Positions 1 through 64,000 of a stretch of 64,000 nucleotides of DNA are shown here, piece by piece. The position numbers and the translations under genes are program-made. Each line of letters begins with the position of its first letter. The stretch's first letter is position 1. The stretch comes from Flavobacteriales bacterium (lineage in GTDB: Bacteria > Bacteroidota > Bacteroidia > Flavobacteriales_F > PHOS-HE28). The stretch spans positions 1 through 64,000 of the forward strand of contig JAEUSY010000042.1 in NCBI GenBank assembly GCA_016788295.1, in the 5' to 3' direction. Under the pieces are notes generated by a model that was given only the letters and a program-made list of their open reading frames with translations, did no database searches and had not been told where the DNA came from.

Positions 1-12
1 CGCCCACACCCC

Positions 13-352
13 ATGATCAACTACCACGACCGCCGCTTTGTGCCCGTGAGCAACAGCGCCAATGGCGAGGTCTCGCCCGAAGTGGTGTTCCACTAGGCCG
101 ACGGGCCGTATCGTGACGTGCAGCTATTCCGGTGGCCGCATCGTCAGCGGGCAGTTGATCGCCTTGGTGGATGCCGAGGGCTGCCTGGACATGCGCTACC
201 ACCCGATGAACGACCGCGGCGAAGGGATGAGGGGCGTGTGCCGGTCAACGCCGGAGCTTCTCCCCGATGGGCGCATCCGCTTGCACGAGGCATGGCGCTG
301 GACCAGTGGGGATGGGTCGAGCGGGAGTTCGGTGGTGGAGGAGGGGCGGTGA
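13..352 (+). pseudogene. Frameshifted copy of a 113-aa family protein (paralogue of the intact gene at 6894)
   Basis: This is a decayed duplicate. The first 25 codons match the intact copy at 6894-7235 almost residue for residue (MINYHDRRFVPVSNS...). A stop codon then follows TTC CAC, at a place where the sequence is 2 nt shorter than the intact copy (31 versus 33 nt over the matching stretch). Reading resumes in another frame as TGRIVTCSYSGGRIVSGQL and continues to the family C-terminus ...SGSSVVEEGR. The family is small and lacks a signal peptide. I recall relatives in Bacteroidota databases carrying the label n-acetylglutamate synthase, but I see no acyltransferase motif and would not trust that name. 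Its upstream 12 bases match the leader of the truncated copy at 1362. Confidence 0.8.
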
Positions 353-368
353 GGGGTGGGGGCGTCGA

Positions 369-731
369 TCACACCAGCTCGATCACGGACACTCGCGCGA
401 TGTCCACCTCGACCAGGAATCGGGGTCGTTCGTTCAAGCGTGCCAGTTCGCCGAGGTTCTTGAAGAGCAGGTCGCTGAGCACCTGGTGCGGGATGTTGCC
501 GAGGTTCACCTTGATGAGCTTGCGCGGCGTGCTGTGCAGGATGCACGTATCGCGGAAGTCGGAGTCCTTGGTGATAAGGATGCGGTCCTCTTGGTCTGCA
601 AAGCGCGCGATGTCCTGGTCGGAGGTATGCCAGCGTTCCGGCAGGCGGTTCACGTGCTGGCAGTCATGACCGGCCTCGGACAGGCGCTTGCAGAGCTGGA
701 TGGAGATATGGACGTCGCAGAGGAAGCGCAT
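369..731 (-). CDS. DUF5615-family PIN-like protein, probable toxin
   Basis: A 120-residue protein of the DUF5615 type, a compact PIN-like fold related to VapC and Mut7-C nucleases. The expected acidic positions are visible: an Asp in the first strand (FLCDVHIS), SDQDIARFA in the middle and the TKDSDF signature near residue 55. PIN-like toxins are metal-dependent RNases; nuclease activity here is inferred. The ATG shares one base with the TGA of the upstream DUF433 gene (TGATG), so the pair is translationally coupled, as in toxin-antitoxin operons. A GTG one codon earlier is a weaker start. DUF433/DUF5615 pairs are a recognised putative toxin-antitoxin arrangement. Confidence 0.8.
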   Translation of the reverse strand: MRFLCDVHISIQLCKRLSEAGHDCQHVNRLPERWHTSDQDIARFADQEDRILITKDSDFRDTCILHSTPRKLIKVNLGNIPHQVLSDLLFKNLGELARLNERPRFLVEVDIARVSVIELV

Positions 732-964
732 CACGCCACGTCACCGAGCGAATGACCGGACACGGCGAGCTTGGCGTAGTTCAAGCACGCTTGGATGTCC
801 TCTTTCTGCAACTCAGGATGCTCCCGAACGATGTCATCCGCGCTCATGCCCGCACCGAGCATATCGATGACCACCTCCACGGGCCAGCGCATGCCGCGCA
901 CGCACGGCTTGCCGTGGCAGATGCTGGGGTTGATGGTGATGCGGCCGAGTTGGGAGCGTTCCAT
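731..964 (-). CDS. DUF433 domain protein, probable antitoxin
   Basis: A 77-residue DUF433 protein. The family core is clear: an N-terminal strand ITINPSICHGKPCVRGMRWPV followed by a helical segment (VVIDMLGAGMSADDIVREHPELQKEDIQACLNYA). DUF433 adopts a winged or homeodomain-like helix-turn-helix and is thought to bind DNA and neutralise a partner PIN-like protein. The gene starts 12 nt after the stop of the 75-aa gene upstream and overlaps the DUF5615 gene by one base, so the three are likely one transcript. As an antitoxin it would be expected to autoregulate the operon, but I could not define an operator. Confidence 0.8.
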   Translation of the reverse strand: MERSQLGRITINPSICHGKPCVRGMRWPVEVVIDMLGAGMSADDIVREHPELQKEDIQACLNYAKLAVSGHSLGDVA

Positions 965-976
965 GATCTTGCGAAT

Positions 977-1204
977 TTAAGCCAGTCCTGCAGATCTGTT
1001 GGCCTCGCGTTCGTTGATCATCCGTCCTGCCTTCACATCCTTTTTGCCGCGGTTCACGGAAGCCTGCTGCTCCTTGGTGAGCTTGTACGGCTCCAGGTCG
1101 GCGGCATCGGTACCCAGCAGCCTGAACGCTTCGCGCAGCAGGGCCGGGTTGCGCGACCGTTGGATGCGGCTGATGAGGCGTTTCTTCAGTTCGACGTCGG
1201 ACAT
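977..1204 (-). CDS. Small antitoxin-like protein heading the DUF433/DUF5615 operon
   Basis: A 75-residue highly charged helical protein (MSDVELKKRLISRIQRSRN..., ending INEREANRSAGLA). Its layout resembles the short Bacteroidota addiction-module proteins that have LKxxLIxxI at the N-terminus, a middle L.PYKLTKEQ segment and a C-terminal tail that would bind a RelE/ParE-type toxin. No RelE/ParE gene follows; 12 nt downstream comes the DUF433-DUF5615 pair. It may therefore be an orphan antitoxin or a third component of that module. The assignment rests on general resemblance only. A TATCTTAG box lies 19 nt before the start. Confidence 0.6.
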   Translation of the reverse strand: MSDVELKKRLISRIQRSRNPALLREAFRLLGTDAADLEPYKLTKEQQASVNRGKKDVKAGRMINEREANRSAGLA

Positions 1205-1223
1205 GATCGTGGCTCTTGTTGTG

Positions 1224-1231
1224 CTAAGATA
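1224..1231 (-). promoter_or_regulatory. Candidate -7 box TATCTTAG for the toxin-antitoxin operon
   Basis: Read on the minus strand this is TATCTTAG, matching the Bacteroidota -7 consensus TAnnTTTG at six of the eight positions, counting the two free ones. It lies 19 nt before the start of the 75-aa gene. The identical octamer precedes the PASTA gene (48796) and menD (58306). No convincing -33 TTG is seen. Confidence 0.45.
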
Positions 1232-1361
1232 CGGTCAGCTAACGGGAAGGATGTCCACCCGGAACCTCCGCTGGTTCTGGATCCTGCCTTTAAGCGGGCG
1301 CCCCCGCAGCATGTAGTCAGTCGTCCGCATCCATCGCTGTGATCTCGGACCTTCACCCGCT

Positions 1362-1409
1362 CGCCCACACACCATGATCAACTGCCACGACCGCCGCTTC
1401 GTTTCCGGT
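1362..1409 (+). pseudogene. Truncated 5' fragment of the 113-aa family gene
   Basis: The sequence from CGCCCACACACC through the first 12 codons (MINCHDRRFVSG) repeats the start of the copies at 13 and 6894; after that the similarity stops. The 14 bases before it (GATCTCGGACCTTC) also resemble the leader of the intact copy near 6856-6874. The gene-free stretch 1205-1584 thus holds a promoter for the minus-strand operon, this fragment, a double hairpin (1431-1482) and the promoter of the SUFU-like gene. I see no other gene in it. Confidence 0.7.
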
Positions 1410-1430
1410 TACCAACTCCCGCATCTGCGC

Positions 1431-1482
1431 GTAGCCACAGGCTACGTGCAACAAGATCTGGTGCTTGGTAGCCTGTGGCTAC
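1431..1482. repeat. REPIN-like element: two inverted GTAGCC-ACA-GGCTAC hairpins
   Basis: The 15-mer GTAGCCACAGGCTAC (1431-1445) reappears as its exact reverse complement GTAGCCTGTGGCTAC (1468-1482), 22 nt apart. Each arm is itself a perfect 6-bp hairpin with a 3-nt loop, and the spacer is roughly centred on the palindrome AGATCT. Two oppositely oriented small palindromes that begin with GTAG form the architecture of REP/BIME/REPIN elements, which RAYT transposases (TnpA-REP) mobilise in other bacteria. No RAYT gene is in the window and I found no second copy here. The element sits just behind the truncated gene fragment. Confidence 0.7.
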
Positions 1483-1559
1483 CCGGTCAAGTACGGGTCC
1501 GTCCGTGCCCCGGCCCAAGGCAGCGATCGAACGTACAACGCTAGGTCCCGCCCACCCGG

Positions 1560-1567
1560 TACTTTCG
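1560..1567 (+). promoter_or_regulatory. Candidate -7 box TACTTTCG for the SUFU-like gene
   Basis: TACTTTCG ends 17 nt before the ATG at 1585. The same octamer precedes the flippase gene (24115) and the variant TAGTTTCG precedes three others. It falls inside the 5' extension of this reading frame, which supports the internal ATG as the real start. Confidence 0.45.
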
Positions 1568-1584
1568 TGCCTTGTCGTTGTCCC

Positions 1585-2235
1585 ATGACCTTGGAGGAAT
1601 ACCGAGCCACCTACACGCCGGAGGATGCCGTCGGCTGGCGTTGCATCGATGCACGCCTCGCCACTTTGTATGGCACACGGAAGCCCCGGCACTATGTACC
1701 CCCATTGCATTTCATCGCAGGCGGCACCGATCCCCTGGACGGCACGAGCTACTACGACCATCCCGGTCCGCCCGAGCACATCCATGTGGTGAGCTATGGC
1801 CTGAGCGAGCTCTACTACAACGAGGAGGCCGTCGGTCAGGAGTTCAGCAAGCTGGGCTTCGAGCTCACCTTCCGCATCAAGCGCAACGCGGTGGATGACC
1901 GCGAGCCGACGTGGATCACCACGGTGATGAACAACCTGGCCCGCTACCTGCACAAGAGCGGTCGGTGGTTCGAGGTGAACGAGTTCGTGCCGGCGGGCGG
2001 ACCGTTGTGCACGGACATGGACACGGACATCACCGGTGTGGTGTTCGCGTTGGACCCCGAACTAGGGAAGATCGATACACCGCATGGTGAGGTCAGCTTC
2101 CTCCAGTTGGTGGGCATCACATCGGCCGAGCTCGCCAAGCTGCAGCTGGATCCGACGACCGATGTGGTGGCGGCCTTGATCGCGGAGCTGCGGGCAAGCG
2201 ATCCGTTGCTGGTGACGGACATGCATCGGCGGTAG
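1585..2235 (+). CDS. Suppressor of fused (SUFU) domain protein
   Basis: A 216-residue soluble protein of the bacterial SUFU family, homologous to the N-terminal domain of the animal Hedgehog-pathway regulator Suppressor of fused. Typical features are the early GGTDPLDG stretch, PPEHIHVVSYGLSELYYNEEAVGQEFSKLGFELTFR, and the central WITTVMNNLARYLHKSGRWFEVNEFVP. Length fits the single-domain bacterial form. Bacterial members often act as immunity-like or accessory proteins, but their function is mostly unknown, and no toxin gene is adjacent. The frame is open upstream to 1465, but that part overlaps the double hairpin and a promoter-like box, so I start at MTLEEYRATY. Confidence 0.85.
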   Translation: MTLEEYRATYTPEDAVGWRCIDARLATLYGTRKPRHYVPPLHFIAGGTDPLDGTSYYDHPGPPEHIHVVSYGLSELYYNEEAVGQEFSKLGFELTFRIKRNAVDDREPTWITTVMNNLARYLHKSGRWFEVNEFVPAGGPLCTDMDTDITGVVFALDPELGKIDTPHGEVSFLQLVGITSAELAKLQLDPTTDVVAALIAELRASDPLLVTDMHRR

Positions 2236-2292
2236 GTCCGCAGGGCGATTCGCTGGAGAGCTGTGCGAGAGGTCCCAGTGTGTCTGCCCCAC

Positions 2293-2321
2293 GGTCCGTC
2301 GGCTCGACCGATGAGCGGACC
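2293..2321. other. Bulged hairpin between SUFU-like gene and next gene
   Basis: GGTCCGTCGG pairs with CCGA and CGGACC across a 5-nt loop, giving a 10-bp stem interrupted by a 4-nt bulge. No T-run follows, so it is at best a weak terminator or RNA-stabilising hairpin after the SUFU-like gene. Confidence 0.3.
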
Positions 2322-2373
2322 AGGCCCCGGTTGAAGACTGGCACGATCTTTCGTTCTCGTCCGTACCGCCGGG

Positions 2374-2381
2374 TATCTTGC
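2374..2381 (+). promoter_or_regulatory. Candidate -7 box TATCTTGC directly before a start codon
   Basis: TATCTTGC ends 6 nt before the ATG at 2388, a spacing that would place transcription start at or next to the start codon. It also argues against the upstream extension of this frame. Confidence 0.45.
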
Positions 2382-2387
2382 GGCCAC

Positions 2388-3425
2388 ATGCGTTCCTTCG
2401 CCCTGCTCCTTGGTCTTGCTGCGGCCCGCTGCGCCTTCGGCCAGGACGGCGCCTTGCCCTTCCGCTTGGTGGCAGGCATCAACCTGGGCGTGGGGCTACC
2501 GCGCTTGGAGACGATCAATGGCGCGGCGTTCACGACCAGCCCCCACTTCGCCGGCACGTTGGACCTGGGTGCCACGTGGACGTACCGCGAGCGCTGGGGC
2601 CTGGCGGCGCTGGGTGTTCTGGCCATCAACGGTTATGATTACATGAAGGGTGCAGTGGACTACGACATCTACCACCTGACGCGCAGGGCCGAAGTGCGCG
2701 CGTTCTGGCAGCGCTCGCTGAACGAACGCCTGCGCACCAGCGTGCGCGCGGGCATCGGCCTGGGCCTGGCGTTCCAGGGTGGTGACACGCGCGATACACG
2801 GGAAGGCACCTTCCAGGCGCTCACCACGGCCACTCCCTTGCAGCGTACCTACCTGGCCCCCGAGGTCTGCCTGGTGAAGATGGAGGGCCGTCACCGCGTG
2901 GAGTGGGGCCTGCGCTACGTCACGCACCTGCAGCGGGAGGTGGCCCTGAGCACGCGGCTGTCCGATGGTGCGGACACCACGCTGGCCACGGCGCGCCACG
3001 ATCACCTGGCGCTCGTGATCCGCTTCCACCTGGGCATGAAGCGCCTTGCGCTGCCCGCGCCACCGCCGCCCGCGATCGCCTATGGGGACCGGACCACGGA
3101 CACACTGACCACGCTCACGGCGAACAGGCAGCGGATCACGCTGTGGCTGTGGGACAATGCCGAGCGCGACGGCGATACGCTCAGCGTGATCGTGAACGGG
3201 CGTCCGGTGCTGACCGGCCTGGCGCTCACGCGCAAGCGCCACAAGCTGAAGGTGGACTTGGCGCCCGGCATGAACGAGCTGCTGGTGGTGGCGCACAATG
3301 AAGGGCGTGTGCCGCCGAACACCGCCAGTGCGTTGGTGCGCACCGGGCGTGGGCGCAAGGAGCTCCTCTTCTCCACGTCGATGCAACGGAACCAGGCCCT
3401 GCGGATCATGCGGGAGGCGCGGTGA
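2388..3425 (+). CDS. Exported protein of unknown function, predicted beta-rich N-terminal part plus beta-sandwich-like C-terminal domain
   Basis: A 345-residue protein with a signal peptide (MRSFALLLGLAAARCAFGQ, cleavage near residue 19). Residues 20-215 show alternating strands with many Gly and aromatic residues (LVAGINLGVGLPR, LDLGATWTYRERWGLAALG, RTSVRAGIGLGLAF, HLALVIRFHLGMK), which suggests a small outer-membrane or surface beta-structure. After a proline-rich linker (LPAPPPPAIA), residues 235-320 form a repeat-like domain (ITLWLWDNAERDGDTLSVIVNGRPVL..., LAPGMNELLVVAHNEG). That pattern recurs in Bacteroidota envelope proteins. No catalytic motif is seen. The start is chosen for the signal peptide and the -7 box 6 nt upstream; the frame extends to 2280. 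Confidence 0.65.
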   Translation: MRSFALLLGLAAARCAFGQDGALPFRLVAGINLGVGLPRLETINGAAFTTSPHFAGTLDLGATWTYRERWGLAALGVLAINGYDYMKGAVDYDIYHLTRRAEVRAFWQRSLNERLRTSVRAGIGLGLAFQGGDTRDTREGTFQALTTATPLQRTYLAPEVCLVKMEGRHRVEWGLRYVTHLQREVALSTRLSDGADTTLATARHDHLALVIRFHLGMKRLALPAPPPPAIAYGDRTTDTLTTLTANRQRITLWLWDNAERDGDTLSVIVNGRPVLTGLALTRKRHKLKVDLAPGMNELLVVAHNEGRVPPNTASALVRTGRGRKELLFSTSMQRNQALRIMREAR

Positions 3426-3509
3426 TGGGGCTGTAGTGGATCGCAAGCGAGGCGAATGACAAGCGCGATGCAATTGAACGCTGTGACCTTCGCCGTGTAC
3501 AAGCAAAGC

Positions 3510-4031
3510 ATGTGGCTCCGCTGTGCCTTGTTCCTGCTACTGCTCAATGCTGCTGCGTGCGTCCACGCCCAGTCCGATACGCTCCACGCCCCTTGGCTCG
3601 ACCGCGAGTTCCGCTACTGGCAGGGCGATCCCATGATGCACGGCCCGAACGGCGAGTGCATCGCGGGCTACACCGATGAGGAGCGACGTTTGAGCTTCTT
3701 CCGCGATGGGCGCTACCAGGAGGTCGTCTTCGAGGACCGTGGCTTCGTCCAGGTGCGCATCCTGGAGCCGGGCGATTGTGCGCCGCTTGAAGGCGACACC
3801 GCAGCCGTGCTCACGGGTACGTGGACCTGGGTGAACGACACCCTGCGGGTCACGGTGGAACGCACGGCGCAGTATCCGCTCGAGGTTATCCTGGAGGCGT
3901 ACATGAAGCGCGATGTGTCCAGGCCTTTCACGGTGCCGGTGCTACCAACGCGCGTGTGTGGCACGGAGGGGGACCGGACATTCTGGTTCGAGGGGGGTCG
4001 GTTGGCGGATGCTGTGCGGTGGTGGGACTGA
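3510..4031 (+). CDS. Secreted protein of unknown function
   Basis: A 173-residue exported protein. The signal peptide MWLRCALFLLLLNAAACVHAQS could be cleaved after ALA-type VHA; a lipobox is not convincing. The mature part alternates short strands and turns (RLSFFRDGRYQEVVFEDRGFVQVRIL, GTWTWVNDTLRVTVERT), like small lipocalin-like beta proteins described as reporting a change with a cost (GTWTW...LRVT). It carries three cysteines after the signal peptide. I do not recognise the family. The frame is open to 3456, but only the internal ATG gives a normal signal sequence. It lies 84 nt after the preceding envelope protein and may share its transcript. Confidence 0.6.
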   Translation: MWLRCALFLLLLNAAACVHAQSDTLHAPWLDREFRYWQGDPMMHGPNGECIAGYTDEERRLSFFRDGRYQEVVFEDRGFVQVRILEPGDCAPLEGDTAAVLTGTWTWVNDTLRVTVERTAQYPLEVILEAYMKRDVSRPFTVPVLPTRVCGTEGDRTFWFEGGRLADAVRWWD

Positions 4032-4151
4032 AGTCTGGACCACCGCAGGGTGTCCATCCGAACCTCCGTCGGGTCTGCCCGCTGTCGCGAGGCTGTCACT
4101 GCGAAGCGATGCGACGCGGTGCGAAGCGAAGAGCGAACGACCTGGCGGCTC

Positions 4152-4171
4152 GAAGCCTTGATCAAGGCTTC
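4152..4171. promoter_or_regulatory. 20-bp perfect palindrome, candidate operator
   Basis: GAAGCCTTGATCAAGGCTTC is its own reverse complement over all 20 bases. It sits 9 bp upstream of the TACCTTGT -7 box of the next gene, where a dimeric regulator would be positioned. It could alternatively form a short hairpin, but there is no T-run. Confidence 0.5.
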
Positions 4172-4180
4172 ACCCCGAAG

Positions 4181-4188
4181 TACCTTGT
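4181..4188 (+). promoter_or_regulatory. Candidate -7 box TACCTTGT directly before a start codon
   Basis: TACCTTGT ends 4 nt before the ATG at 4193. A similar box, TACCTTGG, ends 4 nt before the LOG-family gene at 16397. The spacing implies a leaderless mRNA if the box is used. Confidence 0.4.
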
Positions 4189-4192
4189 CGCC

Positions 4193-4570
4193 ATGTACGC
4201 CGGGCACCACCTTCGAACTACGTTGGCTTTCGTGCTCGCGTTGGTAGCGATCCCGGTGTTCGCCCAAGGCACGGAGAATGCGATCGCTGCTGCGGTCCTG
4301 TTCAGTGCGGTGGCCTTTGGGTCAGTGATCGCTGGTCTGGTGGTGACGGTGCTCTATGTGTTGAAACGGCGGTCCTGGCAGCGCGTGATCGTGCTGTTGT
4401 TCGGCACTGTCCTTCTGCTCACTGGGTTGTGGATCGGTTCACAGCCAGGTGGCAGCAGTGACATGGAGTTCCTGCAATTGCTCTTGAGCGGCATCGGTGT
4501 GCTCATCCTTTTCCTGGGCTTGTTGCTGCGGCCGCGGCGTGCTGGGCCGCGTGAGGTCCACGGGCAATGA
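4193..4570 (+). CDS. Small membrane protein of unknown function
   Basis: A 125-residue protein with a hydrophobic N-terminal segment that could be a signal peptide (LAFVLALVAIPVFAQG). Two or three further membrane helices follow (AAAVLFSAVAFGSVIAGLVVTVLYVL; VIVLLFGTVLLLTGLWIG; LLLSGIGVLILFLGLLL), and the tail is short and basic (RPRRAGPREVHGQ). No family recognised. It stands alone behind a perfect 20-bp palindrome and a -7 box. The frame reads open far upstream through the preceding gene, but nothing supports that extension. The next 139 bases to the convergent regulator gene contain no feature I can name. Confidence 0.55.
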   Translation: MYAGHHLRTTLAFVLALVAIPVFAQGTENAIAAAVLFSAVAFGSVIAGLVVTVLYVLKRRSWQRVIVLLFGTVLLLTGLWIGSQPGGSSDMEFLQLLLSGIGVLILFLGLLLRPRRAGPREVHGQ

Positions 4571-4709
4571 TGCGTCGAAGGAACTCTGGACTGACGTAGG
4601 GCGTCCTTCCTGATATCGGCCTTCGCCGGCCAACGTTCGCCACATCGTTATGCTGCCAGTGCTTTCCGGCTTCCACTTCATTCAGGTGCGTGATCAGCCC
4701 CCCGCACCC

Positions 4710-5615
4710 TCATTCCACCACCAGCCGGTAGCCCACGCCGCGGATGTTCACGATGCGCACGTTGGCATCGGCCTCCAGCTTCTTGCGCAGTTTGGAAACG
4801 AACACGTCCAGTGTGCGGCCCACGTAGTCGCCCTCATCGCCCCACACGTTGGTCAGGATGGTCTCGCGGCCTACTGTGTCGTTAAGGGATGCGGCAAGCA
4901 GCTGGAGCAGATCGGCCTCCTTGCTGGTGAGGCGCACCCGCTCGTTCTTGTGGGTGAGCTCCATGTTGCGCGGGTTGAACAGGAATTCGCCGATGCGGAT
5001 GAGGTTGGGGTCTTCTGTAGTGGCCGTTAGGCGCTGTTTCTTCCGCAGCACCAGGGCAACACCCACAAGCACGAGCAAACCGGGGATCAGGAGCAGCCAG
5101 CTGAGGCCCTGCTCTTTGCCGGAGCCGGTCTGCTCGGCTTCATCCGGGCGCTGGGTTGCGGCGAAGGCTGCGGCGTCGCGCTCCAGGATGGTGAACCAAA
5201 GCTCGTAGCAGGCCACCGGCTGTTCCCGCCCGATGCACGGCATCATGGCTTGCTCAGGATGCAGCGCTGCCTGCCAACTGTGTACCACCAGGTCCGAGTC
5301 GCAGGAGACGAATTCCACCATGTAGCGGGTCGCGATCCCTGTGCTGCGCACCACGCTGTCCACCGTCTCGGTCATCAGGCCCGGATCGAAGCCGAAGTCC
5401 TGCGCGAAGCGGATCCGGTAGCGATCGCCAGTGCGCTCCACGGGGAGCACAAGAGAGGAGGTATCGCCTGCGGCCAGCAGCACCTGATGACCGATAAGGC
5501 GCATGGCCACTTGCTCCTGCCGCTCTTGGTTGATGGACCGGTCTCCGAGCCCCGCAGAGCTCGGTCCGGAGGTAAGCAAGGCGACGAAAAGCAGGGGCGC
5601 GGACCATCGGTACAT
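4710..5615 (-). CDS. Membrane-anchored winged-helix (OmpR/ToxR-type) transcriptional regulator
   Basis: A 301-residue protein with an N-terminal signal peptide or anchor (residues 1-22), an extracytoplasmic domain (about 23-165) and one transmembrane helix (171-190, SWLLLIPGLLVLVGVALVL) followed by RKK. A C-terminal OmpR/PhoB winged helix (205-300: IRIGEFLFNPRNMEL, LTSKEADLLQLLA, VGRTLDVFVSKLRKKLEAD, RIVNIRGVGYRLV) completes it. This is ToxR-like logic with the order reversed: the sensor faces the periplasm and the DNA-binding domain is cytoplasmic at the C-terminus, with no receiver domain. Three periplasmic cysteines (105, 127, 136) could form a redox-sensitive disulfide. The gene is divergent from the TonB-C protein at 5745, with a tandem repeat operator between them. 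A -7 box ends 4 nt before the start codon. Confidence 0.85.
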   Translation of the reverse strand: MYRWSAPLLFVALLTSGPSSAGLGDRSINQERQEQVAMRLIGHQVLLAAGDTSSLVLPVERTGDRYRIRFAQDFGFDPGLMTETVDSVVRSTGIATRYMVEFVSCDSDLVVHSWQAALHPEQAMMPCIGREQPVACYELWFTILERDAAAFAATQRPDEAEQTGSGKEQGLSWLLLIPGLLVLVGVALVLRKKQRLTATTEDPNLIRIGEFLFNPRNMELTHKNERVRLTSKEADLLQLLAASLNDTVGRETILTNVWGDEGDYVGRTLDVFVSKLRKKLEADANVRIVNIRGVGYRLVVE

Positions 5616-5619
5616 GCGG

Positions 5620-5627
5620 CAAAGCTA
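5620..5627 (-). promoter_or_regulatory. -7 box TAGCTTTG of the membrane-anchored regulator gene
   Basis: On the minus strand this reads TAGCTTTG, a perfect match to TAnnTTTG, ending 4 nt before the ATG. The same octamer stands before katG (9983). Use of this box would give a leaderless transcript. Confidence 0.55.
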
Positions 5628-5655
5628 CCGTGCCAACCCCTTGCATTTGAATGAA

Positions 5656-5688
5656 TTACACTGCGTTTGCACTAATTTACACGGCGTT
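5656..5688. promoter_or_regulatory. Tandem 12-bp direct repeats, candidate operator of the divergent regulator
   Basis: TTACACTGCGTT (5656-5667) and TTACACGGCGTT (5677-5688) match at 11 of 12 positions and are offset by exactly 21 bp, two helical turns. OmpR/PhoB-type winged helices bind as head-to-tail dimers to direct repeats on one DNA face, although their usual half-site offset is about 10-11 bp. The downstream repeat ends 25 bp before a CACCTTTG box facing the TonB-C gene and overlaps a TTG at 5687-5689, where a -33 element would lie. This layout suits activation of the 5745 gene and perhaps control of the regulator itself. Confidence 0.6.
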
Positions 5689-5713
5689 GAACAAGGCCGG
5701 AGAACACGCGCTG

Positions 5714-5721
5714 CACCTTTG
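5714..5721 (+). promoter_or_regulatory. Candidate -7 box CACCTTTG for the TonB-C domain gene
   Basis: CACCTTTG differs from TAnnTTTG only at the first base. It lies 23 nt before the ATG at 5745 and 24 nt after a TTG that overlaps the second direct repeat. A weakened first base is consistent with a promoter that needs an activator. Confidence 0.4.
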
Positions 5722-5744
5722 GCGAAACCCTCAACCCCAAGGTC

Positions 5745-6782
5745 ATGAAAGCAACGACAATGTTCGGCGGCGCGACTCTCCTGGTAGTGGCAGCTGGTGT
5801 GTCCATCGGTTCCCTCAGGGACGGTCACCAAGGATGTGGAGCACAAGCGAAGGCGGCCGTTCCGGTCTCCGATCTTTTCCAGCTGCCGGGAGCTGCCTTC
5901 GTGCAGGAACCGTGGCTGGATCCTGTGGCGTTCTTCTCGGATGGGGCATACGTGGTCGAGGCCCTTCCTTCGCGGACCGAAGCCGGAAGCACGGATGCGG
6001 CGTTCGTTGGAGGAGGTGACAGCCTGGTGAGCTACCTCAAAGGGGCGCTCTTGCCGCACATCGTTCCCGGCATGGGCTGGTTGAAGCCTCCCGTGGTGGA
6101 GTTCACTGTTGGTGCAAAGGGTGAAGCGTCCAACGTCGAATTGGTCGCAACCTCGGGCCATGCGGGGCTGGATGCGCGGATGGTGCAAGTGGTCACCGAT
6201 ATGCCGCGCTGGACCCCGGCGAAGGCTGCGAACGGTGGCGCGATGGAGCAGGCCTTTGTTTTCCGGGTCGTTCAAGGCGGGTGCACGTCCTCATCAACCA
6301 ATGCACCGATCCAGGATACGCGTACCGGGCAGCTTCCGGTTACGGATACCACGTTGGCCAAAGAACATCCCTACGATCTGATGTTCGAGGTCGAGAGGTC
6401 CGGTGACAACACCTTCACATTGATCACAACTGTAAAGCTGTATGGCGGCAGCTATTATGCATCGCCCAATTGCACACGCAACTTCAAGGGTAAATTCCAC
6501 ATAGAGCTCGAGGCTCAGGAGCGCATCGTTTTGGGGGATAGGGTCAAGGAGATCCCCTTGAAAATGGATAGAGGCTACTATCATCCTTTGGTCCACGGCC
6601 CACAGGACTGGGTAAGCGTGGACACGCGGAACGAGCAGGTGTTGACGGTGAACGGTCAGAAGGATCTGGAAGTGAAAGGGATGTGCCGGTTCACCATCGA
6701 ACCGCGTTGTACGCTGGAGGAGATCCCGTTCGTGATTAGGCAGCGTGGCGGGCGGTTGACGATCGAGCGGGTGGGGTGTTGA
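5745..6782 (+). CDS. TonB C-terminal-domain protein, probable target of the divergent membrane-anchored regulator
   Basis: A 345-residue exported protein with an N-terminal hydrophobic segment (GGATLLVVAAGVSIGSL). Residues about 105-172 form a TonB C-terminal-type domain: PPVVEFTVGAKGEASNVELV, GLDARMVQVV, PRWTPAKAANGG, AFVFRVV, the strand-helix-strand pattern seen in energy-transducer-like proteins. No proline-rich periplasm-spanning segment and no ExbB/ExbD neighbours are present, so it is unlikely to be a classical TonB. Residues 200-345 are a second, unassigned domain rich in strands. Five cysteines are spread over the mature part. Its divergent position and the operator between suggest co-regulation with the ToxR-like protein. 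Confidence 0.7.
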   Translation: MKATTMFGGATLLVVAAGVSIGSLRDGHQGCGAQAKAAVPVSDLFQLPGAAFVQEPWLDPVAFFSDGAYVVEALPSRTEAGSTDAAFVGGGDSLVSYLKGALLPHIVPGMGWLKPPVVEFTVGAKGEASNVELVATSGHAGLDARMVQVVTDMPRWTPAKAANGGAMEQAFVFRVVQGGCTSSSTNAPIQDTRTGQLPVTDTTLAKEHPYDLMFEVERSGDNTFTLITTVKLYGGSYYASPNCTRNFKGKFHIELEAQERIVLGDRVKEIPLKMDRGYYHPLVHGPQDWVSVDTRNEQVLTVNGQKDLEVKGMCRFTIEPRCTLEEIPFVIRQRGGRLTIERVGC

Positions 6783-6893
6783 GCGTTGGTCGGGGCCTGT
6801 TCGCGGATGGTCGTCCATCAGTGATGCTGCACCGAGTCGTTCATCCGTTGATCTCGCTGGGATATCGGACCTTCACGCCATCTTCAGCTCCCC

Positions 6894-7235
6894 ATGATCG
6901 ACTACAATGACCGCCGCTTCGTCCCTGTGAGCAACAGTGCCAATGGAGAGGTTTCCCCGGAAGTGATCTTCCATTACGAGCAGACGGGCAACATCGTGAC
7001 GTGCAGCTATTCCGGAGGACGGATCGTCAGTGGCCAGTTGATCGCCTTGGTGGATGAGGAAGGCCGTCTGGATATGCGCTACCACCAGGTGAACGAGCGC
7101 GGCGAGCTGATGACGGGCGTGTGCCGGTCAACGCCTGAGCTGTTGCCCGATGGGCGCATCCGCCTGCACGAGGAGTGGCGTTGGACCAGTGGCGATGGAT
7201 CGAGCGGGGGCTCGGTGTTGGAGGAGATGCGCTAG
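6894..7235 (+). CDS. Intact member of a 113-aa protein family (parent-type copy of two decayed duplicates)
   Basis: A 113-residue cytosolic protein, MIDYNDRRFVPVSNSANGEV... to ...GGSVLEEMR, with no signal peptide or membrane helix. It looks like a single all-beta unit: TGNIVTCSYSGGRIVSGQLIALVDEEGRLDMRYHQVN, then LMTGVCRSTPELLPDGRIRLHEEWRWTSGD. I recall Bacteroidota and Bacillota relatives with the same blocks (SGG.I..G.L..LVD, MRYHQVN, GELMTG.C.S.PE.L..G.IRL.E.W.W) annotated as n-acetylglutamate synthase, a label with no visible motif support. The function is unknown. Two degraded copies lie at 13 and 1362. A CATCTTCA box ends 7 nt before the ATG. Confidence 0.8.
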   Translation: MIDYNDRRFVPVSNSANGEVSPEVIFHYEQTGNIVTCSYSGGRIVSGQLIALVDEEGRLDMRYHQVNERGELMTGVCRSTPELLPDGRIRLHEEWRWTSGDGSSGGSVLEEMR

Positions 7236-7255
7236 TCTGAACTCAGCGACTACAG

Positions 7256-7692
7256 ATGCCACACCCTGTATCCCCGAACTACGGCCGCTCGACGATCTCT
7301 GCTTTGGCGATGCTGCTCCTTTCTTTCCTCCCCCTCGGCTGCCTCGGCAGCAAACAGGAACGTGCCATCGCGAAGGTGGGCAAGCACATGCAACGCATCC
7401 ATGATGCGCAGTACACCTATTCCTTGCAGAAAGCCTCTTCCACCGAAACAGCTGCGCGCATGCACAAGGAGGTGGAAGGCATTCCAAGCAGTACGATGCC
7501 ATCTCTGATACGGCTGCGATCAAAGAGCCATTACGTGTTTTCCTGGAGCAATGGTCGAGCGCTGAACGGATCGAGGCATCGCTACTCGATGGCAGGCAGG
7601 ACTTCATGAGCGCCGTCACTGGTTTCTACATGCGCGGCTTGGTGCAGCGCAAGGAGGGCGGAAAGACGGTGTTCCCTGCACGGCGGCCATAG
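7256..7692 (+). pseudogene. Frameshifted lipoprotein-like gene
   Basis: The first frame encodes a signal sequence (ALAMLLLSFLPLGCLGS, weak lipobox with Cys) and a helical start (KQERAIAKVGKHMQRIHDAQYTYSLQK...ARMHKEVEG), then drifts into an unlikely tail ending at 7609. The -1 frame from about 7475 continues convincingly as SKQYDAISDTAAIKEPLRVFLEQWSSAERIEASLLDGRQ and ends with ...KTVFPARRP at 7692. A single-base loss in the GGTGGAAGGC region explains both halves. The joined product would be about 145 residues. Whether this is a real mutation or a sequencing or assembly error cannot be told from the sequence. The function is unknown. Confidence 0.65.
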
Positions 7693-7708
7693 AGCAGGGA
7701 CCACATGC

Positions 7709-8818
7709 TTACTCTCGCACCACCCGCACAATATGCGTTCGTGACCCACTGTGCAGTTTGAGCAGATAGACGCCTGAAGCGATCGTTACGCCCACTTCCA
7801 ATGGTGCGCCTGTCGTCAAGGTCAGCGATGAAATGACGATGCGACCAGTGTGGTCCAACAGTTCAGCTTGGTAGAGGCCTTCAGATAGACCGCTCACATG
7901 GATGCGGTCCACGAAGGGGATCGGGAACGCGGTAATTATCCGGCTTGTCCCGTTCGGGTCCGTGATCGAGCTCGGTAGGCAGTCCGGGGTAATGGTGGTG
8001 ATGCCGCTCGCGAGCTCGTTGCGTTGTGCAACGCTGTTCGTCAGGCAGGCGTGCACACGTGCGCGTTGGCCGGCGGTGAACATGTTGGAGCAGTAAGGCG
8101 ACGACATGAAGTTGTGTTCGTTGGCCACTACGGCGTCGCAGCTGTTGGTAATGCCATTGCAGAGCACGGTAGCCACGCAAGGTGGCGTATCGGTAACCTC
8201 ATCGTCCGCACAAGGTCCACTACCGATCGGGTCCTCATAGACCATCTTCAAGTTCAGGAATCGACCTACGGCTTGTGTGAGCGTTCGTTTTGTGCCCTGG
8301 CTTGCTGTTCCTATTGATCCGACATAGCTGTGGAAGATCATTATGCCGTCGGTACATGGTTCCTGGTCCACTTGGTTCGGGAGTTGGCTGATGTACGATA
8401 TGCCGGGAGCGGCAAGTGAACGAACGGTCCAGATGTTCAGATAGCGGTTGCGGGGCCATGCGTTCACGTAGCTCGAAGGAGCACCCGCGTCGATGGTCAG
8501 CGGTGTTTCAATGCGGTCGATACCGTTCGTAGGCGATCCATCGGGCGCCACTGATGCCAACACGAATGCGATATCCATATCTGCCGCAATGGCATCGAAC
8601 GGAGGCTCCACGGTCCATGTAGGTGCGTCGAAATTCGTGTTCAGGATCTCCATGGCATCGGCGATCTGCTCATCGCTGATGTTCTCCGTTCCGTTCTGGT
8701 GCAACACATGGAAGACGACCGGGATGGTGTATTGAGCGGCACCGGGTTGGGCTTGTGCAGGACAACACAAGAGCAGCGCGAGCAGAGCGTGGAATGCAAG
8801 AGTCCGATGAATGTTCAT
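7709..8818 (-). CDS. Catalytically dead pappalysin-like (M43) protein with T9SS sorting domain
   Basis: A 369-residue secreted protein with a signal peptide (1-23). Residues 30-265 follow the M43/cytophagalysin layout: TIPVVFHVLHQNGTENISDEQI, NIWTVRSLA.PGISYISQLP, and the Met-turn region NFMSSPYCSNMFTAGQRARV. At the zinc site, where active relatives have TLTHEVGHxLNLxHxW, this protein has TLTQAVGRFLNLKMVY: His182, Glu183 and His186 are replaced by Gln, Ala and Arg, and the third ligand is gone. It should not hydrolyse peptides. Residues 295-369 are a T9SS type A sorting domain (GLYQAELLDHTGRIV, SGVYLLKL, RVVRE). It may be a binding or decoy protein. Confidence 0.85.
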   Translation of the reverse strand: MNIHRTLAFHALLALLLCCPAQAQPGAAQYTIPVVFHVLHQNGTENISDEQIADAMEILNTNFDAPTWTVEPPFDAIAADMDIAFVLASVAPDGSPTNGIDRIETPLTIDAGAPSSYVNAWPRNRYLNIWTVRSLAAPGISYISQLPNQVDQEPCTDGIMIFHSYVGSIGTASQGTKRTLTQAVGRFLNLKMVYEDPIGSGPCADDEVTDTPPCVATVLCNGITNSCDAVVANEHNFMSSPYCSNMFTAGQRARVHACLTNSVAQRNELASGITTITPDCLPSSITDPNGTSRIITAFPIPFVDRIHVSGLSEGLYQAELLDHTGRIVISSLTLTTGAPLEVGVTIASGVYLLKLHSGSRTHIVRVVRE

Positions 8819-9007
8819 GGATGTTCTTTTTATCGATCGTCCGTTCTAGGCAGCGTGAAGGTATGATCACACATCAAAGCAGATCTACTGGAACGAGGAA
8901 CGGCAGAACCGTTCATACACCGATAGTGAAGGTTGATGGGATGATCCGGTCCATCAGCAGGGTGGCCCGTTCAGGTCGCAGAAGTAAAGCTCAGGTGTTC
9001 TGGTGTG

Positions 9008-9925
9008 TTACACCGCCACCACTTCCTTCTCAACGTTCCTGAATCGTTTCGGAACCGCTGCCCTGATCGCATCGGCCAGCGCTTCCAAGGCCTTGCGCCG
9101 CACAAAGGGTTTGCGCACCACCATCACCACTTCGCGCACGGGTTCCGGAGATGCGAAACGACGAACGTTCTTGTCGTCGGGGCTCACGGACAGCTCGGGG
9201 ACCAACGTTACGCCGCTGCCACTGTTCACCATCCGTTTCAGCGTTTCGATGCTGCCTGAGCTGTAGTTGATGTTGGTGTGTCCGCCAGCGCTGGGTTGTT
9301 GGCAAACACTGAGCACCTGGTCGCGCAGACAATGGCCCTCGCTCAGGACCCACAGATGTGCTTTCCGAAGGTCCTTGGCCGCGATGCGTTTCTGTTTGAG
9401 CAAGGAGTGGTCCGAAGGCAGGTAGGCGAGGAAAGGTTCATGGAAAAGGGTGATGCATTCGAGGTCGTCGCTCTCCACTGGTCCTGCGAGGATGCCGATG
9501 TCGAGCTGGCCACTACGCAAGGCTTTCAGGATGCGGCTGGTCCTGCGCTCATCAATATCGAGACGGGCCTCGGGATGCTCATCGGCAAAACGCGCAAGAA
9601 AGAGCGGCAGCAAATAGGGCGCGAGCGTGGGGATGATGCCGATGCGGTAAGTGCCGGATGTGCCCGTGCGCAGCTCCTTCACAAGGTCCTTGAACTGACC
9701 GGCCTCGCGCAAAACCACCCGCGCCTGATCGATCAGGCTCGCGCCTTCCGCCGTGGCCCTTGCGGGTTGCACGCCACGTTGGAAGATGGTGACGGCCAAC
9801 TCTTCCTCCAGCTTGCGCACCATCATGGTGAGCGTGGGCTGCGTGACATGGCATTGGCGTGCCGCCCTGCTGAACTGGCCGGTGTCGGCCACGGCAACGA
9901 TGTACTGGAGCTGTTGAAGAGTCAT
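9008..9925 (-). CDS. oxyR: Peroxide-sensing LysR-type regulator OxyR
   Basis: A 305-residue LysR-family protein. Residues 1-60 form the winged helix-turn-helix (MTLQQLQYIVAVADTGQFSRAARQCHVTQPTLTMMVRKLEEEL) and 90-295 the effector domain. The peroxide-sensing pair is present as Cys199 and Cys208 in EGHCLRDQVLSVC, the same numbering as in E. coli OxyR, where they form a disulfide on oxidation. The gene is divergent from katG with 169 bp between the start codons, a classic OxyR arrangement. Its own -7 box lies inside an inverted repeat in that spacer, which suits autorepression together with activation of katG. Confidence 0.93.
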   Translation of the reverse strand: MTLQQLQYIVAVADTGQFSRAARQCHVTQPTLTMMVRKLEEELAVTIFQRGVQPARATAEGASLIDQARVVLREAGQFKDLVKELRTGTSGTYRIGIIPTLAPYLLPLFLARFADEHPEARLDIDERRTSRILKALRSGQLDIGILAGPVESDDLECITLFHEPFLAYLPSDHSLLKQKRIAAKDLRKAHLWVLSEGHCLRDQVLSVCQQPSAGGHTNINYSSGSIETLKRMVNSGSGVTLVPELSVSPDDKNVRRFASPEPVREVVMVVRKPFVRRKALEALADAIRAAVPKRFRNVEKEVVAV

Positions 9926-9944
9926 AGGTGAGGTCTATACAGGT

Positions 9945-9968
9945 ATCGAAACTATTGAAACTGTCGAT
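9945..9968. promoter_or_regulatory. Inverted repeat ATCGA-n14-TCGAT, candidate OxyR site
   Basis: ATCGA (9945-9949) and TCGAT (9964-9968) form an inverted repeat with a 14-nt spacer containing two GAAACT units. It lies 20-43 bp upstream of oxyR and 15 bp upstream of the katG -7 box, and it covers the oxyR -7 box. The sequence does not follow the E. coli OxyR consensus (ATAG...CTAT) closely; the assignment rests on position and symmetry. Confidence 0.45.
9947..9954 (-). promoter_or_regulatory. Candidate -7 box TAGTTTCG of oxyR
   Basis: On the minus strand this reads TAGTTTCG, 21 nt before the oxyR start. The same octamer precedes the methyltransferase gene (27936) and the glycosyltransferase gene (28961). 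It is embedded in the inverted repeat proposed as an OxyR site. Confidence 0.45.
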
Positions 9969-9982
9969 GATTAACATCAGGG

Positions 9983-9990
9983 TAGCTTTG
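9983..9990 (+). promoter_or_regulatory. -7 box TAGCTTTG of katG
   Basis: TAGCTTTG matches TAnnTTTG fully. The predicted start of transcription is about 100 nt before the katG ATG. A TTG at 9955-9957 is 25 nt upstream, longer than the usual -33/-7 spacing, so activation by OxyR is plausible. Confidence 0.5.
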
Positions 9991-10001
9991 GGCCGCTGTG
10001 A

Positions 10002-12341
<2,340 letters not shown>

Positions 12342-12364
12342 GCGCTACCGATAGCTATAAGTGA

Positions 12365-12394
12365 AGAAGGCGGTCCGGTTGGGCCGCCTTCTTT
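12365..12394 (+). terminator. Rho-independent terminator of katG
   Basis: AGAAGGCGG (12365-12373) and CCGCCTTCT (12384-12392) form a perfect 9-bp stem with a 10-nt loop, followed by TTTG. It is the only strong hairpin directly after the katG stop codon. Confidence 0.75.
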
Positions 12395-12414
12395 GTTGGG
12401 GAAATTCAACCGGT

Positions 12415-12465
12415 GAATGGACGGGAATGAGGTCCAGTTTCATTCGCGTCCATCTCCGTCCATTC
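12415..12465. repeat. 10-bp inverted repeat between convergent katG and acyltransferase genes
   Basis: GAATGGACGG (12415-12424) is the reverse complement of CCGTCCATTC (12456-12465), with 31 nt between. Just beyond each arm, GAATG and CCCGTTCC partly repeat the theme. It could serve as a second terminator facing the minus-strand acyltransferase gene, which ends at 12497, but no T-run is present. Confidence 0.4.
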
Positions 12466-12496
12466 CCGTTCCGAGATCGACAGATCGCTGATCACC

Positions 12497-13819
12497 CTAC
12501 AAGCTCTTCCGCGCCTCCGCCATTGCGTCCAGTATCGCATCGCGCTCGCGTAGCATTTCATCCTTCCGGTCCTTGGGCACAACGAATTGGAAGCGCAGCA
12601 CCCGCGCGAAACGCTGGAGCTCGGTCCAGTACCATAGGGCCGTGTAGCCCGCGATCGGCAGTGCGATCAGGAATAGCGCTGCGGTCCACATGCGTGGGTC
12701 GATGAAGCGGTGGAAAGCCCACAGCTCCAGTCCATAGAACAGCGGGAAGCAGATCAGCCCGAGGATCATCTGCGCCGGGGCCTTGTACTCCACCTCCATG
12801 CCCGATGCCTTGAACACGCGTGATGGCAGGATGTAGGGGATGTAGTTGGTGAGCAGCCCGAAGAGGTACATGGGTGCCATCACCGCCAGTTCGGCAACGT
12901 ATCCCAAGGCCAACAGGGCGAAACTCTTCCTGCGATAGGCATCGGTGTGGAAGCCCGGCGTGATGCGGTCGGTACGTAGTGCATCGAAGAAGTGGAGGAT
13001 CTGCGCACTGGTGCGAGCGTAGACTTCCGGCTGCGTGCGGTGCAGGTGATGCAACGCATCGGCGAGTTGCTTGCGCATCAAAAGCGAACGCTTAGGGTTC
13101 TCGTGCAGGTCGGCCTCGGGCGCTGCGTACGCAGTGTAGAAGGTGTGCGCCTTGATCAGCAGTTCCTCCTGGTCCTTGCCGGTGGTCCATGGCAGCTTCT
13201 TCGCCAGCGCCTTGCGGATGGCGTCGGTCAAGGCATCCACGGCTTCGTTCTCGTTCCGTTGCGGGTCCTCCTTGTAGGCCGAGACCATGATCGGCTTGCC
13301 CACGGTAACACGCACCATGCTGCGGAACTGGATCGCATCCGAGTAATCGAGCGCTACTGGAATAATCTGCACATCACCTGGCCCGGTGTAGCTCAAGGCG
13401 ATGCGTGCGGTGCCGGTCTTGATCTCGCGTAGGTTGATCTCGTAGTGGCTGCTGCCCTCAGGGAAAATGAGGAAGGTTCCACCCTGTTGGAGGTAGGCAT
13501 GGCATTGCGCGAAGGCTTGCGTGTTGTCTTGCTTCCCGCCGGGCGCCACATCCTTCTTGCGGTATATCGGGATCACGTGGAAGTAGCGGAAGAAGGCCAC
13601 GAGGAAGCCGTTGCTGAAGAGGCCTGCGTTGTCCACGAACCCGATCCGCTGATCGGCCAACAGAGCCACCAGCAAGGGGTCCATGAGCGTGTTCGGGTGG
13701 TTGGCCACGATGATCGCCGGGCCGCGCTCGGGCATGTACGCGCGGCCCACCACCACGATCTTCTTGAAGAAGATGGCGGTGCTGATACGTACCAGGACCT
13801 TGATCAGATCGTAGACCAT
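12497..13819 (-). CDS. PlsC/GPAT-like membrane acyltransferase
   Basis: A 440-residue phospholipid/glycerolipid acyltransferase-like protein. Block I is ANHPNTLMDP at residues 39-48, where His41 and Asp47 are separated by five residues instead of the usual four of HX4D. Block III, FLIFPEGSS, is at 117-125. The C-terminal third has three or four membrane helices (LLALGYVAELAVMAPMYLFGLL; ILGLICFPLFYGLELWAF; ALFLIALPIAGYTALWYW). Proteins of this build are widespread in Bacteroidota and resemble yeast Gat/Sct1 enzymes, which also have the longer spacing. The likely reaction is acyl transfer to glycerol-3-phosphate or a lysophospholipid at the inner membrane; the substrate is inferred. Confidence 0.8.
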   Translation of the reverse strand: MVYDLIKVLVRISTAIFFKKIVVVGRAYMPERGPAIIVANHPNTLMDPLLVALLADQRIGFVDNAGLFSNGFLVAFFRYFHVIPIYRKKDVAPGGKQDNTQAFAQCHAYLQQGGTFLIFPEGSSHYEINLREIKTGTARIALSYTGPGDVQIIPVALDYSDAIQFRSMVRVTVGKPIMVSAYKEDPQRNENEAVDALTDAIRKALAKKLPWTTGKDQEELLIKAHTFYTAYAAPEADLHENPKRSLLMRKQLADALHHLHRTQPEVYARTSAQILHFFDALRTDRITPGFHTDAYRRKSFALLALGYVAELAVMAPMYLFGLLTNYIPYILPSRVFKASGMEVEYKAPAQMILGLICFPLFYGLELWAFHRFIDPRMWTAALFLIALPIAGYTALWYWTELQRFARVLRFQFVVPKDRKDEMLRERDAILDAMAEARKSL

Positions 13820-14049
13820 TGCGCCTAAAGTTGGTCATTCGCGGCGGCACATGGGTCCGAAGCGGTAGTCCGAAGCTCTGCAAAGAAGTGAACGACCGCC
13901 ATCCGTGCATTGAAGAACGCGGTCCGGTTGTCCGCCATGAACGTTGGTCAGGAACGTGGGTTTTCAGGGTCATTGCGCATCCCGTGTTCACATTCCGCGG
14001 TAGTCCCCGATTAGTGGGTGTCGGACCGTTCTGGCCGACGCACCGAACC

Positions 14050-15729
14050 ATGAAGAAATGGCTTCCCCCCGCCTCGCTGGCCCTTGTGGGCGCGATCGTT
14101 ACCGGCATCTCCCTCTTTCCAGGCAGTGGGGGTGATCTTGACATCGAGATCCAAAAGGCACCCTTCATCATGCCTGCGGTACATAACGTGTATGCCGATG
14201 CCAGTGCACTGAACGGGAAGTATTACCTCTTCAAGGCACGGCTGACGAACAGCTCTGGACACACCTTGGAGGACGTTCGGGTTAAGTACAGGATACCGGG
14301 CTATATCGACTGGACCGAATTGGGTGTGATCGGGCAGATGTTCCCTGGCCAAAGTGGCGTGGTGGCCTGCTATCCCAAGTTCAACGACGACATCACGAAG
14401 AAGACCACCGAGAGCATGGAGAAGGTGGAGATCGCCATCGATTGGGACGGCGCCGATGATAACGATGTGGTGGAGGAGGAGTTCGCCTTCAAGATGATGA
14501 GCCGCAACGAGTTCGTTTACTCCAACATCCCTTCCTCCGAGATCAGCGGTTATGCCGACCTGTACGACAACAACGACCTCATCCCTTGTTTCGTCACGCC
14601 CAGCGACCCTGTGGTCAAGTATTACACGCAGGTCGTCCAGGAGAAGGTGATGAAGGGCGAAGCGGCATCCATCACCCAGAAGCCGGAGGATGCCGCACGC
14701 TTCCTGATGAGCCTGTACGAGGCCACGCGGATGGCACACATGGTCTACAGCGGCACCAAGGGCATACCGGCCTCGGCGGACGATGTGAGCTCTCTGGTGC
14801 AGACCCTTCGATTGCCACGGGAGGTGATCACCGGCAACACGGGACTCTGTATCGAGCTGAGCTGTTTCTACGCCAGTGTGATGTCCGCTGCTGGCATCGA
14901 TCCCATCATCTACTTGATCCCGGGCCACGCTTATCCCGGATTCAAGATGCAAGGGCAGTACTACGCCATCGAAGCCACAGGCATCAATGGTGAAGGGTTG
15001 GGCGGGATCTCTTCGGCCGAGGATGCCTTCAGAACGGGACAGAAGCAGTTGCAGGAATTCATGCAACAGGTTCAGGCCGGACACCCCGGATACAGCGTCG
15101 TGGATGTGCATGCCTTGAACCAAAAGGGCGTCCGTTCCATGGCCTTGAGCGACGATACGTTCCTGAAGGAGAAGGTGGACAAGATCGCAGCGAACTTCGA
15201 GGTGATGCGGCCTACCGAGGGAGGACAACTGATGGCCGTGACACCCTCCGGTGGCGGCAATGGCGGTGGTAACGGTGGTGGTGGTGATGGCGGAGGCGGT
15301 GGTGGCGGCAACAGCGATGGCGGAAGTCCATCCAGTGGCAACCGCACCGCGGGGCCACTATCGTTCTCGGTGCCTTCGGGCTGGACCGTTCGCAAGCAGC
15401 CATTTCCCAACATGCCGGTATACACCTTGTTGGCCGAGTCGCCGGACCAAATGGCGAACGCAGCGGTATACGATGTGCCTGCCAATTCCACGGAGGAAGC
15501 CATGGGATACCTGAAGATGTTGTTCGCCCAGTACGGCAGTGATCTGCAGTATCAGGTAAGTGGGAACAGGGTGCAGGGTATCACTTATTCCAGCGGTGGG
15601 TCGTGGGTCTGGAGCGGCGTGGGCGGTCGCGGTCCCGCAGGTATACGCATCGTGGCTGCCGGTGCTGGCGATCTTGTCGCGGAGCAGTATTCACCCCAGT
15701 TGAACAGCATTCTTTCAAGCATCCGATAG
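14050..15729 (+). CDS. Exported transglutaminase-like (Cys-protease fold) protein with glycine-rich linker
   Basis: A 559-residue protein with an N-terminal signal or anchor (MKKWLPPASLALVGAIVTGISLF). Residues 40-150 are a beta-sandwich-like region (YYLFKARLTNSSGHTLEDVRVKYRI). Residues about 210-320 carry a transglutaminase-like core: GNTGLCIELSCFYASVMSAAGIDPI with the Cys near 266, PGHAYPGF with His near 293 and YYAIEATG for the third residue. A linker of mostly Gly with Ser and Asp follows (about 397-430). The last 125 residues form a separate domain (FSVPSGWTVRKQPFPNMPVYTLLAES...) of the type that measures short surface proteins. The upstream 230 bases, shared with the divergent acyltransferase, show no clear promoter. 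The frame extends to 13819, but the signal peptide fixes the start. Confidence 0.75.
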   Translation: MKKWLPPASLALVGAIVTGISLFPGSGGDLDIEIQKAPFIMPAVHNVYADASALNGKYYLFKARLTNSSGHTLEDVRVKYRIPGYIDWTELGVIGQMFPGQSGVVACYPKFNDDITKKTTESMEKVEIAIDWDGADDNDVVEEEFAFKMMSRNEFVYSNIPSSEISGYADLYDNNDLIPCFVTPSDPVVKYYTQVVQEKVMKGEAASITQKPEDAARFLMSLYEATRMAHMVYSGTKGIPASADDVSSLVQTLRLPREVITGNTGLCIELSCFYASVMSAAGIDPIIYLIPGHAYPGFKMQGQYYAIEATGINGEGLGGISSAEDAFRTGQKQLQEFMQQVQAGHPGYSVVDVHALNQKGVRSMALSDDTFLKEKVDKIAANFEVMRPTEGGQLMAVTPSGGGNGGGNGGGGDGGGGGGGNSDGGSPSSGNRTAGPLSFSVPSGWTVRKQPFPNMPVYTLLAESPDQMANAAVYDVPANSTEEAMGYLKMLFAQYGSDLQYQVSGNRVQGITYSSGGSWVWSGVGGRGPAGIRIVAAGAGDLVAEQYSPQLNSILSSIR

Positions 15730-15734
15730 TCCCA

Positions 15735-16355
15735 ATGGCCATGCGTTACCTCAAGAACACCCTGATCGTTGCGCTGCTCGCCAGCGCCCACCTTCTTGCC
15801 GCTCAAAGCCTGCAGCAGAAGATCGATATGAACATTGATGGCCTGGGCAATGCCGCCATCAGCATATCCATGACGCTGCCCGCGCAGCAGTGGCAAGCCT
15901 GGAACCAGAATTTCGGCAACAACCCCGCAGCCCTGAAACGCGATATAGAACGCTCCATGCCCGCTTACTTCCTCGAGGATTTCAAGCTCGAGAAGAACGA
16001 CATGGACCGCAGCTTCACAGTGTCCCTTAAAGCCCCCGGCATCTGCCAGGTGGACAAAAAGGGGCGCTGGTTCCTGACGACCGATGAAAAGGATGCTCAG
16101 CTGACCAAACTCACCGACCACAAGTACATGATGGTGCAGAGCCCGCAGGAATTCGGCGGCGGCATGCAACAGACCACCATGGTCACCTTTCCTGAAACAG
16201 CGTCGGATATCGAATTGGATAAGGATCCTTTGGGGAAGACGGTCTTCCGTTTCGAAATGAACGAACCGGCAAGTGCCCTTGGCTACATGCTCTGGGTGGG
16301 CCTGGCCTTGATGGCGGCCGGCATTGGATGGCTGTTGTTCGTGCTCTTCCGCTGA
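15735..16355 (+). CDS. Signal-anchored protein with C-terminal membrane helix, unknown function
   Basis: A 206-residue protein with a signal peptide (LIVALLASAHLLAAQS), an extracytoplasmic domain of about 150 residues and a C-terminal transmembrane helix (ALGYMLWVGLALMAAGIGWLLFVLF) ending with a single Arg. The soluble part alternates helices and strands (MNIDGLGNAAISISMTLPAQQWQAWNQNFGNNPAALKRDI) and has one Cys (GICQVDKKGRW). No family recognised. It starts 5 nt after the stop of the transglutaminase-like gene, so the two are one operon and may act together in the envelope. Confidence 0.65.
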   Translation: MAMRYLKNTLIVALLASAHLLAAQSLQQKIDMNIDGLGNAAISISMTLPAQQWQAWNQNFGNNPAALKRDIERSMPAYFLEDFKLEKNDMDRSFTVSLKAPGICQVDKKGRWFLTTDEKDAQLTKLTDHKYMMVQSPQEFGGGMQQTTMVTFPETASDIELDKDPLGKTVFRFEMNEPASALGYMLWVGLALMAAGIGWLLFVLFR

Positions 16356-16384
16356 TCGGTTTCCGTTGGATATGTCGCCTGGCC

Positions 16385-16392
16385 TACCTTGG
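16385..16392 (+). promoter_or_regulatory. Candidate -7 box TACCTTGG before the LOG-family gene
   Basis: TACCTTGG ends 4 nt before the ATG at 16397, the same spacing as TACCTTGT before 4193. It lies inside the 5' extension of the frame and so supports the downstream ATG. Confidence 0.4.
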
Positions 16393-16396
16393 GCGA

Positions 16397-16942
16397 ATGA
16401 TCTTCATCGCGGTCTTTTGTGGGGCGAGTGCGGGCAATGACCCCATGTACATGGCCATAGCCAGGGAAGTGGGCCGCGCCATTGCCCAACGCGGACTTGG
16501 TGTTGTTTATGGCGGTGGTCACGTGGGCCTGATGGGCGCCGTTGCCGATGCCGCCATGGAGGCCGGCGGACGCGTGGTGGGTGTGATACCCGGCTTCATG
16601 ACCGAGCGCGAGCTGGCCCATGAGCGCGTTTCGGAACTGGTGATCGTGCGTGATATGCACGAGCGCAAACTGGTGATGCATGAGCGCAGCCAGGCCGTTA
16701 TCGCATTGCCCGGCGGCTTCGGCACCATGGATGAGCTTTTCGAACTGCTCACATGGCGCCAGCTCGGATTGCACGCCAAACCGATGGGCCTTCTCAACGT
16801 GAACGGGTTCTATTCGCCCTTGCTGGCACAGATGGAGCGTATGGAAATGGAGGGCTTCCTGCATGGCGACACCCGTGTGATGTTCGACAACGACGTAGAG
16901 GCACTGATCGATGGATTGGTGGCCGCCATTGTGCGCGTTTGA
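16397..16942 (+). CDS. LOG-family protein (TIGR00730), putative nucleoside-5'-monophosphate phosphoribohydrolase
   Basis: A 181-residue Rossmann-type protein of the Lonely Guy family, which releases a free base from a nucleotide 5'-monophosphate (cytokinin activation in plants; the bacterial substrates are less certain). The signature PGGFGTMDELFE is present near residues 110-122. The N-terminal FCGASAGNDPMYMAIAREVG and YGGGHVGLMG phosphate-binding turns and the MHERKLVMHERSQA helix are also visible. Length is normal. I start at MIFIAVFCGAS because this matches the family N-terminus and a -7 box lies 4 nt upstream. The AlkD-like gene follows after 8 nt, probably on the same transcript. Confidence 0.88.
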   Translation: MIFIAVFCGASAGNDPMYMAIAREVGRAIAQRGLGVVYGGGHVGLMGAVADAAMEAGGRVVGVIPGFMTERELAHERVSELVIVRDMHERKLVMHERSQAVIALPGGFGTMDELFELLTWRQLGLHAKPMGLLNVNGFYSPLLAQMERMEMEGFLHGDTRVMFDNDVEALIDGLVAAIVRV

Positions 16943-16950
16943 ACCATGGA

Positions 16951-17640
16951 ATGACCCATATGGAACGTGGCGTAATACACCCCTGGTTGGCGCCCTTGGT
17001 CGTTACGTTCAAGCAGCATGCCAACGCGGAGAACGCTGCCGCCATGCGTGCTTACATGAAGGACCACTTCCCGTTCTACGGGATAAAGACCCCGGAGCGC
17101 AGGCAATTGGTGAAGGAGCATATGGCGTTGCACGGCGCACCGGACCTGGCCGAGCTACCGGCCATTGCACGATCGGCCTTCGCACTTCCGCAACGCGAAC
17201 TGCATCAGGTTACCGTTGATCTGCTAATGAAACAGGCCCGTAAGCTGACCCCTGAACACCTTCCGTTGTCGGAAGAGCTCATCACCACCAAGAGCTGGTG
17301 GGACAGCGTGGATGCGATCGCCATACACGTGGTGGGTGTAGTGCTGAAGCGGCATCCGAAGGAGATCGCGAAGTGGAACAAGCGCTGGGTCGCGAGCAAG
17401 GACCTCTGGCTCAACCGCACGGCCATCCTCTTTCAGAACCGATGGAAGGAGGATACCGACCGCGCCCTGCTGTTCGCCAATATGGACCGGCACGCCGGGC
17501 ATACCGACTTCTTCATCCGCAAGGCCATTGGCTGGGCGCTGCGCGAACTGGCCGCGACCGATCCCAAGGCAGTGAAGGATTACGTGGGTTCGCGGAAGCT
17601 CTCGCCGCTAAGCACACGCGAGGCCCTCAGAAAGTTGTAA
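16951..17640 (+). CDS. DNA alkylation repair protein (AlkD-like HEAT-repeat glycosylase)
   Basis: A 229-residue all-helical HEAT-like protein of the AlkD family, which removes 3- and 7-alkylated purines from DNA. Characteristic stretches are MKDHFPFYGIKTPERRQLVKE near the N-terminus, ITTKSWWDSVDAIA with the DNA-facing Trp and Asp, and WNKRWVASKDLWLNRTAILFQ followed by DFFIRKAIGWALRELAATDPKAVKDYV. I start at MTHMERGV; MERGV three codons later is equally possible. It lies 8 nt downstream of the LOG-family gene and ends 56 nt before the convergent helicase gene. Confidence 0.88.
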   Translation: MTHMERGVIHPWLAPLVVTFKQHANAENAAAMRAYMKDHFPFYGIKTPERRQLVKEHMALHGAPDLAELPAIARSAFALPQRELHQVTVDLLMKQARKLTPEHLPLSEELITTKSWWDSVDAIAIHVVGVVLKRHPKEIAKWNKRWVASKDLWLNRTAILFQNRWKEDTDRALLFANMDRHAGHTDFFIRKAIGWALRELAATDPKAVKDYVGSRKLSPLSTREALRKL

Positions 17641-17696
17641 CGGATCGTGCCCTGGGGACACGTTTCCCACAGCGCGATCGAGAAGCGCCCAACGGA

Positions 17697-19574
17697 TCAG
17701 TCGCGCTGTTTGCGGGGGAACTTTGGCTTGGGCTCGTAGAAGCCTTCCTTCTTCTGGAAGCCGCCACGGTCCTCACGGCCACGGTATGCACCGCCGCCTT
17801 GCGGACGGTCACCACGGTCGCCGCGATCACCACCGCCCTTGTAACCACCACCGCCGCCTTTGTAGCCACCACCGCCACGGTAGGGAGCGCCTGAGCGTTC
17901 GCCACCGCCGCCTTTGTATCCGCCACCGCTCGGCCGTGGAGCGCCCTTACCGGCACCACCCGCCTCGTCAACGCGCACGCTGCGGCCTTTGTAGTTGGCG
18001 TTGTTGAACGCGTTGCGCACCTGCTCGAAGTGGTCGGGCTCAATGTCGATGAAGGAGTACACGTCCTTGATGAGCATGCGGCCGATCAGCTCGCCGCTGA
18101 TGCCGGTCATACCGCAGATGTAGCCGAGCATCTTGCCCTTGTCGAAACCATCGGCGGTGCCGAGGTTGATGAACATCTGGCGGCCGGTGCTGAAACGCTC
18201 CAACGAGGAAGGGCGTTCGGCGCGGGCGCTGTGGTCCTTGCGGCTCATGTCCACGTTCAGGTCGAACGCGGTGCGGTGTTGCTCGATGATGCGGTTGAAG
18301 GCAAGGCTCATGAACCGGTCGATGAGCTCCTCCTTTTCGAAGCTCATCAGTTCCGCCCGTGCCTCCGAGAGCAGTTCGGCCAGCCCTTCATGGTCCACCT
18401 CCACGTTCTTCAACCGCTTCATGTAGGCCACCACCTGCTGTTTGCCGATCTCGGCACCGCCAGGGACACGCACATAGGTGAAGTGGGTCTTCAGCGAGCG
18501 TTCCAGCTGGCGGATCTTGTTCACATCGCGCACGCCGATGATGCTGAGCGAGATCCCCGCACGACCGGCGCGGCCCGTACGTCCGCTGCGGTGCGTGTAG
18601 TTCTCGGCCTCGCCGGGCAGGTCGAAGTGGAACACGTGGGTCACGTCCTTCACGTCGATACCGCGTGCGGCCACATCCGTGGCGATCAGCAGGCGGATGG
18701 TGCGGGCACGGTAGCGGCCCATCACGTGGTCGCGCTGTGCCTGCGAAAGGTCGCCGTGTATGGCATCGGCGTTGTAGCCGTCCTTCACCAGTGCGGTGGC
18801 CAGGTCCTGGGTCTCGTGCTTGGTGCGGCAGAACACGATGCCGAAGAGGTCGGAGTCGGCATCAATGAAGCGCTTCAGGGCAGCAAAGCGATCCTTGCTG
18901 TGCACCACGCAATACTGGTGCTGGATGGCGGCGGCGGCGCTGTTCGCGGGTCCCACGCTCACCTCCTCGAACTCGCGCATGTAACGCTTGGCAATGCGGC
19001 GCACATCACTGCTCATGGTGGCGCTGAAGAGCCAGGTCTTCTTGTCCTCGGGCGTTTTCTCCAGGATCTCGGTAAGATCCTCCTGGAAGCCCATGTTCAG
19101 CATCTCGTCGGCCTCATCGAGGATCACCACGTCCACGCTGCCCAGGTCCACGGCATCGCGGCCGATCAGGTCGAGCAGGCGGCCGGGGGTGGCCACGATC
19201 ACTTGAGCGCCCCGCTGGATCTCGCGCATCTGGTCGCGGATGCTCGCGCCACCATATACCGCCACGATGCGGGTGCCCTTCATGTTGGAGGAGAACCGTT
19301 CGAGGTCCTTGGAGATCTGCACGCACAGCTCGCGCGTGGGCGCCAGCACCAGGCATTGGATGGAGCGTTCCTGGGGGTCAAGGAACTCCAGCATCGGAAG
19401 GCCGAACGCTGCGGTCTTGCCGGTACCGGTCTGGGCAAGGGCCACCACATCCTTCTCGGTGCTCAGCAGCAGGGGAATGGCCTGTTCCTGGACAGGGGTG
19501 GGGGTGGTGAAGCCGATCTCGTGGAGGGAACGGAGGATCTCAGCGCGGAGACCGAGCGCGTCGAAAGAAGACAT
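17697..19574 (-). CDS. DEAD-box RNA helicase with DbpA-type RNA-binding domain and Gly/Arg-rich tail
   Basis: A 625-residue ATP-dependent RNA helicase of the CsdA/DeaD class. Motif I AQTGTGKT is at 47-54, PTRELCVQI near 80, TPGRLLDLI near 129, DEAD at 153-156, then SATMS and HRSGRTGRAGRAG. Residues about 470-550 form a DbpA/CsdA-type RRM (MFINLGTADGFDKGKMLGYICGMTG...IDIEPDHFEQV). The last 70 residues are an imperfect repeat of GGGYKGGG, RGDRGDR and YRG units ending in KPKFPRKQRD, like RGG boxes that bind RNA and favour condensation. The likely role is ribosome assembly, mRNA decay or cold adaptation. A TACCTTCG box lies 52 nt upstream. Confidence 0.93.
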   Translation of the reverse strand: MSSFDALGLRAEILRSLHEIGFTTPTPVQEQAIPLLLSTEKDVVALAQTGTGKTAAFGLPMLEFLDPQERSIQCLVLAPTRELCVQISKDLERFSSNMKGTRIVAVYGGASIRDQMREIQRGAQVIVATPGRLLDLIGRDAVDLGSVDVVILDEADEMLNMGFQEDLTEILEKTPEDKKTWLFSATMSSDVRRIAKRYMREFEEVSVGPANSAAAAIQHQYCVVHSKDRFAALKRFIDADSDLFGIVFCRTKHETQDLATALVKDGYNADAIHGDLSQAQRDHVMGRYRARTIRLLIATDVAARGIDVKDVTHVFHFDLPGEAENYTHRSGRTGRAGRAGISLSIIGVRDVNKIRQLERSLKTHFTYVRVPGGAEIGKQQVVAYMKRLKNVEVDHEGLAELLSEARAELMSFEKEELIDRFMSLAFNRIIEQHRTAFDLNVDMSRKDHSARAERPSSLERFSTGRQMFINLGTADGFDKGKMLGYICGMTGISGELIGRMLIKDVYSFIDIEPDHFEQVRNAFNNANYKGRSVRVDEAGGAGKGAPRPSGGGYKGGGGERSGAPYRGGGGYKGGGGGYKGGGDRGDRGDRPQGGGAYRGREDRGGFQKKEGFYEPKPKFPRKQRD

Positions 19575-19626
19575 CTCAGTAGGGAAAAGGGAAGGGGAAA
19601 TGCGCTGATAATGCGCCGAATGGCCG

Positions 19627-19634
19627 CGAAGGTA
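19627..19634 (-). promoter_or_regulatory. Candidate -7 box TACCTTCG of the helicase gene
   Basis: Minus-strand TACCTTCG lies 52 nt before the helicase start, leaving a leader longer than at most other promoters in this window. It is back to back with the TATCTTTG box of the DUF4834 gene. Confidence 0.35.
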
Positions 19635-19664
19635 CGGCGATCCGGGGTGGGGCGGGCGTTCGGC

Positions 19665-19672
19665 TATCTTTG
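19665..19672 (+). promoter_or_regulatory. -7 box TATCTTTG of the DUF4834-YfhO operon
   Basis: TATCTTTG is a full match to TAnnTTTG and ends 10 nt before the ATG at 19683. It would drive DUF4834, YfhO and the following glycosyltransferase gene. Confidence 0.5.
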
Positions 19673-19682
19673 GCCACCTGCC

Positions 19683-19943
19683 ATGACAGCCATCGAAGCC
19701 AGCCTTTCGGGCACTTTCCGCACCATTCTGGTGCTTGTGATCGTTTGGTGGTTGCTGCGCTTCTTCCTGCGGATGCAGGCGGCACGCCAGTCAGGCAACT
19801 CCTCCCGGAACACCTATGCTGGCCAAGACCGACGAGCTCCCGGTGAGGTCCGTATTGAGCAGGCACCCAACAACGCTCGGCCCACCCAGGCCAAGCATTC
19901 CGGGCCAGATATCATCGACGTCGATTTCGAAGAGGTGAAATAG
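19683..19943 (+). CDS. DUF4834 small membrane protein
   Basis: An 86-residue protein with one N-terminal membrane helix (FRTILVLVIVWWLLRFFLRMQ) and a polar cytoplasmic tail ending in DIIDVDFEEVK. This is the layout of DUF4834, a Bacteroidota family often encoded before a YfhO-type protein, as here (24 nt gap). The function is unknown. It is probably an accessory to the large membrane protein downstream. Confidence 0.75.
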   Translation: MTAIEASLSGTFRTILVLVIVWWLLRFFLRMQAARQSGNSSRNTYAGQDRRAPGEVRIEQAPNNARPTQAKHSGPDIIDVDFEEVK

Positions 19944-19967
19944 CCCTCGTTCATATCATCACAGCAC

Positions 19968-22811
19968 ATGAAAGCGATCCCTTGGAAGAACCTGGTGCCC
20001 GTGTTCGTGGCACTGGGCCTGTTCTATGCGCTCAGCCTCATCTACTTCAGCCCAGTACTGGATGGCCAGCAGCTCAGGCAGCACGACCGCGACATGTGGT
20101 ACGGCATGGCCCAGGAGGTGATGGAGCACCGCGAGGCCTTTGACGAGGACCCCTTGTGGACGGGCAGCATGTTCAGTGGCATGCCCGCCTACCAGATCAG
20201 TGTGCTGTGGCCCAAGAACCTCCTGATGTGGGCCGATGACGCCTTCCATGGCTTCCTTCCCCGGCCGGCGAGCTTCCTCTTCCTCTACCTGCTGGGCATG
20301 TACATACTGATGTGCTGCTTACGGATAGACCCCTGGCTTGCCATCGTCGGGGCCGTGGCCTTCGGCTTCTCCTCCTACTTCTTCGTGATCCTTACGGCGG
20401 GCCACAATAGCAAGGCCAATGCCATCGGCTACATGCCCATGGTACTGGGTGCGGTGTACCTGCTTTACCGCGGCAAGCACCTGCTCGGCGCATCACTGCT
20501 CGCGCTCTTCCTGGGGCTCGAGATCGCCATGAACCATGTGCAGGTGACCTACTATCTCGCGCTGATGCTGGCCCTCTTCGTGGTGGCCGAGGCCGTTCGT
20601 GCGTTCCGCGAGAAGTCCATCGGCGACTTCATGAAGCGTTCCGGGTTCGGGCTGGCCGGGGTGGTGCTGGCCCTGAGCTGCAACATCGGCCTGCTATGGA
20701 CCACCTACGAGTACGGGCAATATTCCACCCGCGGCCGTAGCGAGCTCACCGTTCTTCCTGATGGCACCCCCGTGGACGCGATCCGCACTTCGGGACTGGA
20801 CCGCGACTATGTGACCCAGTACAGCTACGGCAAGCAGGAATCGCTGACCCTGCTGGTGCCCAATGCCAAGGGTGGGCCTTCCGCACAGATCGGCAACGAT
20901 CAGTCGTTGTTGGCCAAGGCCGATCCGCGATTCCGACAGAACCTGGCACAGATGAGCAGCTATTGGGGCGACCAACTGAGCACCGCCGGTCCGGTGTACG
21001 TGGGGGCCATCATGGTGCTGTTGATGTTGTTGATGCTGGCGCGCACCGAAGGCCATGGGCGCTGGTGGATGCTGGGCTCGCTGGTGCTGCTGGTATTGGT
21101 GGTGAGCATCACCAATGCCGGTGGTCCCGATGTGATGGCTCTTTCCGAAGTGGCCGGTATCCGCACTTCGCTGCTGGTGGGCCTGTTGGTGGTGGCCTAC
21201 CTGGTAACGGGTCTTGTGCTCATGCGCGATACGTTGGTCTTCGCGCTGTTCAGCTCGTTCCTGTTGTGCCTCATGCTGGCCTGGGGCCACAACCTGATGC
21301 CGCTCACCGACTTCTTCCTGGACCATGTGCCCGGCTATAGCAAGTTCCGCGCGGTCACCATCATCATGGTCATCGTGGAATTGGCCATTCCCGTGCTGGG
21401 CATCCTCTACCTGGACCGCCTTGTGCGCGAGGGTGGATGGGACAATCCGACGGAGAAGCGCTTCATGATCATGGCCGGTGTGGTGCTCGGCGCCTTGTTG
21501 GTAATGGCCGTGGCACCCGAGAGTGTCACCACCTTCCTCAGCGATCGTGAGCGCGATGCCCTCAACGAGCAGGCCAGTGATCCGGCCATGGAGGCCCAGG
21601 TGGTGGCCTTCGTGGAAGAATTGAAGGCCGTGCGCGTGGGCATCTTCACAGCCGATGTGTGGCGCAGCTTCGGGTTCGTGCTGGTGGGTGGCCTGCTGCT
21701 CTTCCTGTTCGGCCGCAAGGTGGTGGGCCGCACCGTGCTGGTGGCCGGTCTGGGCTTGCTGGTGGTTACGGACCTGTGGGTGGTCGACAAGCGCTACCTG
21801 CACAACGACAAGGACCGTGGCCGGTACCTGAAATGGGAGGATGCGGCAACCGCAGCGCTCCCCTTCACGCCCAATGCCGCCGACATGGCCATTCTGGAAA
21901 GCGAATGGAGCCCCGCTGCAGAGGCTGACCAGAAGCAGGCCATGGACCGCCTCATGCAACGCAAGAAGGGCGAGAGCGGACGCAACAAGGTGGTGTCCAA
22001 GAACGAGGAGGTGGTGACCCGCTTCGGTAGCCTGCGCAGGCATGCACAGTACCGGGTGATGTGGCTGGCCAATCCCTTCAATGATGCGCGGGTGAGCTAC
22101 TTCCACCGCAGTGTGGGCGGCTACCATGGCGCCAAGCTGAAGCGCTACCAGGAGCTCATCGAGTTCCACCTGGCACCCGCACGTTCGCGCGTGGTGGAGC
22201 TGTTGCAGAGCGGCACATCGGTGCCGGTGATGGATAGCCTGATGGCACGTGAGGGCGTGCTCAACATGCTCAATGTGCGCTACCTCATCTACAGTGATGA
22301 ACGCCCGCCGATCCGCAACAGCAATGCGTTGGGCGATGGCTGGTTCGTGGATGAACTGCGCTGGGTGCACAATGCCGATGAGGAGATCACCACCTTGGGC
22401 GCCATCGATCCGGCACGTACGGCCTTGGTGGATGAACGCTACAAGGCTGAGCTCGGTGATCTGCAAGTGCGACCCGATCCCTCGGCGAGTGTTACCCTGG
22501 ACAGCTACCGGACCAATGAACTGAGCTACACCGTGCGTTCCGCGAATGGCGGTCTGGCCGTGTTCAGCGAAGTGTGGTACGGACCGGATTGGGTGGCGAT
22601 GATCGATGGCAAGGAGGTGCCACATGTGCGCGCGGACTATGTGCTGCGGGCGCTGGCCGTACCTGCAGGAGAGCACAAGGTGGTGTTCAAGGTGAAGGGT
22701 GGGGCGTACAATACCGCGCAGCCCATCGCCATGGCCGGCAGCTTGTTGGTGCTCCTGCTCGTGCTGGGATCCCTGTGGATGGAACTGCGTCCGGCGAAGG
22801 CCGAAGGATGA
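19968..22811 (+). CDS. YfhO-family multi-pass membrane protein
   Basis: A 947-residue protein with about a dozen membrane helices in residues 8-590 and an extracytoplasmic C-terminal domain. YfhO proteins are thought to act as GT-C-type glycosyltransferases that decorate surface polymers (in Gram-positives, lipoteichoic acid). Visible landmarks are the first-loop QLRQHDRDMWYGMAQEVMEHRE, the TAGHNSKANAIGYMPMVLGAVYLLYRG turn, a Gly-rich TNAGGPDVM loop, and C-terminal NVRYLIYSDERPPIRN with SEVWYGPDWVAMIDGKEVPHVRADYVLRALAVPAGEHKVVFKV. A final helix ends the protein. Its TGA overlaps the ATG of the next glycosyltransferase (ATGA), indicating coupled translation. Confidence 0.85.
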   Translation: MKAIPWKNLVPVFVALGLFYALSLIYFSPVLDGQQLRQHDRDMWYGMAQEVMEHREAFDEDPLWTGSMFSGMPAYQISVLWPKNLLMWADDAFHGFLPRPASFLFLYLLGMYILMCCLRIDPWLAIVGAVAFGFSSYFFVILTAGHNSKANAIGYMPMVLGAVYLLYRGKHLLGASLLALFLGLEIAMNHVQVTYYLALMLALFVVAEAVRAFREKSIGDFMKRSGFGLAGVVLALSCNIGLLWTTYEYGQYSTRGRSELTVLPDGTPVDAIRTSGLDRDYVTQYSYGKQESLTLLVPNAKGGPSAQIGNDQSLLAKADPRFRQNLAQMSSYWGDQLSTAGPVYVGAIMVLLMLLMLARTEGHGRWWMLGSLVLLVLVVSITNAGGPDVMALSEVAGIRTSLLVGLLVVAYLVTGLVLMRDTLVFALFSSFLLCLMLAWGHNLMPLTDFFLDHVPGYSKFRAVTIIMVIVELAIPVLGILYLDRLVREGGWDNPTEKRFMIMAGVVLGALLVMAVAPESVTTFLSDRERDALNEQASDPAMEAQVVAFVEELKAVRVGIFTADVWRSFGFVLVGGLLLFLFGRKVVGRTVLVAGLGLLVVTDLWVVDKRYLHNDKDRGRYLKWEDAATAALPFTPNAADMAILESEWSPAAEADQKQAMDRLMQRKKGESGRNKVVSKNEEVVTRFGSLRRHAQYRVMWLANPFNDARVSYFHRSVGGYHGAKLKRYQELIEFHLAPARSRVVELLQSGTSVPVMDSLMAREGVLNMLNVRYLIYSDERPPIRNSNALGDGWFVDELRWVHNADEEITTLGAIDPARTALVDERYKAELGDLQVRPDPSASVTLDSYRTNELSYTVRSANGGLAVFSEVWYGPDWVAMIDGKEVPHVRADYVLRALAVPAGEHKVVFKVKGGAYNTAQPIAMAGSLLVLLLVLGSLWMELRPAKAEG

Positions 22812-24094
22812 AGCGCGTCCTTATCATCACCTACTACTGGCCGCCCAACGGTGGTGCCGGCGTGTATCGCTGGCTGAAGATGAGCAAGTACCTGCCCGAA
22901 CACGGGTGGACACCGGTCATCTACACGCCCGAGAACCCCGAGCGCGTTGCCGATGATGCCGCGCTGTTGAAGGATGTTCGCCCTGGCACCGAGGTGATCA
23001 AGCGCCCGATCACGGAACCCTTCAGCCTGTACAAACGGTTCACCGGGAGAGCGCAGCACGAGCGCGTGCAAACGGCCTTCCTCAGCGAGCAGGCGAAAGG
23101 CGGCTGGAAGGAGGATCTGGCCCTTTGGGTCCGCAGCAACTTCTTCATCCCCGATGCGCGCGTGTGGTGGGTGCGACCCAGCATCGCGTTCCTCAAGGAC
23201 TATCTGCGTGAACATCGGGTGGATGCCGTGGTGACCACCGGTCCGCCGCACAGCATGCACCTGATCGGCCGCGGACTGAAACGTGCGTTGGGCATTCCAT
23301 GGGTGGCCGATCTACGCGATCCATGGACCGACATTGATTTCTACCAGCAGCTCAAGTTGACCGGCTGGGCCGATGCGCGCCACCACCGGTTGGAGCGGAA
23401 CGTGCTGCAAGAGGCCGATCGTGTGGTCACTGTAAGCTGGCGTTGGGCCGATGACCTGGCCCGCATTGGTGGCCGACCGGTGGAAGTGATCACCAATGGG
23501 TTCGATCCGGAGGATGTTCCTTCGCCACCAGTACCGCTCGATGACCGTTACAGCCTCGTGCATATCGGATCCATGAGCGCCACCCGCGATTGCCCCGGTC
23601 TTTGGAAGGCACTTGGCGCTCTGTGCCGCAGGGATCCGGGGTTCAGCGAACGCTTCGTCCTGCGCTTCGTGGGTCCTGTTGATCATGCCATCATCGCCAG
23701 CGTTCAAGAAGCCGGGCTGGCAGACCATGTGGAGCGACTTGGACGGATCGGGCACGATGAGGCCATGCGCGAGATGCAACGTGCGCGTGTGCTCCTGCTG
23801 CCCATCAACGACACGCCCAACAGTGGAGGCATCCTGCCCGGCAAGCTCTACGAGTACCTGTCCGTAGGCCGGCCCGTGCTGGCGATCGGTCCAGGCGATG
23901 GCGATGTGGCCAGGGTGGTCCGTGAACCGCACCTCCGCATCGACCGTGTTCCATCCGAAGGTCAGATGGCCGCAGTGCGTGCGCTGTTCGAACAGGACGG
24001 CGAACTGGTCCAGCAGGACCGCGCCCGCTTCGATCGACGTGCATTGGCTGGTACCTATGCGCAGTTGCTGGCCGATGCATCGGCTCCGCGCTGA
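22808..24094 (+). CDS. GT4-type glycosyltransferase
   Basis: A 428-residue GT-B-fold glycosyltransferase. The N-terminus MKRVLIITYYWPPNGGAGVYRWLKMSKYLPEHGW is the acceptor-side Rossmann start with its glycine loop. The C-terminal half has LVHIGSMSATRDCPGLWKALGAL, and the donor-binding stretch LPINDTPNSGGILPGKLYEYLSVGRPVLAIGPGDGDVARVV, where E in KLYEYL matches the second acidic residue of the EX7E motif. It follows YfhO with a 4-nt overlap, so both likely modify the same surface polysaccharide or lipid-linked sugar. Its sugar is unknown. The frame is open far upstream inside yfhO, which is not meaningful. Confidence 0.85.
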   Translation: MKRVLIITYYWPPNGGAGVYRWLKMSKYLPEHGWTPVIYTPENPERVADDAALLKDVRPGTEVIKRPITEPFSLYKRFTGRAQHERVQTAFLSEQAKGGWKEDLALWVRSNFFIPDARVWWVRPSIAFLKDYLREHRVDAVVTTGPPHSMHLIGRGLKRALGIPWVADLRDPWTDIDFYQQLKLTGWADARHHRLERNVLQEADRVVTVSWRWADDLARIGGRPVEVITNGFDPEDVPSPPVPLDDRYSLVHIGSMSATRDCPGLWKALGALCRRDPGFSERFVLRFVGPVDHAIIASVQEAGLADHVERLGRIGHDEAMREMQRARVLLLPINDTPNSGGILPGKLYEYLSVGRPVLAIGPGDGDVARVVREPHLRIDRVPSEGQMAAVRALFEQDGELVQQDRARFDRRALAGTYAQLLADASAPR

Positions 24095-24114
24095 GGTTCC
24101 TGCACCACCCGCCC

Positions 24115-24122
24115 TACTTTCG
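24115..24122 (+). promoter_or_regulatory. Candidate -7 box TACTTTCG of the flippase gene
   Basis: TACTTTCGCACG ends shortly before the flippase gene; its first eight bases equal the box before the SUFU-like gene, and the extended form resembles TAGTTTCGCACG before the 28975 gene. The distance to the ATG is 32 nt. Confidence 0.4.
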
Positions 24123-24154
24123 CACGGCCGTTGTCCTTTGGACAGGTCTTACAC

Positions 24155-25645
24155 ATGGGCATCCTCGCCAGACAGGCCACCTTCAATACGCTGCTCGCCT
24201 ATTTGGGCATCGGGCTGGGCTTTGTCAATGTGGTGTTGCTGTACCCGCGTGTGTTGCAGGCCGATGAGTTCGGGCTTACACGCCTGGTGGTCTCCATCGC
24301 TACGATCGCCGCGCAATTGGCGCAGCTGGGCGCTGAGAACACAGTGATCCGCTACTTCCCGTATTTCCGCGACGCCGACCGCCAGCACCGCGGTCTGCTG
24401 GGCATGCTGCTCCTGTTCGGCACGGTCGCTGGCTTGTTCGCAGCACTGGTGCTGGGCGTCTTTCACGGGGTCCTCTCGGATGTCTTCGCCGACCGAAATG
24501 CGCTTTATGGATCATACGGCCTGGTGCTGATGCCGCTGGTGTTGGCCGAGGTCTACTTCATCCTGCTCCGCAGTTTCAGCCGGTCGTTGCACCGCACGGT
24601 ACAGCCCACCTTCATTCGCGAGTTCGTCCTGCGCGTGCTTCAAACGGTGCTGATCGCGGTGCAGGCCTGGCACCCCATGCCCTTCGGTGTCTTCATGGGC
24701 TTGTATGTCGCCATCTTCCTGGTGTGCACGCTGTTGCTGGTGTTCGACCTAAGGCGTGCCGGGCACCTTCAGCTTGGATGGGATCAACGCTGGTTGCCAC
24801 GACGCTTGCGCAAGAGCATGATCACTTACAGTGGCTTCACCTTCTCCGCCAGCCTCGCCGGCATCGTGCTCGGTAACATGGACCAGCTCATGATCGGTGC
24901 GCTGCTCGGCGATGGCTTGCGCTACGTGGCGCATTACGCGGTGGCCTTCTATTTCGGTTCCGTGATCGCAGCACCCGGAAGGGCCTTGCAACAGGCCGCT
25001 GTGCCCCTGTTGGCCGAAGCATGGAAGCGCAACGACCGGGACACCATCGCCATGCTCTATCGCCGCTCTTCGTTGCTGCAGCTCCTGGTCAGTGGTTTCC
25101 TGTTCGTGCTCATCTGGACCGGCTCCACCGACCTCTTCGAACTGCTGCCGGCAGAGTATGGTGCGGCCGCACCGGTGGTCATCGTCATTGCGCTGGCCTA
25201 CCTGCTCACCAGTGCCATCGGCCTCAGTGTCGGCATCATCAGCATGTCCCGCGCCTACCTGCTCGATGCGTGGAGCAGCTGGGCCATGCTCATCATCAAT
25301 GCGGTGGCCAACTTCGTCCTCATCCGGTCCATGGGCATCATTGGTGCCGCCTATGCCACGCTCATTTCATTGGTGGTGGTCGGTGCTTTCCGTACGTGGT
25401 TCCTGCAACACCGCTTCGGTCTGTGGCCCTTTGATCGCCGCACCGTGCTAGTCGTGTTATTGATCGCTGCCGTATCCGCCGTGGTGCCCTGGATACCCCT
25501 TACGGGCGCTCCGCTCTGGGACCTGGCACTGCGTGGTGTGCTGGTATCGGTGCTGTTCTGGCCTGCGGCGTATGTGCTTGGACTGGCGCCGGAACTGGTG
25601 CAGATGGTCACGAAATTGATCGGTGCCCGAAAGCCGAGCGCGTAA
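24155..25645 (+). CDS. Polysaccharide flippase (Wzx/MATE-like), first of two in the window
   Basis: A 496-residue polytopic protein with 12-14 hydrophobic segments, starting MGILARQATFNTLLAYLGIGLGFVNVVLLYPRVL and holding the MOP-superfamily pattern of paired helices with LGNMDQLMIGALLGDG in the middle. It would export undecaprenyl-linked oligosaccharides across the inner membrane. The upstream TTG at 24131 is a poor start; the ATG gives the normal family N-terminus. It lies in the same direction as the YfhO/glycosyltransferase genes but has its own promoter. A 141-base gap without recognisable features follows, apart from a short GATCGAACGATCG repeat. Confidence 0.85.
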   Translation: MGILARQATFNTLLAYLGIGLGFVNVVLLYPRVLQADEFGLTRLVVSIATIAAQLAQLGAENTVIRYFPYFRDADRQHRGLLGMLLLFGTVAGLFAALVLGVFHGVLSDVFADRNALYGSYGLVLMPLVLAEVYFILLRSFSRSLHRTVQPTFIREFVLRVLQTVLIAVQAWHPMPFGVFMGLYVAIFLVCTLLLVFDLRRAGHLQLGWDQRWLPRRLRKSMITYSGFTFSASLAGIVLGNMDQLMIGALLGDGLRYVAHYAVAFYFGSVIAAPGRALQQAAVPLLAEAWKRNDRDTIAMLYRRSSLLQLLVSGFLFVLIWTGSTDLFELLPAEYGAAAPVVIVIALAYLLTSAIGLSVGIISMSRAYLLDAWSSWAMLIINAVANFVLIRSMGIIGAAYATLISLVVVGAFRTWFLQHRFGLWPFDRRTVLVVLLIAAVSAVVPWIPLTGAPLWDLALRGVLVSVLFWPAAYVLGLAPELVQMVTKLIGARKPSA

Positions 25646-25786
25646 CAGTGCCTTGTGCCGAACGATCGAACGATCGATGAACAGATACAAGCGTTAGGGA
25701 ACGGGCCAAAGCTGGAACTAGCGGGTCCAATGACCGTGTGTCGTGAGACAATGGTCCTCGCGACCAGTGGAGCGTGAGACGCGACC

Positions 25787-27007
25787 TTATTGCATGATCA
25801 CCTTGATGGTTCCTACGGAGCCGTTCTGGCGCCATTGTAGGATATAGGCGCCTGGTGTGATCTCGTGCTGTGGCACAGCGCTCATGCCGTTGAAGGACCA
25901 CGACCTGACAACGCGGCCATCGCTGGAGATCAATGTCGCGTTCACGCTTCCGGGGTTTTCGGCCACGATCCGGAATCCCATTCCATCCGCAGGGTTGGGA
26001 TGGACATGGATGACATCAGCAGCATTCGCTTCCGATATCGCTGTTTGGTCCGGCTTGACCAACTCCCATAGATCGCTGTGGCTAAGGTCCGTCGCAAGGT
26101 CCCATCCGAGACCGCCGAACGAGCGATTTCCGATGCTGAAGCTGGTGCCCGCCATGGCCGTGGCTCCAGGATAATCGGGGATGGTGGCCCAGCTGTTCGT
26201 AGTGGGTTCGTAGATGTACGCGTCGTAATAATTGATCGAACCATCTCGTCCACACCCCACCACCACATCGTTGTAGTAGGTGAACACAAGGGGGGAGGAC
26301 CGACCGCTACCAGCGAAGGACTGAAGTGCGTTCCATGTGTTCGACTGCGGGTCGAAGCACCAGAAGTCCTGAACGAACTGAAGGCTGTTCTCACGTCCGC
26401 AGACCACATACCCCCTGCCATTCATGGCAAAACCAATGGCGCCATGGCGTCCTTGGTCGGGAATGGCATATCCGGTGGACCACGTATTCGTTATCGGGTT
26501 GTATTGATAAGCATCATTGTGGAACGGGCCACTTGCTCCGCCGCTGTTCCCCCCGCCAACGTATGCGATGCCGTTCAGGACAAATTGCCACGTGTTGTAT
26601 CGTGGGCCTGGTGGAAAGCTGGCGGCTTGGGTCCAAGAGTCAGCAACGGGGTCGTACTTCCACAGGTCTGACAGGTAGGTCGACGAACCCGTAATGCCAC
26701 ATCCGATGAAGCCATGACCGTTCGCACTGAAGGCTGTGGCCAAGCGTCTGCCCTGTGCTGGCAAAGAGGCTTTCGGGGTCCAAGAGTTTTCCACTGGGTC
26801 ATATTGCCACATTTGAGTGTGGTCAGTTGCGCCGCTTCGCCCGCACAACACGTAGGCTTTGCCGTTGATGACGAAGGTGGATGCACCCCAACGTGGCGCC
26901 GGCATGGATGTCTTTGCTTCCCATTGGAACGTCTGTGCGAACAACGCGCCGGTAAGCATGAAAGCAGCCGTGATGCTCAGTATGCTCCTTGGTAGATCAG
27001 AACGCAT
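25787..27007 (-). CDS. Kelch-repeat protein with T9SS sorting domain
   Basis: A 406-residue secreted protein with a signal peptide (SITAAFMLTGALFAQ). Residues 28-315 contain about six Kelch repeats, each with the pattern GxGY/GKAYVLCG followed by DLWKYDPVADSWTQ (NGKAYVLCGR...MWQYDPVENSWTPK; NGHGFIGCG...LWKYDPVADSWTQ; NGIAYVGGG...YQYNPITNTWS; and so on). This predicts a six-bladed beta-propeller for ligand or carbohydrate binding. Residues 325-406 form a T9SS type A C-terminal domain (VHPNPADGMGFRIV, ISSDGRVV, PGAYILQWRQNG). It is isolated between flippase and methyltransferase genes; upstream and downstream gaps show no features. Confidence 0.88.
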   Translation of the reverse strand: MRSDLPRSILSITAAFMLTGALFAQTFQWEAKTSMPAPRWGASTFVINGKAYVLCGRSGATDHTQMWQYDPVENSWTPKASLPAQGRRLATAFSANGHGFIGCGITGSSTYLSDLWKYDPVADSWTQAASFPPGPRYNTWQFVLNGIAYVGGGNSGGASGPFHNDAYQYNPITNTWSTGYAIPDQGRHGAIGFAMNGRGYVVCGRENSLQFVQDFWCFDPQSNTWNALQSFAGSGRSSPLVFTYYNDVVVGCGRDGSINYYDAYIYEPTTNSWATIPDYPGATAMAGTSFSIGNRSFGGLGWDLATDLSHSDLWELVKPDQTAISEANAADVIHVHPNPADGMGFRIVAENPGSVNATLISSDGRVVRSWSFNGMSAVPQHEITPGAYILQWRQNGSVGTIKVIMQ

Positions 27008-27121
27008 GGTGTCGGTGTAGTTGGTCCATCGAATATTGCATACAGGATGCTGGACGAATAATATGATATCGATAGCCCAAATGTGACCTTCCGGTCATTC
27101 TGAAAGGCCGCACAAAGGATG

Positions 27122-27919
27122 TTACTTACTGAGTACAGCCACTACACGTCGGGTGAGGCGGGTGTCCAGCCAGCTCCAGAATGCGAACAATGCGATACCC
27201 TTGATCCGTTCACGACGGAACTCAACCACATTGAACGCCAACATGTCGAATAGAGTGCGGGCTTCCTCAATGGTTATGCGGTTCAGTTCACGGTAGTGCT
27301 CGATCACAGAACTGCTACCAATGTCGGGGCCTTTTGCATCGAGGTGCTTCAGCACGTTGATCAGGGTCTTGTCTGAGAAGAGTAACTGGCACCAAGGGAT
27401 ATGAATATGGTCATAAAGATGAGCGGCATCGAAGCTCGTCCAAGGCGGGAACTCCATGCATATCCGTCCACCTGGTCGCAGTACACGCTTAAGTTCGGTG
27501 AGCACTCGCTGTAGTAGTGGTCGGTCCACATGTTCGAACACATCGTTAAGGAATATCACGTCGAAATGATCGTCGGGTAGGTCCAGCCGGGAAAGGTCGC
27601 CCACTTGGAAGGAGACATTTTGAGCAGGGTGAGCAGCAAGGTAATCACGTGCGTGACCAATACGGACAGGGTCGATGTCGACGCCCAAGATGCTGCTGCA
27701 ACCCAATGAAGCATAGTACAGAGTCTTGCCCCCGGGACCACAACCGGCGTCGAGCACACGTTTTCCGGTGAGGTCAACGTGTCCGTTGAACAGTCTGAAG
27801 TTGCGCTCAGCCCATTGGTGTTGGGCTTGGGTGTATTCCGCAGGAGATCCCCTGCCTTCGATCTTCCGCTTTGGGAAGACATGGTTCAAACCAAGGCAAA
27901 TGCGCTCCGCCAGCTTCAT
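27122..27919 (-). CDS. Class I SAM-dependent methyltransferase
   Basis: A 265-residue methyltransferase. The SAM-binding motif I is VLDAGCGPGGKTLYYASLG, followed by GVDIDPVRIG (motif II), DLSRLDLPDDHFDVIFLNDVFEHVD and LRPGGRICMEFPPW. The C-terminal part has YREL/ITIEEARTLFDMLAFNVVEFRRERI. Its substrate is unknown; it lies among glycosyltransferase genes and might methylate a surface sugar. The codon use appears richer in A and T than in the flanking genes, as does that of its downstream neighbour, which hints at acquisition. A TAGTTTCG box ends 16 nt before the ATG. Confidence 0.85.
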   Translation of the reverse strand: MKLAERICLGLNHVFPKRKIEGRGSPAEYTQAQHQWAERNFRLFNGHVDLTGKRVLDAGCGPGGKTLYYASLGCSSILGVDIDPVRIGHARDYLAAHPAQNVSFQVGDLSRLDLPDDHFDVIFLNDVFEHVDRPLLQRVLTELKRVLRPGGRICMEFPPWTSFDAAHLYDHIHIPWCQLLFSDKTLINVLKHLDAKGPDIGSSSVIEHYRELNRITIEEARTLFDMLAFNVVEFRRERIKGIALFAFWSWLDTRLTRRVVAVLSK

Positions 27920-27935
27920 TTCTAATATGAATGGA

Positions 27936-27943
27936 CGAAACTA
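27936..27943 (-). promoter_or_regulatory. Candidate -7 box TAGTTTCG of the methyltransferase gene
   Basis: Minus-strand TAGTTTCG lies 16 nt before the start codon. It is one of three copies of this exact octamer placed before genes in the window (oxyR, this gene and the 28975 glycosyltransferase). Confidence 0.45.
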
Positions 27944-27977
27944 AAGGATCTGCCCGTCCGAGTACATTGAAGATGAC

Positions 27978-28892
27978 CTATCCGCTAGTAACAACTATGC
28001 ATGAGGATAGAATGACAGTGCCTTTAGGGTTCTTGACTACAATTCGATACAAACCAGGAGCCAGCGTATCTTTCACTAGCAAACCACGGGCGCTATGACC
28101 GACCCTGGTCGCATCCACAATTCTTCCGTTGCTATCAAAGATGACCACGACATCGACTTCCTCTAGGGACGGCAGGAATAACTGAAGTGGGGTTCCTGTC
28201 TGGACCGGGTTAGGATAGGCGATCGATGCCCCCATCGTAGCATTCTCGGTCGTGCTCACGGTTCTGCTGAATTTTATCCGTAGCCGGGGACGTTTCGAAG
28301 GGTCACTGAAGCCTGCGCCACAGAAGAACAGTCCGCGAGTAGGGGACTCGACCTCTGTTCGGAGTGCAAAGCCATGCGCCGTGTTAGGGTTGTTGATCAT
28401 CGCCTGCACCATGCCTGTCACATCCATGCCTACATAGTCTTCGATCGTCTGGGTGCTTGATGGAAGCAGGATAGCATTCATCGAAGTGGTAGCTGGTCGA
28501 GTATTCCATGTCACTGTATTGTCTTCCCACGGCTCAGTGATCTGTTCAAGCCAGCATGAGTTGGTGCCAATATTTCCAACAGATGCAGCGGCTCCAAGAC
28601 CGACCGGACCGACACCATATAGGTCCAGCAGCGCCTCATCCACCAAAGTTCCGGGTGGCAACGCGCTCAGGTCGAAGTAGATCAGAGAACGTGAGTGGTT
28701 CTCACCGCCCTGTGTGCCGGGCTGAGAGAGGGCCCCGAACCAATCGGCGTAATTGTAGTTGGTGTTTTCCGAGTTCAATTGATAGTGGTAGCCGATAACG
28801 GCATCCTTGTCCGAATAAATGGCTACAACGTCTTGAGCTTCGACCTTGAGCACCCACGCAGCGAGCAGCAGATATAGATGCAAGTAGCGCAT
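27978..28892 (-). CDS. DNRLRE-domain secreted protein with T9SS sorting domain
   Basis: A 304-residue exported protein with a signal peptide (MRYLHLYLLLAAWVLKVEAQ). Residues 25-205 match the DNRLRE (disaggregatase-related) pattern: SRSLIYFDLSALPPGTLVDEALLDLYGVG, then ITEPWEDNTVTWNTRPATT, DVTGMVQAMINNPNTAHGFALRTE and RPRLRIKF. Such domains are beta-sandwich adhesion or carbohydrate-binding modules. Residues 225-304 are a T9SS type A tail (YPNPVQTGTPLQLFLPSLEEVDVVVIFDSNGRIV, APGLYRIVV). Base use is more AT-rich than usual for this window. A TATATTTC box lies 20 nt before the start, almost inside the divergent glycosyltransferase leader. Confidence 0.85.
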   Translation of the reverse strand: MRYLHLYLLLAAWVLKVEAQDVVAIYSDKDAVIGYHYQLNSENTNYNYADWFGALSQPGTQGGENHSRSLIYFDLSALPPGTLVDEALLDLYGVGPVGLGAAASVGNIGTNSCWLEQITEPWEDNTVTWNTRPATTSMNAILLPSSTQTIEDYVGMDVTGMVQAMINNPNTAHGFALRTEVESPTRGLFFCGAGFSDPSKRPRLRIKFSRTVSTTENATMGASIAYPNPVQTGTPLQLFLPSLEEVDVVVIFDSNGRIVDATRVGHSARGLLVKDTLAPGLYRIVVKNPKGTVILSSCIVVTSG

Positions 28893-28960
28893 GATCTACG
28901 GGTTCAGATACCGAAATATAAGACGATCCCATAAGCGATCGAAGATGCAGGGCATAGTCA

Positions 28961-28968
28961 TAGTTTCG
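28961..28968 (+). promoter_or_regulatory. Candidate -7 box TAGTTTCG directly before a start codon
   Basis: TAGTTTCG ends 6 nt before the ATG at 28975. It supports that ATG over the two upstream in-frame starts at 28891 and 28945. Confidence 0.45.
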
Positions 28969-28974
28969 CACGCC

Positions 28975-30033
28975 ATGTCCGGAAAGCCACGGCTCGTCTA
29001 CTGCACCACCATCATGGCTTCGTTCGCGCGCCATGATGTGGCCTTGCTGAATGAGCGGTACGAAGTGGTCTCATTCGTTTTTTCATCGAAGCGCAAGTGG
29101 GCTACCCCGTTCGAGCTGCTGCGTCAGGCCTTCTTTCTCTTGCGTCATTTGCCCGGAGCTGCGGTGAGCGTTACCCAGTTCGGTGGTTTCCATTCCTTTT
29201 TGCCTGTCGTCCTCGGACGGATCTTCGCCGTTCCATCGCTCATCGTGCTCGGCGGGTTCGATTGCGCATCCTTCCCCTCTTTCCGTTACGGGGCCATGCA
29301 TCGTTTTCCCATGGGTGCCATGACGCGGGCCTCGATGCGTTGGGCATCCCATCTTGTCCCATGCAGCACCAATCTGGTCCGGAGCGAACAGCATTTCTCC
29401 GTTGACCAGCGGGATCCGCTTCAGCAGGGTTATCAGGCTTTCGACCCCAAAGTGATCACACCCTGTACGGTGATCCCTTATGGGTATGATCCCGAGCGTT
29501 TCCGGCCAATGGGAGGCAGGGTCGCTGGGTCCTTCCTCACCGTGGCGCAGATGAACGCTTCGAACTTCACACGGAAAGGTGTCGATCTGTTGTTCGCACT
29601 TGCGGACAGGTTCCCGGACCACCATTTCACTTTGGTGGGGAACACACCGGCCATGCGTTATGAGCGCGTGCCACCGAACGTTGATCTGATCGGATTCGTT
29701 CCCTACGAGGAACTACCTGCGGTCTATTCCAGGCACACGTTCTACCTGCAGTTGAGCGTCTGGGAGGGTTTCCCGAGCGCTCCATGCGAGGCCATGTTGT
29801 GCGGTTGTGTGCCCATCGTGAGCCGGGTCGCGGCATTGCCGGACATTGTTGGTGACCAGGGATTCTATTTGGAGCACCGGTCGGTGGATGAGCTCGTATC
29901 GCTCGTGCAGCAGGCCCTGCATACCGATATGGCTCCGCTCTCCAAAGGGGCCAGGGAGCGTATCGCTGAGCTCTATCCGAAGGCGATCCGCAGACAGCTG
30001 TTGGATCTGGTCAGTGGTGTGGCCAAGGGCTGA
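28975..30033 (+). CDS. GT4-type glycosyltransferase
   Basis: A 352-residue glycosyltransferase of the GT-B fold. The N-terminal half has an atypical short start (KPRLVYCTTIMASFARHDVALLNERYEVVSF). The C-terminal donor domain has FLTVAQMNASNFTRKGVDLLFALADRFPDHHFTLVGN, VDLIGFVPYEELPAVYSRHTFYLQLSVWEGFPSAPCEAMLCGCVPIVS. The E(x7)E equivalent is EGFPSAPCE. The sugar is unknown. The neighbours suggest a surface glycan. Two longer starts at 28891 and 28945 are in frame, but the region between them holds the promoter-like box, so I use the MSGKPRLVYC start. Confidence 0.83.
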   Translation: MSGKPRLVYCTTIMASFARHDVALLNERYEVVSFVFSSKRKWATPFELLRQAFFLLRHLPGAAVSVTQFGGFHSFLPVVLGRIFAVPSLIVLGGFDCASFPSFRYGAMHRFPMGAMTRASMRWASHLVPCSTNLVRSEQHFSVDQRDPLQQGYQAFDPKVITPCTVIPYGYDPERFRPMGGRVAGSFLTVAQMNASNFTRKGVDLLFALADRFPDHHFTLVGNTPAMRYERVPPNVDLIGFVPYEELPAVYSRHTFYLQLSVWEGFPSAPCEAMLCGCVPIVSRVAALPDIVGDQGFYLEHRSVDELVSLVQQALHTDMAPLSKGARERIAELYPKAIRRQLLDLVSGVAKG

Positions 30034-30052
30034 ACGGTCCTGGTCGCTCCGC

Positions 30053-30475
30053 TCACCGCACCCACACCTGCGTCCGGAAGAAGAAAGCCACATAGCCGCG
30101 CACCATCAGCTTGCCGTTCTCCATCCATATCTTGCAGTCGTACACTTTTCCGGTCTCTGGGTCCAGTATGGTGCCGTCCTCCCAAGTAGTGCCATCGGCC
30201 TTCATCCCGCGGATGATCTCAAGACCGACGATGCGCTTGTTCTTCCGGTCGTCGGGACATTTGTCGCACAACTTGTCGAGCTGGGTCTTGTCGTAGAGGT
30301 CCACGATGCGCCCACTGAGAATTCCGTTGGTGATCGTGATCTCCACCACACTGCGAGGCTTTCCTGTGTTGTCGTCCACCGTGGTCCATCGCCCCAGCAC
30401 AGTGGCATGGGGTGGTTGTGCGCTCAGGGTGAACGCTTGCAACAGCAGACTGAACAAGAGCGTGATGCGGAACAT
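30053..30475 (-). CDS. DUF2147 secreted protein
   Basis: A 140-residue exported protein with a signal peptide (MFRITLLFSLLLQAFTLSAQ). The mature domain follows DUF2147: VLGRWTTVDDNTGKPRSVVEITITNGILSGRIVDLYD, KCPDDRKNKRIVGLEIIRGM, WEDGTILDPETGKVYDCKIWMENGKLMVRGYVAFFFRTQVWVR. The family adopts a small lipocalin-like beta-barrel, and its role is unknown. The KLCDKCP pair of cysteines probably forms a disulfide or metal site as in relatives. It starts 5 nt after the M1-peptidase stop, so the two genes are one operon. The frame extends upstream, but the signal peptide defines the start. Confidence 0.9.
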   Translation of the reverse strand: MFRITLLFSLLLQAFTLSAQPPHATVLGRWTTVDDNTGKPRSVVEITITNGILSGRIVDLYDKTQLDKLCDKCPDDRKNKRIVGLEIIRGMKADGTTWEDGTILDPETGKVYDCKIWMENGKLMVRGYVAFFFRTQVWVR

Positions 30476-30480
30476 GGTGG

Positions 30481-33400
30481 TCAGAAATTGCGGCCTATGC
30501 CCACCACGTAGCGGAAGGCCATGTGCTCTTGCTCGGTAGCGGGCAGGGCGGTGATCAGGAACGGTACGTCGAACCGGATGGTGAGCGGCTTGATGTCCAC
30601 CAACGGGCCGAAGCGTTTGATGGTGAACGCTGCACCGGCGCCGGCATCGGCACGCACAGGCGCCAGTTCCAGTTGGCCTTTGCTGTTGCGGTATCCCATG
30701 GTGCCCGCATCGCCGAACAGGTAAATGTCCAGGTGCAGGTAGCGCGCCACTTTGCGCGGTGTCCAATCAACAAGTCCGTCCAGGTCGATCTCCGCGCTTG
30801 CCGCGATCCCCGTATTGCCGTAGTGCGTGAACAACAACTGCCCGTTCGATTGGTCCACCTCGGGGGCCAGGTATCCAGCGTAGCCGCGCAAGCCAAGGCC
30901 TCCGCCCTGTTGGAACCGGTTAAGGCCATCGGAATAGCCGAGCCAGTCGTAAGGCACAAAGCCGATGCTGCGCACGTACTTGTTCTCCATCATCTCCTCG
31001 GGTGATGCGCCTGCCATGTACAGCGCGCTTTCGCGTGGCGTGGCGCCCGTGCCGTACTGGCCGAAGCCACGGGTGCGCACTTGGATGGGCCCCAGTTCAT
31101 TCACGTTCACCGCAGTGAGCCGCACCTGGCCATAGCCCGATGCACTGCCAACGGCACTGCTGCGCATTTCCAATTTCAGGTCGCCTGTGCCATGGTCATG
31201 GGAATAGCGGTGTCGTACGCTCAGGTCAACGGCCCCGTTGGTCCTGTTCAGTTCCCATTGTTCGGGGTAGAGCAGGTAGGTAAGGTCCGCACTATCGCGA
31301 CGAATGAAGTACAAGAGCTCGGCCTGTGCCGTGGTGCGTCCATTAGGCATGTCCCAGCGCCACCCGCCTCCGTAGCGCTGCAAGCCATCAAGCGCTCTGG
31401 CATGAACGAACACCGATGCTCCTTTCATCACTTTCTCAATGCCGTTCTCGTACCGGAAGTTGAAGGAGAGGGCATCGAAGCCGGTGTCGGTGTTGCCGGG
31501 TATACTGTCGATCGCCGCGGAAGCATTGGTGGGTGGCAGGTGCTGCCCCATGCCGGTGTTCAGCCACGCACTGAAGTGTACGCGGTGCTTGTACTTCATG
31601 TAGCTGCTGTTGAAGTGCACACCCGCCTTCACTCCATCATAGCCGTTCCACCAGATATCGGGCCGCATGAATGCCTCGTAGGCGCGTCGGTCGGGTCTGT
31701 TGCGCACATGGTGGTCAAGGTCCACACTGATCGGCAGGCTCAACCGGTCATTGACCTTGTAGGCATCGGCCAAGCGGTCTGTAGGGTCAATGATCACTTC
31801 ATCGATGCCCGAGGGAATGTCAACGCGCACCACATGGTCACGCTGAAGGTCGTCGTACCCGATCCAGCGGGGAAGAACGGTGGCGGTGGTGCTTTTCAGG
31901 TCCCAGGTATTGGGGATGTGGAAGTCGCGCACAGTGCCGTCACGGGCGATCACACGCAGATCGATCGGCATGTGGAGGTCGCCATTGCGACGCAGGTGGA
32001 TCTCCTGGCCGCTGTTGGCGTAGCGGTGCTTCACGCCCTTCACGGCGTAGTCGATCCGCTTGCCGGTCTCGAGCCATTGATCGAAGAACCAGTTGAGGTC
32101 CATGCGCGTATGGTCGATGAAGCTCTGCCGCATGTCCTCGGGATAGGGGTGGCACATGCGCCATTGGTCGAAGTAGTGCTGCATGGCCGAGAGGAAGAGT
32201 GAGTCGCCCACGACGTATTGCAGGTTGTACAACATGGTGGCCGTTTTGGTATACGCATGGCCATAGCCGCCATGTCCGCGTTCCTGCCAATAGCCGAACT
32301 CGTCGCTGTGCGTGTTCAGTGGCGGCAGTCGGTCGCGCACGGCATCGTACTGGTAGCCGGCGTACACTTCACTTTCGCGCACCAGTTCCGGTCGTGTGTA
32401 CTTGGCCTGGTAGGCGGTCCTTGGCAGGTCGCTCACCAGGGTGTCGCCATCAATAAGTTCAAGGCCCCAGCTTGTCAGGAACTGCGTGAAGCCTTCATCC
32501 ATGAAGGCACGGTAGGTCTCGTTGCTGCCCACCATGCCGTAGTACCAATTGTGTCCGATCTCGTGTACGAACAGTCCGCGGTAGTCGGGATCGCGCCCAC
32601 CATCGAGCGTCAGCATGGGGTATTCCATACCATCGCGTGCATCGGCCACCACCATTTTCGGGTAGGCGTACATGCCGAAGCTGGTGCTGTGTGCTTCAAT
32701 GACCTTGGCGCAATAGTCGGCCGCGTTCTGCCAGCCGCTGGCATGTGGTTCCTGCACCACGGCCACACACTTTACACCGTTCCATTCCGCTTCGCCGATA
32801 CGGTAAGTGGGGTCGGCCGTGAAGGCGAAGTCATGGACGTTCTCGGCATGGTAGCGCCACATCTTGCGTTTGGTCGTGTCCGGCTCGATCACGGTTGACG
32901 GTCGCTCGTTCCACGGTTTGTCCTTGAAGTTGCCAATGTCCAAGCGTGCACGCAGGTCGGCAGGCATCACCTCTTCAGGGTTCTGCAACCAGCCGGTGGC
33001 CTCCACGATGTAGTGGTGCGGCAGGTCCAGTTCTACATCGAAGGTGCCGAAGTCGCCATACAGCTCATTCCCCAGATGCTGCTGGGTGTCCCACCCGAAT
33101 TTGCGGTCGTACACGGCAATGCGCGGGTACCAGTGCACGCCGTCGTAGTGCTTTGCTCCCAATGCCTTGAAGAGCTTCATGCGGCGGTCCACATGGGCGG
33201 ACCAATGCGTTGTGAAGGTGATGCGGAAGGTGACCCGCTCACCCGGTGCCAGCGGTTCGTTCAGCCAGATCTTCAACACCGTGTTGTCCTGCTCGGTGCG
33301 CACTTCCGCTCCATTGGCCAGCAGCTGGTGGATGTCCGTTCCGGCCTCGATGCTGTCCTGCACGTTGCGGTGCCTGCTGCCGTTCTCCAAGAGGTCGGCG

Positions 33401-33702
33401 TACGAACCGGCGTTGTAGGCTTCCTGGTAAAGGTGGAAGAAGACGGTTCGGAGCGTGTCCGGTGAGTTGTTGTAGTAGTACAGCGTAAGATCACCTTCGG
33501 CCAGGTCGCGCCGGTCGTCCAAGCGGGCCTTGATCAGGTAGTGCACATCCTGCTGCCAATAGTCGGCGTAAGGCGGACGGTTCTTCCAGTAGTGCGGATT
33601 GTCGGCGTTTCGGTAGGTGTTCGGTGGATGCTTGGCATCGAACCGTTGTGCCAGGCCAGGCAGGGCGCACACCACAAGAAGGAAGGGGAACAGGGTCCGC
33701 AT
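30481..33702 (-). CDS. Secreted M1-family metallopeptidase with large C-terminal beta-rich region
   Basis: A 1073-residue exported protein with a signal peptide (MRTLFPFLLVVCALPGLAQ). The M1 aminopeptidase-type zinc site VHEIGHNWYYGMVGSNE lies near residue 378, followed by the second Glu ligand in FMDEGFTQFLTSW. The usual substrate-anchoring GAMEN loop is replaced by YPMLTLDGG, which is common in this secreted subgroup. The last 400 residues alternate strands and end in a terminal Phe (AFRYVVGIGRNF), like an outer-membrane barrel. An envelope- or surface-located peptidase is therefore inferred. It is the first gene of an operon with DUF2147. A TAACTTGG box ends 6 nt before the start. Confidence 0.88.
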   Translation of the reverse strand: MRTLFPFLLVVCALPGLAQRFDAKHPPNTYRNADNPHYWKNRPPYADYWQQDVHYLIKARLDDRRDLAEGDLTLYYYNNSPDTLRTVFFHLYQEAYNAGSYADLLENGSRHRNVQDSIEAGTDIHQLLANGAEVRTEQDNTVLKIWLNEPLAPGERVTFRITFTTHWSAHVDRRMKLFKALGAKHYDGVHWYPRIAVYDRKFGWDTQQHLGNELYGDFGTFDVELDLPHHYIVEATGWLQNPEEVMPADLRARLDIGNFKDKPWNERPSTVIEPDTTKRKMWRYHAENVHDFAFTADPTYRIGEAEWNGVKCVAVVQEPHASGWQNAADYCAKVIEAHSTSFGMYAYPKMVVADARDGMEYPMLTLDGGRDPDYRGLFVHEIGHNWYYGMVGSNETYRAFMDEGFTQFLTSWGLELIDGDTLVSDLPRTAYQAKYTRPELVRESEVYAGYQYDAVRDRLPPLNTHSDEFGYWQERGHGGYGHAYTKTATMLYNLQYVVGDSLFLSAMQHYFDQWRMCHPYPEDMRQSFIDHTRMDLNWFFDQWLETGKRIDYAVKGVKHRYANSGQEIHLRRNGDLHMPIDLRVIARDGTVRDFHIPNTWDLKSTTATVLPRWIGYDDLQRDHVVRVDIPSGIDEVIIDPTDRLADAYKVNDRLSLPISVDLDHHVRNRPDRRAYEAFMRPDIWWNGYDGVKAGVHFNSSYMKYKHRVHFSAWLNTGMGQHLPPTNASAAIDSIPGNTDTGFDALSFNFRYENGIEKVMKGASVFVHARALDGLQRYGGGWRWDMPNGRTTAQAELLYFIRRDSADLTYLLYPEQWELNRTNGAVDLSVRHRYSHDHGTGDLKLEMRSSAVGSASGYGQVRLTAVNVNELGPIQVRTRGFGQYGTGATPRESALYMAGASPEEMMENKYVRSIGFVPYDWLGYSDGLNRFQQGGGLGLRGYAGYLAPEVDQSNGQLLFTHYGNTGIAASAEIDLDGLVDWTPRKVARYLHLDIYLFGDAGTMGYRNSKGQLELAPVRADAGAGAAFTIKRFGPLVDIKPLTIRFDVPFLITALPATEQEHMAFRYVVGIGRNF

Positions 33703-33708
33703 GGGAGC

Positions 33709-33716
33709 CCAAGTTA
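33709..33716 (-). promoter_or_regulatory. Candidate -7 box TAACTTGG of the M1-peptidase operon
   Basis: Minus-strand TAACTTGG ends 6 nt before the chosen ATG and lies within the upstream extension of the frame, which argues against the longer protein start. Confidence 0.45.
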
Positions 33717-33724
33717 TCCGTTCA

Positions 33725-34687
33725 TCACGCAGCTTCGTTCGTCGCTGGAATCTGAAGGCGTTTGCTGCGATGGTGTTGGGCGATGGCAATGCTGGTGTTC
33801 AGTTCATACCCGATCAGCAGGGCGATCATGTTGAAGTAGATCCAGAGCTGCACGGCGAGAATGGCCCCAATGGAGCCATAAAGCGCATTGTAATCCGTGA
33901 TGTTGTTGAATACGAACGCGAGCGCTTGTGAAACAAGAAGGATCAGGAACACCGCCAGGATGGATCCCGGAGTAAAGGTCTTGAACCGCTTTGCCGTGGG
34001 GTCGCCGGCGGTATAGAGCAGTGAAACGGCCACCATCACGAGCAGGATGGATACGAGCCATTTTATGGTGAGCGCGGCCCATACCTCCAGCTCGCTGGCG
34101 AAAAAACTGATCGCATGGAGCTTTCCGATAATGATTCCACTGAAAGCGAGCACTGGAATGGAGAGCACCACCAGAAGGGTCAGCACCAAGAGAAGCCCAA
34201 GGCTCAAGAGGCGCTGCTTCAAGGCACTGTGCCATTTGGTAAGGTTGGTGCTGCCGCTGAAGCCATCGAGTATGGCATCGATACTGTTGCTGGCCAGGTA
34301 GATACCTACAACAAAGCTCACTGATAGCAATGTTCCGTGTTTCCTTACAAGCAGGTCGTGAAGTGTGCCTTCAATGAACTTGTACACCTCGTCCGGCAGC
34401 ATCTCGTGAAAGGTCTCCAGCAGACGGAGCTGGAAATCGGCAATCGGCACATACGGTATCAGCGTTAGCAGAACGATGACCGCCGGGAAGAAGGACATGA
34501 AGAGCTTGAAGGCAATGGCCGATGCTCTGTTCACCAACCCGCCAGTAAAAAGAGCTGAGAAGAAGAAGCGGGAGATCTCGTACAGACTGAAACCCTCGAA
34601 GCCTGGAAGTTTTATCCGCTTGGCCCATCCAACGACGCGGCGGAACGACCGGGAATAGAGCAGCTTGCGTTTATAGCGCTGCACCAT
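33725..34687 (-). CDS. YihY/BrkB-family inner-membrane protein
   Basis: A 320-residue protein with about six membrane helices, including AIAFKLFMSFFPAVIVLLTLIPYV, LSVSFVVGIYLASNSIDAILDGF, SLGLLLVLTLLVVLSIPVLAFSGIIIG and ILAVFLILLVSQALAFVFNNI. The family signature of YihY (once misnamed ribonuclease BN) includes the ASAIAFK and YNALYGSIGAILAVQLWIYFN stretches seen here. The molecular role is not established. I start at the ATG 2 nt after the nadC stop; a TTG two codons upstream is also in frame. It is the last gene of a DUF4783-nadC-yihY operon. Confidence 0.9.
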   Translation of the reverse strand: MVQRYKRKLLYSRSFRRVVGWAKRIKLPGFEGFSLYEISRFFFSALFTGGLVNRASAIAFKLFMSFFPAVIVLLTLIPYVPIADFQLRLLETFHEMLPDEVYKFIEGTLHDLLVRKHGTLLSVSFVVGIYLASNSIDAILDGFSGSTNLTKWHSALKQRLLSLGLLLVLTLLVVLSIPVLAFSGIIIGKLHAISFFASELEVWAALTIKWLVSILLVMVAVSLLYTAGDPTAKRFKTFTPGSILAVFLILLVSQALAFVFNNITDYNALYGSIGAILAVQLWIYFNMIALLIGYELNTSIAIAQHHRSKRLQIPATNEAA

Positions 34688-34689
34688 GG

Positions 34690-35532
34690 TCAAAGGGCCT
34701 TCAGGCTCAGGTCGAGGCTGGGCACGCTGTGCGTAAGGGCACCTACGGAAACATAGTCGACCCCGGTCTCTGCATAGGACCTCACCGTTGCCAGTGTGAT
34801 GCCGCCTGAAGCCTCGGTCTCGTATTGCCTACCAATGTGCCTCACGGCAATGCGCATGTTGTCCGGAGTGAAGTTGTCCAGCATGATCCGCTGAACTCCA
34901 CCCGTTGCGAGCACTTGTTCCACCTCGGCCACGGATCGCGTTTCCACCTCTATGGGCAACTGCAATCCATGCTGGGTGAGATAGGCACGTGCCGCAGCGA
35001 TCGCTTGTGGTATGCCACCGGCCATGTCCACATGGTTGTCCTTGATCATTACCATGTCGTAAAGCCCATGGCGGTGGTTATGCCCTCCGCCGATCCGCAC
35101 GGCCCATTTTTCAATTGCGCGCAGTGCAGGTGTGGTCTTCCTTGTATCAAGAACGCGGCACCCTGTGCCCTCCACGGCTTGCACGAACCGGTGTGTCATG
35201 GTGGCGATCCCGCTCATGCGCTGCATGAAGTTCAGCATCAACCTTTCTGCAATGAGAATGGAGCGCGAACTGCCCATAATGGTGAAGGCTACATCGCCTT
35301 TCGCAACGGATGCACCGTCCTGCAGGAACACTTTGAAGTGCAGGTCGGGGTCGAGCCTGTGGGCAATGGCCTGTGCCAGTTCCACGCCGGCCAATATGCC
35401 TTGGTCCTTCACCAAAAGACGGGCGGCACCGCGGGCTTCGGCCGGGATGGTGGATAGCGTGGTGTGGTCCCCGTCGCCAATGTCCTCGCGCAGGGCAAGT
35501 TCAATGAGCGCTTCCGTTCCGGTGGGCAGCAC
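34690..35532 (-). CDS. nadC: Nicotinate-nucleotide pyrophosphorylase (carboxylating) NadC
   Basis: A 280-residue quinolinate phosphoribosyltransferase, making nicotinate mononucleotide from quinolinate and PRPP in NAD synthesis. Conserved parts are ALREDIGDGDHTT near the start, LLVKDQGILAGVELAQ, NFMQRMSGIATMTHRFV, RVLDTRKTTPALRAIEKWAVRIGGGHNHRHGLYDMVMIKDNHVDMAGG and ASGGITLATVRSYAETGVDYVSVGALTHS. There is no ATG near the expected N-terminus: the choices are GTG at 35532 or TTG at 35538, the latter overlapping the TGA of the upstream DUF4783 gene. An ORF continuing upstream to 35991 is not part of the enzyme. The gene looks translationally coupled to DUF4783. Confidence 0.93.
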   Translation of the reverse strand: MLPTGTEALIELALREDIGDGDHTTLSTIPAEARGAARLLVKDQGILAGVELAQAIAHRLDPDLHFKVFLQDGASVAKGDVAFTIMGSSRSILIAERLMLNFMQRMSGIATMTHRFVQAVEGTGCRVLDTRKTTPALRAIEKWAVRIGGGHNHRHGLYDMVMIKDNHVDMAGGIPQAIAAARAYLTQHGLQLPIEVETRSVAEVEQVLATGGVQRIMLDNFTPDNMRIAVRHIGRQYETEASGGITLATVRSYAETGVDYVSVGALTHSVPSLDLSLKAL

Positions 35533-35534
35533 GA

Positions 35535-35933
35535 TCAAAGGTCGTTCTTGCTGTTCTCGATCCGCAACTGCTTCACCTGGTAGGTGTCCTCGGTGCGTTT
35601 CAGGAAAAAGGTCACCCGGAAATAGCCGGTGCGCGTGCGTAGGATACCGATGTAGTACTTGTCGCCGAACTTGCTTTCGCCTTTGTGTTCGATCACCATG
35701 TCCACCGGCTGGTTCTCGTTGAAGAACTTGCGCAGGATCTGTTCGGCCTGGGCCCTGCTGTACACATCGGACACTTCCTTCACGGTAAGGTCGATGTTCG
35801 GTATGAACTGTGCCACCAGTTCCTTGGGGCTGCCGGTCTTCATGGCTTGCACCACCTGGTCCTTCACGGCGTCTTGCGCACGCAGGCCAAATACCAGCAT
35901 CATGCCGACCAGAAGAACAGGGATACGGTTCAT
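35535..35933 (-). CDS. DUF4783 secreted protein
   Basis: A 132-residue exported protein (MNRIPVLLVGMMLVFGLRAQ signal). The mature part is a small cystatin/NTF2-like alpha+beta domain: VVQAMKTGSPKELVAQFIPNIDLTVKEVSDVYSRAQAEQILRKFFNENQPVDMVIEHKGES, then YYIGILRTRTGYFRVTFFLKRTEDTYQVKQLRIENS. This fits DUF4783, a Bacteroidota family regularly found beside nadC and rlmH, and of unknown function. A start four codons earlier (MTHAMNR) is also possible. Its last bases overlap or touch the nadC start. Confidence 0.85.
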   Translation of the reverse strand: MNRIPVLLVGMMLVFGLRAQDAVKDQVVQAMKTGSPKELVAQFIPNIDLTVKEVSDVYSRAQAEQILRKFFNENQPVDMVIEHKGESKFGDKYYIGILRTRTGYFRVTFFLKRTEDTYQVKQLRIENSKNDL

Positions 35934-36020
35934 CGCATGGGTCATTTGTGCCGAAATTTGGCAAATACCGGGCCATGATGTTCCGGACCACCGGAACGAA
36001 TTTCCAACAAACAAGGGATC

Positions 36021-36482
36021 ATGAAGGTACGACTGGTGTGGGTGGGGCGCACCGAGCGGGGCTATGTTCCCGAGGGACTGGAGCATTATTTGGGCCGGGT
36101 TCGCCGGGTGTGGACCGTGGAAGAGGTGGTGCTACCCGAGGCCGGCCGTGGTGATCCCGCCCACCAGCAACGCGTGGAAGGCGAGCGGATATTGGCTGCA
36201 TTGCGTCCCGGCGAACGCGTGGTGGCCTTGGATGAGCGCGGTAAGTTGTTGGATAGTAGACAATTCGCTGCCCAGTTGGGCGCATGGCGCGATCAGGGCG
36301 CCCGGCAGGTGGCCTTCGTGGTGGGTGGTGCATATGGTCTGGACCCATCCGTGCGCGAGCGGGCGGACCTGGTGCTCTCCCTATCGCCGATGACCTTTCC
36401 GCACCAGCTCGTCAGGCTTCTATTCGCCGAACAGCTCTATCGCGCCACGGCCATTCTGCAAGGTAGTCCCTACCATCATTGA
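36021..36482 (+). CDS. rlmH: 23S rRNA pseudouridine-1915 N3-methyltransferase RlmH
   Basis: A 153-residue SPOUT-class methyltransferase that modifies pseudouridine 1915 of 23S rRNA using SAM. The trefoil-knot motif FVVGGAYGLDPSVRERADLVLSLSPMTFPHQLVRLLFAEQLYRATAILQGSPYHH is the family hallmark (full C-terminus intact). The N-terminus MKVRLVWVGRTERGYVPEGLEHYLGRV is normal. It is divergent from the DUF4783-nadC-yihY operon. Its stop codon lies inside the 3' end of the convergent methyltransferase gene (7-nt overlap). Confidence 0.95.
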   Translation: MKVRLVWVGRTERGYVPEGLEHYLGRVRRVWTVEEVVLPEAGRGDPAHQQRVEGERILAALRPGERVVALDERGKLLDSRQFAAQLGAWRDQGARQVAFVVGGAYGLDPSVRERADLVLSLSPMTFPHQLVRLLFAEQLYRATAILQGSPYHH

Positions 36483-37357
36483 CCCTTCTTCACGAAGGTG
36501 GCCTTCAGGTTATCGCCGATCCCGAGAAGGTCCAGCATTGCGTCAGCCATTCGCTTGGCCAGATTAAGCAACTGGTTGTTTTCCAGCTTGTTCCGTAGTG
36601 CTTCTTGCGAGGTGCACACCGCGTCCTTTTCAGAGCGGTCGTGGCCGTGCCGTGCCTTTATCCGGTTGAGGGAGATGCCCGTTGTCCGTACCCGGTGTGT
36701 GCGAAAGCCCCTGGACGTGATCAGTTTGCGAAGGGTCCTTGGGGTGAAATAGTTGAGGTGTTCCGGGTAGTTCACCACGGTCCAATCGCGGCCGGTAAGC
36801 CAATGGCCCACGCTGCGGTAGTTGGGCGTGGTCACGTAAAGCGCGCCCCCTGGTCGCAGCAGTTTGGCCATGTTCTCCATCTCCGGTCCCGGGTAGGGCA
36901 GGTGCTCGATCACCTCGAACGAGCAGGCCACGTCGAAATGGCCCGGCGGGTAGTTGGCCGGGTCCAAGGTGCCTTCAATGATGTTAATGCCCCGGGAACG
37001 ACAGGCGTTCAGGGCGTGCTGGCCGAACTCGGTGCCATGCACTTCCCATCCCTTAAGCGCCGCACGTTCCAGGAACAGGCCCGCTCCGCAGCCCACGTCG
37101 ATGATCCGGTTGGTCTTTCGGAAGCGTTCGAGGCGTTCCAGGATCTCATCATACCGTTTCAGGGTGATCGGCGATACTTGGTCGTGGACCGGATAGCCAC
37201 CATAATAGGTCTGAAGTTCTTCCGGGGTTGGTGCAATTCCGGTATGGACCAGTCCACAGCGTGCGCACTTCACCAAATGGTGGTCGGCATGCAGGGCCTG
37301 TTCGCGTTGGTCAGTGGATCCGCAATGTGGGCAGGGACGTTTTCCGGGCAAGGGCAT
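36476..37357 (-). CDS. Zinc-ribbon class I methyltransferase (Methyltransf_23 type)
   Basis: A 293-residue SAM-dependent methyltransferase. The N-terminus carries a zinc ribbon (CPHCG and CARCG, about residues 8-35), then motif I IIDVGCGAGLFLERAALKGWEVHGTEFG, GHFDVACSFEVIEHLPYPGPEMENMAKLLRPGGALYVTTPNY. The arrangement resembles methyltransferases from sugar and polysaccharide clusters, and it sits just before one. The frame can start at GTG 37375, but a TACTTTCA -7 box occupies those codons and ends 6 nt before the ATG chosen here (MPLPGKRPCPHCG). The C-terminus extends 7 nt into rlmH on the opposite strand. Confidence 0.85.
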   Translation of the reverse strand: MPLPGKRPCPHCGSTDQREQALHADHHLVKCARCGLVHTGIAPTPEELQTYYGGYPVHDQVSPITLKRYDEILERLERFRKTNRIIDVGCGAGLFLERAALKGWEVHGTEFGQHALNACRSRGINIIEGTLDPANYPPGHFDVACSFEVIEHLPYPGPEMENMAKLLRPGGALYVTTPNYRSVGHWLTGRDWTVVNYPEHLNYFTPRTLRKLITSRGFRTHRVRTTGISLNRIKARHGHDRSEKDAVCTSQEALRNKLENNQLLNLAKRMADAMLDLLGIGDNLKATFVKKGQ

Positions 37358-37363
37358 CGGTGG

Positions 37364-37371
37364 TGAAAGTA
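37364..37371 (-). promoter_or_regulatory. Candidate -7 box TACTTTCA of the zinc-ribbon methyltransferase gene
   Basis: Minus-strand TACTTTCA ends 6 nt before the ATG at 37357 and lies inside the alternative GTG-started frame. It is the clearest case in the window where the box decides the start. Confidence 0.45.
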
Positions 37372-37438
37372 CCACGCGCCAAGTTCATGCGCTTCTGCGG
37401 TACGCCCATGGCGCCATCGGAACCCCGACATTTGGGCC

Positions 37439-38950
37439 ATGCCCTTGATCTGGGTCTACCATTACGGGGAAGTGGACATCGCCTATTGGGAGTGGGTGCT
37501 GGGATCGGTGTACCTGATCCTGATGTACATCTATTTCGCCAGGCAGAAGAACCTGGCCATCAAGAAGGCACCGGAGTACAAGTACTTTCTCTGGGGGCTG
37601 TTCGCCAAGGTGCTGGGGGGAATAGCCTTCAGCATGATCTATTACTACTACTACAAGGGTGGTGATACCATCATGTATTTCTACTCGGCCGTTTCAATGG
37701 GCAACCTGGCCAAGTATGACCTGTACGATTTCCTGGGTGTGCTGTTCGGGCCCAACGACCAGGAGAACCTGAACAAGTTCAATCTGGACACAGGCTATCC
37801 CTATGCGTACATGTTTTTCGATAGCCGCTCGTTCTTCGTGATCCGGCTTATCAGCCCCATCGTGATCTTCACCTTCAATAGCTACCTGATCACCACACTG
37901 ATGCTATCGAGCGTCGGGTACATCGGTATTTGGCGGTGCTATCGCACGTTCGTTTCATACTATCCGCAGCTTTCGGGCAAGTTCGCCATTGCCTTTCTGT
38001 TCATGCCTTCCGTCGTGTTCTGGGGGTCCGCGATCATGAAGGATACCTTCACATTGAGCGCTGCCTGCTGGTGGGTCCATTGTGCGGACGAGGTGCTCTT
38101 CAAGAAGCGCAAGTACTTCTACAACACCGTCGGGCTTGTCCTGAGCGCCACCATGCTGATCGTTATGAAGCCATACATCTTCATGTCGATAATGCCTGTC
38201 ACCATGTTGTGGGTGCTCTATTTCCGTGTGGCCCGGTTGAAGAACGCCCTGTTCAAGTTCATTCTACTACCAGCGGTGCTTGTGGGCATGCTGGGCGGGT
38301 CGTTCTTCGTACTGAACTCGCTTGGCGACAAATTGGACAAATTCTCTCTGGAGAAAGCCGGACAGACGGTGGTGGTCATCCAGTCCGACATGAAACGCTC
38401 CGAGCAGTATGGAAGCAACTATTTCGATATCGGAGAACTGGATGGTACCATGCCCAACCTGTTGAGCAAATTCCCGGTGGCGGTCAACGCTGCGTTCTAC
38501 AGGCCCTACCTCTGGGAGACCCGAAGTGTGGTGACCGCGTTGAGCGGATTGGAGAATTTCTGGTTGCTCATGATGACCCTTGCTTTGCTGTGGAGAACAA
38601 GGGTGTGGTTCTTTGTCCGGGCGATGTACGGCAATCCGCTGGTTCTTACCTGCTTGCTCTTCGCCATGCTGCTTGGTTTCATGATCGGCATCTCCACACC
38701 GAATTTCGGAGCGTTGGTCCGTTTCAAGATCCCCTTTGTTCCATTCTTGGTCGCAGGTCTCTACATCATGGATCACCTGAACAGGAAGCGCTTGTTCAGC
38801 GCCATGATGAACAGACGTTTCGATATCCAGGATTACCTATGGGGTGATGCCGGACCCTCGGCAATGGGTGGTCACCAGGGACCGGTGAGCAGGAAGCATG
38901 TGCCTCCAGTGGTCCCCGCGATGTGGCAAGGAGGCAAACCCCGGCAGTAG
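37439..38950 (+). CDS. Multi-pass membrane protein of a surface-glycan cluster, possible polymerase or GT-C enzyme
   Basis: A 503-residue protein with about ten membrane helices (for example WEWVLGSVYLILMYIYFA, FFVIRLISPIVIFTFNSYLI, FILLPAVLVGMLGGSFFVL, PLVLTCLLFAMLLGFMIGI). Between them are long extracytoplasmic loops with many Tyr and Phe (YYYYYKGGDTIMYFYSAVS). The C-terminal tail after residue 450 is cytoplasmic and rich in Pro, Gly and Arg. No motif assigns it; Wzy-type polymerase or a GT-C glycosyltransferase are the likeliest roles given the neighbouring glycosyltransferases and flippase. It starts 81 nt from the divergent methyltransferase start, sharing that promoter region. Confidence 0.6.
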   Translation: MPLIWVYHYGEVDIAYWEWVLGSVYLILMYIYFARQKNLAIKKAPEYKYFLWGLFAKVLGGIAFSMIYYYYYKGGDTIMYFYSAVSMGNLAKYDLYDFLGVLFGPNDQENLNKFNLDTGYPYAYMFFDSRSFFVIRLISPIVIFTFNSYLITTLMLSSVGYIGIWRCYRTFVSYYPQLSGKFAIAFLFMPSVVFWGSAIMKDTFTLSAACWWVHCADEVLFKKRKYFYNTVGLVLSATMLIVMKPYIFMSIMPVTMLWVLYFRVARLKNALFKFILLPAVLVGMLGGSFFVLNSLGDKLDKFSLEKAGQTVVVIQSDMKRSEQYGSNYFDIGELDGTMPNLLSKFPVAVNAAFYRPYLWETRSVVTALSGLENFWLLMMTLALLWRTRVWFFVRAMYGNPLVLTCLLFAMLLGFMIGISTPNFGALVRFKIPFVPFLVAGLYIMDHLNRKRLFSAMMNRRFDIQDYLWGDAGPSAMGGHQGPVSRKHVPPVVPAMWQGGKPRQ

Positions 38951-39002
38951 GGCCAACGCTCGGACCAACTCGCTGCAATTCTCGTTCGTTGGCGCTCCCG
39001 CA

Positions 39003-40103
39003 TTAATGATGCTTGCTTCCGGCTTGTAACTGCCGGAACAGCTGGGTGCTCAGCATCTCGGCGTTCACCCGAAGAAGCGTGTTCGTGCCGATCAGTGCGT
39101 TCATCCGTCCGATCACGGCTTGTGGCGAGAGATGGTCTTGGTAATAGGCCAGTACGCGTTTGCGCATGGCAATGATCTCCATCGCGGATACAAGGGGTAT
39201 GTGTTCCAGGATGTCGTTCAACTCATTGGCATTCTTGAAAGCCAGGCAATTGACCCCATGTTCCAGCGGTGGTTCCATAAGATGCGGGTACTGGAGCACA
39301 GGGATGCATCCAGCGGCCATGGCCTCTACCACGTTGTGGCAGAGAGGCATTACCACACCCGAAGGCGCAAGGAACAGGTCGTAGCGAGAAAGCTCATCCA
39401 GCAGGCGTGCGGGCGGTATATACTCTCGTTGACGGCCCAGGAGAACGATATCACGAAGACCCCGGTTTTCCACTTCAGCGAGCGTTTCGGGCTCGAACAC
39501 CCGGTCGGAGTGATCGGTCCGAAGCAGGTCCAGGAGCTCGGTACGGGTGAAACATCCGAACACGCTCCGGGGCTCGGGCCTGTCATATGCGGTCCGGTCC
39601 ATGTTGCCAAAGAAGAACAGACATCGTTGACGCTCTTGAGCGGCATCAGCGGTCGACCGTGCATGTAGTCCTTGCACGTAAAAGGTGTCCGCCATCGCCA
39701 TGGGAAGCCGTAACCCTTGGCGTTGTACGCCTGCAAGGTCGAAGTAGTCCGCAGTTAGCAGCATGTGCGGTTCCTTTATTGGCCGGTCCGTGAGGATGAG
39801 GTGATAGGTATCGGCGGGATCTGGTCGGAGCACCAGGTTGAAGAACGATGAGCGCCGGAAAAGGTCGTTTGAGGCCCATGAACCAATAAACCGAAAGCGA
39901 TGCCTGATGTGTACGGAGTACCCGCCGTCCCGAAGGAAAAGGATAAGGATGTGCAGGTACCTGTGCCAAACGTTTTGACGGATATCCACCAGGACCAGTG
40001 GACCTTTTGTAGCACGCCGCTCGGAGCGTTGACGAAGCCAGAGCCACGTGTTCACCAAGTACCAGCGCAGGTCGGACAGGATCTGTATGGGCGACCGGGC
40101 CAT
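39003..40103 (-). CDS. Glycosyltransferase-like protein (GT-B, exostosin/GT4-like)
   Basis: A 366-residue protein whose C-terminal half shows a nucleotide-sugar-binding fold: LLDELSRYDLFLAPSGVVMPLCHNVVEAMAAGCIPVLQYPHLMEPPLEHGVNCLAFKNANELNDIL, with an E-x-(A/M)AAGCIPV motif typical of GT4 and exostosin donors. The N-terminal half (LVLVDIRQNVWHRYLHILILFLRDGGYSVHIRHRFRFIG) fits an acceptor domain. The frame is open to GTG 40193, but the ATG at 40103 (MARSPIQILSDL) is preceded by a TACTTTTA box on its strand (40153-40160). Divergent from the next glycosyltransferase gene. Confidence 0.72.
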   Translation of the reverse strand: MARSPIQILSDLRWYLVNTWLWLRQRSERRATKGPLVLVDIRQNVWHRYLHILILFLRDGGYSVHIRHRFRFIGSWASNDLFRRSSFFNLVLRPDPADTYHLILTDRPIKEPHMLLTADYFDLAGVQRQGLRLPMAMADTFYVQGLHARSTADAAQERQRCLFFFGNMDRTAYDRPEPRSVFGCFTRTELLDLLRTDHSDRVFEPETLAEVENRGLRDIVLLGRQREYIPPARLLDELSRYDLFLAPSGVVMPLCHNVVEAMAAGCIPVLQYPHLMEPPLEHGVNCLAFKNANELNDILEHIPLVSAMEIIAMRKRVLAYYQDHLSPQAVIGRMNALIGTNTLLRVNAEMLSTQLFRQLQAGSKHH

Positions 40104-40203
40104 GTGCTTCAACGTGGTGATACCTTCATCATCCGGGCGGACGGCATGGTGGTAAAAGTAGTTGCCGGGGCCCTGTGGTCGCGCTTGTACCACCCATGCA
40201 CCG

Positions 40204-40211
40204 TAGCTTCA
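40204..40211 (+). promoter_or_regulatory. Candidate -7 box TAGCTTCA of the glycosyltransferase-epimerase operon
   Basis: TAGCTTCA ends 16 nt before the ATG at 40228. It lies 43 bp from the opposing TACTTTTA box of the minus-strand neighbour, so this 125-bp gap would be a divergent promoter region. Confidence 0.35.
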
Positions 40212-40227
40212 CGGCGCGCAGTCGAGC

Positions 40228-41463
40228 ATGGCCGAGAACAGGCACCGATCAGTAACCGCGCCACCGGCCATGGTGGTGATCTGCAACCACGGTATCGCTG
40301 ACCCGTTGGTTTCACAATTGATGTTGGACTATGTACGGGGCATGCAGCGATCAGAGCTCGCAAGGCCAGTGCTATTCATTACGGAAGAGCCACCAGGCGC
40401 CAAGCCCCCTGATGGACTTTCCGAACAACTTCTGAGCGAGCAAGTGATGTGGGTGCCGTTGCGCTATAACGTTGCCGGGGCGCAGTGGATCCAACGAGCA
40501 TTCAATTGCTGGTTGATGTATAGGCTTGCAAGAAGGTTCGTTCGCGAACGGCCCAACACCTGGCTTGTCGGGTATTTGTCATACGGAGGTGCCTATGCCA
40601 TGCTCCTGAAGATGTTCCTCAGGTTGCGCACAGCCACGGTCTGTTTCGAGCCGCACACCGAGTACATGGTGGAACTGGGTATTTGGCCCGCGCGTTCCTT
40701 GAAGGCCCGAGTGATGCGCTGGCTGGAGCGCAGGCAGGTCCGGCATGGTGACCTGCTGTTGGTCCCCACTGCGGCAGGGATGCGGCATGCATCGGAATTG
40801 AGGCCCAAGGGTACGGTCTGGTTTCAGCCCATAACCATCGATGTAGACAGGGCCGGGTTCGATGTGAATGCACGAGCGCGTCTTCGCAACGGTGTTTGGA
40901 ACGAGGATGATGTGGTGTTCATTTACGTGGGTAAGTTCGGCGGCATCTATTACAGCATTGGGGAATATCTGGGGTTCCTTGATCGGCTTTTTACTGGCTG
41001 GCCTCAGGCACGCGCCACGATCATTGCGGGGGAAGGTGAACTGGAAAAGGTCAGGCAGCATGAGCTGTTTCCACGTCTTAGGGACCGATTGCGTTTGCAT
41101 GGGCCGGTATCCGTTGAGCGGCTTCACGAACATTTGTCGGCTGCGGACATTGGCGTGCTCGCCATTCCACCAACACCATCCCAGGCCTATCGTACACCGG
41201 TGAAAACTGCTCACTATTGGGCAGCAGGGCTACCGATACTCGTCCCGTTCGGAGTGTCGGATGACCATATTATCGCAGAAATGGACCAAGTGGGTATTGT
41301 GGTCAAGGACCTCATTCACTTCAATGCGGATGAACTTCGGACCGCTTATGCTCGATTGAGCGCTGAAGGTGTGAGTGCTTTGCGCGAACGCTGCATTCAA
41401 GCTGCCCATGCGTACCGTGATTCGCGTAGAATGGTTTCCACATTATTAAGCCTCTTGAAATGA
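40228..41463 (+). CDS. GT4-type glycosyltransferase
   Basis: A 411-residue glycosyltransferase. The N-terminal domain carries MVVICNHGIADPLVSQLMLDYVRGMQ and YLSYGGAYAMLLKMFLRLRTATVCFEPHTEYMVELG. The donor domain has VVFIYVGKFGGIYYSIGEYLGFLDRLFTGWPQARATIIAGEGELEKVRQ and ADIGVLAIPPTPSQAYRTPVKTAHYWAAGLPILVPFGVSDD. Starting at MAENRHRS is uncertain; MVVICNHG 14 codons later is equally plausible. Its stop TGA overlaps the ATG of the epimerase gene (ATGA), so the two are coupled. Confidence 0.82.
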   Translation: MAENRHRSVTAPPAMVVICNHGIADPLVSQLMLDYVRGMQRSELARPVLFITEEPPGAKPPDGLSEQLLSEQVMWVPLRYNVAGAQWIQRAFNCWLMYRLARRFVRERPNTWLVGYLSYGGAYAMLLKMFLRLRTATVCFEPHTEYMVELGIWPARSLKARVMRWLERRQVRHGDLLLVPTAAGMRHASELRPKGTVWFQPITIDVDRAGFDVNARARLRNGVWNEDDVVFIYVGKFGGIYYSIGEYLGFLDRLFTGWPQARATIIAGEGELEKVRQHELFPRLRDRLRLHGPVSVERLHEHLSAADIGVLAIPPTPSQAYRTPVKTAHYWAAGLPILVPFGVSDDHIIAEMDQVGIVVKDLIHFNADELRTAYARLSAEGVSALRERCIQAAHAYRDSRRMVSTLLSLLK

Positions 41464-42425
41464 GAGTGGCCATTACCGGTGCGTCCGGTTTCATCGGCAG
41501 GCATTTGGTGCAGCGCCTATTGGCCGGTCCGGACCATTCGGTCATGGCAGATGGTAGTGCACTTGAAGTGCGCGTCCTTGCCTCTTCGGAGGTCGGCTTT
41601 GCCCGATGTGAAGCCCTTTGGCCTCAGGTGCAGCGCCACTTGCTGTTCGATCCGGAAGGCGCTGTTCTTATGGATGCGTTGGATGGTATGGATGTGCTTG
41701 TGCACATGGGCTGGTCTTCCGTTCCAGCGGTCGCTGAAAAGGACCCCCAGTTGGACCAGATGCAGAACGTTGCCGCTGGATTGCGTCTGTTGGATGCAGC
41801 GACCCATGCTGGCGTTCGGCGGGTGATCTTCCTTTCGTCAGGTGGTACGGTATATGGACCCCGATCCCCTATGCCTATCAAGGAGGATGTGGTTGCTCAT
41901 CCTAATACGGCCTACGGTATCTCAAAGCTCATGTTCGAGCAGTACCTGCGACTTCACGCGCAACGGAACAACTTGGAGAGCATCGTGCTCCGACCGGGTA
42001 ACGTGTATGGCGATCCCATGCCTCGGATCAGGCCGCAAGGTGTGATCGAGCATTGGCTCGCATGCATAGCGGCCGATCGCCCCATAGAGATCTGGAGCGA
42101 CCTGGAGGTGACGCGCGACTTTGTTCATGTCGATGATATGGTACGGGCCATATTGCTATCGCTGACCACAGCCTCCAATGATCTGGTGCTGAACGTAGGG
42201 ACAGGGGTCGGCACTTCGTTGGGCCAGCTATTGGAGATCTTGCGCGGGGTTACGGGTAAGGACGTCATCGTTGATGTTCGAGGTGCCACATCCGCCATCA
42301 TTCCGCACAACGTCCTTTGTCCCGAACAGGCTGCGGCCCTAACGGGTTTCCGTGCTGAGGTTGAACTAGGTCAAGGCGTTGCCAAACTATGGCAACAGAT
42401 CGCTGCGGGGCGGGAGCTCAAATGA
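41460..42425 (+). CDS. NAD-dependent sugar epimerase/dehydratase (extended SDR)
   Basis: A 321-residue extended short-chain dehydrogenase. The dinucleotide site is ITGASGFIGRHLV at the N-terminus. The catalytic triad has Ser in FLSSGGTVYG and Tyr-x-x-x-Lys in YGISK (NTAYGISKLMFEQYLRLH). LRPGNVYGDP and DFVHVDDMVRA follow as in UDP-glucose epimerase-like enzymes. The likely product is a nucleotide sugar for the local glycosyltransferases; the exact reaction cannot be read. It is coupled by a 4-nt overlap to the upstream glycosyltransferase and overlaps the convergent GT2 gene by 8 nt. Confidence 0.88.
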   Translation: MRVAITGASGFIGRHLVQRLLAGPDHSVMADGSALEVRVLASSEVGFARCEALWPQVQRHLLFDPEGAVLMDALDGMDVLVHMGWSSVPAVAEKDPQLDQMQNVAAGLRLLDAATHAGVRRVIFLSSGGTVYGPRSPMPIKEDVVAHPNTAYGISKLMFEQYLRLHAQRNNLESIVLRPGNVYGDPMPRIRPQGVIEHWLACIAADRPIEIWSDLEVTRDFVHVDDMVRAILLSLTTASNDLVLNVGTGVGTSLGQLLEILRGVTGKDVIVDVRGATSAIIPHNVLCPEQAAALTGFRAEVELGQGVAKLWQQIAAGRELK

Positions 42426-43221
42426 ACAATGCCCTTATTGCCAGCAAGGGTTGGCCTGCCTTCCAGTAACTGCCTAACATGATCCGCTTGCGTTTCCGCA
42501 GGAAGGATCGCATTTCGGCCTTGGATATCCGTTGCGAAGCGGCCAGCCACCTGCCGATCTTGATATACGAACGCTCTAGTCCGCGCAGGTTGGCCATTGT
42601 GCTATGCCCTGTGCGCCTATAAATGAGCACAGTGCGGTCCACGGCCTTGTAGTGCTTGCCGTTGGCGTACTGCAGATAGAACAACAGGTCCTCGCCGTGG
42701 GTCTGTTCCACCGGAAAGCGCTCCGTGTGTTCAGGTCCCCAACGTATCATCCAACTGAAGCCCATGAAGCTCTTACCGCCAAATGAGATAAGGTCCGGAA
42801 AAGGGTCTCCCTCGAAGTCCGGGACGAACACCTGTACCGTGTTCTTCAGTTCGCCGTCCATGAACAGCACCCTTCCATCCACGATATCCGTACGCGGCTC
42901 CTCCTCGAAGACCCTTACCCTGCATTCGAGGCTGTCCGAGGGTAGCATGTCGTCCGAATCGAGCCCGCATAACAAGGATCCGCTCGCATGATCCAGGGCA
43001 AGGTTCCGCGCGCTGCCAATGCCTTTGTTCTCCTGGTGAAAGACTTTGATACGGGGGTCTGTGAACGCAGCGATGACCGCCGCCGTGTTGTCCCTGCTTC
43101 CATCGTTCACGATCAGCAGCTCCCAGTTGTCATAGGTCTGGGCAAGTACTGAAATGATGGCCTCGCCGATGAACCGTTCGGAATTGAACGCCGGCATGAT
43201 GATGCTCACCCGTGGTCTCAT
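42418..43221 (-). CDS. GT2-family glycosyltransferase
   Basis: A 267-residue GT-A glycosyltransferase. The N-terminal MRPRVSIIMPAFNSERFIGEAIISVLAQTYDNWELLIVNDGSRDNTAAVI is the canonical family start. The metal-binding site is GLDSDDMLPSDSLE (DxD as DSDD), with FSWMIRWGPEHTERFPVEQTHGEDLLFYLQYA for the later acidic catalytic residue. The basic C-terminal end suggests membrane association. It overlaps the upstream glycosyltransferase by 4 nt (ATGA), so the two are coupled. Confidence 0.92.
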   Translation of the reverse strand: MRPRVSIIMPAFNSERFIGEAIISVLAQTYDNWELLIVNDGSRDNTAAVIAAFTDPRIKVFHQENKGIGSARNLALDHASGSLLCGLDSDDMLPSDSLECRVRVFEEEPRTDIVDGRVLFMDGELKNTVQVFVPDFEGDPFPDLISFGGKSFMGFSWMIRWGPEHTERFPVEQTHGEDLLFYLQYANGKHYKAVDRTVLIYRRTGHSTMANLRGLERSYIKIGRWLAASQRISKAEMRSFLRKRKRIMLGSYWKAGQPLLAIRALFI

Positions 43222-44309
43222 GCACTAAGAGCGGCGAGTTCCCGGTCTATTCGTTCAATGAGGCGGTCCATGGTACGTTGTGTGGCGTAGGCAATGCGCT
43301 TCGCGCGTTCCTGAGCCGCATTCAGCTCGGCGTAGTTCGCCAGGGCCTTGTCGAAGGTCTCTTTGAGGTCGCCGCCTTCTGGAGCCAGGCACATCATGTC
43401 CTGCCCGGTGCCGTATTCCATGGTGTACGATCCCACAATGACATTACCTGTGCTCAGGTACTCCAGCACTTTGTGCGGGTTGGCGCGCTCCTTGGCCCGT
43501 TGTGCCGATCGGAAGCCGAACAGCAACAGGTCCGCAGCGCGTGCCCTGGGGATCAGTTGGTCCTTGGTCATAAGACCTGTGAACTCGACATTGGGCAGTA
43601 TGTAGAGCGCTTGGAATGCCGGTTCGGGGAACTTGGGGTCATAGGGCCCTATGAAGGAGAACCTGATCTCCGGATGACCGCTGGCGATGCTTAGGAAGCC
43701 CTCCCAATCGTTGTATGTATTGGCCAACTGTCCGGTGAAGACCACGTCGCGCACGGTGTTGTTCGTTCGAACCCGCTGCCCATCGAGGCCCTTGGTCCAT
43801 CGGGCATCCAAGGCATGGCCGATGTTGATGGTCCGTGCCTTGCTGCGTGGTGCCACTTCATCGGCCACCACCCGGCATGTGGTGAAGATGATCTCGGCAC
43901 TGGTGATCAATCCCTGGCCGGTGTAGAGGATATCGTAATCCGCCAAATGGAGCAGCTTCAGCCCAACGCCATTGGGGAATATCTGCAGTCGGCTGGTGTC
44001 GAAGCACCAAATGATGTCGAAAGGGCCACCGGTCCTGGCAGCAATACGCTTGATCAAGCGGCCATAGTACCAACGATTCATCCACAAGGGCAGGCGGTTC
44101 ACACCACGTAGCCAGTGGTTGTAACGCACCACGGTGATACCATCCAACTGAGCTGTGGAGATCCCTTGAAGGCGTTGGTCGGGCGGGTCAAGGAAAAACA
44201 CATGATCACCGCGTGCTGCCAATGCCTGAGAAAGGTGATGCTTGCTCATGTGCAGGCCCTGCCAAGGCTCTGGGCTGATCAGGAGGATCCGTTTCCCGTT
44301 TGGGCGCAT
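43218..44309 (-). CDS. Glycosyltransferase (GT4-like)
   Basis: A 363-residue GT-B-type protein. The N-terminal RILLISPEPWQGLHMSKHHLSQALAARGDHVFFLDPP is followed by FDIIWCFDTSRLQIFPNGVGLKLLHLADYDILYTGQGLI. The donor side has DVVFTGQLANTYNDWEGFLSIASGHPEIRFSFIGPYD, and AADLLLFGFRSAQRAKERANPHKVLEYLSTGNVIVGSY, with KVLEYLSTGN as the usual donor E-loop. It begins 92 nt downstream of the stop of the next upstream glycosyltransferase gene; that short gap shows no features. Confidence 0.83.
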   Translation of the reverse strand: MRPNGKRILLISPEPWQGLHMSKHHLSQALAARGDHVFFLDPPDQRLQGISTAQLDGITVVRYNHWLRGVNRLPLWMNRWYYGRLIKRIAARTGGPFDIIWCFDTSRLQIFPNGVGLKLLHLADYDILYTGQGLITSAEIIFTTCRVVADEVAPRSKARTINIGHALDARWTKGLDGQRVRTNNTVRDVVFTGQLANTYNDWEGFLSIASGHPEIRFSFIGPYDPKFPEPAFQALYILPNVEFTGLMTKDQLIPRARAADLLLFGFRSAQRAKERANPHKVLEYLSTGNVIVGSYTMEYGTGQDMMCLAPEGGDLKETFDKALANYAELNAAQERAKRIAYATQRTMDRLIERIDRELAALSA

Positions 44310-44401
44310 CGTGTATCAGGACGCGGAGTGGGCCATTGGGTGGCCTGTACCGGCGCGAAATGGTGTATTGCGGGCAAAGATGCGCAACGCATCGAGGCTT
44401 T

Positions 44402-45616
44402 TCATGCCTTGTGTCCCGCAACTTCATGCAGGATCGCGGAGTAGCGTTTTCCCACGCTCTCGAATGATGCCCGGCGCCCCATGCGTACGGATATGGCCTG
44501 CCTGTCGGCGGTCCAAGCACTGTCCCATGCTGCCATCCATGCATTCACCCATGCCTCCACAGTGTTCTCCCTTACCAATGCACCCAGTTCCTCAGTTACG
44601 AACTCAGGTATACCACCAACGCCTGAGGCAATGACAGGTGTGCCACAACAGAGCGCCTCAGCGCATACAGCGCAATACGTTTCATAGTCCGATGCATGCA
44701 GCATGGCGTGCGCCGCCCTGAACTCGATGGCGGCCTGTTCGGGCATCAACGGCCCGAGCAGTGTTACCCGAGCGCTCAATCCATGATCCGCAATGCGCTT
44801 TTTCATGCCTTCCATGTAAGGCCCATCACCTGCTATCCGAAGGTGTGCATCGAAACCATCGGCCACCATCCCTGCAAGTGCGTCTATCAACAGGTCGGGC
44901 CGCTTGGGGCTCCGCCAACCGGCGATAGCGAAGAACACACCTTTCTTCGGTGCCGGTCGCTCATAGGGATGGAACAGGCGAAGGTCCACGGCATTGTCGA
45001 CCATATGCAGTTGCGGCTCGGGCGGCCCGGCGAACGTGGTAATGTCCCTGCCAAGCGCCTGCGAGACCACGATCACCGGAACATCCGCATGGAAAATGCG
45101 CCGGATGCGGTCCACGCCACGGCTCTTGGAGTTGAAGCCTATGCGGTATGCGCTGAAGTGCTCCGTTATCACCATGGGCCGGCGCATGATGATGCGCAGC
45201 AAACGGATGCGCGTGCAATTGGGATAGGCAATGTGGAAGTTGATGAGGTCCACACGCTGGGATCGGTCGCGGGTGAGCCAGGCCCACAAGATCAGCACGG
45301 TCGCCATCCATTCGATCACATACCACTTGCTGATCCGGGTCTGGAAGAGCAGCGTGCGTTCGGCATGCCCACCGCCTTTCAGTTTGCGCCAGTGCTTGGC
45401 GGGTCGCACATCAATGTGCCAGGTCCGGTCGCCACAATAGGGCGCTGCGGCTGCAATATGGCGCTGCACGAAAAGTCCTTCCAACGGCAACGCCGAGTGT
45501 GGCAACCACTGTGCGATGTGCAACACCTTCAGGTCCGGCCGTCCATGAACAGGTAAGCCATACTGTCGTTCACTTGGGGCTTCTTGCGCAGCGCGGTGCG
45601 ATATCATGCGCTCCAA
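44402..45616 (-). CDS. GT4-type glycosyltransferase
   Basis: A 404-residue glycosyltransferase with the acceptor start LKVLHIAQWLPHSALPLEGLFVQRHIAAAAPYC. The donor domain contains VFFAIAGWRSPKRPDLLIDALAGMVADGFDAHLRIAGDGPYMEGMKKRIADHGL, VTLLGPLMPEQAAIEFRAAHAMLHASDYETYCAVCAEALCCGTPVIASGVGGIPEFV. The EX7E motif is E-x-TYCAVCAE. The C-terminal tail is positively charged. A start three codons later (MISHRAAQ) is possible. It follows the flippase gene by 33 nt in the same direction and begins the run of three minus-strand transferases. Confidence 0.88.
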   Translation of the reverse strand: MERMISHRAAQEAPSERQYGLPVHGRPDLKVLHIAQWLPHSALPLEGLFVQRHIAAAAPYCGDRTWHIDVRPAKHWRKLKGGGHAERTLLFQTRISKWYVIEWMATVLILWAWLTRDRSQRVDLINFHIAYPNCTRIRLLRIIMRRPMVITEHFSAYRIGFNSKSRGVDRIRRIFHADVPVIVVSQALGRDITTFAGPPEPQLHMVDNAVDLRLFHPYERPAPKKGVFFAIAGWRSPKRPDLLIDALAGMVADGFDAHLRIAGDGPYMEGMKKRIADHGLSARVTLLGPLMPEQAAIEFRAAHAMLHASDYETYCAVCAEALCCGTPVIASGVGGIPEFVTEELGALVRENTVEAWVNAWMAAWDSAWTADRQAISVRMGRRASFESVGKRYSAILHEVAGHKA

Positions 45617-45649
45617 AAGTAGCGGTGGTGCTTGGTGCCTGTGTTCGGC

Positions 45650-47062
45650 TCAAGAAGTGAACCAAGGAAGCCAGGTGCCCAGTATCGCGAACCGTACCAA
45701 TGCGAGCAGGAAGGAGAACACGGCAAGAAGTGAGAGCGACCTGAGGGTGACCTTGATCCCAGCGATCCCTGCAGTATTGAGCAGCACGATCGAAAGCACG
45801 AGTTGGCCTGCCCAGCTGAGCAGGGCATATACAAGGATGACCCATTCGGCCCCATGTCCCAAGGCTGCTGTGGCCACCATGGCAACGGCTCTCACGGCGA
45901 GCATGGCCATACCGAAGATCAACATCACATGCTCTCGCCGCTTCACGTTGAACAGCGACGTCATGGGGTCAGTGAGCAGGCGAAAGAAGAAGTAGCCGCC
46001 AATGAACGCGGAAATAACGCCCGCGTTGCGCCACTCTTCCCCGAACAGTATGGCGAACGCCTCGTCTGCAAAGAAGGTGAGCAAAAGGAAAGGGCCGAGG
46101 CCCACCCAGAACAGGCGGTTGTACAGCCCGTGCGTCAGTCGCCTTAGCTCATCTGGGGCATGGTGTACGATCTCTGCGGCTTTCTGAAGGTATACGGTGC
46201 TGAACGAGAAGCCCAGAAGTCGGAGCGGGATCAACATCAAACTAGCACCAAGACCATATTGCCCGACCATGGAAAGGTCGGATGCCAGCAGGAACGTTGG
46301 TAATTGCACACCCACGAGGCTTACCCACCGTTCCGGGAAGACCAATAGCGGATAACGCTTGTACTCCAGCAAGGTCGAACGCATTTCCTTCCACGGGCGC
46401 CACACGAACAACCTCCCAAGGCCGTGTGGTCTTAATGACCACAGATAGACCGGTATGATGAGCGTCCGAATGAGCAGGTCGCCGAGCATAAGGCCATAGC
46501 TGGGGGCCTTGGCCAGCCAGCCAAAGCACACGTTGAATGTCCGCATTGAAAGGTCGATGGTGGCTCCGGTGAACGCGCTTCGCTTGAACTCCTTTGCCCG
46601 GGTCAGCCACTGTGTGAAGAATACGGATAGTGCGTATAGCGCAGATCCGAGGCCGACCACGTGAAGCCAGCCACCAAGCACTTTCCAGTCGGGGAACACA
46701 GCAAAGACCACACCCGGCATGAACGATAGGCCGGTGGCCGCCAATGCCAATAGGATCGCCAGCCCAACATTGAAACGCACCAGGTTCAGGAAGCCTTCTT
46801 CCTCTCGCGGCAAAACGTAGGCCGTAGCGTAGCCCAGGTCGCTCATGGACGCAAGGTTCATGGTGAGCGCCATGTACAACGCATACAGCCCGTAGGCCTC
46901 GGGCCCGTAGATACGGGCGATGATGGGCGTTAGGATGAGCTGGCTCGCCATGGCCAGCGCATTGCCCGAGAGCACATGGAACGAATTGCGGGCGAAGCTT
47001 CCCGGTGTGCGTATCCGACGTACGTCCTCGCGGACCTTGTTGATGGAACGTCGTATCGGCAC
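45650..47062 (-). CDS. Polysaccharide flippase (Wzx-like), second of two in the window
   Basis: A 470-residue polytopic protein with about 12-14 helices, containing FHVLSGNALAMASQLILTPIIARIYGPEAYGLYALYMALTMNLASMSDLGYATAYVLPREE at its N-terminal part, typical of MOP-superfamily O-antigen flippases. The role is lipid-linked sugar export for the adjacent transferases. The frame runs to an ATG at 47122, but a perfect TACATTTG -7 box (47082-47089) lies inside that extension, 19 nt before an in-frame GTG (VPIRRSINKVREDV). I therefore take the GTG. If the box is inactive, MQWDAPGYIW or MGCAMQWD are alternatives. Confidence 0.87.
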   Translation of the reverse strand: MPIRRSINKVREDVRRIRTPGSFARNSFHVLSGNALAMASQLILTPIIARIYGPEAYGLYALYMALTMNLASMSDLGYATAYVLPREEEGFLNLVRFNVGLAILLALAATGLSFMPGVVFAVFPDWKVLGGWLHVVGLGSALYALSVFFTQWLTRAKEFKRSAFTGATIDLSMRTFNVCFGWLAKAPSYGLMLGDLLIRTLIIPVYLWSLRPHGLGRLFVWRPWKEMRSTLLEYKRYPLLVFPERWVSLVGVQLPTFLLASDLSMVGQYGLGASLMLIPLRLLGFSFSTVYLQKAAEIVHHAPDELRRLTHGLYNRLFWVGLGPFLLLTFFADEAFAILFGEEWRNAGVISAFIGGYFFFRLLTDPMTSLFNVKRREHVMLIFGMAMLAVRAVAMVATAALGHGAEWVILVYALLSWAGQLVLSIVLLNTAGIAGIKVTLRSLSLLAVFSFLLALVRFAILGTWLPWFTS

Positions 47063-47081
47063 GATGGGCGAATGGAGCGGC

Positions 47082-47089
47082 CAAATGTA
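47082..47089 (-). promoter_or_regulatory. -7 box TACATTTG of the flippase operon
   Basis: Minus-strand TACATTTG matches TAnnTTTG fully and lies 19 nt before the GTG start at 47062. It argues against the upstream ATGs at 47110 and 47122 as start codons and would drive the flippase and following glycosyltransferases. Confidence 0.5.
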
Positions 47090-47131
47090 CCCCGGTGCGT
47101 CCCATTGCATTGCACAGCCCATCTTCGCTGT

Positions 47132-47710
47132 ATGAAAATGGTGTTGTGCACAGGTAATGCAGGCAAGGTGGCCGAACTGCTGGCGCTGCTGCCTTCGGAT
47201 ATCGAACTCGTAGGGTTGAACGATGTGGGCATGCCTTCAGATCTGCCTGAAACACAGGAGACCTTGGAGGGCAATGCCATCCAGAAAGCCACCTATGTGT
47301 TCGAGCGCACCGGACTGACCTGCATTGCCGATGATACCGGGCTAGAGGTACATGCCTTGGGTGGTGCGCCCGGTGTGCGTTCAGCGCGTTATGCGGGAAT
47401 GGACAAGGATCCTCAGGCGAACATACACCGCTTGCTCGCAGAACTGCAGGGCCGTTCGGATCGTTCCGCTCGCTTCAGGACGGTGGTCGCACTGGTGGGC
47501 TCCAATGGGGTCCACACCTTCGAGGGTGTGGTTGAAGGTGCCATTGCATATGCCCCGATGGGCAGCAAAGGCTTCGGGTACGATCCGGTGTTCGTTCCTG
47601 AGGATGGAGGGCTGACCTTCGCTGAAATGGACAGCGCCGCGAAGAACGCCATCAGTCACCGAGCGCGGGCCGTGCAGGCCTTGGTGCGTTACTTGGCAGC
47701 TGCGCGCTGA
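47132..47710 (+). CDS. rdgB: XTP/dITP diphosphatase RdgB (HAM1 family)
   Basis: A 192-residue house-cleaning nucleotide diphosphatase that removes dITP and XTP from the pool. Family landmarks are LCTGNAGKVAELLALLP, LEGNAIQKATYVFERTGLTCIADDTGLEVHALGGAPGVRSARYAG, GSKGFGYDPVFVPEDGGLTFAEMD and SHRARA with the catalytic Asp (ADDTG). Length is normal. The start may be MKMVLC or the MVLC two codons later. A CATCTTCG box ends 4 nt before the first ATG. It overlaps the convergent ddl gene by 22 nt at the 3' end. Confidence 0.95.
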   Translation: MKMVLCTGNAGKVAELLALLPSDIELVGLNDVGMPSDLPETQETLEGNAIQKATYVFERTGLTCIADDTGLEVHALGGAPGVRSARYAGMDKDPQANIHRLLAELQGRSDRSARFRTVVALVGSNGVHTFEGVVEGAIAYAPMGSKGFGYDPVFVPEDGGLTFAEMDSAAKNAISHRARAVQALVRYLAAAR

Positions 47711-48684
47711 AGGCAGCCTTCGATCAGCCCATTGATGGCCGCACGCACACCAATGCCCGCCACGGCCAACATCTTGGGGAAAATGCTGGCACCACTGAAG
47801 CCCGGAGTGGTGTTCGCTTCAATGGTGATCACCTCCTTGCCGGTCCAGAAGTGGTCAATGCGCACCATGCCATCGCAACCCAGTGCCTTGTAAATGGCCA
47901 CCGAGCGTTCCTGCACGGTCTTGGTCACATCATCCGGTATGGGAGCGGGGATAAGCTCCTGTGTATCGGCCGAATGGTACTTCGCCTCATAGTCGAAGAA
48001 GGGGCGGCTGGTGCGGATCTCGCAAACGGGCATGGCCTGCACCTGGCCGTGGAGCCGGATAACGCCGCAGGTCAGTTCCCGGCCGGTGACCAGGGCTTCG
48101 CACATCACGGTGTCATCCTCTGCGAAGGCCAGTTCCAGTGCGGCCTCCAGTTCTTCAGGGGTATTGGCGCGGCTGATGCCGAGACTGCTTCCACTTCCAT
48201 CGGGCTTCACGAAACATGGCAGGCCCACTTCGGCGAGCACGCGTTCGCTTGTATGCGGATCACGCCCTCTGAGCACGATGGAAGGGGCCACTGGAAAGCC
48301 CATTTGCCGCAGCAATCCGGTGGTGCTGAACTTGCTCATGGCAATGGCCATGGTGCGCACACCGCCAGTGGCATAAGGCACACCCAGCATATCCAGATAG
48401 CCCTGCATTCGGCCATCCTCGCCAGGCGATCCGTGTATGGCGATCAAGGCAGCAGCGAAGCGCTCCTGCTCATGGCCACGTTCTGCCGTGAATTGCCCGC
48501 GATCAAAACGGACAGGGCTTTCATCAGCCCGTTCACAGGTCCACTTGCCCTTGCTTACAGAAACGTAGAGGGCCTCGTAACGCTGCAAGTCCACTGCCTC
48601 CATCATGGTGCGGGCGCTTTGCATACTAATGACCGATTCGCCGGTGTAGCCGCCGCGCAGTATGGCAATGAGGGGTCTGTTCAT
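47689..48684 (-). CDS. ddl: D-alanine-D-alanine ligase
   Basis: A 331-residue ATP-grasp ligase for the D-Ala-D-Ala dipeptide of peptidoglycan. The N-terminal domain begins LIAILRGGYTGESVIS and contains AALIAIHGSPGEDGRMQGYLDMLGVPYATGGVRTMAIAMSKFSTT. The ATP-grasp part has CFVKPDGSGSSLGISRANTPEEL, VTGRELTCGVIRLHGQVQAMPV and IEANTTPGFSGASIFPKML, with the catalytic Asn and Glu ligands near the end (GCDGMVRIDHF). It begins 161 nt from the divergent PASTA gene; a CACCTTTG box (48705-48712) lies 20 nt before its ATG. Confidence 0.96.
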   Translation of the reverse strand: MNRPLIAILRGGYTGESVISMQSARTMMEAVDLQRYEALYVSVSKGKWTCERADESPVRFDRGQFTAERGHEQERFAAALIAIHGSPGEDGRMQGYLDMLGVPYATGGVRTMAIAMSKFSTTGLLRQMGFPVAPSIVLRGRDPHTSERVLAEVGLPCFVKPDGSGSSLGISRANTPEELEAALELAFAEDDTVMCEALVTGRELTCGVIRLHGQVQAMPVCEIRTSRPFFDYEAKYHSADTQELIPAPIPDDVTKTVQERSVAIYKALGCDGMVRIDHFWTGKEVITIEANTTPGFSGASIFPKMLAVAGIGVRAAINGLIEGCLQRAAAK

Positions 48685-48795
48685 GGTGGGGGCGTGTGGT
48701 CCGGCAAAGGTGGCCGCTGGTCAGGTTCATATGCGCTGGAAGGTGAAGCTGCTGTGAACGGCCGATCGTGGACGGCGCGCCATGGGCAGTGCGGC

Positions 48796-48803
48796 TATCT
48801 TAG
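48796..48803 (+). promoter_or_regulatory. Candidate -7 box TATCTTAG of the PASTA gene
   Basis: TATCTTAG, the octamer also seen before the toxin-antitoxin operon (1224) and menD (58306), lies 41 nt before the ATG at 48845. Confidence 0.4.
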
Positions 48804-48844
48804 CGCCGCATCCCGAGCCGCTTGTTGGCCGGGTCAACCTCTCT

Positions 48845-49672
48845 ATGTCCCAACGCCGTTCCGTCAGCCTGGTCCTTCCGCTGCTTGTTGTGGCCGTGCT
48901 CATGTTCATTGGGTGGGGCTGGCTGCGCTTGTATACCCGCCATGGCGAGGCCATGCGTGTGCCCGACCTACAGGGGCTATCCCTCGAAGAGGCTGCGGCC
49001 ATGCTCGAGAAACGCGATCTCAGCGCCTTGGTCATCGATTCGGTGTACACGGAGGAACTGCCCAAGGGCAGTGTGGTGGAGCAGGATCCGGAGCCGGGTA
49101 TTGATGTGAAACCCGGTCGCAAGGTCTACCTGGTCCTAAATGCCGATCAGCCCAAAATGATCGACATGCCGGGTCTGGTGGACCTCTCCAAGCGGCAAGC
49201 AATGTCCGTGCTGGAGATCGTGGGATTGAAGGTGAAGGAATTGCAATACCGTCCGGACCCCTGTTTGGATTGCGTGATCGAGCAACGGTACAAGGGCGTT
49301 CCCATTTCGGCCAATGATAAGATCCGCAGGGGAGAGGCCATTACCCTGGTGCTTGGTGCCGGCGAAAAGGGTGAACGAGTGCCGGTGCCCGATCTGCGTG
49401 GCCTCACGCGGTCCGAAGTGGCCATGGTGCTCAACATGGCCTCGCTGAACCCGGGTGTCGTGGTGGAATGTGCAGGGTGCAATAGCAAGGGCGATTCCAC
49501 GTTGGCGAGGGTGTACCGTCAATCACCCGCCGTGGACCAGAATACCCGCATTGCCATGGGTAGCGTCATTGACCTATGGCTCACCTCCGATACGGTTGGC
49601 TTGCGCCCGCAGTCCGGCTGGAACGATCCTGCCCGCTACATCACGAATGATACGTTGGATGTCATTGAATAG
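48845..49672 (+). CDS. Three-PASTA-domain membrane protein
   Basis: A 275-residue protein with an N-terminal membrane helix (VSLVLPLLVVAVLMFIGWGWL) and three extracytoplasmic PASTA domains beginning at VPDLQGLSLEEAAAMLEKRDL, MPGLVDLSKRQAMSVLEIVGL and VPDLRGLTRSEVAMVLNMASL. PASTA domains bind peptidoglycan or penicillin-binding-protein partners. Without a kinase or transpeptidase domain this is probably a cell-wall adaptor. It sits next to ddl, consistent with a cell-wall neighbourhood. Its 3' end overlaps the start of the next gene. Confidence 0.9.
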   Translation: MSQRRSVSLVLPLLVVAVLMFIGWGWLRLYTRHGEAMRVPDLQGLSLEEAAAMLEKRDLSALVIDSVYTEELPKGSVVEQDPEPGIDVKPGRKVYLVLNADQPKMIDMPGLVDLSKRQAMSVLEIVGLKVKELQYRPDPCLDCVIEQRYKGVPISANDKIRRGEAITLVLGAGEKGERVPVPDLRGLTRSEVAMVLNMASLNPGVVVECAGCNSKGDSTLARVYRQSPAVDQNTRIAMGSVIDLWLTSDTVGLRPQSGWNDPARYITNDTLDVIE

Positions 49673-51908
49673 GACCCTGCTGTTCCTGGCATGCGTGCTG
49701 GGTTCAATGGCCTTGTATGCACAAGGCGAAGTACTGCGCGCCATCCGAGGCGGTATGGCCAAGGAAAGCGAGGCGGCCAAAGCCAATGGACTGAACACCC
49801 ATTACATCTACCAGTTCCTTCCGCAGACCCTGCCCATCCAGGATGATTTCTCTGTGGACCGCACCCGGAAGCGCTGGGCCCGACCCGATGACCCCGGAGT
49901 GACCCTGTCGGAGACCATTTACAGACTGGAGGCCCTTGGTGTATCTGAACCCGGTATGCGCTACGCCACCGATACCACCTTTCTATACCTCACCGACATG
50001 CAGGAACCACCGGTAACGGTACGTACTGCATTGCCATCCATTAGTGTAACGGTCCGTGACCTGGCCGTATACCCTCCAACCGAGACCGTTGAGGTCGTAT
50101 GGCCTGCCTACAACATTTTCGATACGATACAGTCGCCTTCGCAAGACACGCTTTTTCTTCTGCCGCCATTGTTGTTGCAGGACTCGCTGCTCGTTTATTC
50201 GGTACCTGCCGACACACGTACATACATCAGGCCGGACAACAGTATAGTGCCTTTGATCCTATGGGAGGACGATGATGTGCATGTGAACGGTACCTATCCG
50301 ATCGATCCGCCCACGATCGGGGTTGCCTCCTTCGATGGGCTTTCACGAACGGGCATGCCCTACGACTTCGTTACCTACACCAGCTATGGCATCGCCGATC
50401 GATTGACCTCCGTGCCGATCGACCTGCAATATCCGGCCAGTGATTCGGTGTACCTGAGCTTCTTCTATCAGGCACAAGGCCGCAGTGGCGACACGTTCAT
50501 TCAGCCGCAGGATAGTCTGGTATTGGAGTTCTACGCTCCCGAGGAGGATACGTGGTATCGTGTATGGCGAACACCGTATGTGGCCCAGGCACCATTTGAG
50601 CAAGTGCTCATCCCCATCAAGCAGTTCCGCTACCTCAAGAACGGCTTCCGAATGCGTTTCCTCAACTATGCGACCTTGAGCGGGGCGTTCGATCACTGGC
50701 ACATCGACTATGTGCGTCTGGCAACGCAGCGCAGCTTCAACGATACCCGCTTAGTGGACGTGGCCTACGTAATGCCGGAGAGCACGTTGCTGGAGAACTA
50801 TACGGCGATGCCCTACACTACCTATTCGATATCGCCGGACGCTTTCATGCTGACCAATGCCAATGTTGATCTGAAGAACCTCGACGTGGACGACCGCTTC
50901 ATCCGCTTCGGTATGCAGGCCAGGGAAGAGAACGGCAGTGGCCTTGAGAATTTCGAGAACGGGTTGAACACCTCGGGCAATGCATCAAGCACGTTCTCCA
51001 GCCTGCATCCCATCAATTCCGGAGCGAACGATTTTGAATATGATCCGGCGCTGTCCACGGATGCGGCCTTCTGGCGCGTGAAGTACTGGGCCAACACCAC
51101 GCCCGATATCAATCGCTACAACGATACGATCACCTTCATACAGGAGATCAGCAACTACTATGCATACGATGATGGGTCGGCGGAACAGACCTATGGCCTG
51201 AACAGTGCCGGCGGCAAACTTGCTTACCGTTTCGATCTGGCGCAGGGCGACTCGCTGCGCGCCATACGCATGTACTTCAGTCCTTCGCTGAACCCACCGC
51301 CCAGTGCATCGCCTGTACAGGGCTCTTTCCTCATTACCATCTGGAAGGGCCTGTCACCGGAAGTGATCCAACACCAGAACTTCTCGTTCTCGGCGCCTCA
51401 GTACAAGGAGGATGGCCTAGATCGTTTTGTTGAGTATCCCTTGGATTCCACCATCTACGTGGAAGGCACCATCTACATTGGTTGGACACAGACCAACGAT
51501 GTGGTGATGAACCTGGGTTTCGATCGCAACCGCAACAACGCGAGCCGTATTTTCTACCGCACCACGGGGTCGTTCACCAACACCTCGTTCAGTGGATCGT
51601 TGATGATGCGGCCGGTGTTCGTTGCCGCTGTGGACCCCTTCGCAGGTGTTGAAGAGCCCGTGCAGGAGCAAGAGATGTTCCTGTATCCGAACCCGGCTGA
51701 CGAGCATTTCATGATACGCACCAACGGAGACCTGGTCACAGGTAATGTGGTAGTGCTCGACGCCCTGGGTCGCAAAGTGTTGCGCACACCTTACCGCTCA
51801 GGAGCACCGGTCCCAAGTACTGGCCTTGCTACAGGCCTGCATATCGTGCGTGTGCTCGATGCCTCGGGGTCTGTTGTTGCCCAGGAAAAGCTACTCATTC
51901 AGCGCTGA
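49659..51908 (+). CDS. Large secreted protein with T9SS sorting domain, unknown function
   Basis: A 749-residue exported protein with a signal peptide (LNRTLLFLACVLGSMALYAQG). The body has no recognised enzyme motif and is made of beta-rich segments with many Asp, Thr and Tyr, for example PIQDDFSVDRTRKRWARPDD, YDFVTYTSYGIADRL, LVLEFYAPEEDTWYRVWRTPYV. Near 540-690, YDDGSAEQTYGLNSAGGKLAYRFDLAQGDSLRAIRMYFSPS suggests a jelly-roll domain. The last 75 residues form a T9SS type A tail (MFLYPNPADEHFMIRTN, LDALGRKVL, TGLHIVRVLDASG). The ATG lies 14 nt inside the PASTA gene; an ATG four codons earlier is alternative. It is coupled to rluD. Confidence 0.8.
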   Translation: MSLNRTLLFLACVLGSMALYAQGEVLRAIRGGMAKESEAAKANGLNTHYIYQFLPQTLPIQDDFSVDRTRKRWARPDDPGVTLSETIYRLEALGVSEPGMRYATDTTFLYLTDMQEPPVTVRTALPSISVTVRDLAVYPPTETVEVVWPAYNIFDTIQSPSQDTLFLLPPLLLQDSLLVYSVPADTRTYIRPDNSIVPLILWEDDDVHVNGTYPIDPPTIGVASFDGLSRTGMPYDFVTYTSYGIADRLTSVPIDLQYPASDSVYLSFFYQAQGRSGDTFIQPQDSLVLEFYAPEEDTWYRVWRTPYVAQAPFEQVLIPIKQFRYLKNGFRMRFLNYATLSGAFDHWHIDYVRLATQRSFNDTRLVDVAYVMPESTLLENYTAMPYTTYSISPDAFMLTNANVDLKNLDVDDRFIRFGMQAREENGSGLENFENGLNTSGNASSTFSSLHPINSGANDFEYDPALSTDAAFWRVKYWANTTPDINRYNDTITFIQEISNYYAYDDGSAEQTYGLNSAGGKLAYRFDLAQGDSLRAIRMYFSPSLNPPPSASPVQGSFLITIWKGLSPEVIQHQNFSFSAPQYKEDGLDRFVEYPLDSTIYVEGTIYIGWTQTNDVVMNLGFDRNRNNASRIFYRTTGSFTNTSFSGSLMMRPVFVAAVDPFAGVEEPVQEQEMFLYPNPADEHFMIRTNGDLVTGNVVVLDALGRKVLRTPYRSGAPVPSTGLATGLHIVRVLDASGSVVAQEKLLIQR

Positions 51909-52999
51909 TGACCAACGAAGAGACCGATAGCCTGATCGAGGAACAGGAGCTTTATGAGCACCATCGAATTGTCTGCGACCCCAAACAGTCGCTGATCCGA
52001 CTGGACAAGTTCCTTTTCGATCGGTTGGCGAACACATCGCGCAACCGGATCCAGGTCGCTGCCAAGGCCGGTAATGTGCTGGTGAACGGCAAGGCGGCCA
52101 AGCCCAGCCAGAAGGTGAAGCCCGGCGATGAGATCAGCATCGTGCTGCCCTACCCTCAGCGTGAGATGGAGCTGGTGGCGGAGGACATTCCGCTGAACAT
52201 CCTGTACGAGGATGAGCACATCCTGGTGATCGACAAGCAGGCCGGGCTGGTGGTACATCCCGGTCATGGCAACTGGACGGGCACCTTGGTGAACGCGCTG
52301 CTGTTCCACTTCGGCAAGCTGCCCTCAACGCCCGGTGCAGAGATACCGCGCCCGGGTCTGGTGCACCGATTGGACAAGGATACCAGCGGTGTGATGGTGG
52401 TGGGCAAGACCGAAGAGGCCCTCACGCATCTCGCTCGCCAGTTCTTCGATCGTACCAGCGACAGGCGGTATAATGCACTGGTCTGGGGCGACTTTGCGGA
52501 GGATGAGGGTGTCATTGAAGGTCACATCGGCCGCAGTGTGCGTGACCGTACCGTGCAGTCCGTTTTCTCCGAGGGTGATCAAGGCAAGCCTGCTTTGACG
52601 CGGTGGCGCGTGCTGGAGCGATTCCGCTACGTGTCGCTGGTGGAATGCAAGCTGGAGACCGGTCGCACCCACCAGATCCGCGTGCACATGCAGTGGACCG
52701 GCCACCCCTTGTTCAACGATGCGGCCTATGGCGGTGATCGTGTGCTGAAGGGGACAACCTTCACCAAGTACAGGCAGTTCGTAGAGAATTGTTTCCGTTC
52801 GCTGCCGCGTCAGGCGCTGCATGCCCGCACGCTGGACATCGACCATCCCATCTCCGGGGTGCGCATGCACTTCGAGAGCCCGCTACCAGCGGATATGCAG
52901 GTGGTGCTGGATCGCTGGCGCACCTACGTGGCCGCCAAGCCGTTCGACGAAGGCGAGGAGGATGCCTTGGACAAGGAGGCCGCCAACAACATGAAGTGA
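51908..52999 (+). CDS. 23S rRNA pseudouridine synthase RluD-type
   Basis: A 363-residue RluA/RluD-family pseudouridine synthase. An S4 domain is at the N-terminus ([47 protein letters not shown], about 28-75). The catalytic motif is [16 protein letters not shown] with Asp, followed by [19 protein letters not shown] and [33 protein letters not shown] with RTHQIR. RluD modifies U1911, U1915 and U1917 of helix 69 of 23S rRNA; which uridines this one targets is inferred. The start shares one base with the previous stop (TGATG). It ends 2 nt from the convergent menE stop. Confidence 0.9.
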   Translation: [363 protein letters not shown]

Positions 53000-53001
53000 T
53001 C

Positions 53002-54078
53002 TCAGCCGCGGATGATCTTTCCGCCGCTGGTGCGCTGGATGCGCCGCAAAGCCTGCACCCTGCGGGGTAGCTCGTGCGGATGCAGGATCGTCATCAGCTT
53101 GTCCAGCACTTCGGGCAGCACTTCGTTCTGCGGCAGTTCGGTCTCCAGCACCAGCATTACGGCCTGGCCCAGCACGTCGTCATGTACGCCGGTGAAGTAG
53201 TGCGGATAGGGGATAAGACCGGCCGTGCGTGCTTCAAGCTGTTCAGGGAAGATCTTCTTGCCACCGCTCAGGATCACATTGTCGAACCGGCCCAGCCAAT
53301 TGAAATGCTGGTCGTCCAATAGTTCCACCAGATCGTTGGTGACGTGCTGTTCGGTGGAGAGGTGCGGCGTGTAGACCACCAGGCAACCCCGTGGATCACG
53401 TCCGAAATGCACATCGCCGATGGCATGGAACGCGGTCTGTCGGCTAGGGCCGTTCAAGCGACGCATGGCCACGTGTGTTACGGTCTCGGTGCTGCCATAG
53501 CCTTGGTAAACCTTGGTACGCAATTGTTGCAGTTCGTCGATAAGGGTATCGCTCGCCGGCCCGCCACCCAGCAGGATGGTGTCGAACCGTTCCTCCACGC
53601 GCGAACGGTTCTCCTGCAACGCGCGATGCAGTTGCAAGGGTACCATGGCCGCAAAGCGGAACCGGTCCATCGTACGCAAGTTGTTCAGCACGCTACCACG
53701 TGGGTCCACCAAGTGGAGGTCAAGGCCGAGCACCATGGCGCGCACCACCATCAGCTTGCCCGCAACGAAGTCACAAGGCAGGCAGAGCAGCGCGCGGTCG
53801 CCGGGCTTCAGGTCGAAGGTCCTTGCAGTAAGCCTGGCACTTGCTTTCAGGTCCCGCCTGCCGATACGAATTGGCTTTGGTGCACCAGTAGTGCCACTGG
53901 TGTGCATGAGCAACGGCCGCCTATGGCCCGCCAGTTCCATGATCAGTTGCGACAATGGTGCGCTCCATTCCGCAGTGTCGTCCTGCTCTTTGAGCGCTCC
54001 GGCAAAGGCCATCAGTTCGGCGCCCTGCAGTGTGCGTCCATCAATGGTGAGCCGGTTCCATGCAGGGGAAGTGCTCAT
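53002..54078 (-). CDS. menE: o-Succinylbenzoate-CoA ligase MenE
   Basis: A 358-residue AMP-forming acyl-CoA ligase making o-succinylbenzoyl-CoA in menaquinone synthesis. The AMP-binding motif is LLMHTSGTTGAPKPI, with YQGYGSTETVTHVAMRRLN and GRFDNVILSGGKKIFPEQLEA (Lys in the last motif). It is shorter than plant acyl-CoA ligases because bacterial MenE has a compact N-terminal domain. Its ATG overlaps the menC stop by 4 nt. An upstream open stretch to 54339 lacks homology and is ignored. Confidence 0.9.
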   Translation of the reverse strand: MSTSPAWNRLTIDGRTLQGAELMAFAGALKEQDDTAEWSAPLSQLIMELAGHRRPLLMHTSGTTGAPKPIRIGRRDLKASARLTARTFDLKPGDRALLCLPCDFVAGKLMVVRAMVLGLDLHLVDPRGSVLNNLRTMDRFRFAAMVPLQLHRALQENRSRVEERFDTILLGGGPASDTLIDELQQLRTKVYQGYGSTETVTHVAMRRLNGPSRQTAFHAIGDVHFGRDPRGCLVVYTPHLSTEQHVTNDLVELLDDQHFNWLGRFDNVILSGGKKIFPEQLEARTAGLIPYPHYFTGVHDDVLGQAVMLVLETELPQNEVLPEVLDKLMTILHPHELPRRVQALRRIQRTSGGKIIRG

Positions 54079-55139
54079 CGGCGTTCTTGTTCGAAGCGCG
54101 AAAGGTCCCATGCCACTTCCGGACGATAGTTGAGCATGCCGCCTTCGGCGAGCAGGGGCGATGTGATGTTGTTCGCGTACACCTTGCCCGTGCCCAGCCC
54201 TTGTGGCATGGTCACGTTCAGCGTTGCGGTGAATTGCGCGATGGCGTTCAATCCGATGCTGCTCTCCAACGCCGAGGTGATCCACCAGCCGATGTTGCGC
54301 GCCGTGGCCAGGTCGATCCATTCGCGCGTGGCCTCCCAACCGCCCACCAGGCTGGGCTTGATCACGATGTACTGAGGTCGCACGTGGTCAAGCAGATCGC
54401 GTTTCAGGTCGGCGCGGTTCAAGCCGATGAGATCCTCATCCAGTGCGATGGGCACCGGTGTGTTGGCGCACAGGTCGGCCATCACTTCATAAAGTCCGGG
54501 TGCCACGGGTTGTTCAATGCTGTGCACCTCCAGTTCGGCCAATCGGTCCAACACGGTGCCCACGTTCCGCGCATCAAAGGCGCCGTTCGCATCCACGCGT
54601 AGGGTAAGGTCGGTGGCGCTGTATTCCTTGCGCACGGCGTGCAGCAGTTCCAGCTCGTCCTCCAGGCCGATGGCGCCGATCTTCATTTTCACGCAGGTGT
54701 TCCCCGCGTCGATCTGTTGCCTGATGCGTTCCCGCATGGTCTCCTTGTCGCCCATCCAGACCAGCCCATTGATGGGGATGCCTTCCTTCCCCAATGTGAA
54801 GGTGGAAGGAAAGAGCACTTTGGTGCCGCTCACCTCCAGATCGCGCAGGCACTGTTCCACTGCGAAGCGCACACTGGGTACGTCCACAAGGTCTCCGGTG
54901 AGGCGCGCTTTCCAATCGCTGGTGTTGGCGCAAAGTTCCAGCAATTTGGTCCGCACATCGGCCGGGTACTCCTTGCTGTGACCGGGGAAGAGCGCTGCTT
55001 CGCCGATGCCTTGGATGCCTGGCCGATCATCGTCCCAGGCGATCAGGTACCACACTTGGCGTGCGGTGATGGTGCCTTTGCTGGTCCCCAGTTCAAAGTG
55101 GGGTTGAAGGGTATGCTCGGTCCAACGTGCGTTGATCAT
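54075..55139 (-). CDS. menC: o-Succinylbenzoate synthase MenC
   Basis: A 354-residue enolase-superfamily enzyme dehydrating SHCHC to o-succinylbenzoate. Active-site residues are visible: KMKIG (Lys-x-Lys acid/base), VDANGAF (metal Asp), IEQP (Glu), ALDEDL (metal Asp-Glu) and VIKPSLVGG (the second Lys). The barrel starts after a capping N-terminal domain (residues 1-100). It starts directly next to the menA stop (no spacing) and overlaps the menE start, indicating tight coupling. Confidence 0.93.
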   Translation of the reverse strand: MINARWTEHTLQPHFELGTSKGTITARQVWYLIAWDDDRPGIQGIGEAALFPGHSKEYPADVRTKLLELCANTSDWKARLTGDLVDVPSVRFAVEQCLRDLEVSGTKVLFPSTFTLGKEGIPINGLVWMGDKETMRERIRQQIDAGNTCVKMKIGAIGLEDELELLHAVRKEYSATDLTLRVDANGAFDARNVGTVLDRLAELEVHSIEQPVAPGLYEVMADLCANTPVPIALDEDLIGLNRADLKRDLLDHVRPQYIVIKPSLVGGWEATREWIDLATARNIGWWITSALESSIGLNAIAQFTATLNVTMPQGLGTGKVYANNITSPLLAEGGMLNYRPEVAWDLSRFEQERR

Positions 55140-56048
55140 TCAGGCCAGCACGAAGCCGATGGAGAAGGCCAGTGCTGTGGCGAATGTACCCAGCGCCAGT
55201 TTCTTGAGCTGTGGGTCCAGCGCTGCCGGGTCGAAGGTGCCCATCACGGTCTTCAGATGCGAGGCCAATGCCGGAGCGGTTACCAGGAAGCCCCATTGCG
55301 ACATGCCACGGAAGGCGATGGAGGTGTAGATCATCAGGCAGGCCAGTCCACCGATCACCAGCAGCCCGTGGTAGCCTTTGGCCGTATCGAAACCCATGCG
55401 AACGGGGAGTGTGATCTTACCACTGGCTTTATCATTCCGGATGTCGCGCATGTTGTTCACGTTGAGCACAGCCGCGCTCAACAGACCGAATGCGGTGGCG
55501 GGCATCAAGTGGAGCCAGTCAATGTAGCGCGCATGCAGGTAGTGGGTGCCCATCACCCCCACGATGCCGAAGAAGAGGAACACGCTAACATCGCCCAGGC
55601 CGACGTAACCATAGGGGTTCTTCCCGAAGGTGTATTTCACGGCAGCGCCGATGGCGAGCAGGCCTGTGAGTAGGAACAGGAGCGTCATCAGTCGGAACCC
55701 TAAGGCAACAACTATGAGCGCTGCGCCCGATGCGAAGGCCAGCGCACCACAGATGATCATCGCGCGCTTCATGGCCGCAGGCGAAATGGCACCGCTCTGC
55801 ACGGCGCGCTTCGGACCAACGCGATTGTCGTTGTCCGTGCCGTGTTGATGGTCGCCAAGGTCATTGGCCAAGTTGCTCAGGATCTGAAGAAGGATCGCTG
55901 TGAGCAGCGCAAGTGCGAGCACCTCCTCTCGAAAGGTGATGGTAGCACTTATCCGATCATACGGAACGGCCAGTGCACTGCCAACGATGATGCTGCTCAC
56001 CGCTAATGGTAAGGTCCGCAGGCGGAAGGCTTGTATCCAGGGGTTCAT
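55140..56048 (-). CDS. menA: 1,4-Dihydroxy-2-naphthoate prenyltransferase MenA
   Basis: A 302-residue UbiA-superfamily integral membrane enzyme with about nine helices, which attaches the polyprenyl chain to DHNA to form demethylmenaquinone. Two Asp-rich motifs are present: NDLGDHQHGTDNDN (NDxxD...D) and NMRDIRNDKASGK. The N-terminal MNPWIQAFRLRTLPLAVSSIIVGSAL is typical. It lies between an unknown secreted protein gene (22 nt gap) and menC (0 nt). Confidence 0.94.
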   Translation of the reverse strand: MNPWIQAFRLRTLPLAVSSIIVGSALAVPYDRISATITFREEVLALALLTAILLQILSNLANDLGDHQHGTDNDNRVGPKRAVQSGAISPAAMKRAMIICGALAFASGAALIVVALGFRLMTLLFLLTGLLAIGAAVKYTFGKNPYGYVGLGDVSVFLFFGIVGVMGTHYLHARYIDWLHLMPATAFGLLSAAVLNVNNMRDIRNDKASGKITLPVRMGFDTAKGYHGLLVIGGLACLMIYTSIAFRGMSQWGFLVTAPALASHLKTVMGTFDPAALDPQLKKLALGTFATALAFSIGFVLA

Positions 56049-56070
56049 GCGCGGATCGCCAGCTCTTGGC

Positions 56071-56529
56071 TCAAATGCGGTAGGTCAGCGTGCATAGCAG
56101 GCGGATGGTGGATGTGGCGTGCCCCTTGTCGGGTCTTGGTTCCGTGGCCTCAATGTAGGCTTCGAACTCGTATACTGCACCAGCGCTGCGGTCGCCGTTC
56201 ACGACCTTGAACGTGGAGGGAATGGACCAGAAGCGAATGAACTGGAAGTCCTTCATTCCCGGCTTCAGGTAGGAGAGCGTGAACACGCCGTTCTTCGGGT
56301 CCCAGATCGCATGGTGTTCGATGTTGCCATCCTGCGGCGGGAAGGTCACCGAGTCTTTGTCGATGATCAGGGTGCCGCCTTCGAACATCCCGTAAATGTC
56401 CTGCAACTTGGCCTTAAAGACCGTTCGCCCCGATGCGGAACGACAGGTGAGCGTGGCCGTGCCAGAACCTGCGGTGGCATCCAGCGCGGTGGCTACAATG
56501 AAGGACAGGATCAGCAGAAAGCGTTGCAT
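56071..56529 (-). CDS. Secreted protein of unknown function inside the menaquinone operon
   Basis: A 152-residue exported protein with a signal peptide (MQRFLLILSFIVATALDATAG). The mature part is a compact beta domain: TATLTCRSASGRTVFKAKLQDIYGMFEGGTLIIDKDSVTFPPQDGNIEHHAIWDPKNGVFTLSYLKPGMKDFQFIRFW, then VYEFEAYIEATEPRPDKGHATSTIRLLCTLTYRI. Two cysteines, at each end of the domain, probably form a disulfide. No family recognised. It lies 18 nt after menD and 22 nt before menA on the same strand, so it is very likely co-transcribed with quinone genes, although its own role in the pathway is unknown. Confidence 0.7.
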   Translation of the reverse strand: MQRFLLILSFIVATALDATAGSGTATLTCRSASGRTVFKAKLQDIYGMFEGGTLIIDKDSVTFPPQDGNIEHHAIWDPKNGVFTLSYLKPGMKDFQFIRFWSIPSTFKVVNGDRSAGAVYEFEAYIEATEPRPDKGHATSTIRLLCTLTYRI

Positions 56530-56547
56530 GAGCAGGCGTTAGTTGGT

Positions 56548-58275
56548 TCACGGAGTTGGACGCAGTGCACGGAAGTAGTTGCGCAGCACCTTCGGGCTCA
56601 GTTCCGCATCGGTGCGCACCACCAGGACAGCGGTGGTGTCGTGCGGTTCATACAGCAGTTCCAACGCATTTTTGAGCGAGACCATGTCGAAGGCCTCATA
56701 GCAAGGCAGTCCATAGCTGCGTGCCAAGGTCAAAGGGTCGCGACCGTGGGGCGAATCGAACCACTTTAACAAGGCCGGGTCGCTGTCCGGACCTTCGATG
56801 TAGCGGAAGATGTTGCCGCCACCGTTGTCCATCACGATCACACGCAGATGCGGACTGAGATGCGCGTTCCAGAACGCATTACTGTCGTAGAGGAACGCCA
56901 CATCGCCGGTGATCAGTGTGGTTGGTCGTTGGGTGGCATGGGCCGCACCAACAGCGGTGCTGGTGCAACCATCAATACCGCTGGTGCCACGGTTGCTGAA
57001 GAACTGTAGGCCCTGTCCGCGCGCGAAGAGCTGCACGTAACGGGCAGGGGTGCTGTTGGCCAGATGTACGTCGCTTCCCGCCGGTATGCGCTGTAGCAAT
57101 TGCTCGAACACGGTCAGGTCGCAGTAGGGCGCCTCGTTCAGCAGCCCGTGGTGCTTGGTGGTGGTGTTGCGGTCCACCTGCTGCCATAGGGCGGAGTAGG
57201 TGCTCTCGGTGGCCTGCACCTGCGGCGTGATCTGCGCGAAGAAGATCTCGGGGCTCACAGCAATGTCGTGTGTAAGGCTCTGGTAGGTATCGAAGTGGCG
57301 CTGACCCACGTCCACATGCCAATGCTGTGCGGTGCGCCATTTCCGCAGCAGTGTCTTCACGCGCTTGCTCACTACGGCACCACCGAAGGTGATCAGGATG
57401 TCCGGCACGAACTCCGTTCCACGTGCCGCTCCAGCATCTTCGCCGGGGACAGGATCAGGAGGAACGGGCACGGCCTCGATCACGCGATCGATGCAGCTGA
57501 TGAAGACGTTGTCGTGCAGGTTGGAAGTAGCCTCAGTCAGCACGGCGAACTGCGGCAGCTTGGCCAGGTGCACCAGTTGTTGTTGGAGGCCTTTGCTCCA
57601 CACGCCCTGCCCGGCCAGCACCAGCACCTTGCGTGTGGTGGAAAGCTGGTGGATAAGCCAGCGGGCATGTTCGGGCAGGATGAACGATTCGGTCAGCACC
57701 TGTGCGATACTCCGTCCCTGGCCTTCGTGTGCTTCCTGTTTTCCGTACAGTGGTTCTGCAAAGGGGATGTTCACATGCACCGGTCCGGCCACGGGCAGCA
57801 GCGTGGCATCAATGGCCTCATTGATCAAGCGGCTGCAGTGCCAGCGGGCCAGGTCGTCGCCGAGCAACCGCGGCAATTGCACACTGCGTCGCATGTGCAT
57901 GGCCAATACACCCTGCTGTCGAATGGCCTGCCCTTCGCCCTGGTCCACCCATTCCTCTGGCCGGTCGGCCGTTATCACCAGCAAGGGGATGCGCTGGTAA
58001 TAGGCTTCGGCAATGGCCGGCCCGTAGTTCAGCACAGCGCTGCCACTGGTGCAGATCAGGGCCACGGGGGCGTGCAGCTGCTGGGCCATGCCCATGGCGA
58101 AGAAGGCAGCGCTGCGCTCGTCGATCACCTGCATGCAGTTCATGCCCTCCACGGCGTTGAACGCGATCACCAAGGGTGCACTGCGCGAACCGGGACTGAT
58201 GACGGCATGTCGGATGCCTTTCTCGAAACAAAGCCTGGCCAGTTCGGCGGCTGAAAAGTGATCGCTCGTGGGCAT
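56548..58275 (-). CDS. menD: SEPHCHC synthase MenD
   Basis: A 575-residue thiamine-diphosphate enzyme joining 2-oxoglutarate and isochorismate. The N-terminal FSAAELARLCFEKGIRHAVISPGSRSAPLVIAF, DERSAAFFAMGMAQQLHAPVALICTSGSAVLNYGPAIAEAYYQRIPLLVITADRPEEWVDQGEGQAI and the ThDP/metal site TGDVAFLYDSNAFWNAHLSPHLRVIVMDNGGGNIFRYIEG are diagnostic, as is SNRGTSGIDGCTSTAVG. The length is normal. A TATCTTAG box lies 30 nt before the start, at the end of the menF gene, and could give menD an extra promoter inside the operon. Confidence 0.96.
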   Translation of the reverse strand: MPTSDHFSAAELARLCFEKGIRHAVISPGSRSAPLVIAFNAVEGMNCMQVIDERSAAFFAMGMAQQLHAPVALICTSGSAVLNYGPAIAEAYYQRIPLLVITADRPEEWVDQGEGQAIRQQGVLAMHMRRSVQLPRLLGDDLARWHCSRLINEAIDATLLPVAGPVHVNIPFAEPLYGKQEAHEGQGRSIAQVLTESFILPEHARWLIHQLSTTRKVLVLAGQGVWSKGLQQQLVHLAKLPQFAVLTEATSNLHDNVFISCIDRVIEAVPVPPDPVPGEDAGAARGTEFVPDILITFGGAVVSKRVKTLLRKWRTAQHWHVDVGQRHFDTYQSLTHDIAVSPEIFFAQITPQVQATESTYSALWQQVDRNTTTKHHGLLNEAPYCDLTVFEQLLQRIPAGSDVHLANSTPARYVQLFARGQGLQFFSNRGTSGIDGCTSTAVGAAHATQRPTTLITGDVAFLYDSNAFWNAHLSPHLRVIVMDNGGGNIFRYIEGPDSDPALLKWFDSPHGRDPLTLARSYGLPCYEAFDMVSLKNALELLYEPHDTTAVLVVRTDAELSPKVLRNYFRALRPTP

Positions 58276-58305
58276 GTGCGGAACGCAGTAGTGGCGCGGG
58301 CGGGG

Positions 58306-58313
58306 CTAAGATA
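58306..58313 (-). promoter_or_regulatory. Candidate internal -7 box TATCTTAG before menD
   Basis: Minus-strand TATCTTAG overlaps the menF stop codon (TAG) and lies 30 nt before the menD start. The same octamer occurs before two unrelated genes, so an internal promoter is possible. Confidence 0.35.
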
Positions 58314-59406
58314 TCCGGCTCGGCAACGCTTCGATGATCCGTGTCCAGGTGCGCGCCTTGTGCTCGGTCTCCTGCCATTCGTGCGTGGCACTACTGCCAC
58401 TGGTTATTCCACCACCCACGAACAACACAAGCTGGTCGTTGCTGGCGTGTGAACAGCGGATGTTCACGAAGAGTTCGGTCTCACCATCCACCATCCAAGG
58501 TCCCCAGAATCCGGCATAGAGCCCGCGATCCCTTGGTTCGTGCGAGAGTATGAACTGCTTGGCCTCGGCACGCGGCGTGCCACAGACGGCAGGTGTGGGG
58601 TGTAGGGCGTTCACGAGCGGCCCCAATTGTCCGGTCCTCGTTCGTGCGGTTAGTGTGGTGTGAAGGTGCGCTACTGGCCCGGCCTTCAGCACTGCGGGAC
58701 CTTCAGCCGTCACTTCGGTCAGGCCTGCGGAAATGAAGGTCTCTTCGATCGCAGTAGTGACCCATTGCTGTTCATCGCGCTCCTTCGCTCCCCAGTCCTT
58801 GGCATGTGCTGGTGCCAATGAGGAGGGCATGGTTCCAGCGATGGCATCCACCTGAACATGGTTGCCTGTGGCATGTATCAAGCGTTCGGGTGAGGCTCCC
58901 AACCATGTCCCATGCTCAGGACCATTGAACAGGCAAACGAAAGCGTTCGGCATTTCCTGCAAGGCAGATAAGAACAGCTCGGGGATCCGGGAGGAGTGGA
59001 ATGCCAGGGGTAATGTCCGTGCCAACACCACCTTATGGAGCGTGCCGCTGGCAAACCCGTCCTTGGCATCGGCAATGGCCTGTGCATGCCCGGCCTGGTC
59101 CCAGTGCAGGTTTACTTCGCGCTGTGGTAGGGCCGCACCTTGGCAGGTCTGTAGTCCTGCTGTGTCCATTTCGTTGTCATCCAGGTCCAAGCGCAGGTCC
59201 GGGCGAAGTGCCCATAAGTGCCTTTCCTCGTTATGGAACGGCGCGATCACGAACCGGTCCCGTAAACCATTCAAGGACCCGTGCTCGATCGGAGTTAATG
59301 TGGGCTTGTGCTGGATCCAAAGCCGCGTGCGTCCTTTCCAACGGAATGCAACGAACGTGAGGCCGCGCTCGAGGCATGTTCGCACGGCTTCCAGTGGCAG
59401 GGCCAT
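58306..59406 (-). CDS. menF: Isochorismate synthase MenF
   Basis: A 366-residue chorismate-utilising enzyme. The C-terminal part has the signatures VHVDAIAGTMPSSLAP, HLHTTLTARTRTGQLGPLVNALHPTPAVCGTPRAEAKQFILSHEPRDRGLYAGFWGPWMVDGETELFVNIRC. The frame is open to 59454, but MALPLEAVRTCLERGL starts 2 nt after the thioesterase stop and is more natural. It would commit chorismate to menaquinone rather than aromatic amino acids. Isochorismate synthases for siderophores look similar; the operon context favours MenF. Confidence 0.93.
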   Translation of the reverse strand: MALPLEAVRTCLERGLTFVAFRWKGRTRLWIQHKPTLTPIEHGSLNGLRDRFVIAPFHNEERHLWALRPDLRLDLDDNEMDTAGLQTCQGAALPQREVNLHWDQAGHAQAIADAKDGFASGTLHKVVLARTLPLAFHSSRIPELFLSALQEMPNAFVCLFNGPEHGTWLGASPERLIHATGNHVQVDAIAGTMPSSLAPAHAKDWGAKERDEQQWVTTAIEETFISAGLTEVTAEGPAVLKAGPVAHLHTTLTARTRTGQLGPLVNALHPTPAVCGTPRAEAKQFILSHEPRDRGLYAGFWGPWMVDGETELFVNIRCSHASNDQLVLFVGGGITSGSSATHEWQETEHKARTWTRIIEALPSRIS

Positions 59407-59408
59407 GG

Positions 59409-59828
59409 TCAGCGCCGGGGTATCACCAGGTTCGTCAAGCGGCACACGGCGCACAGCTCGCCTGCCTCATTGCGCACATCGATGTTCCAAACATGGGTTG
59501 TGCGGCCATGGTGAACCAATGTCCCCGTAGCGGTAACCGTGCCTGAACGAACACCCTTCAAGTGGTTGGCGTTCACCTCGATGCCTACCACGCCCTGTGT
59601 GTTCAGGTCCACGATCAGTGCCGATGCCATGCTTCCCAAGGATTCCGCCAGAGCGGCCGTGGCACCGCCGTGCAGCAGGCCCATGGGCTGGTGTGTGCGC
59701 TGGTCAACGGGCATGGTGGCACAGAAACGTCCTAGTTCGTCCACATGGTAGGTTATGCCCAAATGGGCCACCAACGTTCCTTCGCGAAGGGCATTGGCCC
59801 GCTCCGCGTGTTGGGCGGTGAATTGCAT
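59409..59828 (-). CDS. menI: Hotdog-fold thioesterase, probable DHNA-CoA hydrolase (MenI-type)
   Basis: A 139-residue PaaI/EntH-type hotdog thioesterase. The N-terminal MQFTAQHAERANALREGTLVAHLGITYHVDELGRF is followed by THQPMGLLHGGATAALAESLGSMAS, with HGG and the catalytic Glu in AALAESLG, then VVGIEVNANHLKGVRSGTVTATGTLVHHGRTTHVWNIDV. It is the first gene of the menaquinone operon, followed 2 nt later by menF. Thioesterases of this group in other bacteria hydrolyse DHNA-CoA, which is the step otherwise missing from the local set, so I infer this activity. A TAACTTTG box ends 5 nt before the ATG. Confidence 0.8.
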   Translation of the reverse strand: MQFTAQHAERANALREGTLVAHLGITYHVDELGRFCATMPVDQRTHQPMGLLHGGATAALAESLGSMASALIVDLNTQGVVGIEVNANHLKGVRSGTVTATGTLVHHGRTTHVWNIDVRNEAGELCAVCRLTNLVIPRR

Positions 59829-59833
59829 GGCGA

Positions 59834-59841
59834 CAAAGTTA
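59834..59841 (-). promoter_or_regulatory. -7 box TAACTTTG of the menaquinone operon
   Basis: Minus-strand TAACTTTG fully matches TAnnTTTG and ends 5 nt before the menI ATG. The opposite promoter candidate (CATCTTTG, 59850-59857) faces the response-regulator gene 9 bp away. Confidence 0.5.
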
Positions 59842-59862
59842 CCGTGCCCCATCTTTGTGCAC

Positions 59863-60567
59863 ATGGAAGCCGAACGGCCTAAGTACAGAGTGTTGCTGGT
59901 GGAGGACGAGGCCCCACTGCGCAACACGTTGAAGTTGAACCTGGAATTGGAGGGCTACTCCGTGACCACGGCCGTTACCGGTCCCGATGCGCTTGAACGG
60001 CTTCGGGGTGCGCGTTTCGATCTTGTCCTCATGGATGTGATGTTGCCCGGTATGGACGGATTCACGGTGGTGGAGACCATACGGTTGGAAGGGGATGCCA
60101 CACCGGTATTGTTCCTGACGGCCCGCAATACCCCGGCCGACCGCTTGCGCGGGCTGAAGGCGGGTGATGATCATGTTTCCAAGCCTTACGATCTGGCGGA
60201 ACTGCTGTTGCGCATTGCCAACCTGATCCAACGCAGCGCCAAGGGCGTCACCGCCGCCGTGATCACCAATTTCGACTTTGGGGGTAACCACGTGGATTTC
60301 TCCAAGTACGAGGTGGTGGGTCAGGACGGCGAACGGCGGACCCTGAGCCAGCGGGAAATGATGTTGCTCCGGCTGCTGATCGAGCGGGCCGGTGATGTGG
60401 TGAGCCGGGAGGAGATCCTGCAGAAGGTCTGGGGGTACAACGTGTTCCCCACCACGCGTACAGTGGATAATTTCATTGTGGCGTTCCGCAAGTATTTCGA
60501 ACCCGATCCACGCACCCCAAGGCATTTCCATTCGGTACGGGGGGTAGGGTACAAGTTCGTTGCCTGA
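59863..60567 (+). CDS. OmpR/PhoB-type response regulator, orphan
   Basis: A 234-residue two-component response regulator. The receiver domain has the acidic pair Glu14-Asp15, phospho-acceptor Asp58 (VLMDVMLPGMDGF), Thr86 (LFLTARNT) and Lys107 in GDDHVSKPYDL. The last stretch is unusual, since most relatives have ADDYLTKPF. Residues 135-234 are the winged helix (LSQREMMLLRLLIERAGDVVSREEILQKVWGYNV..VDNFIVAFRKYFEPDPRTPRHFHSVRGVGYKFV). No histidine kinase gene is adjacent, so its partner is elsewhere. The start follows MEAERPKYRVLLVEDE; the longer frame covers the divergent menI promoter. Confidence 0.9.
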   Translation: MEAERPKYRVLLVEDEAPLRNTLKLNLELEGYSVTTAVTGPDALERLRGARFDLVLMDVMLPGMDGFTVVETIRLEGDATPVLFLTARNTPADRLRGLKAGDDHVSKPYDLAELLLRIANLIQRSAKGVTAAVITNFDFGGNHVDFSKYEVVGQDGERRTLSQREMMLLRLLIERAGDVVSREEILQKVWGYNVFPTTRTVDNFIVAFRKYFEPDPRTPRHFHSVRGVGYKFVA

Positions 60568-60596
60568 TTTTTTTTTCGAGGAGGTGGCAACCCTCA

Positions 60597-60740
60597 GACG
60601 GGGGCCCCGTCTTGCATATACCAGGGCCGATCTTCCTGGCCTTGGCTGGTTCCATTTTCCTTGCAGGTTACCGCGCAGGGGTCCCTCAACAGGACCCCTG
60701 TTCGGTTTTAGTAGGACTCCCCGGTTACTTTCTTCCGGGG
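60597..60740. other. Three short GC-rich hairpins between the response regulator and the T9SS protein
   Basis: The 243-base gap holds three hairpins: a palindrome GACGGGGGCCCCGTC (60597-60611), CAGGGGTCC/GGACCCCTG (60676-60684 and 60692-60700, 7-nt loop) followed by TTCGGTTTT, and CCCCGG/CCGGGG (60719-60724 and 60735-60740). A run of nine T (60568-60576) directly follows the response-regulator stop without a stem before it. The middle hairpin, with its T-rich tail, is the best terminator candidate. I see no gene here. Confidence 0.5.
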
Positions 60741-60764
60741 CTTGTCCATCGATCCGGAACGATC

Positions 60765-60772
60765 TAACTTGC
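60765..60772 (+). promoter_or_regulatory. Candidate -7 box TAACTTGC of the T9SS protein gene
   Basis: TAACTTGC lies 38 nt before the ATG at 60811 and downstream of the hairpin set. Confidence 0.35.
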
Positions 60773-60810
60773 ACTCGTTACCAGAAGAACCATCCTTCCC
60801 GTTCCCCGTC

Positions 60811-61590
60811 ATGAAGCAACAATTGACCCGCATCGTTCTGGCCAGCGCATTGGCGTTGGTGGCGTTCGTTCCCAGCATCTTGGCCCAGGGCCGAGTGGAC
60901 ATCGGCCTTTACCGTGCCGGTGGTAATCTGGAAGTACGCGTTCGCCCTGAGGCTGATTTCGACGGGATCTTCTCGTCGCTGGTCTTTACCATCCGTTGGG
61001 ACCGCAGCACGGGTGCCACGTTGGGAGACATGGTCCAGGAAGATCCCGCCCGCCAGTACATTCCCATCATCCGCTCAGGCAATGTGCGCGAGTCCGGCTC
61101 CACCAATTATCAGGTGTATGCTGGTTTCGGCATGTCCGCATTGGCCGCTCACAGTGCACGGTGGCGCGCTGGTGAGGAGATCGTTATCGCGACCATCCCG
61201 GTCACAGGCAAGGCTGATTTCGAGCTGGTGAATGATGCCTTCACGAACGAAGCCGCGAACAACGCCAACTACTACGTGGCCTTGGGTGGTGCGGACCGCA
61301 CCGGCGTCATTTTCAAGAGCATGACCTCAGCCGATGAGGACAACGGCGTGCTGATCCAGCCGAACCCGAACAATGGCCAGTTTACCTTCAGCTTCACGGT
61401 CGCAGGTCCCACCGACCTTACCGTGGAGGTGCTGAACAGCTTGGGCCAAGCGGTTTACACTGAGAGCCGCACAGGCTTTGAAGGCAATTTCCGCAAGGAG
61501 ATGGACCTTACGAGCATGAGCACGGGTGCCTACTACCTGCGCATTAAACGTGGCGAACAGATCACCACGCACAAGGTGGTCTATAAGTAG
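60811..61590 (+). CDS. Secreted protein with T9SS sorting domain
   Basis: A 259-residue exported protein with a signal peptide (LTRIVLASALALVAFVPSILAQ). The central domain is a beta-sandwich of unknown type (VDIGLYRAGGNLEVRVRPEADFDGIFSSLVFTIRWD, VNDAFTNEAANNANYYVALGG); the strand pattern resembles cohesin-like or cadherin-like surface domains, but I cannot name it. Residues 185-259 are a T9SS type A tail: IQPNPNNGQFTFSFTVAGPTDLTVEVLNSLGQAVYTESRTG, MSTGAYYLRIKRGEQITTHKVVYK. The frame is open upstream to 60742, which I reject for the signal peptide. It is followed by a strong terminator. Confidence 0.85.
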   Translation: MKQQLTRIVLASALALVAFVPSILAQGRVDIGLYRAGGNLEVRVRPEADFDGIFSSLVFTIRWDRSTGATLGDMVQEDPARQYIPIIRSGNVRESGSTNYQVYAGFGMSALAAHSARWRAGEEIVIATIPVTGKADFELVNDAFTNEAANNANYYVALGGADRTGVIFKSMTSADEDNGVLIQPNPNNGQFTFSFTVAGPTDLTVEVLNSLGQAVYTESRTGFEGNFRKEMDLTSMSTGAYYLRIKRGEQITTHKVVYK

Positions 61591-61611
61591 GTCTGGTGCG
61601 GATAGTTGATC

Positions 61612-61645
61612 ACAAGGGAGGCTTCGGCCTCCCTTGTTCATTTTT
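61612..61645. terminator. Bidirectional Rho-independent terminator with TTCG loop
   Basis: ACAAGGGAGGC (61612-61622) and GCCTCCCTTGT (61627-61637) form a perfect 11-bp stem closed by the stable tetraloop TTCG and followed by TTCATTTTT. It terminates the T9SS gene; on the other strand it lies against the nuclease stop codon (61644-61646) and may serve that gene as well. Confidence 0.88.
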
Positions 61646-64000
61646 AAGCCACGCAGCAGGTGCAATAGCGGCTGTCACTATCGTGCATGAAGGGGATCTC
61701 CGTGTTCCGCAGTTCTTCGACCAGCTGTTCGAGCAGTGCCGTTAGCTCGGGCATTTGGGAGCGTTCGATGACGTCGCTATTGCCGATATGCAGGAAGGTG
61801 CCCTCGGCCTGGGAGGCCTTTTGCAGCGGTAGGATACCGGCCTTCACACTGGGCACATCGGGGTGCTCCATGAGATAGAGCCATGCATAGGTCAGCAGCT
61901 GAAGCGCGTACCGTTGTTCAGCCGCCAATTCAGTACGATCCAGGTTTTTCAGTTTCAGGTCCTTTTCCTGCACCGAGCCAGTTTTGATGTCCAGGATGTG
62001 CACCACGCCGTTCCGTCGCTCAATGCGGTCACAACGTCCGCGAAAACGTGTGCCATCGGGTAAGGCAGCACCGAGGTCCGCTTCCACGGCCAGGGGCACG
62101 ATCCGGGTCCCCTCGGCAATGAGGTCGGCTTCATTGCGCAGGAACTCGGCCGTGGCGGCAGCGGCCATTTCAATGCGCAGGCGGAAGTGACCGCGGTCCA
62201 CGACCTCGGCAGCGAAGTCCTTTCCGAGACGGGCGACCAGCATCGGTTTTACGCTATCCGCCCAAGCACGCATTTCGCCGGGGTCGAGCTCGGTATTCAA
62301 TCGCTGTGTCAATAGGTCCTGCAGAACGCCATGCACGGCTTCGCCAAGCACATCGCTGCCCAGCTTGTGGTCAACCTCGTCGGGTGGTTGTATGCGTAAG
62401 ACCTGCGTGAAGTAGAAGTCCAGCGGACAGCGCAGCCAGGTGCCCAATGCAGAAGGGGAGAATCCCCGTTCGGCCATGACCTTCAATCGCTCCAGCACAG
62501 CGGCATCCTTATGCACTTGCAGTTTCGGGGAGTTGCGCATGGCGAAATGCACGGGCACCTGTTCTTCCAGGACGGTGGTCTTGGAGACGGGCACCAGTTC
62601 ATGCTGCCATTGGGCAATGAAACGCGATGGCCTGTCGCCTTCCGTAGCGCCGCCTTGGTCCGAGACAGCGACCAGCTCACCGCAGCCGTGCAGCAACCGA
62701 TAGGTATGGTAAGCGGTAATGGCCTCCGTATCGGCACGCAATGGCAGGTGATAGGCCCGCCGCACCTCAAAAGGAATGAAGCTCTGTTGTGTGGATGAAC
62801 GGGGCAGCGTGCCTTCGTTGGCACCGAGCAGGATGATGCGCCCCAACTCCACGGAACGGGTCTCCAGAAAGCCCATCACCTGAGCACCCTCCAGCGCTTC
62901 GCCGAAGAAGCCGACGCGTTCCTCACGCAGCAGACGCTCACGCGCCCGGCAATAGGCGCGGACGTCCATGGTTGTGGCACCGGTGCGCTCCAAGGCTTGG
63001 TCCAGCCTGTGCTGCATGCGGGCCATGCGGAACAACTGTTCCTCGATCAGTGGGTCGTGGCCACGCAATTTGCGCACCCATTGCAACAGGGCCACAACGC
63101 GGGCCGGAACATCTGCCGCACTCTCCATGGGCGCAAGGGCCTGTTCCATATCGGGGTCTGTGCCAAGACCATGCTCAGTGAACAGCGCAAGCAGTGTTGC
63201 CTGCCGAACACGCGGTCGCTGCATGGCCATTAGGGCCTCCAACGTTTTTTGGCTGGCCATGCCGCGATGCAGGAAGGTGTGCAGCAATAACCGGCGCACA
63301 TCCTCCACCCGGTATGCCCCGCCTTCCTGATACATGTGCAGGTGGAGGAAAGAGTTCGCCAACGCGCTGATCGGCAGCACTGTGGTAGGGAGTCCCATGG
63401 TCACGTTCACCGGACCGATATCATTGGGCAGGGCTTCCAGCAAGGGGATCAGCAGGTCCTCATCAGCGAGCACCACGGCCGTGCGAGCGCGGGTGGCCTC
63501 ATCAAGCGCCTTCAGTTCCTGTGCGGCAAAGCGGGCCTGGGTGATCCGGTCGGGTACCATCACCGCGCGGATGCTGCGTTCCCTGGTGCGCAGGTCATCG
63601 ATCGGCGGCAGCACGCCCGGGCCAAGGTCGTTCATGGACCTGCGCAGGAAGCGCCCGGCCTCGTGTTTCGGGTCATCCTGGTAATAGTGGTCGCTGTCCC
63701 ATGCCAGCACGGCCGCGTTCACTCCGGCCAACTTCCGGATGAGCGTTGTGGATGCGGGGTCCAGCGCATTGAGGCCGGCGAACCAAGTGCAGGCCCAAGG
63801 CAATGGGGTAGGCAGCGGTCGGGTGGCGGCCTGCCGGGATATCCATCCGGAGGTGCCGAGCGAACGCGCCGCCATCATCTCGCTGAGCTTCCGGTGCAGT
63901 TCGCCCGTGGCTTGCCAGTGATCCAGTGCGCGTTGCTGCCCTGCGCTTAGGTCCTTGCCCAACGTGAAGCTCCACTGGTCGATGTTGTGGTAGGCCCTGA
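61644..64000 (-). CDS. AddB-like PD-(D/E)XK nuclease/helicase-type repair protein, 5' end outside the window
   Basis: The reading frame is open to the edge of the window (upstream of the TTG at 63962 it continues through RAYHNIDQWSFT), so about 785 residues of a longer protein are visible. The order fits an AddB-like exonuclease subunit: a degenerate helicase-like N-terminal region (LVLADEDLLIPLLEALPNDIGPVNVTMG, ILLGANEGTLPRSSTQQSFIP), then a C-terminal PD-(D/E)XK nuclease with CPLDFYFTQVLRIQPPDEVDHKLGSDVLGEAVHGVLQ, GTRFRGRCDRIERRNGVVHILDIKTGS (catalytic Asp...Asp-x-Lys). The protein ends SRYCTCCVA. The early Cys in LRCPLDFYF plus these final Cys resemble AddB's iron-sulfur ligands. A partner AddA is not in the window. 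Confidence 0.83.
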   Translation of the reverse strand, partial: RAYHNIDQWSFTLGKDLSAGQQRALDHWQATGELHRKLSEMMAARSLGTSGWISRQAATRPLPTPLPWACTWFAGLNALDPASTTLIRKLAGVNAAVLAWDSDHYYQDDPKHEAGRFLRRSMNDLGPGVLPPIDDLRTRERSIRAVMVPDRITQARFAAQELKALDEATRARTAVVLADEDLLIPLLEALPNDIGPVNVTMGLPTTVLPISALANSFLHLHMYQEGGAYRVEDVRRLLLHTFLHRGMASQKTLEALMAMQRPRVRQATLLALFTEHGLGTDPDMEQALAPMESAADVPARVVALLQWVRKLRGHDPLIEEQLFRMARMQHRLDQALERTGATTMDVRAYCRARERLLREERVGFFGEALEGAQVMGFLETRSVELGRIILLGANEGTLPRSSTQQSFIPFEVRRAYHLPLRADTEAITAYHTYRLLHGCGELVAVSDQGGATEGDRPSRFIAQWQHELVPVSKTTVLEEQVPVHFAMRNSPKLQVHKDAAVLERLKVMAERGFSPSALGTWLRCPLDFYFTQVLRIQPPDEVDHKLGSDVLGEAVHGVLQDLLTQRLNTELDPGEMRAWADSVKPMLVARLGKDFAAEVVDRGHFRLRIEMAAAATAEFLRNEADLIAEGTRIVPLAVEADLGAALPDGTRFRGRCDRIERRNGVVHILDIKTGSVQEKDLKLKNLDRTELAAEQRYALQLLTYAWLYLMEHPDVPSVKAGILPLQKASQAEGTFLHIGNSDVIERSQMPELTALLEQLVEELRNTEIPFMHDSDSRYCTCCVA

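Follow-up and report, generated by a model that had tools for sequence, protein, structure and literature searches.

A conserved regulator, operator and exported-target unit points to a probable membrane-bound one-component envelope regulon in Bacteroidota

Two divergent genes, with start codons 129 bp apart, lie near the beginning of the window (here, the whole 64,000-nucleotide stretch of Flavobacteriales DNA under analysis). One encodes a membrane-anchored regulator, the other an exported protein (Table 1). From N to C terminus, the regulator consists of a signal peptide, a periplasmic domain with three cysteines, a single membrane helix and an OmpR-type winged helix. The initial annotation had proposed just such a membrane-anchored protein with a periplasmic sensor, one helix and a cytoplasmic DNA-binding domain, and both a Pfam match to Trans_reg_C (E = 5e-21, residues 225-298) and an AlphaFold2 model agree with it: the model, with a mean pLDDT of 85.5 and a periplasmic domain (residues ~24-145) mostly above 90, presents one helix at residues 172-197 besides the N-terminal signal sequence, followed by the C-terminal winged helix. 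Foldseek matches this winged helix to the DNA-binding domains of PhoB, CadC and ToxR, the PhoB-DNA complex 1gxp among them, and winged helices were the sole matches when solved structures were searched with a profile of the regulator. All 75 homologues checked carry Trans_reg_C, none carries a receiver domain family, and no Pfam family covers their periplasmic part. Those paralogues of the regulator that were inspected in its own genome proved to be ordinary response regulators, with similarity confined to the winged helix.

Table 1. Features of the regulator-target pair and its intergenic region, in window coordinates
Feature	Position	Strand	Evidence
Regulator, 301 aa	4710..5615	-	ORF; Trans_reg_C; AlphaFold2 model
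OmpR/PhoB-type winged-helix DNA-binding domain, residues 206-301	4713..5000	-	Trans_reg_C; Foldseek
Membrane helix, ~residues 172-194	5034..5102	-	AlphaFold2 helix 172-197; hydrophobic stretch in translation
Periplasmic sensor domain, ~residues 24-168	5112..5546	-	Cysteine conservation in homologues
Cys136 codon	5208-5210	-	
Cys127 codon	5235-5237	-	
Cys105 codon	5301-5303	-	
Regulator -7 box TAGCTTTG, 4 nt before ATG; predicted +1 = 5615	5620..5627	-	
Operator repeat 1, TTACAC	5656..5661	+	
Operator repeat 2, TTGCAC (TTTAC-type in most relatives)	5667..5672	+	
Operator repeat 3, TTACAC	5677..5682	+	
Target -7 box CACCTTTG, 33 bp past last TTTAC; predicted start ~5726, 19-nt leader	5714..5721	+	
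Target, exported two-domain protein, 345 aa	5745..6782	+	ORF; TonB_C match; AlphaFold2
TonB_C-type domain of target, residues 85-180, ends in Cys180	5997..6284	+	Pfam; homologues
C-terminal beta-sandwich domain of target, residues 206-345	6360..6779	+	AlphaFold2; domain HMM

The divergent protein had first been read as a TonB-C protein with no ExbB/ExbD alongside. Its TonB_C match falls just under the Pfam cut-off (E = 5e-5; 24.1 bits against 24.6), and the assignment is supported by the homologue set, in which 26 of 37 proteins match at E<=0.01. Neither ExbB nor ExbD adjoins the pair; four ExbD genes lie elsewhere in the genome. The C-terminal domain has no significant fold match in the PDB, and a DsbD-like identity, suggested by weak Foldseek matches only (E about 0.04), was rejected. 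A domain HMM recovers this domain at L108 (1.4e-36), L249 (1.4e-35) and L251 (1.1e-103), and it is found elsewhere as a separate exported target. At L251 (G249:C67) the very strong match apparently comprises two copies, and L249 (G298:C1), which has an unlinked operator, is a lipoprotein of a single domain. The cysteines of the window target number six (31, 180, 243, 314, 322 and 345), rather than the five first counted; five target cysteines as a signature were dropped, since Cys180 alone is constant across the genus.

Several neighbouring genes deserve mention. Similar plus-strand ORFs flank the pair at 62-352 and 6894-7235; they share IVTCSYSGGRIVSGQLIALVD and are apparently a duplicated gene, the first copy seeming shortened. 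The overlapping small minus-strand ORFs 369-734 and 731-964 resemble by eye a toxin-antitoxin-type pair (PIN-like, DUF433-like), and a Peptidase_M43 protein (7709-8818, minus; E = 1.1e-11) bears a weak type IX secretion tail. Some 3 kb away from the unit, a LysR-type regulator (9008-9925, minus; OxyR-like by eye) is divergent from a catalase-peroxidase-like gene (10089-12341, plus), which, judged from the translations, form an ordinary oxidative-stress pair.

Between the two start codons, the initial annotation had picked out a tandem operator consisting of TTACACTGCGTT and TTACACGGCGTT, 21 bp apart. The offset is real, and the 3.78-Mb genome has no second instance of this two-copy arrangement, but a middle copy, TTGCAC at 5667, had been overlooked: the operator is a triple direct repeat starting at 5656, 5667 and 5677, with a spacing of 11 then 10 bp. 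As the alignment showed three copies at one-turn spacing, the 21-bp two-copy element was discarded as the functional unit. The middle and last repeats are the best conserved among seven orthologues in the genus. Upstream of the best-scoring 80 homologues across Bacteroidota, taken from one genome per species, TTTAC pairs occur 75 times at 10 bp, 43 times at 11 bp and 46 times at 21 bp, against 0.078 expected per spacing after shuffling. At these homologous loci the repeats are oriented towards the divergent gene, and the information content of the intergenic region is concentrated at the repeats and at both -7 boxes. A phylum-wide draw recovered 25 regulators, from the 24 of 395 genomes that hold a full-length homologue at E<=1e-50. 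Most of these 25 are more distant, and in about half of the set no TTTAC array stands where it would be expected. The operator therefore marks only a subfamily, and the wider regulator family may use other operators. Among the distant regulators L209-L217, most have no TTTAC array upstream and several face short lipoprotein-like genes.

The -7 boxes keep a fixed distance from the repeats. A TAnnTTTG box was located on the target side at 62 loci, and at 60 of these it follows the last repeat by 32-33 bp; 17 further loci, mostly those with a neighbour outside the recognised partner families, yielded none. At 64 loci the regulator's own TAGnTTTG-type box and the repeat pair are 37-38 bp apart, and the gap from box to ATG is 4 nt in 67 of 77 homologous loci and 5 nt in another six. 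In F. johnsoniae the -7 box spans -12 to -5 (PMC6847099), so that with a 4-nt gap the regulator ATG falls on +1, and the regulator mRNA is predicted to be leaderless at most loci. Such a message would be unusual for the phylum, in which leaderless mRNAs amount to a few per cent (5.5% in F. psychrophilum, PMC9723704; in B. thetaiotaomicron 3.7% of leaders are shorter than 10 nt, PMC7366714). Judging by the intergenic information content, neither promoter has a clear -33 element. Because this element is generally weak in Bacteroidota, its absence only hints at activator dependence.

The exported partner varies across Bacteroidota. Of 83 regulators, many of them from metagenome-assembled genomes, 43 have a TonB_C partner (two of them truncated and classed by eye), 10 a 'GGWYCPDN' lipoprotein, six a Reg_prop propeller lipoprotein, five an S41-type protein (four with TPR), one a YceI protein and one a homologue of the window target's C-terminal domain alone, leaving 17 with other or no neighbouring genes. 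On the regulator tree, where many inner branches are weak, partner types cluster (19 changes against 37.1 when shuffled). Being one of several interchangeable exported partners, the TonB_C protein is not the defining piece of the unit. We regard a role of the target as TonB energy transducer for one particular outer-membrane receptor as very unlikely. Its TonB_C-type domain and the ExbD genes elsewhere in the genome would suit this role, but the domain of the window protein scores under the Pfam cut-off, a long proline-rich linker is not apparent, some orthologues are lipoprotein-like (L071, L072), and propeller, protease-like and beta-sandwich lipoproteins can take the family's place. The window's own target fuses two of the partner families in one chain, which suggests that these families work in one process.

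The operator also occurs away from regulator genes. A blind search for an exact 16-mer in 295 genomes of the class returned 17 sites: 10 adjoining a regulator, three at unlinked partner genes and four without such context, one of them inside a gene. The combined operator and -7 pattern, TTTACN5TTTACN32-33TAnnTTTR, gave 23 matches in 31 genomes picked for carrying the regulator, against three for the reversed pattern; 10 adjoin a regulator, six are unlinked and precede genes of the partner families, and seven do neither and look like chance, given the yield of the reversed pattern. The six unlinked sites stand before a Reg_prop gene (L238), a TonB_C gene (L239), a TPR-S41 gene (L253), two GGWYCPDN genes (L247, L256) and the beta-sandwich-domain gene L249. 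The 16-mer and pattern searches are not independent, as three of the six sites were already known from the former. Operator, distance and target family thus travel together without the regulator gene, and from the operator standing before unlinked targets we infer a small regulon. These sites bear on a reading in which the operator serves autoregulation only, with the divergent genes as bystanders. Indeed, the neighbour at 17 of the 83 loci falls outside the partner families, mostly with no target-side -7 box. Yet the unlinked sites precede the same families, partner type clusters on the regulator tree, and the -7 box is found at 32-33 bp where a partner is present, all of which makes bystanders extremely improbable.

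Within the genus, the regulator is present in eight of 45 genomes, which makes the pair dispensable. Separation of the two genes in relatives and lack of repeat conservation had been named beforehand as refuting observations; what we find is a divergent TonB_C gene beside the regulator in all eight genomes, and conserved repeats. Three of the eight targets are short, ending after the TonB_C domain at Cys180. In a ninth genome, G003, the target survives, divided between two contig ends (C142:1-330 and C77:1-434; L076 and L075), with a different gene in the regulator's place. There the operator has lost its first repeat and the remaining ones have degenerated, whereas the -7 box CACCTTTG has stayed intact; such decay, in this single case, fits what loss of the binding protein would predict.

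We consider it quite probable that the locus holds a local copy of a Bacteroidota one-component envelope regulator that activates itself together with a small exported regulon. The periplasmic three-cysteine domain would sense an envelope condition, possibly a thiol-disulfide state, and the signal would cross the single membrane helix to the cytoplasmic C-terminal winged helix. This domain would bind the three direct TTTACA-type repeats head-to-tail, one helical turn apart, at about -45 to -70 of the target promoter and some 50 bp from the regulator's own start. The bound regulator would most likely activate two -7-box promoters devoid of a recognisable -33 element, its own, giving the leaderless mRNA, and that of the target; through the same operator at the same distance, it would also control unlinked genes of the same exported families. 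Repression, with the regulator shutting both promoters until the signal releases it, appears unlikely. A divergent shared operator is typical of autorepressors too, and only the geometry is fixed here; but the repeats end ~45 bp upstream of the predicted target start and not over the -7 box, which suits an activator of the OmpR/PhoB type, both promoters combine a -7 box with no recognisable -33, and the distance from repeat to box is constant within 1 bp, unlinked targets included.

As first noted, the regulator has three cysteines (105, 127 and 136), all periplasmic. All 83 homologues have Cys105 and Cys127, and 81 have Cys136, which makes redox or disulfide sensing plausible. A more specific version of the activation model, in which activity depends on the oxidation state of these residues, perhaps by way of a mixed disulfide with the C-terminal cysteine of the target, is possible albeit doubtful. 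The regulator cysteines are near-invariant and odd in number, and 32 of 37 TonB_C partners end in a cysteine that in 16 is the only one after residue 25. Invariant cysteines of a periplasmic domain can, however, be purely structural, and those of the regulator are equally conserved with any partner type; Reg_prop and GGWYCPDN partners generally have no C-terminal cysteine, and the window target retains a single invariant one in the genus. Among known regulators, CadC bears an intramolecular disulfide (PMC3096576), and the proteolysis of ToxR is affected by the redox state of its cysteines (PMC6242745). Extended to a phylum-wide thiol relay, in which exported targets would be both output and co-sensor and would feed back on the regulator by a mixed disulfide joining its odd periplasmic cysteine to the C-terminal one of the target, the idea becomes quite unlikely; if true, the exported families defined by the operator would form one undescribed envelope-homeostasis pathway.

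With ToxR and CadC the regulator shares its predicted topology as a single-pass inner-membrane protein, an OmpR-type winged helix and a cysteine-bearing periplasmic sensor, and with ToxR a direct-repeat operator near one-turn spacing (TNAAA-N5-TNAAA in ToxR; PMC8517210). Their DNA-binding domain is nevertheless N-terminal and cytoplasmic, whereas here it comes last (206-301), so the term 'ToxR-like' used initially suits the logic of the system but not its topology; also distinctive are the repeat itself, the lack of a recognised periplasmic domain family and the recurrent set of exported partner families. The C-terminal winged-helix fold is common to response regulators of the PhoB/OmpR type, which bind head-to-tail to direct repeats of ~11 bp; unlike them, the present protein is membrane anchored and has neither receiver domain nor kinase. 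In hybrid two-component systems of Bacteroidota, Reg_prop propellers are periplasmic sensor modules; here they are separate lipoprotein partners, and there is no kinase, receiver or AraC domain. ToxR-ToxS and VtrA-VtrC likewise combine a membrane regulator with an adjacent envelope partner (PMC9214523), but the partner here is usually divergent, belongs to several unrelated families and may be an output rather than a co-sensor.

In the literature searched, which most subscription journals fall outside, no description of the regulator-operator-target unit was found. The unit is conserved and, it appears, undescribed; it is a variant within the known membrane-bound one-component regulators, and not a separate kind of system. 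The initial claim of a regulatory unit is supported for the conserved divergent arrangement but falls short in size, the operator standing also at unlinked genes. With a readable operator for a predicted one-component envelope regulon of Bacteroidota, the members of that regulon may be listed from sequence in any genome. The predicted regulon would also link functionally uncharacterised exported families: TonB_C proteins without ExbBD, GGWYCPDN lipoproteins, TPR-S41 lipoproteins and the beta-sandwich domain.
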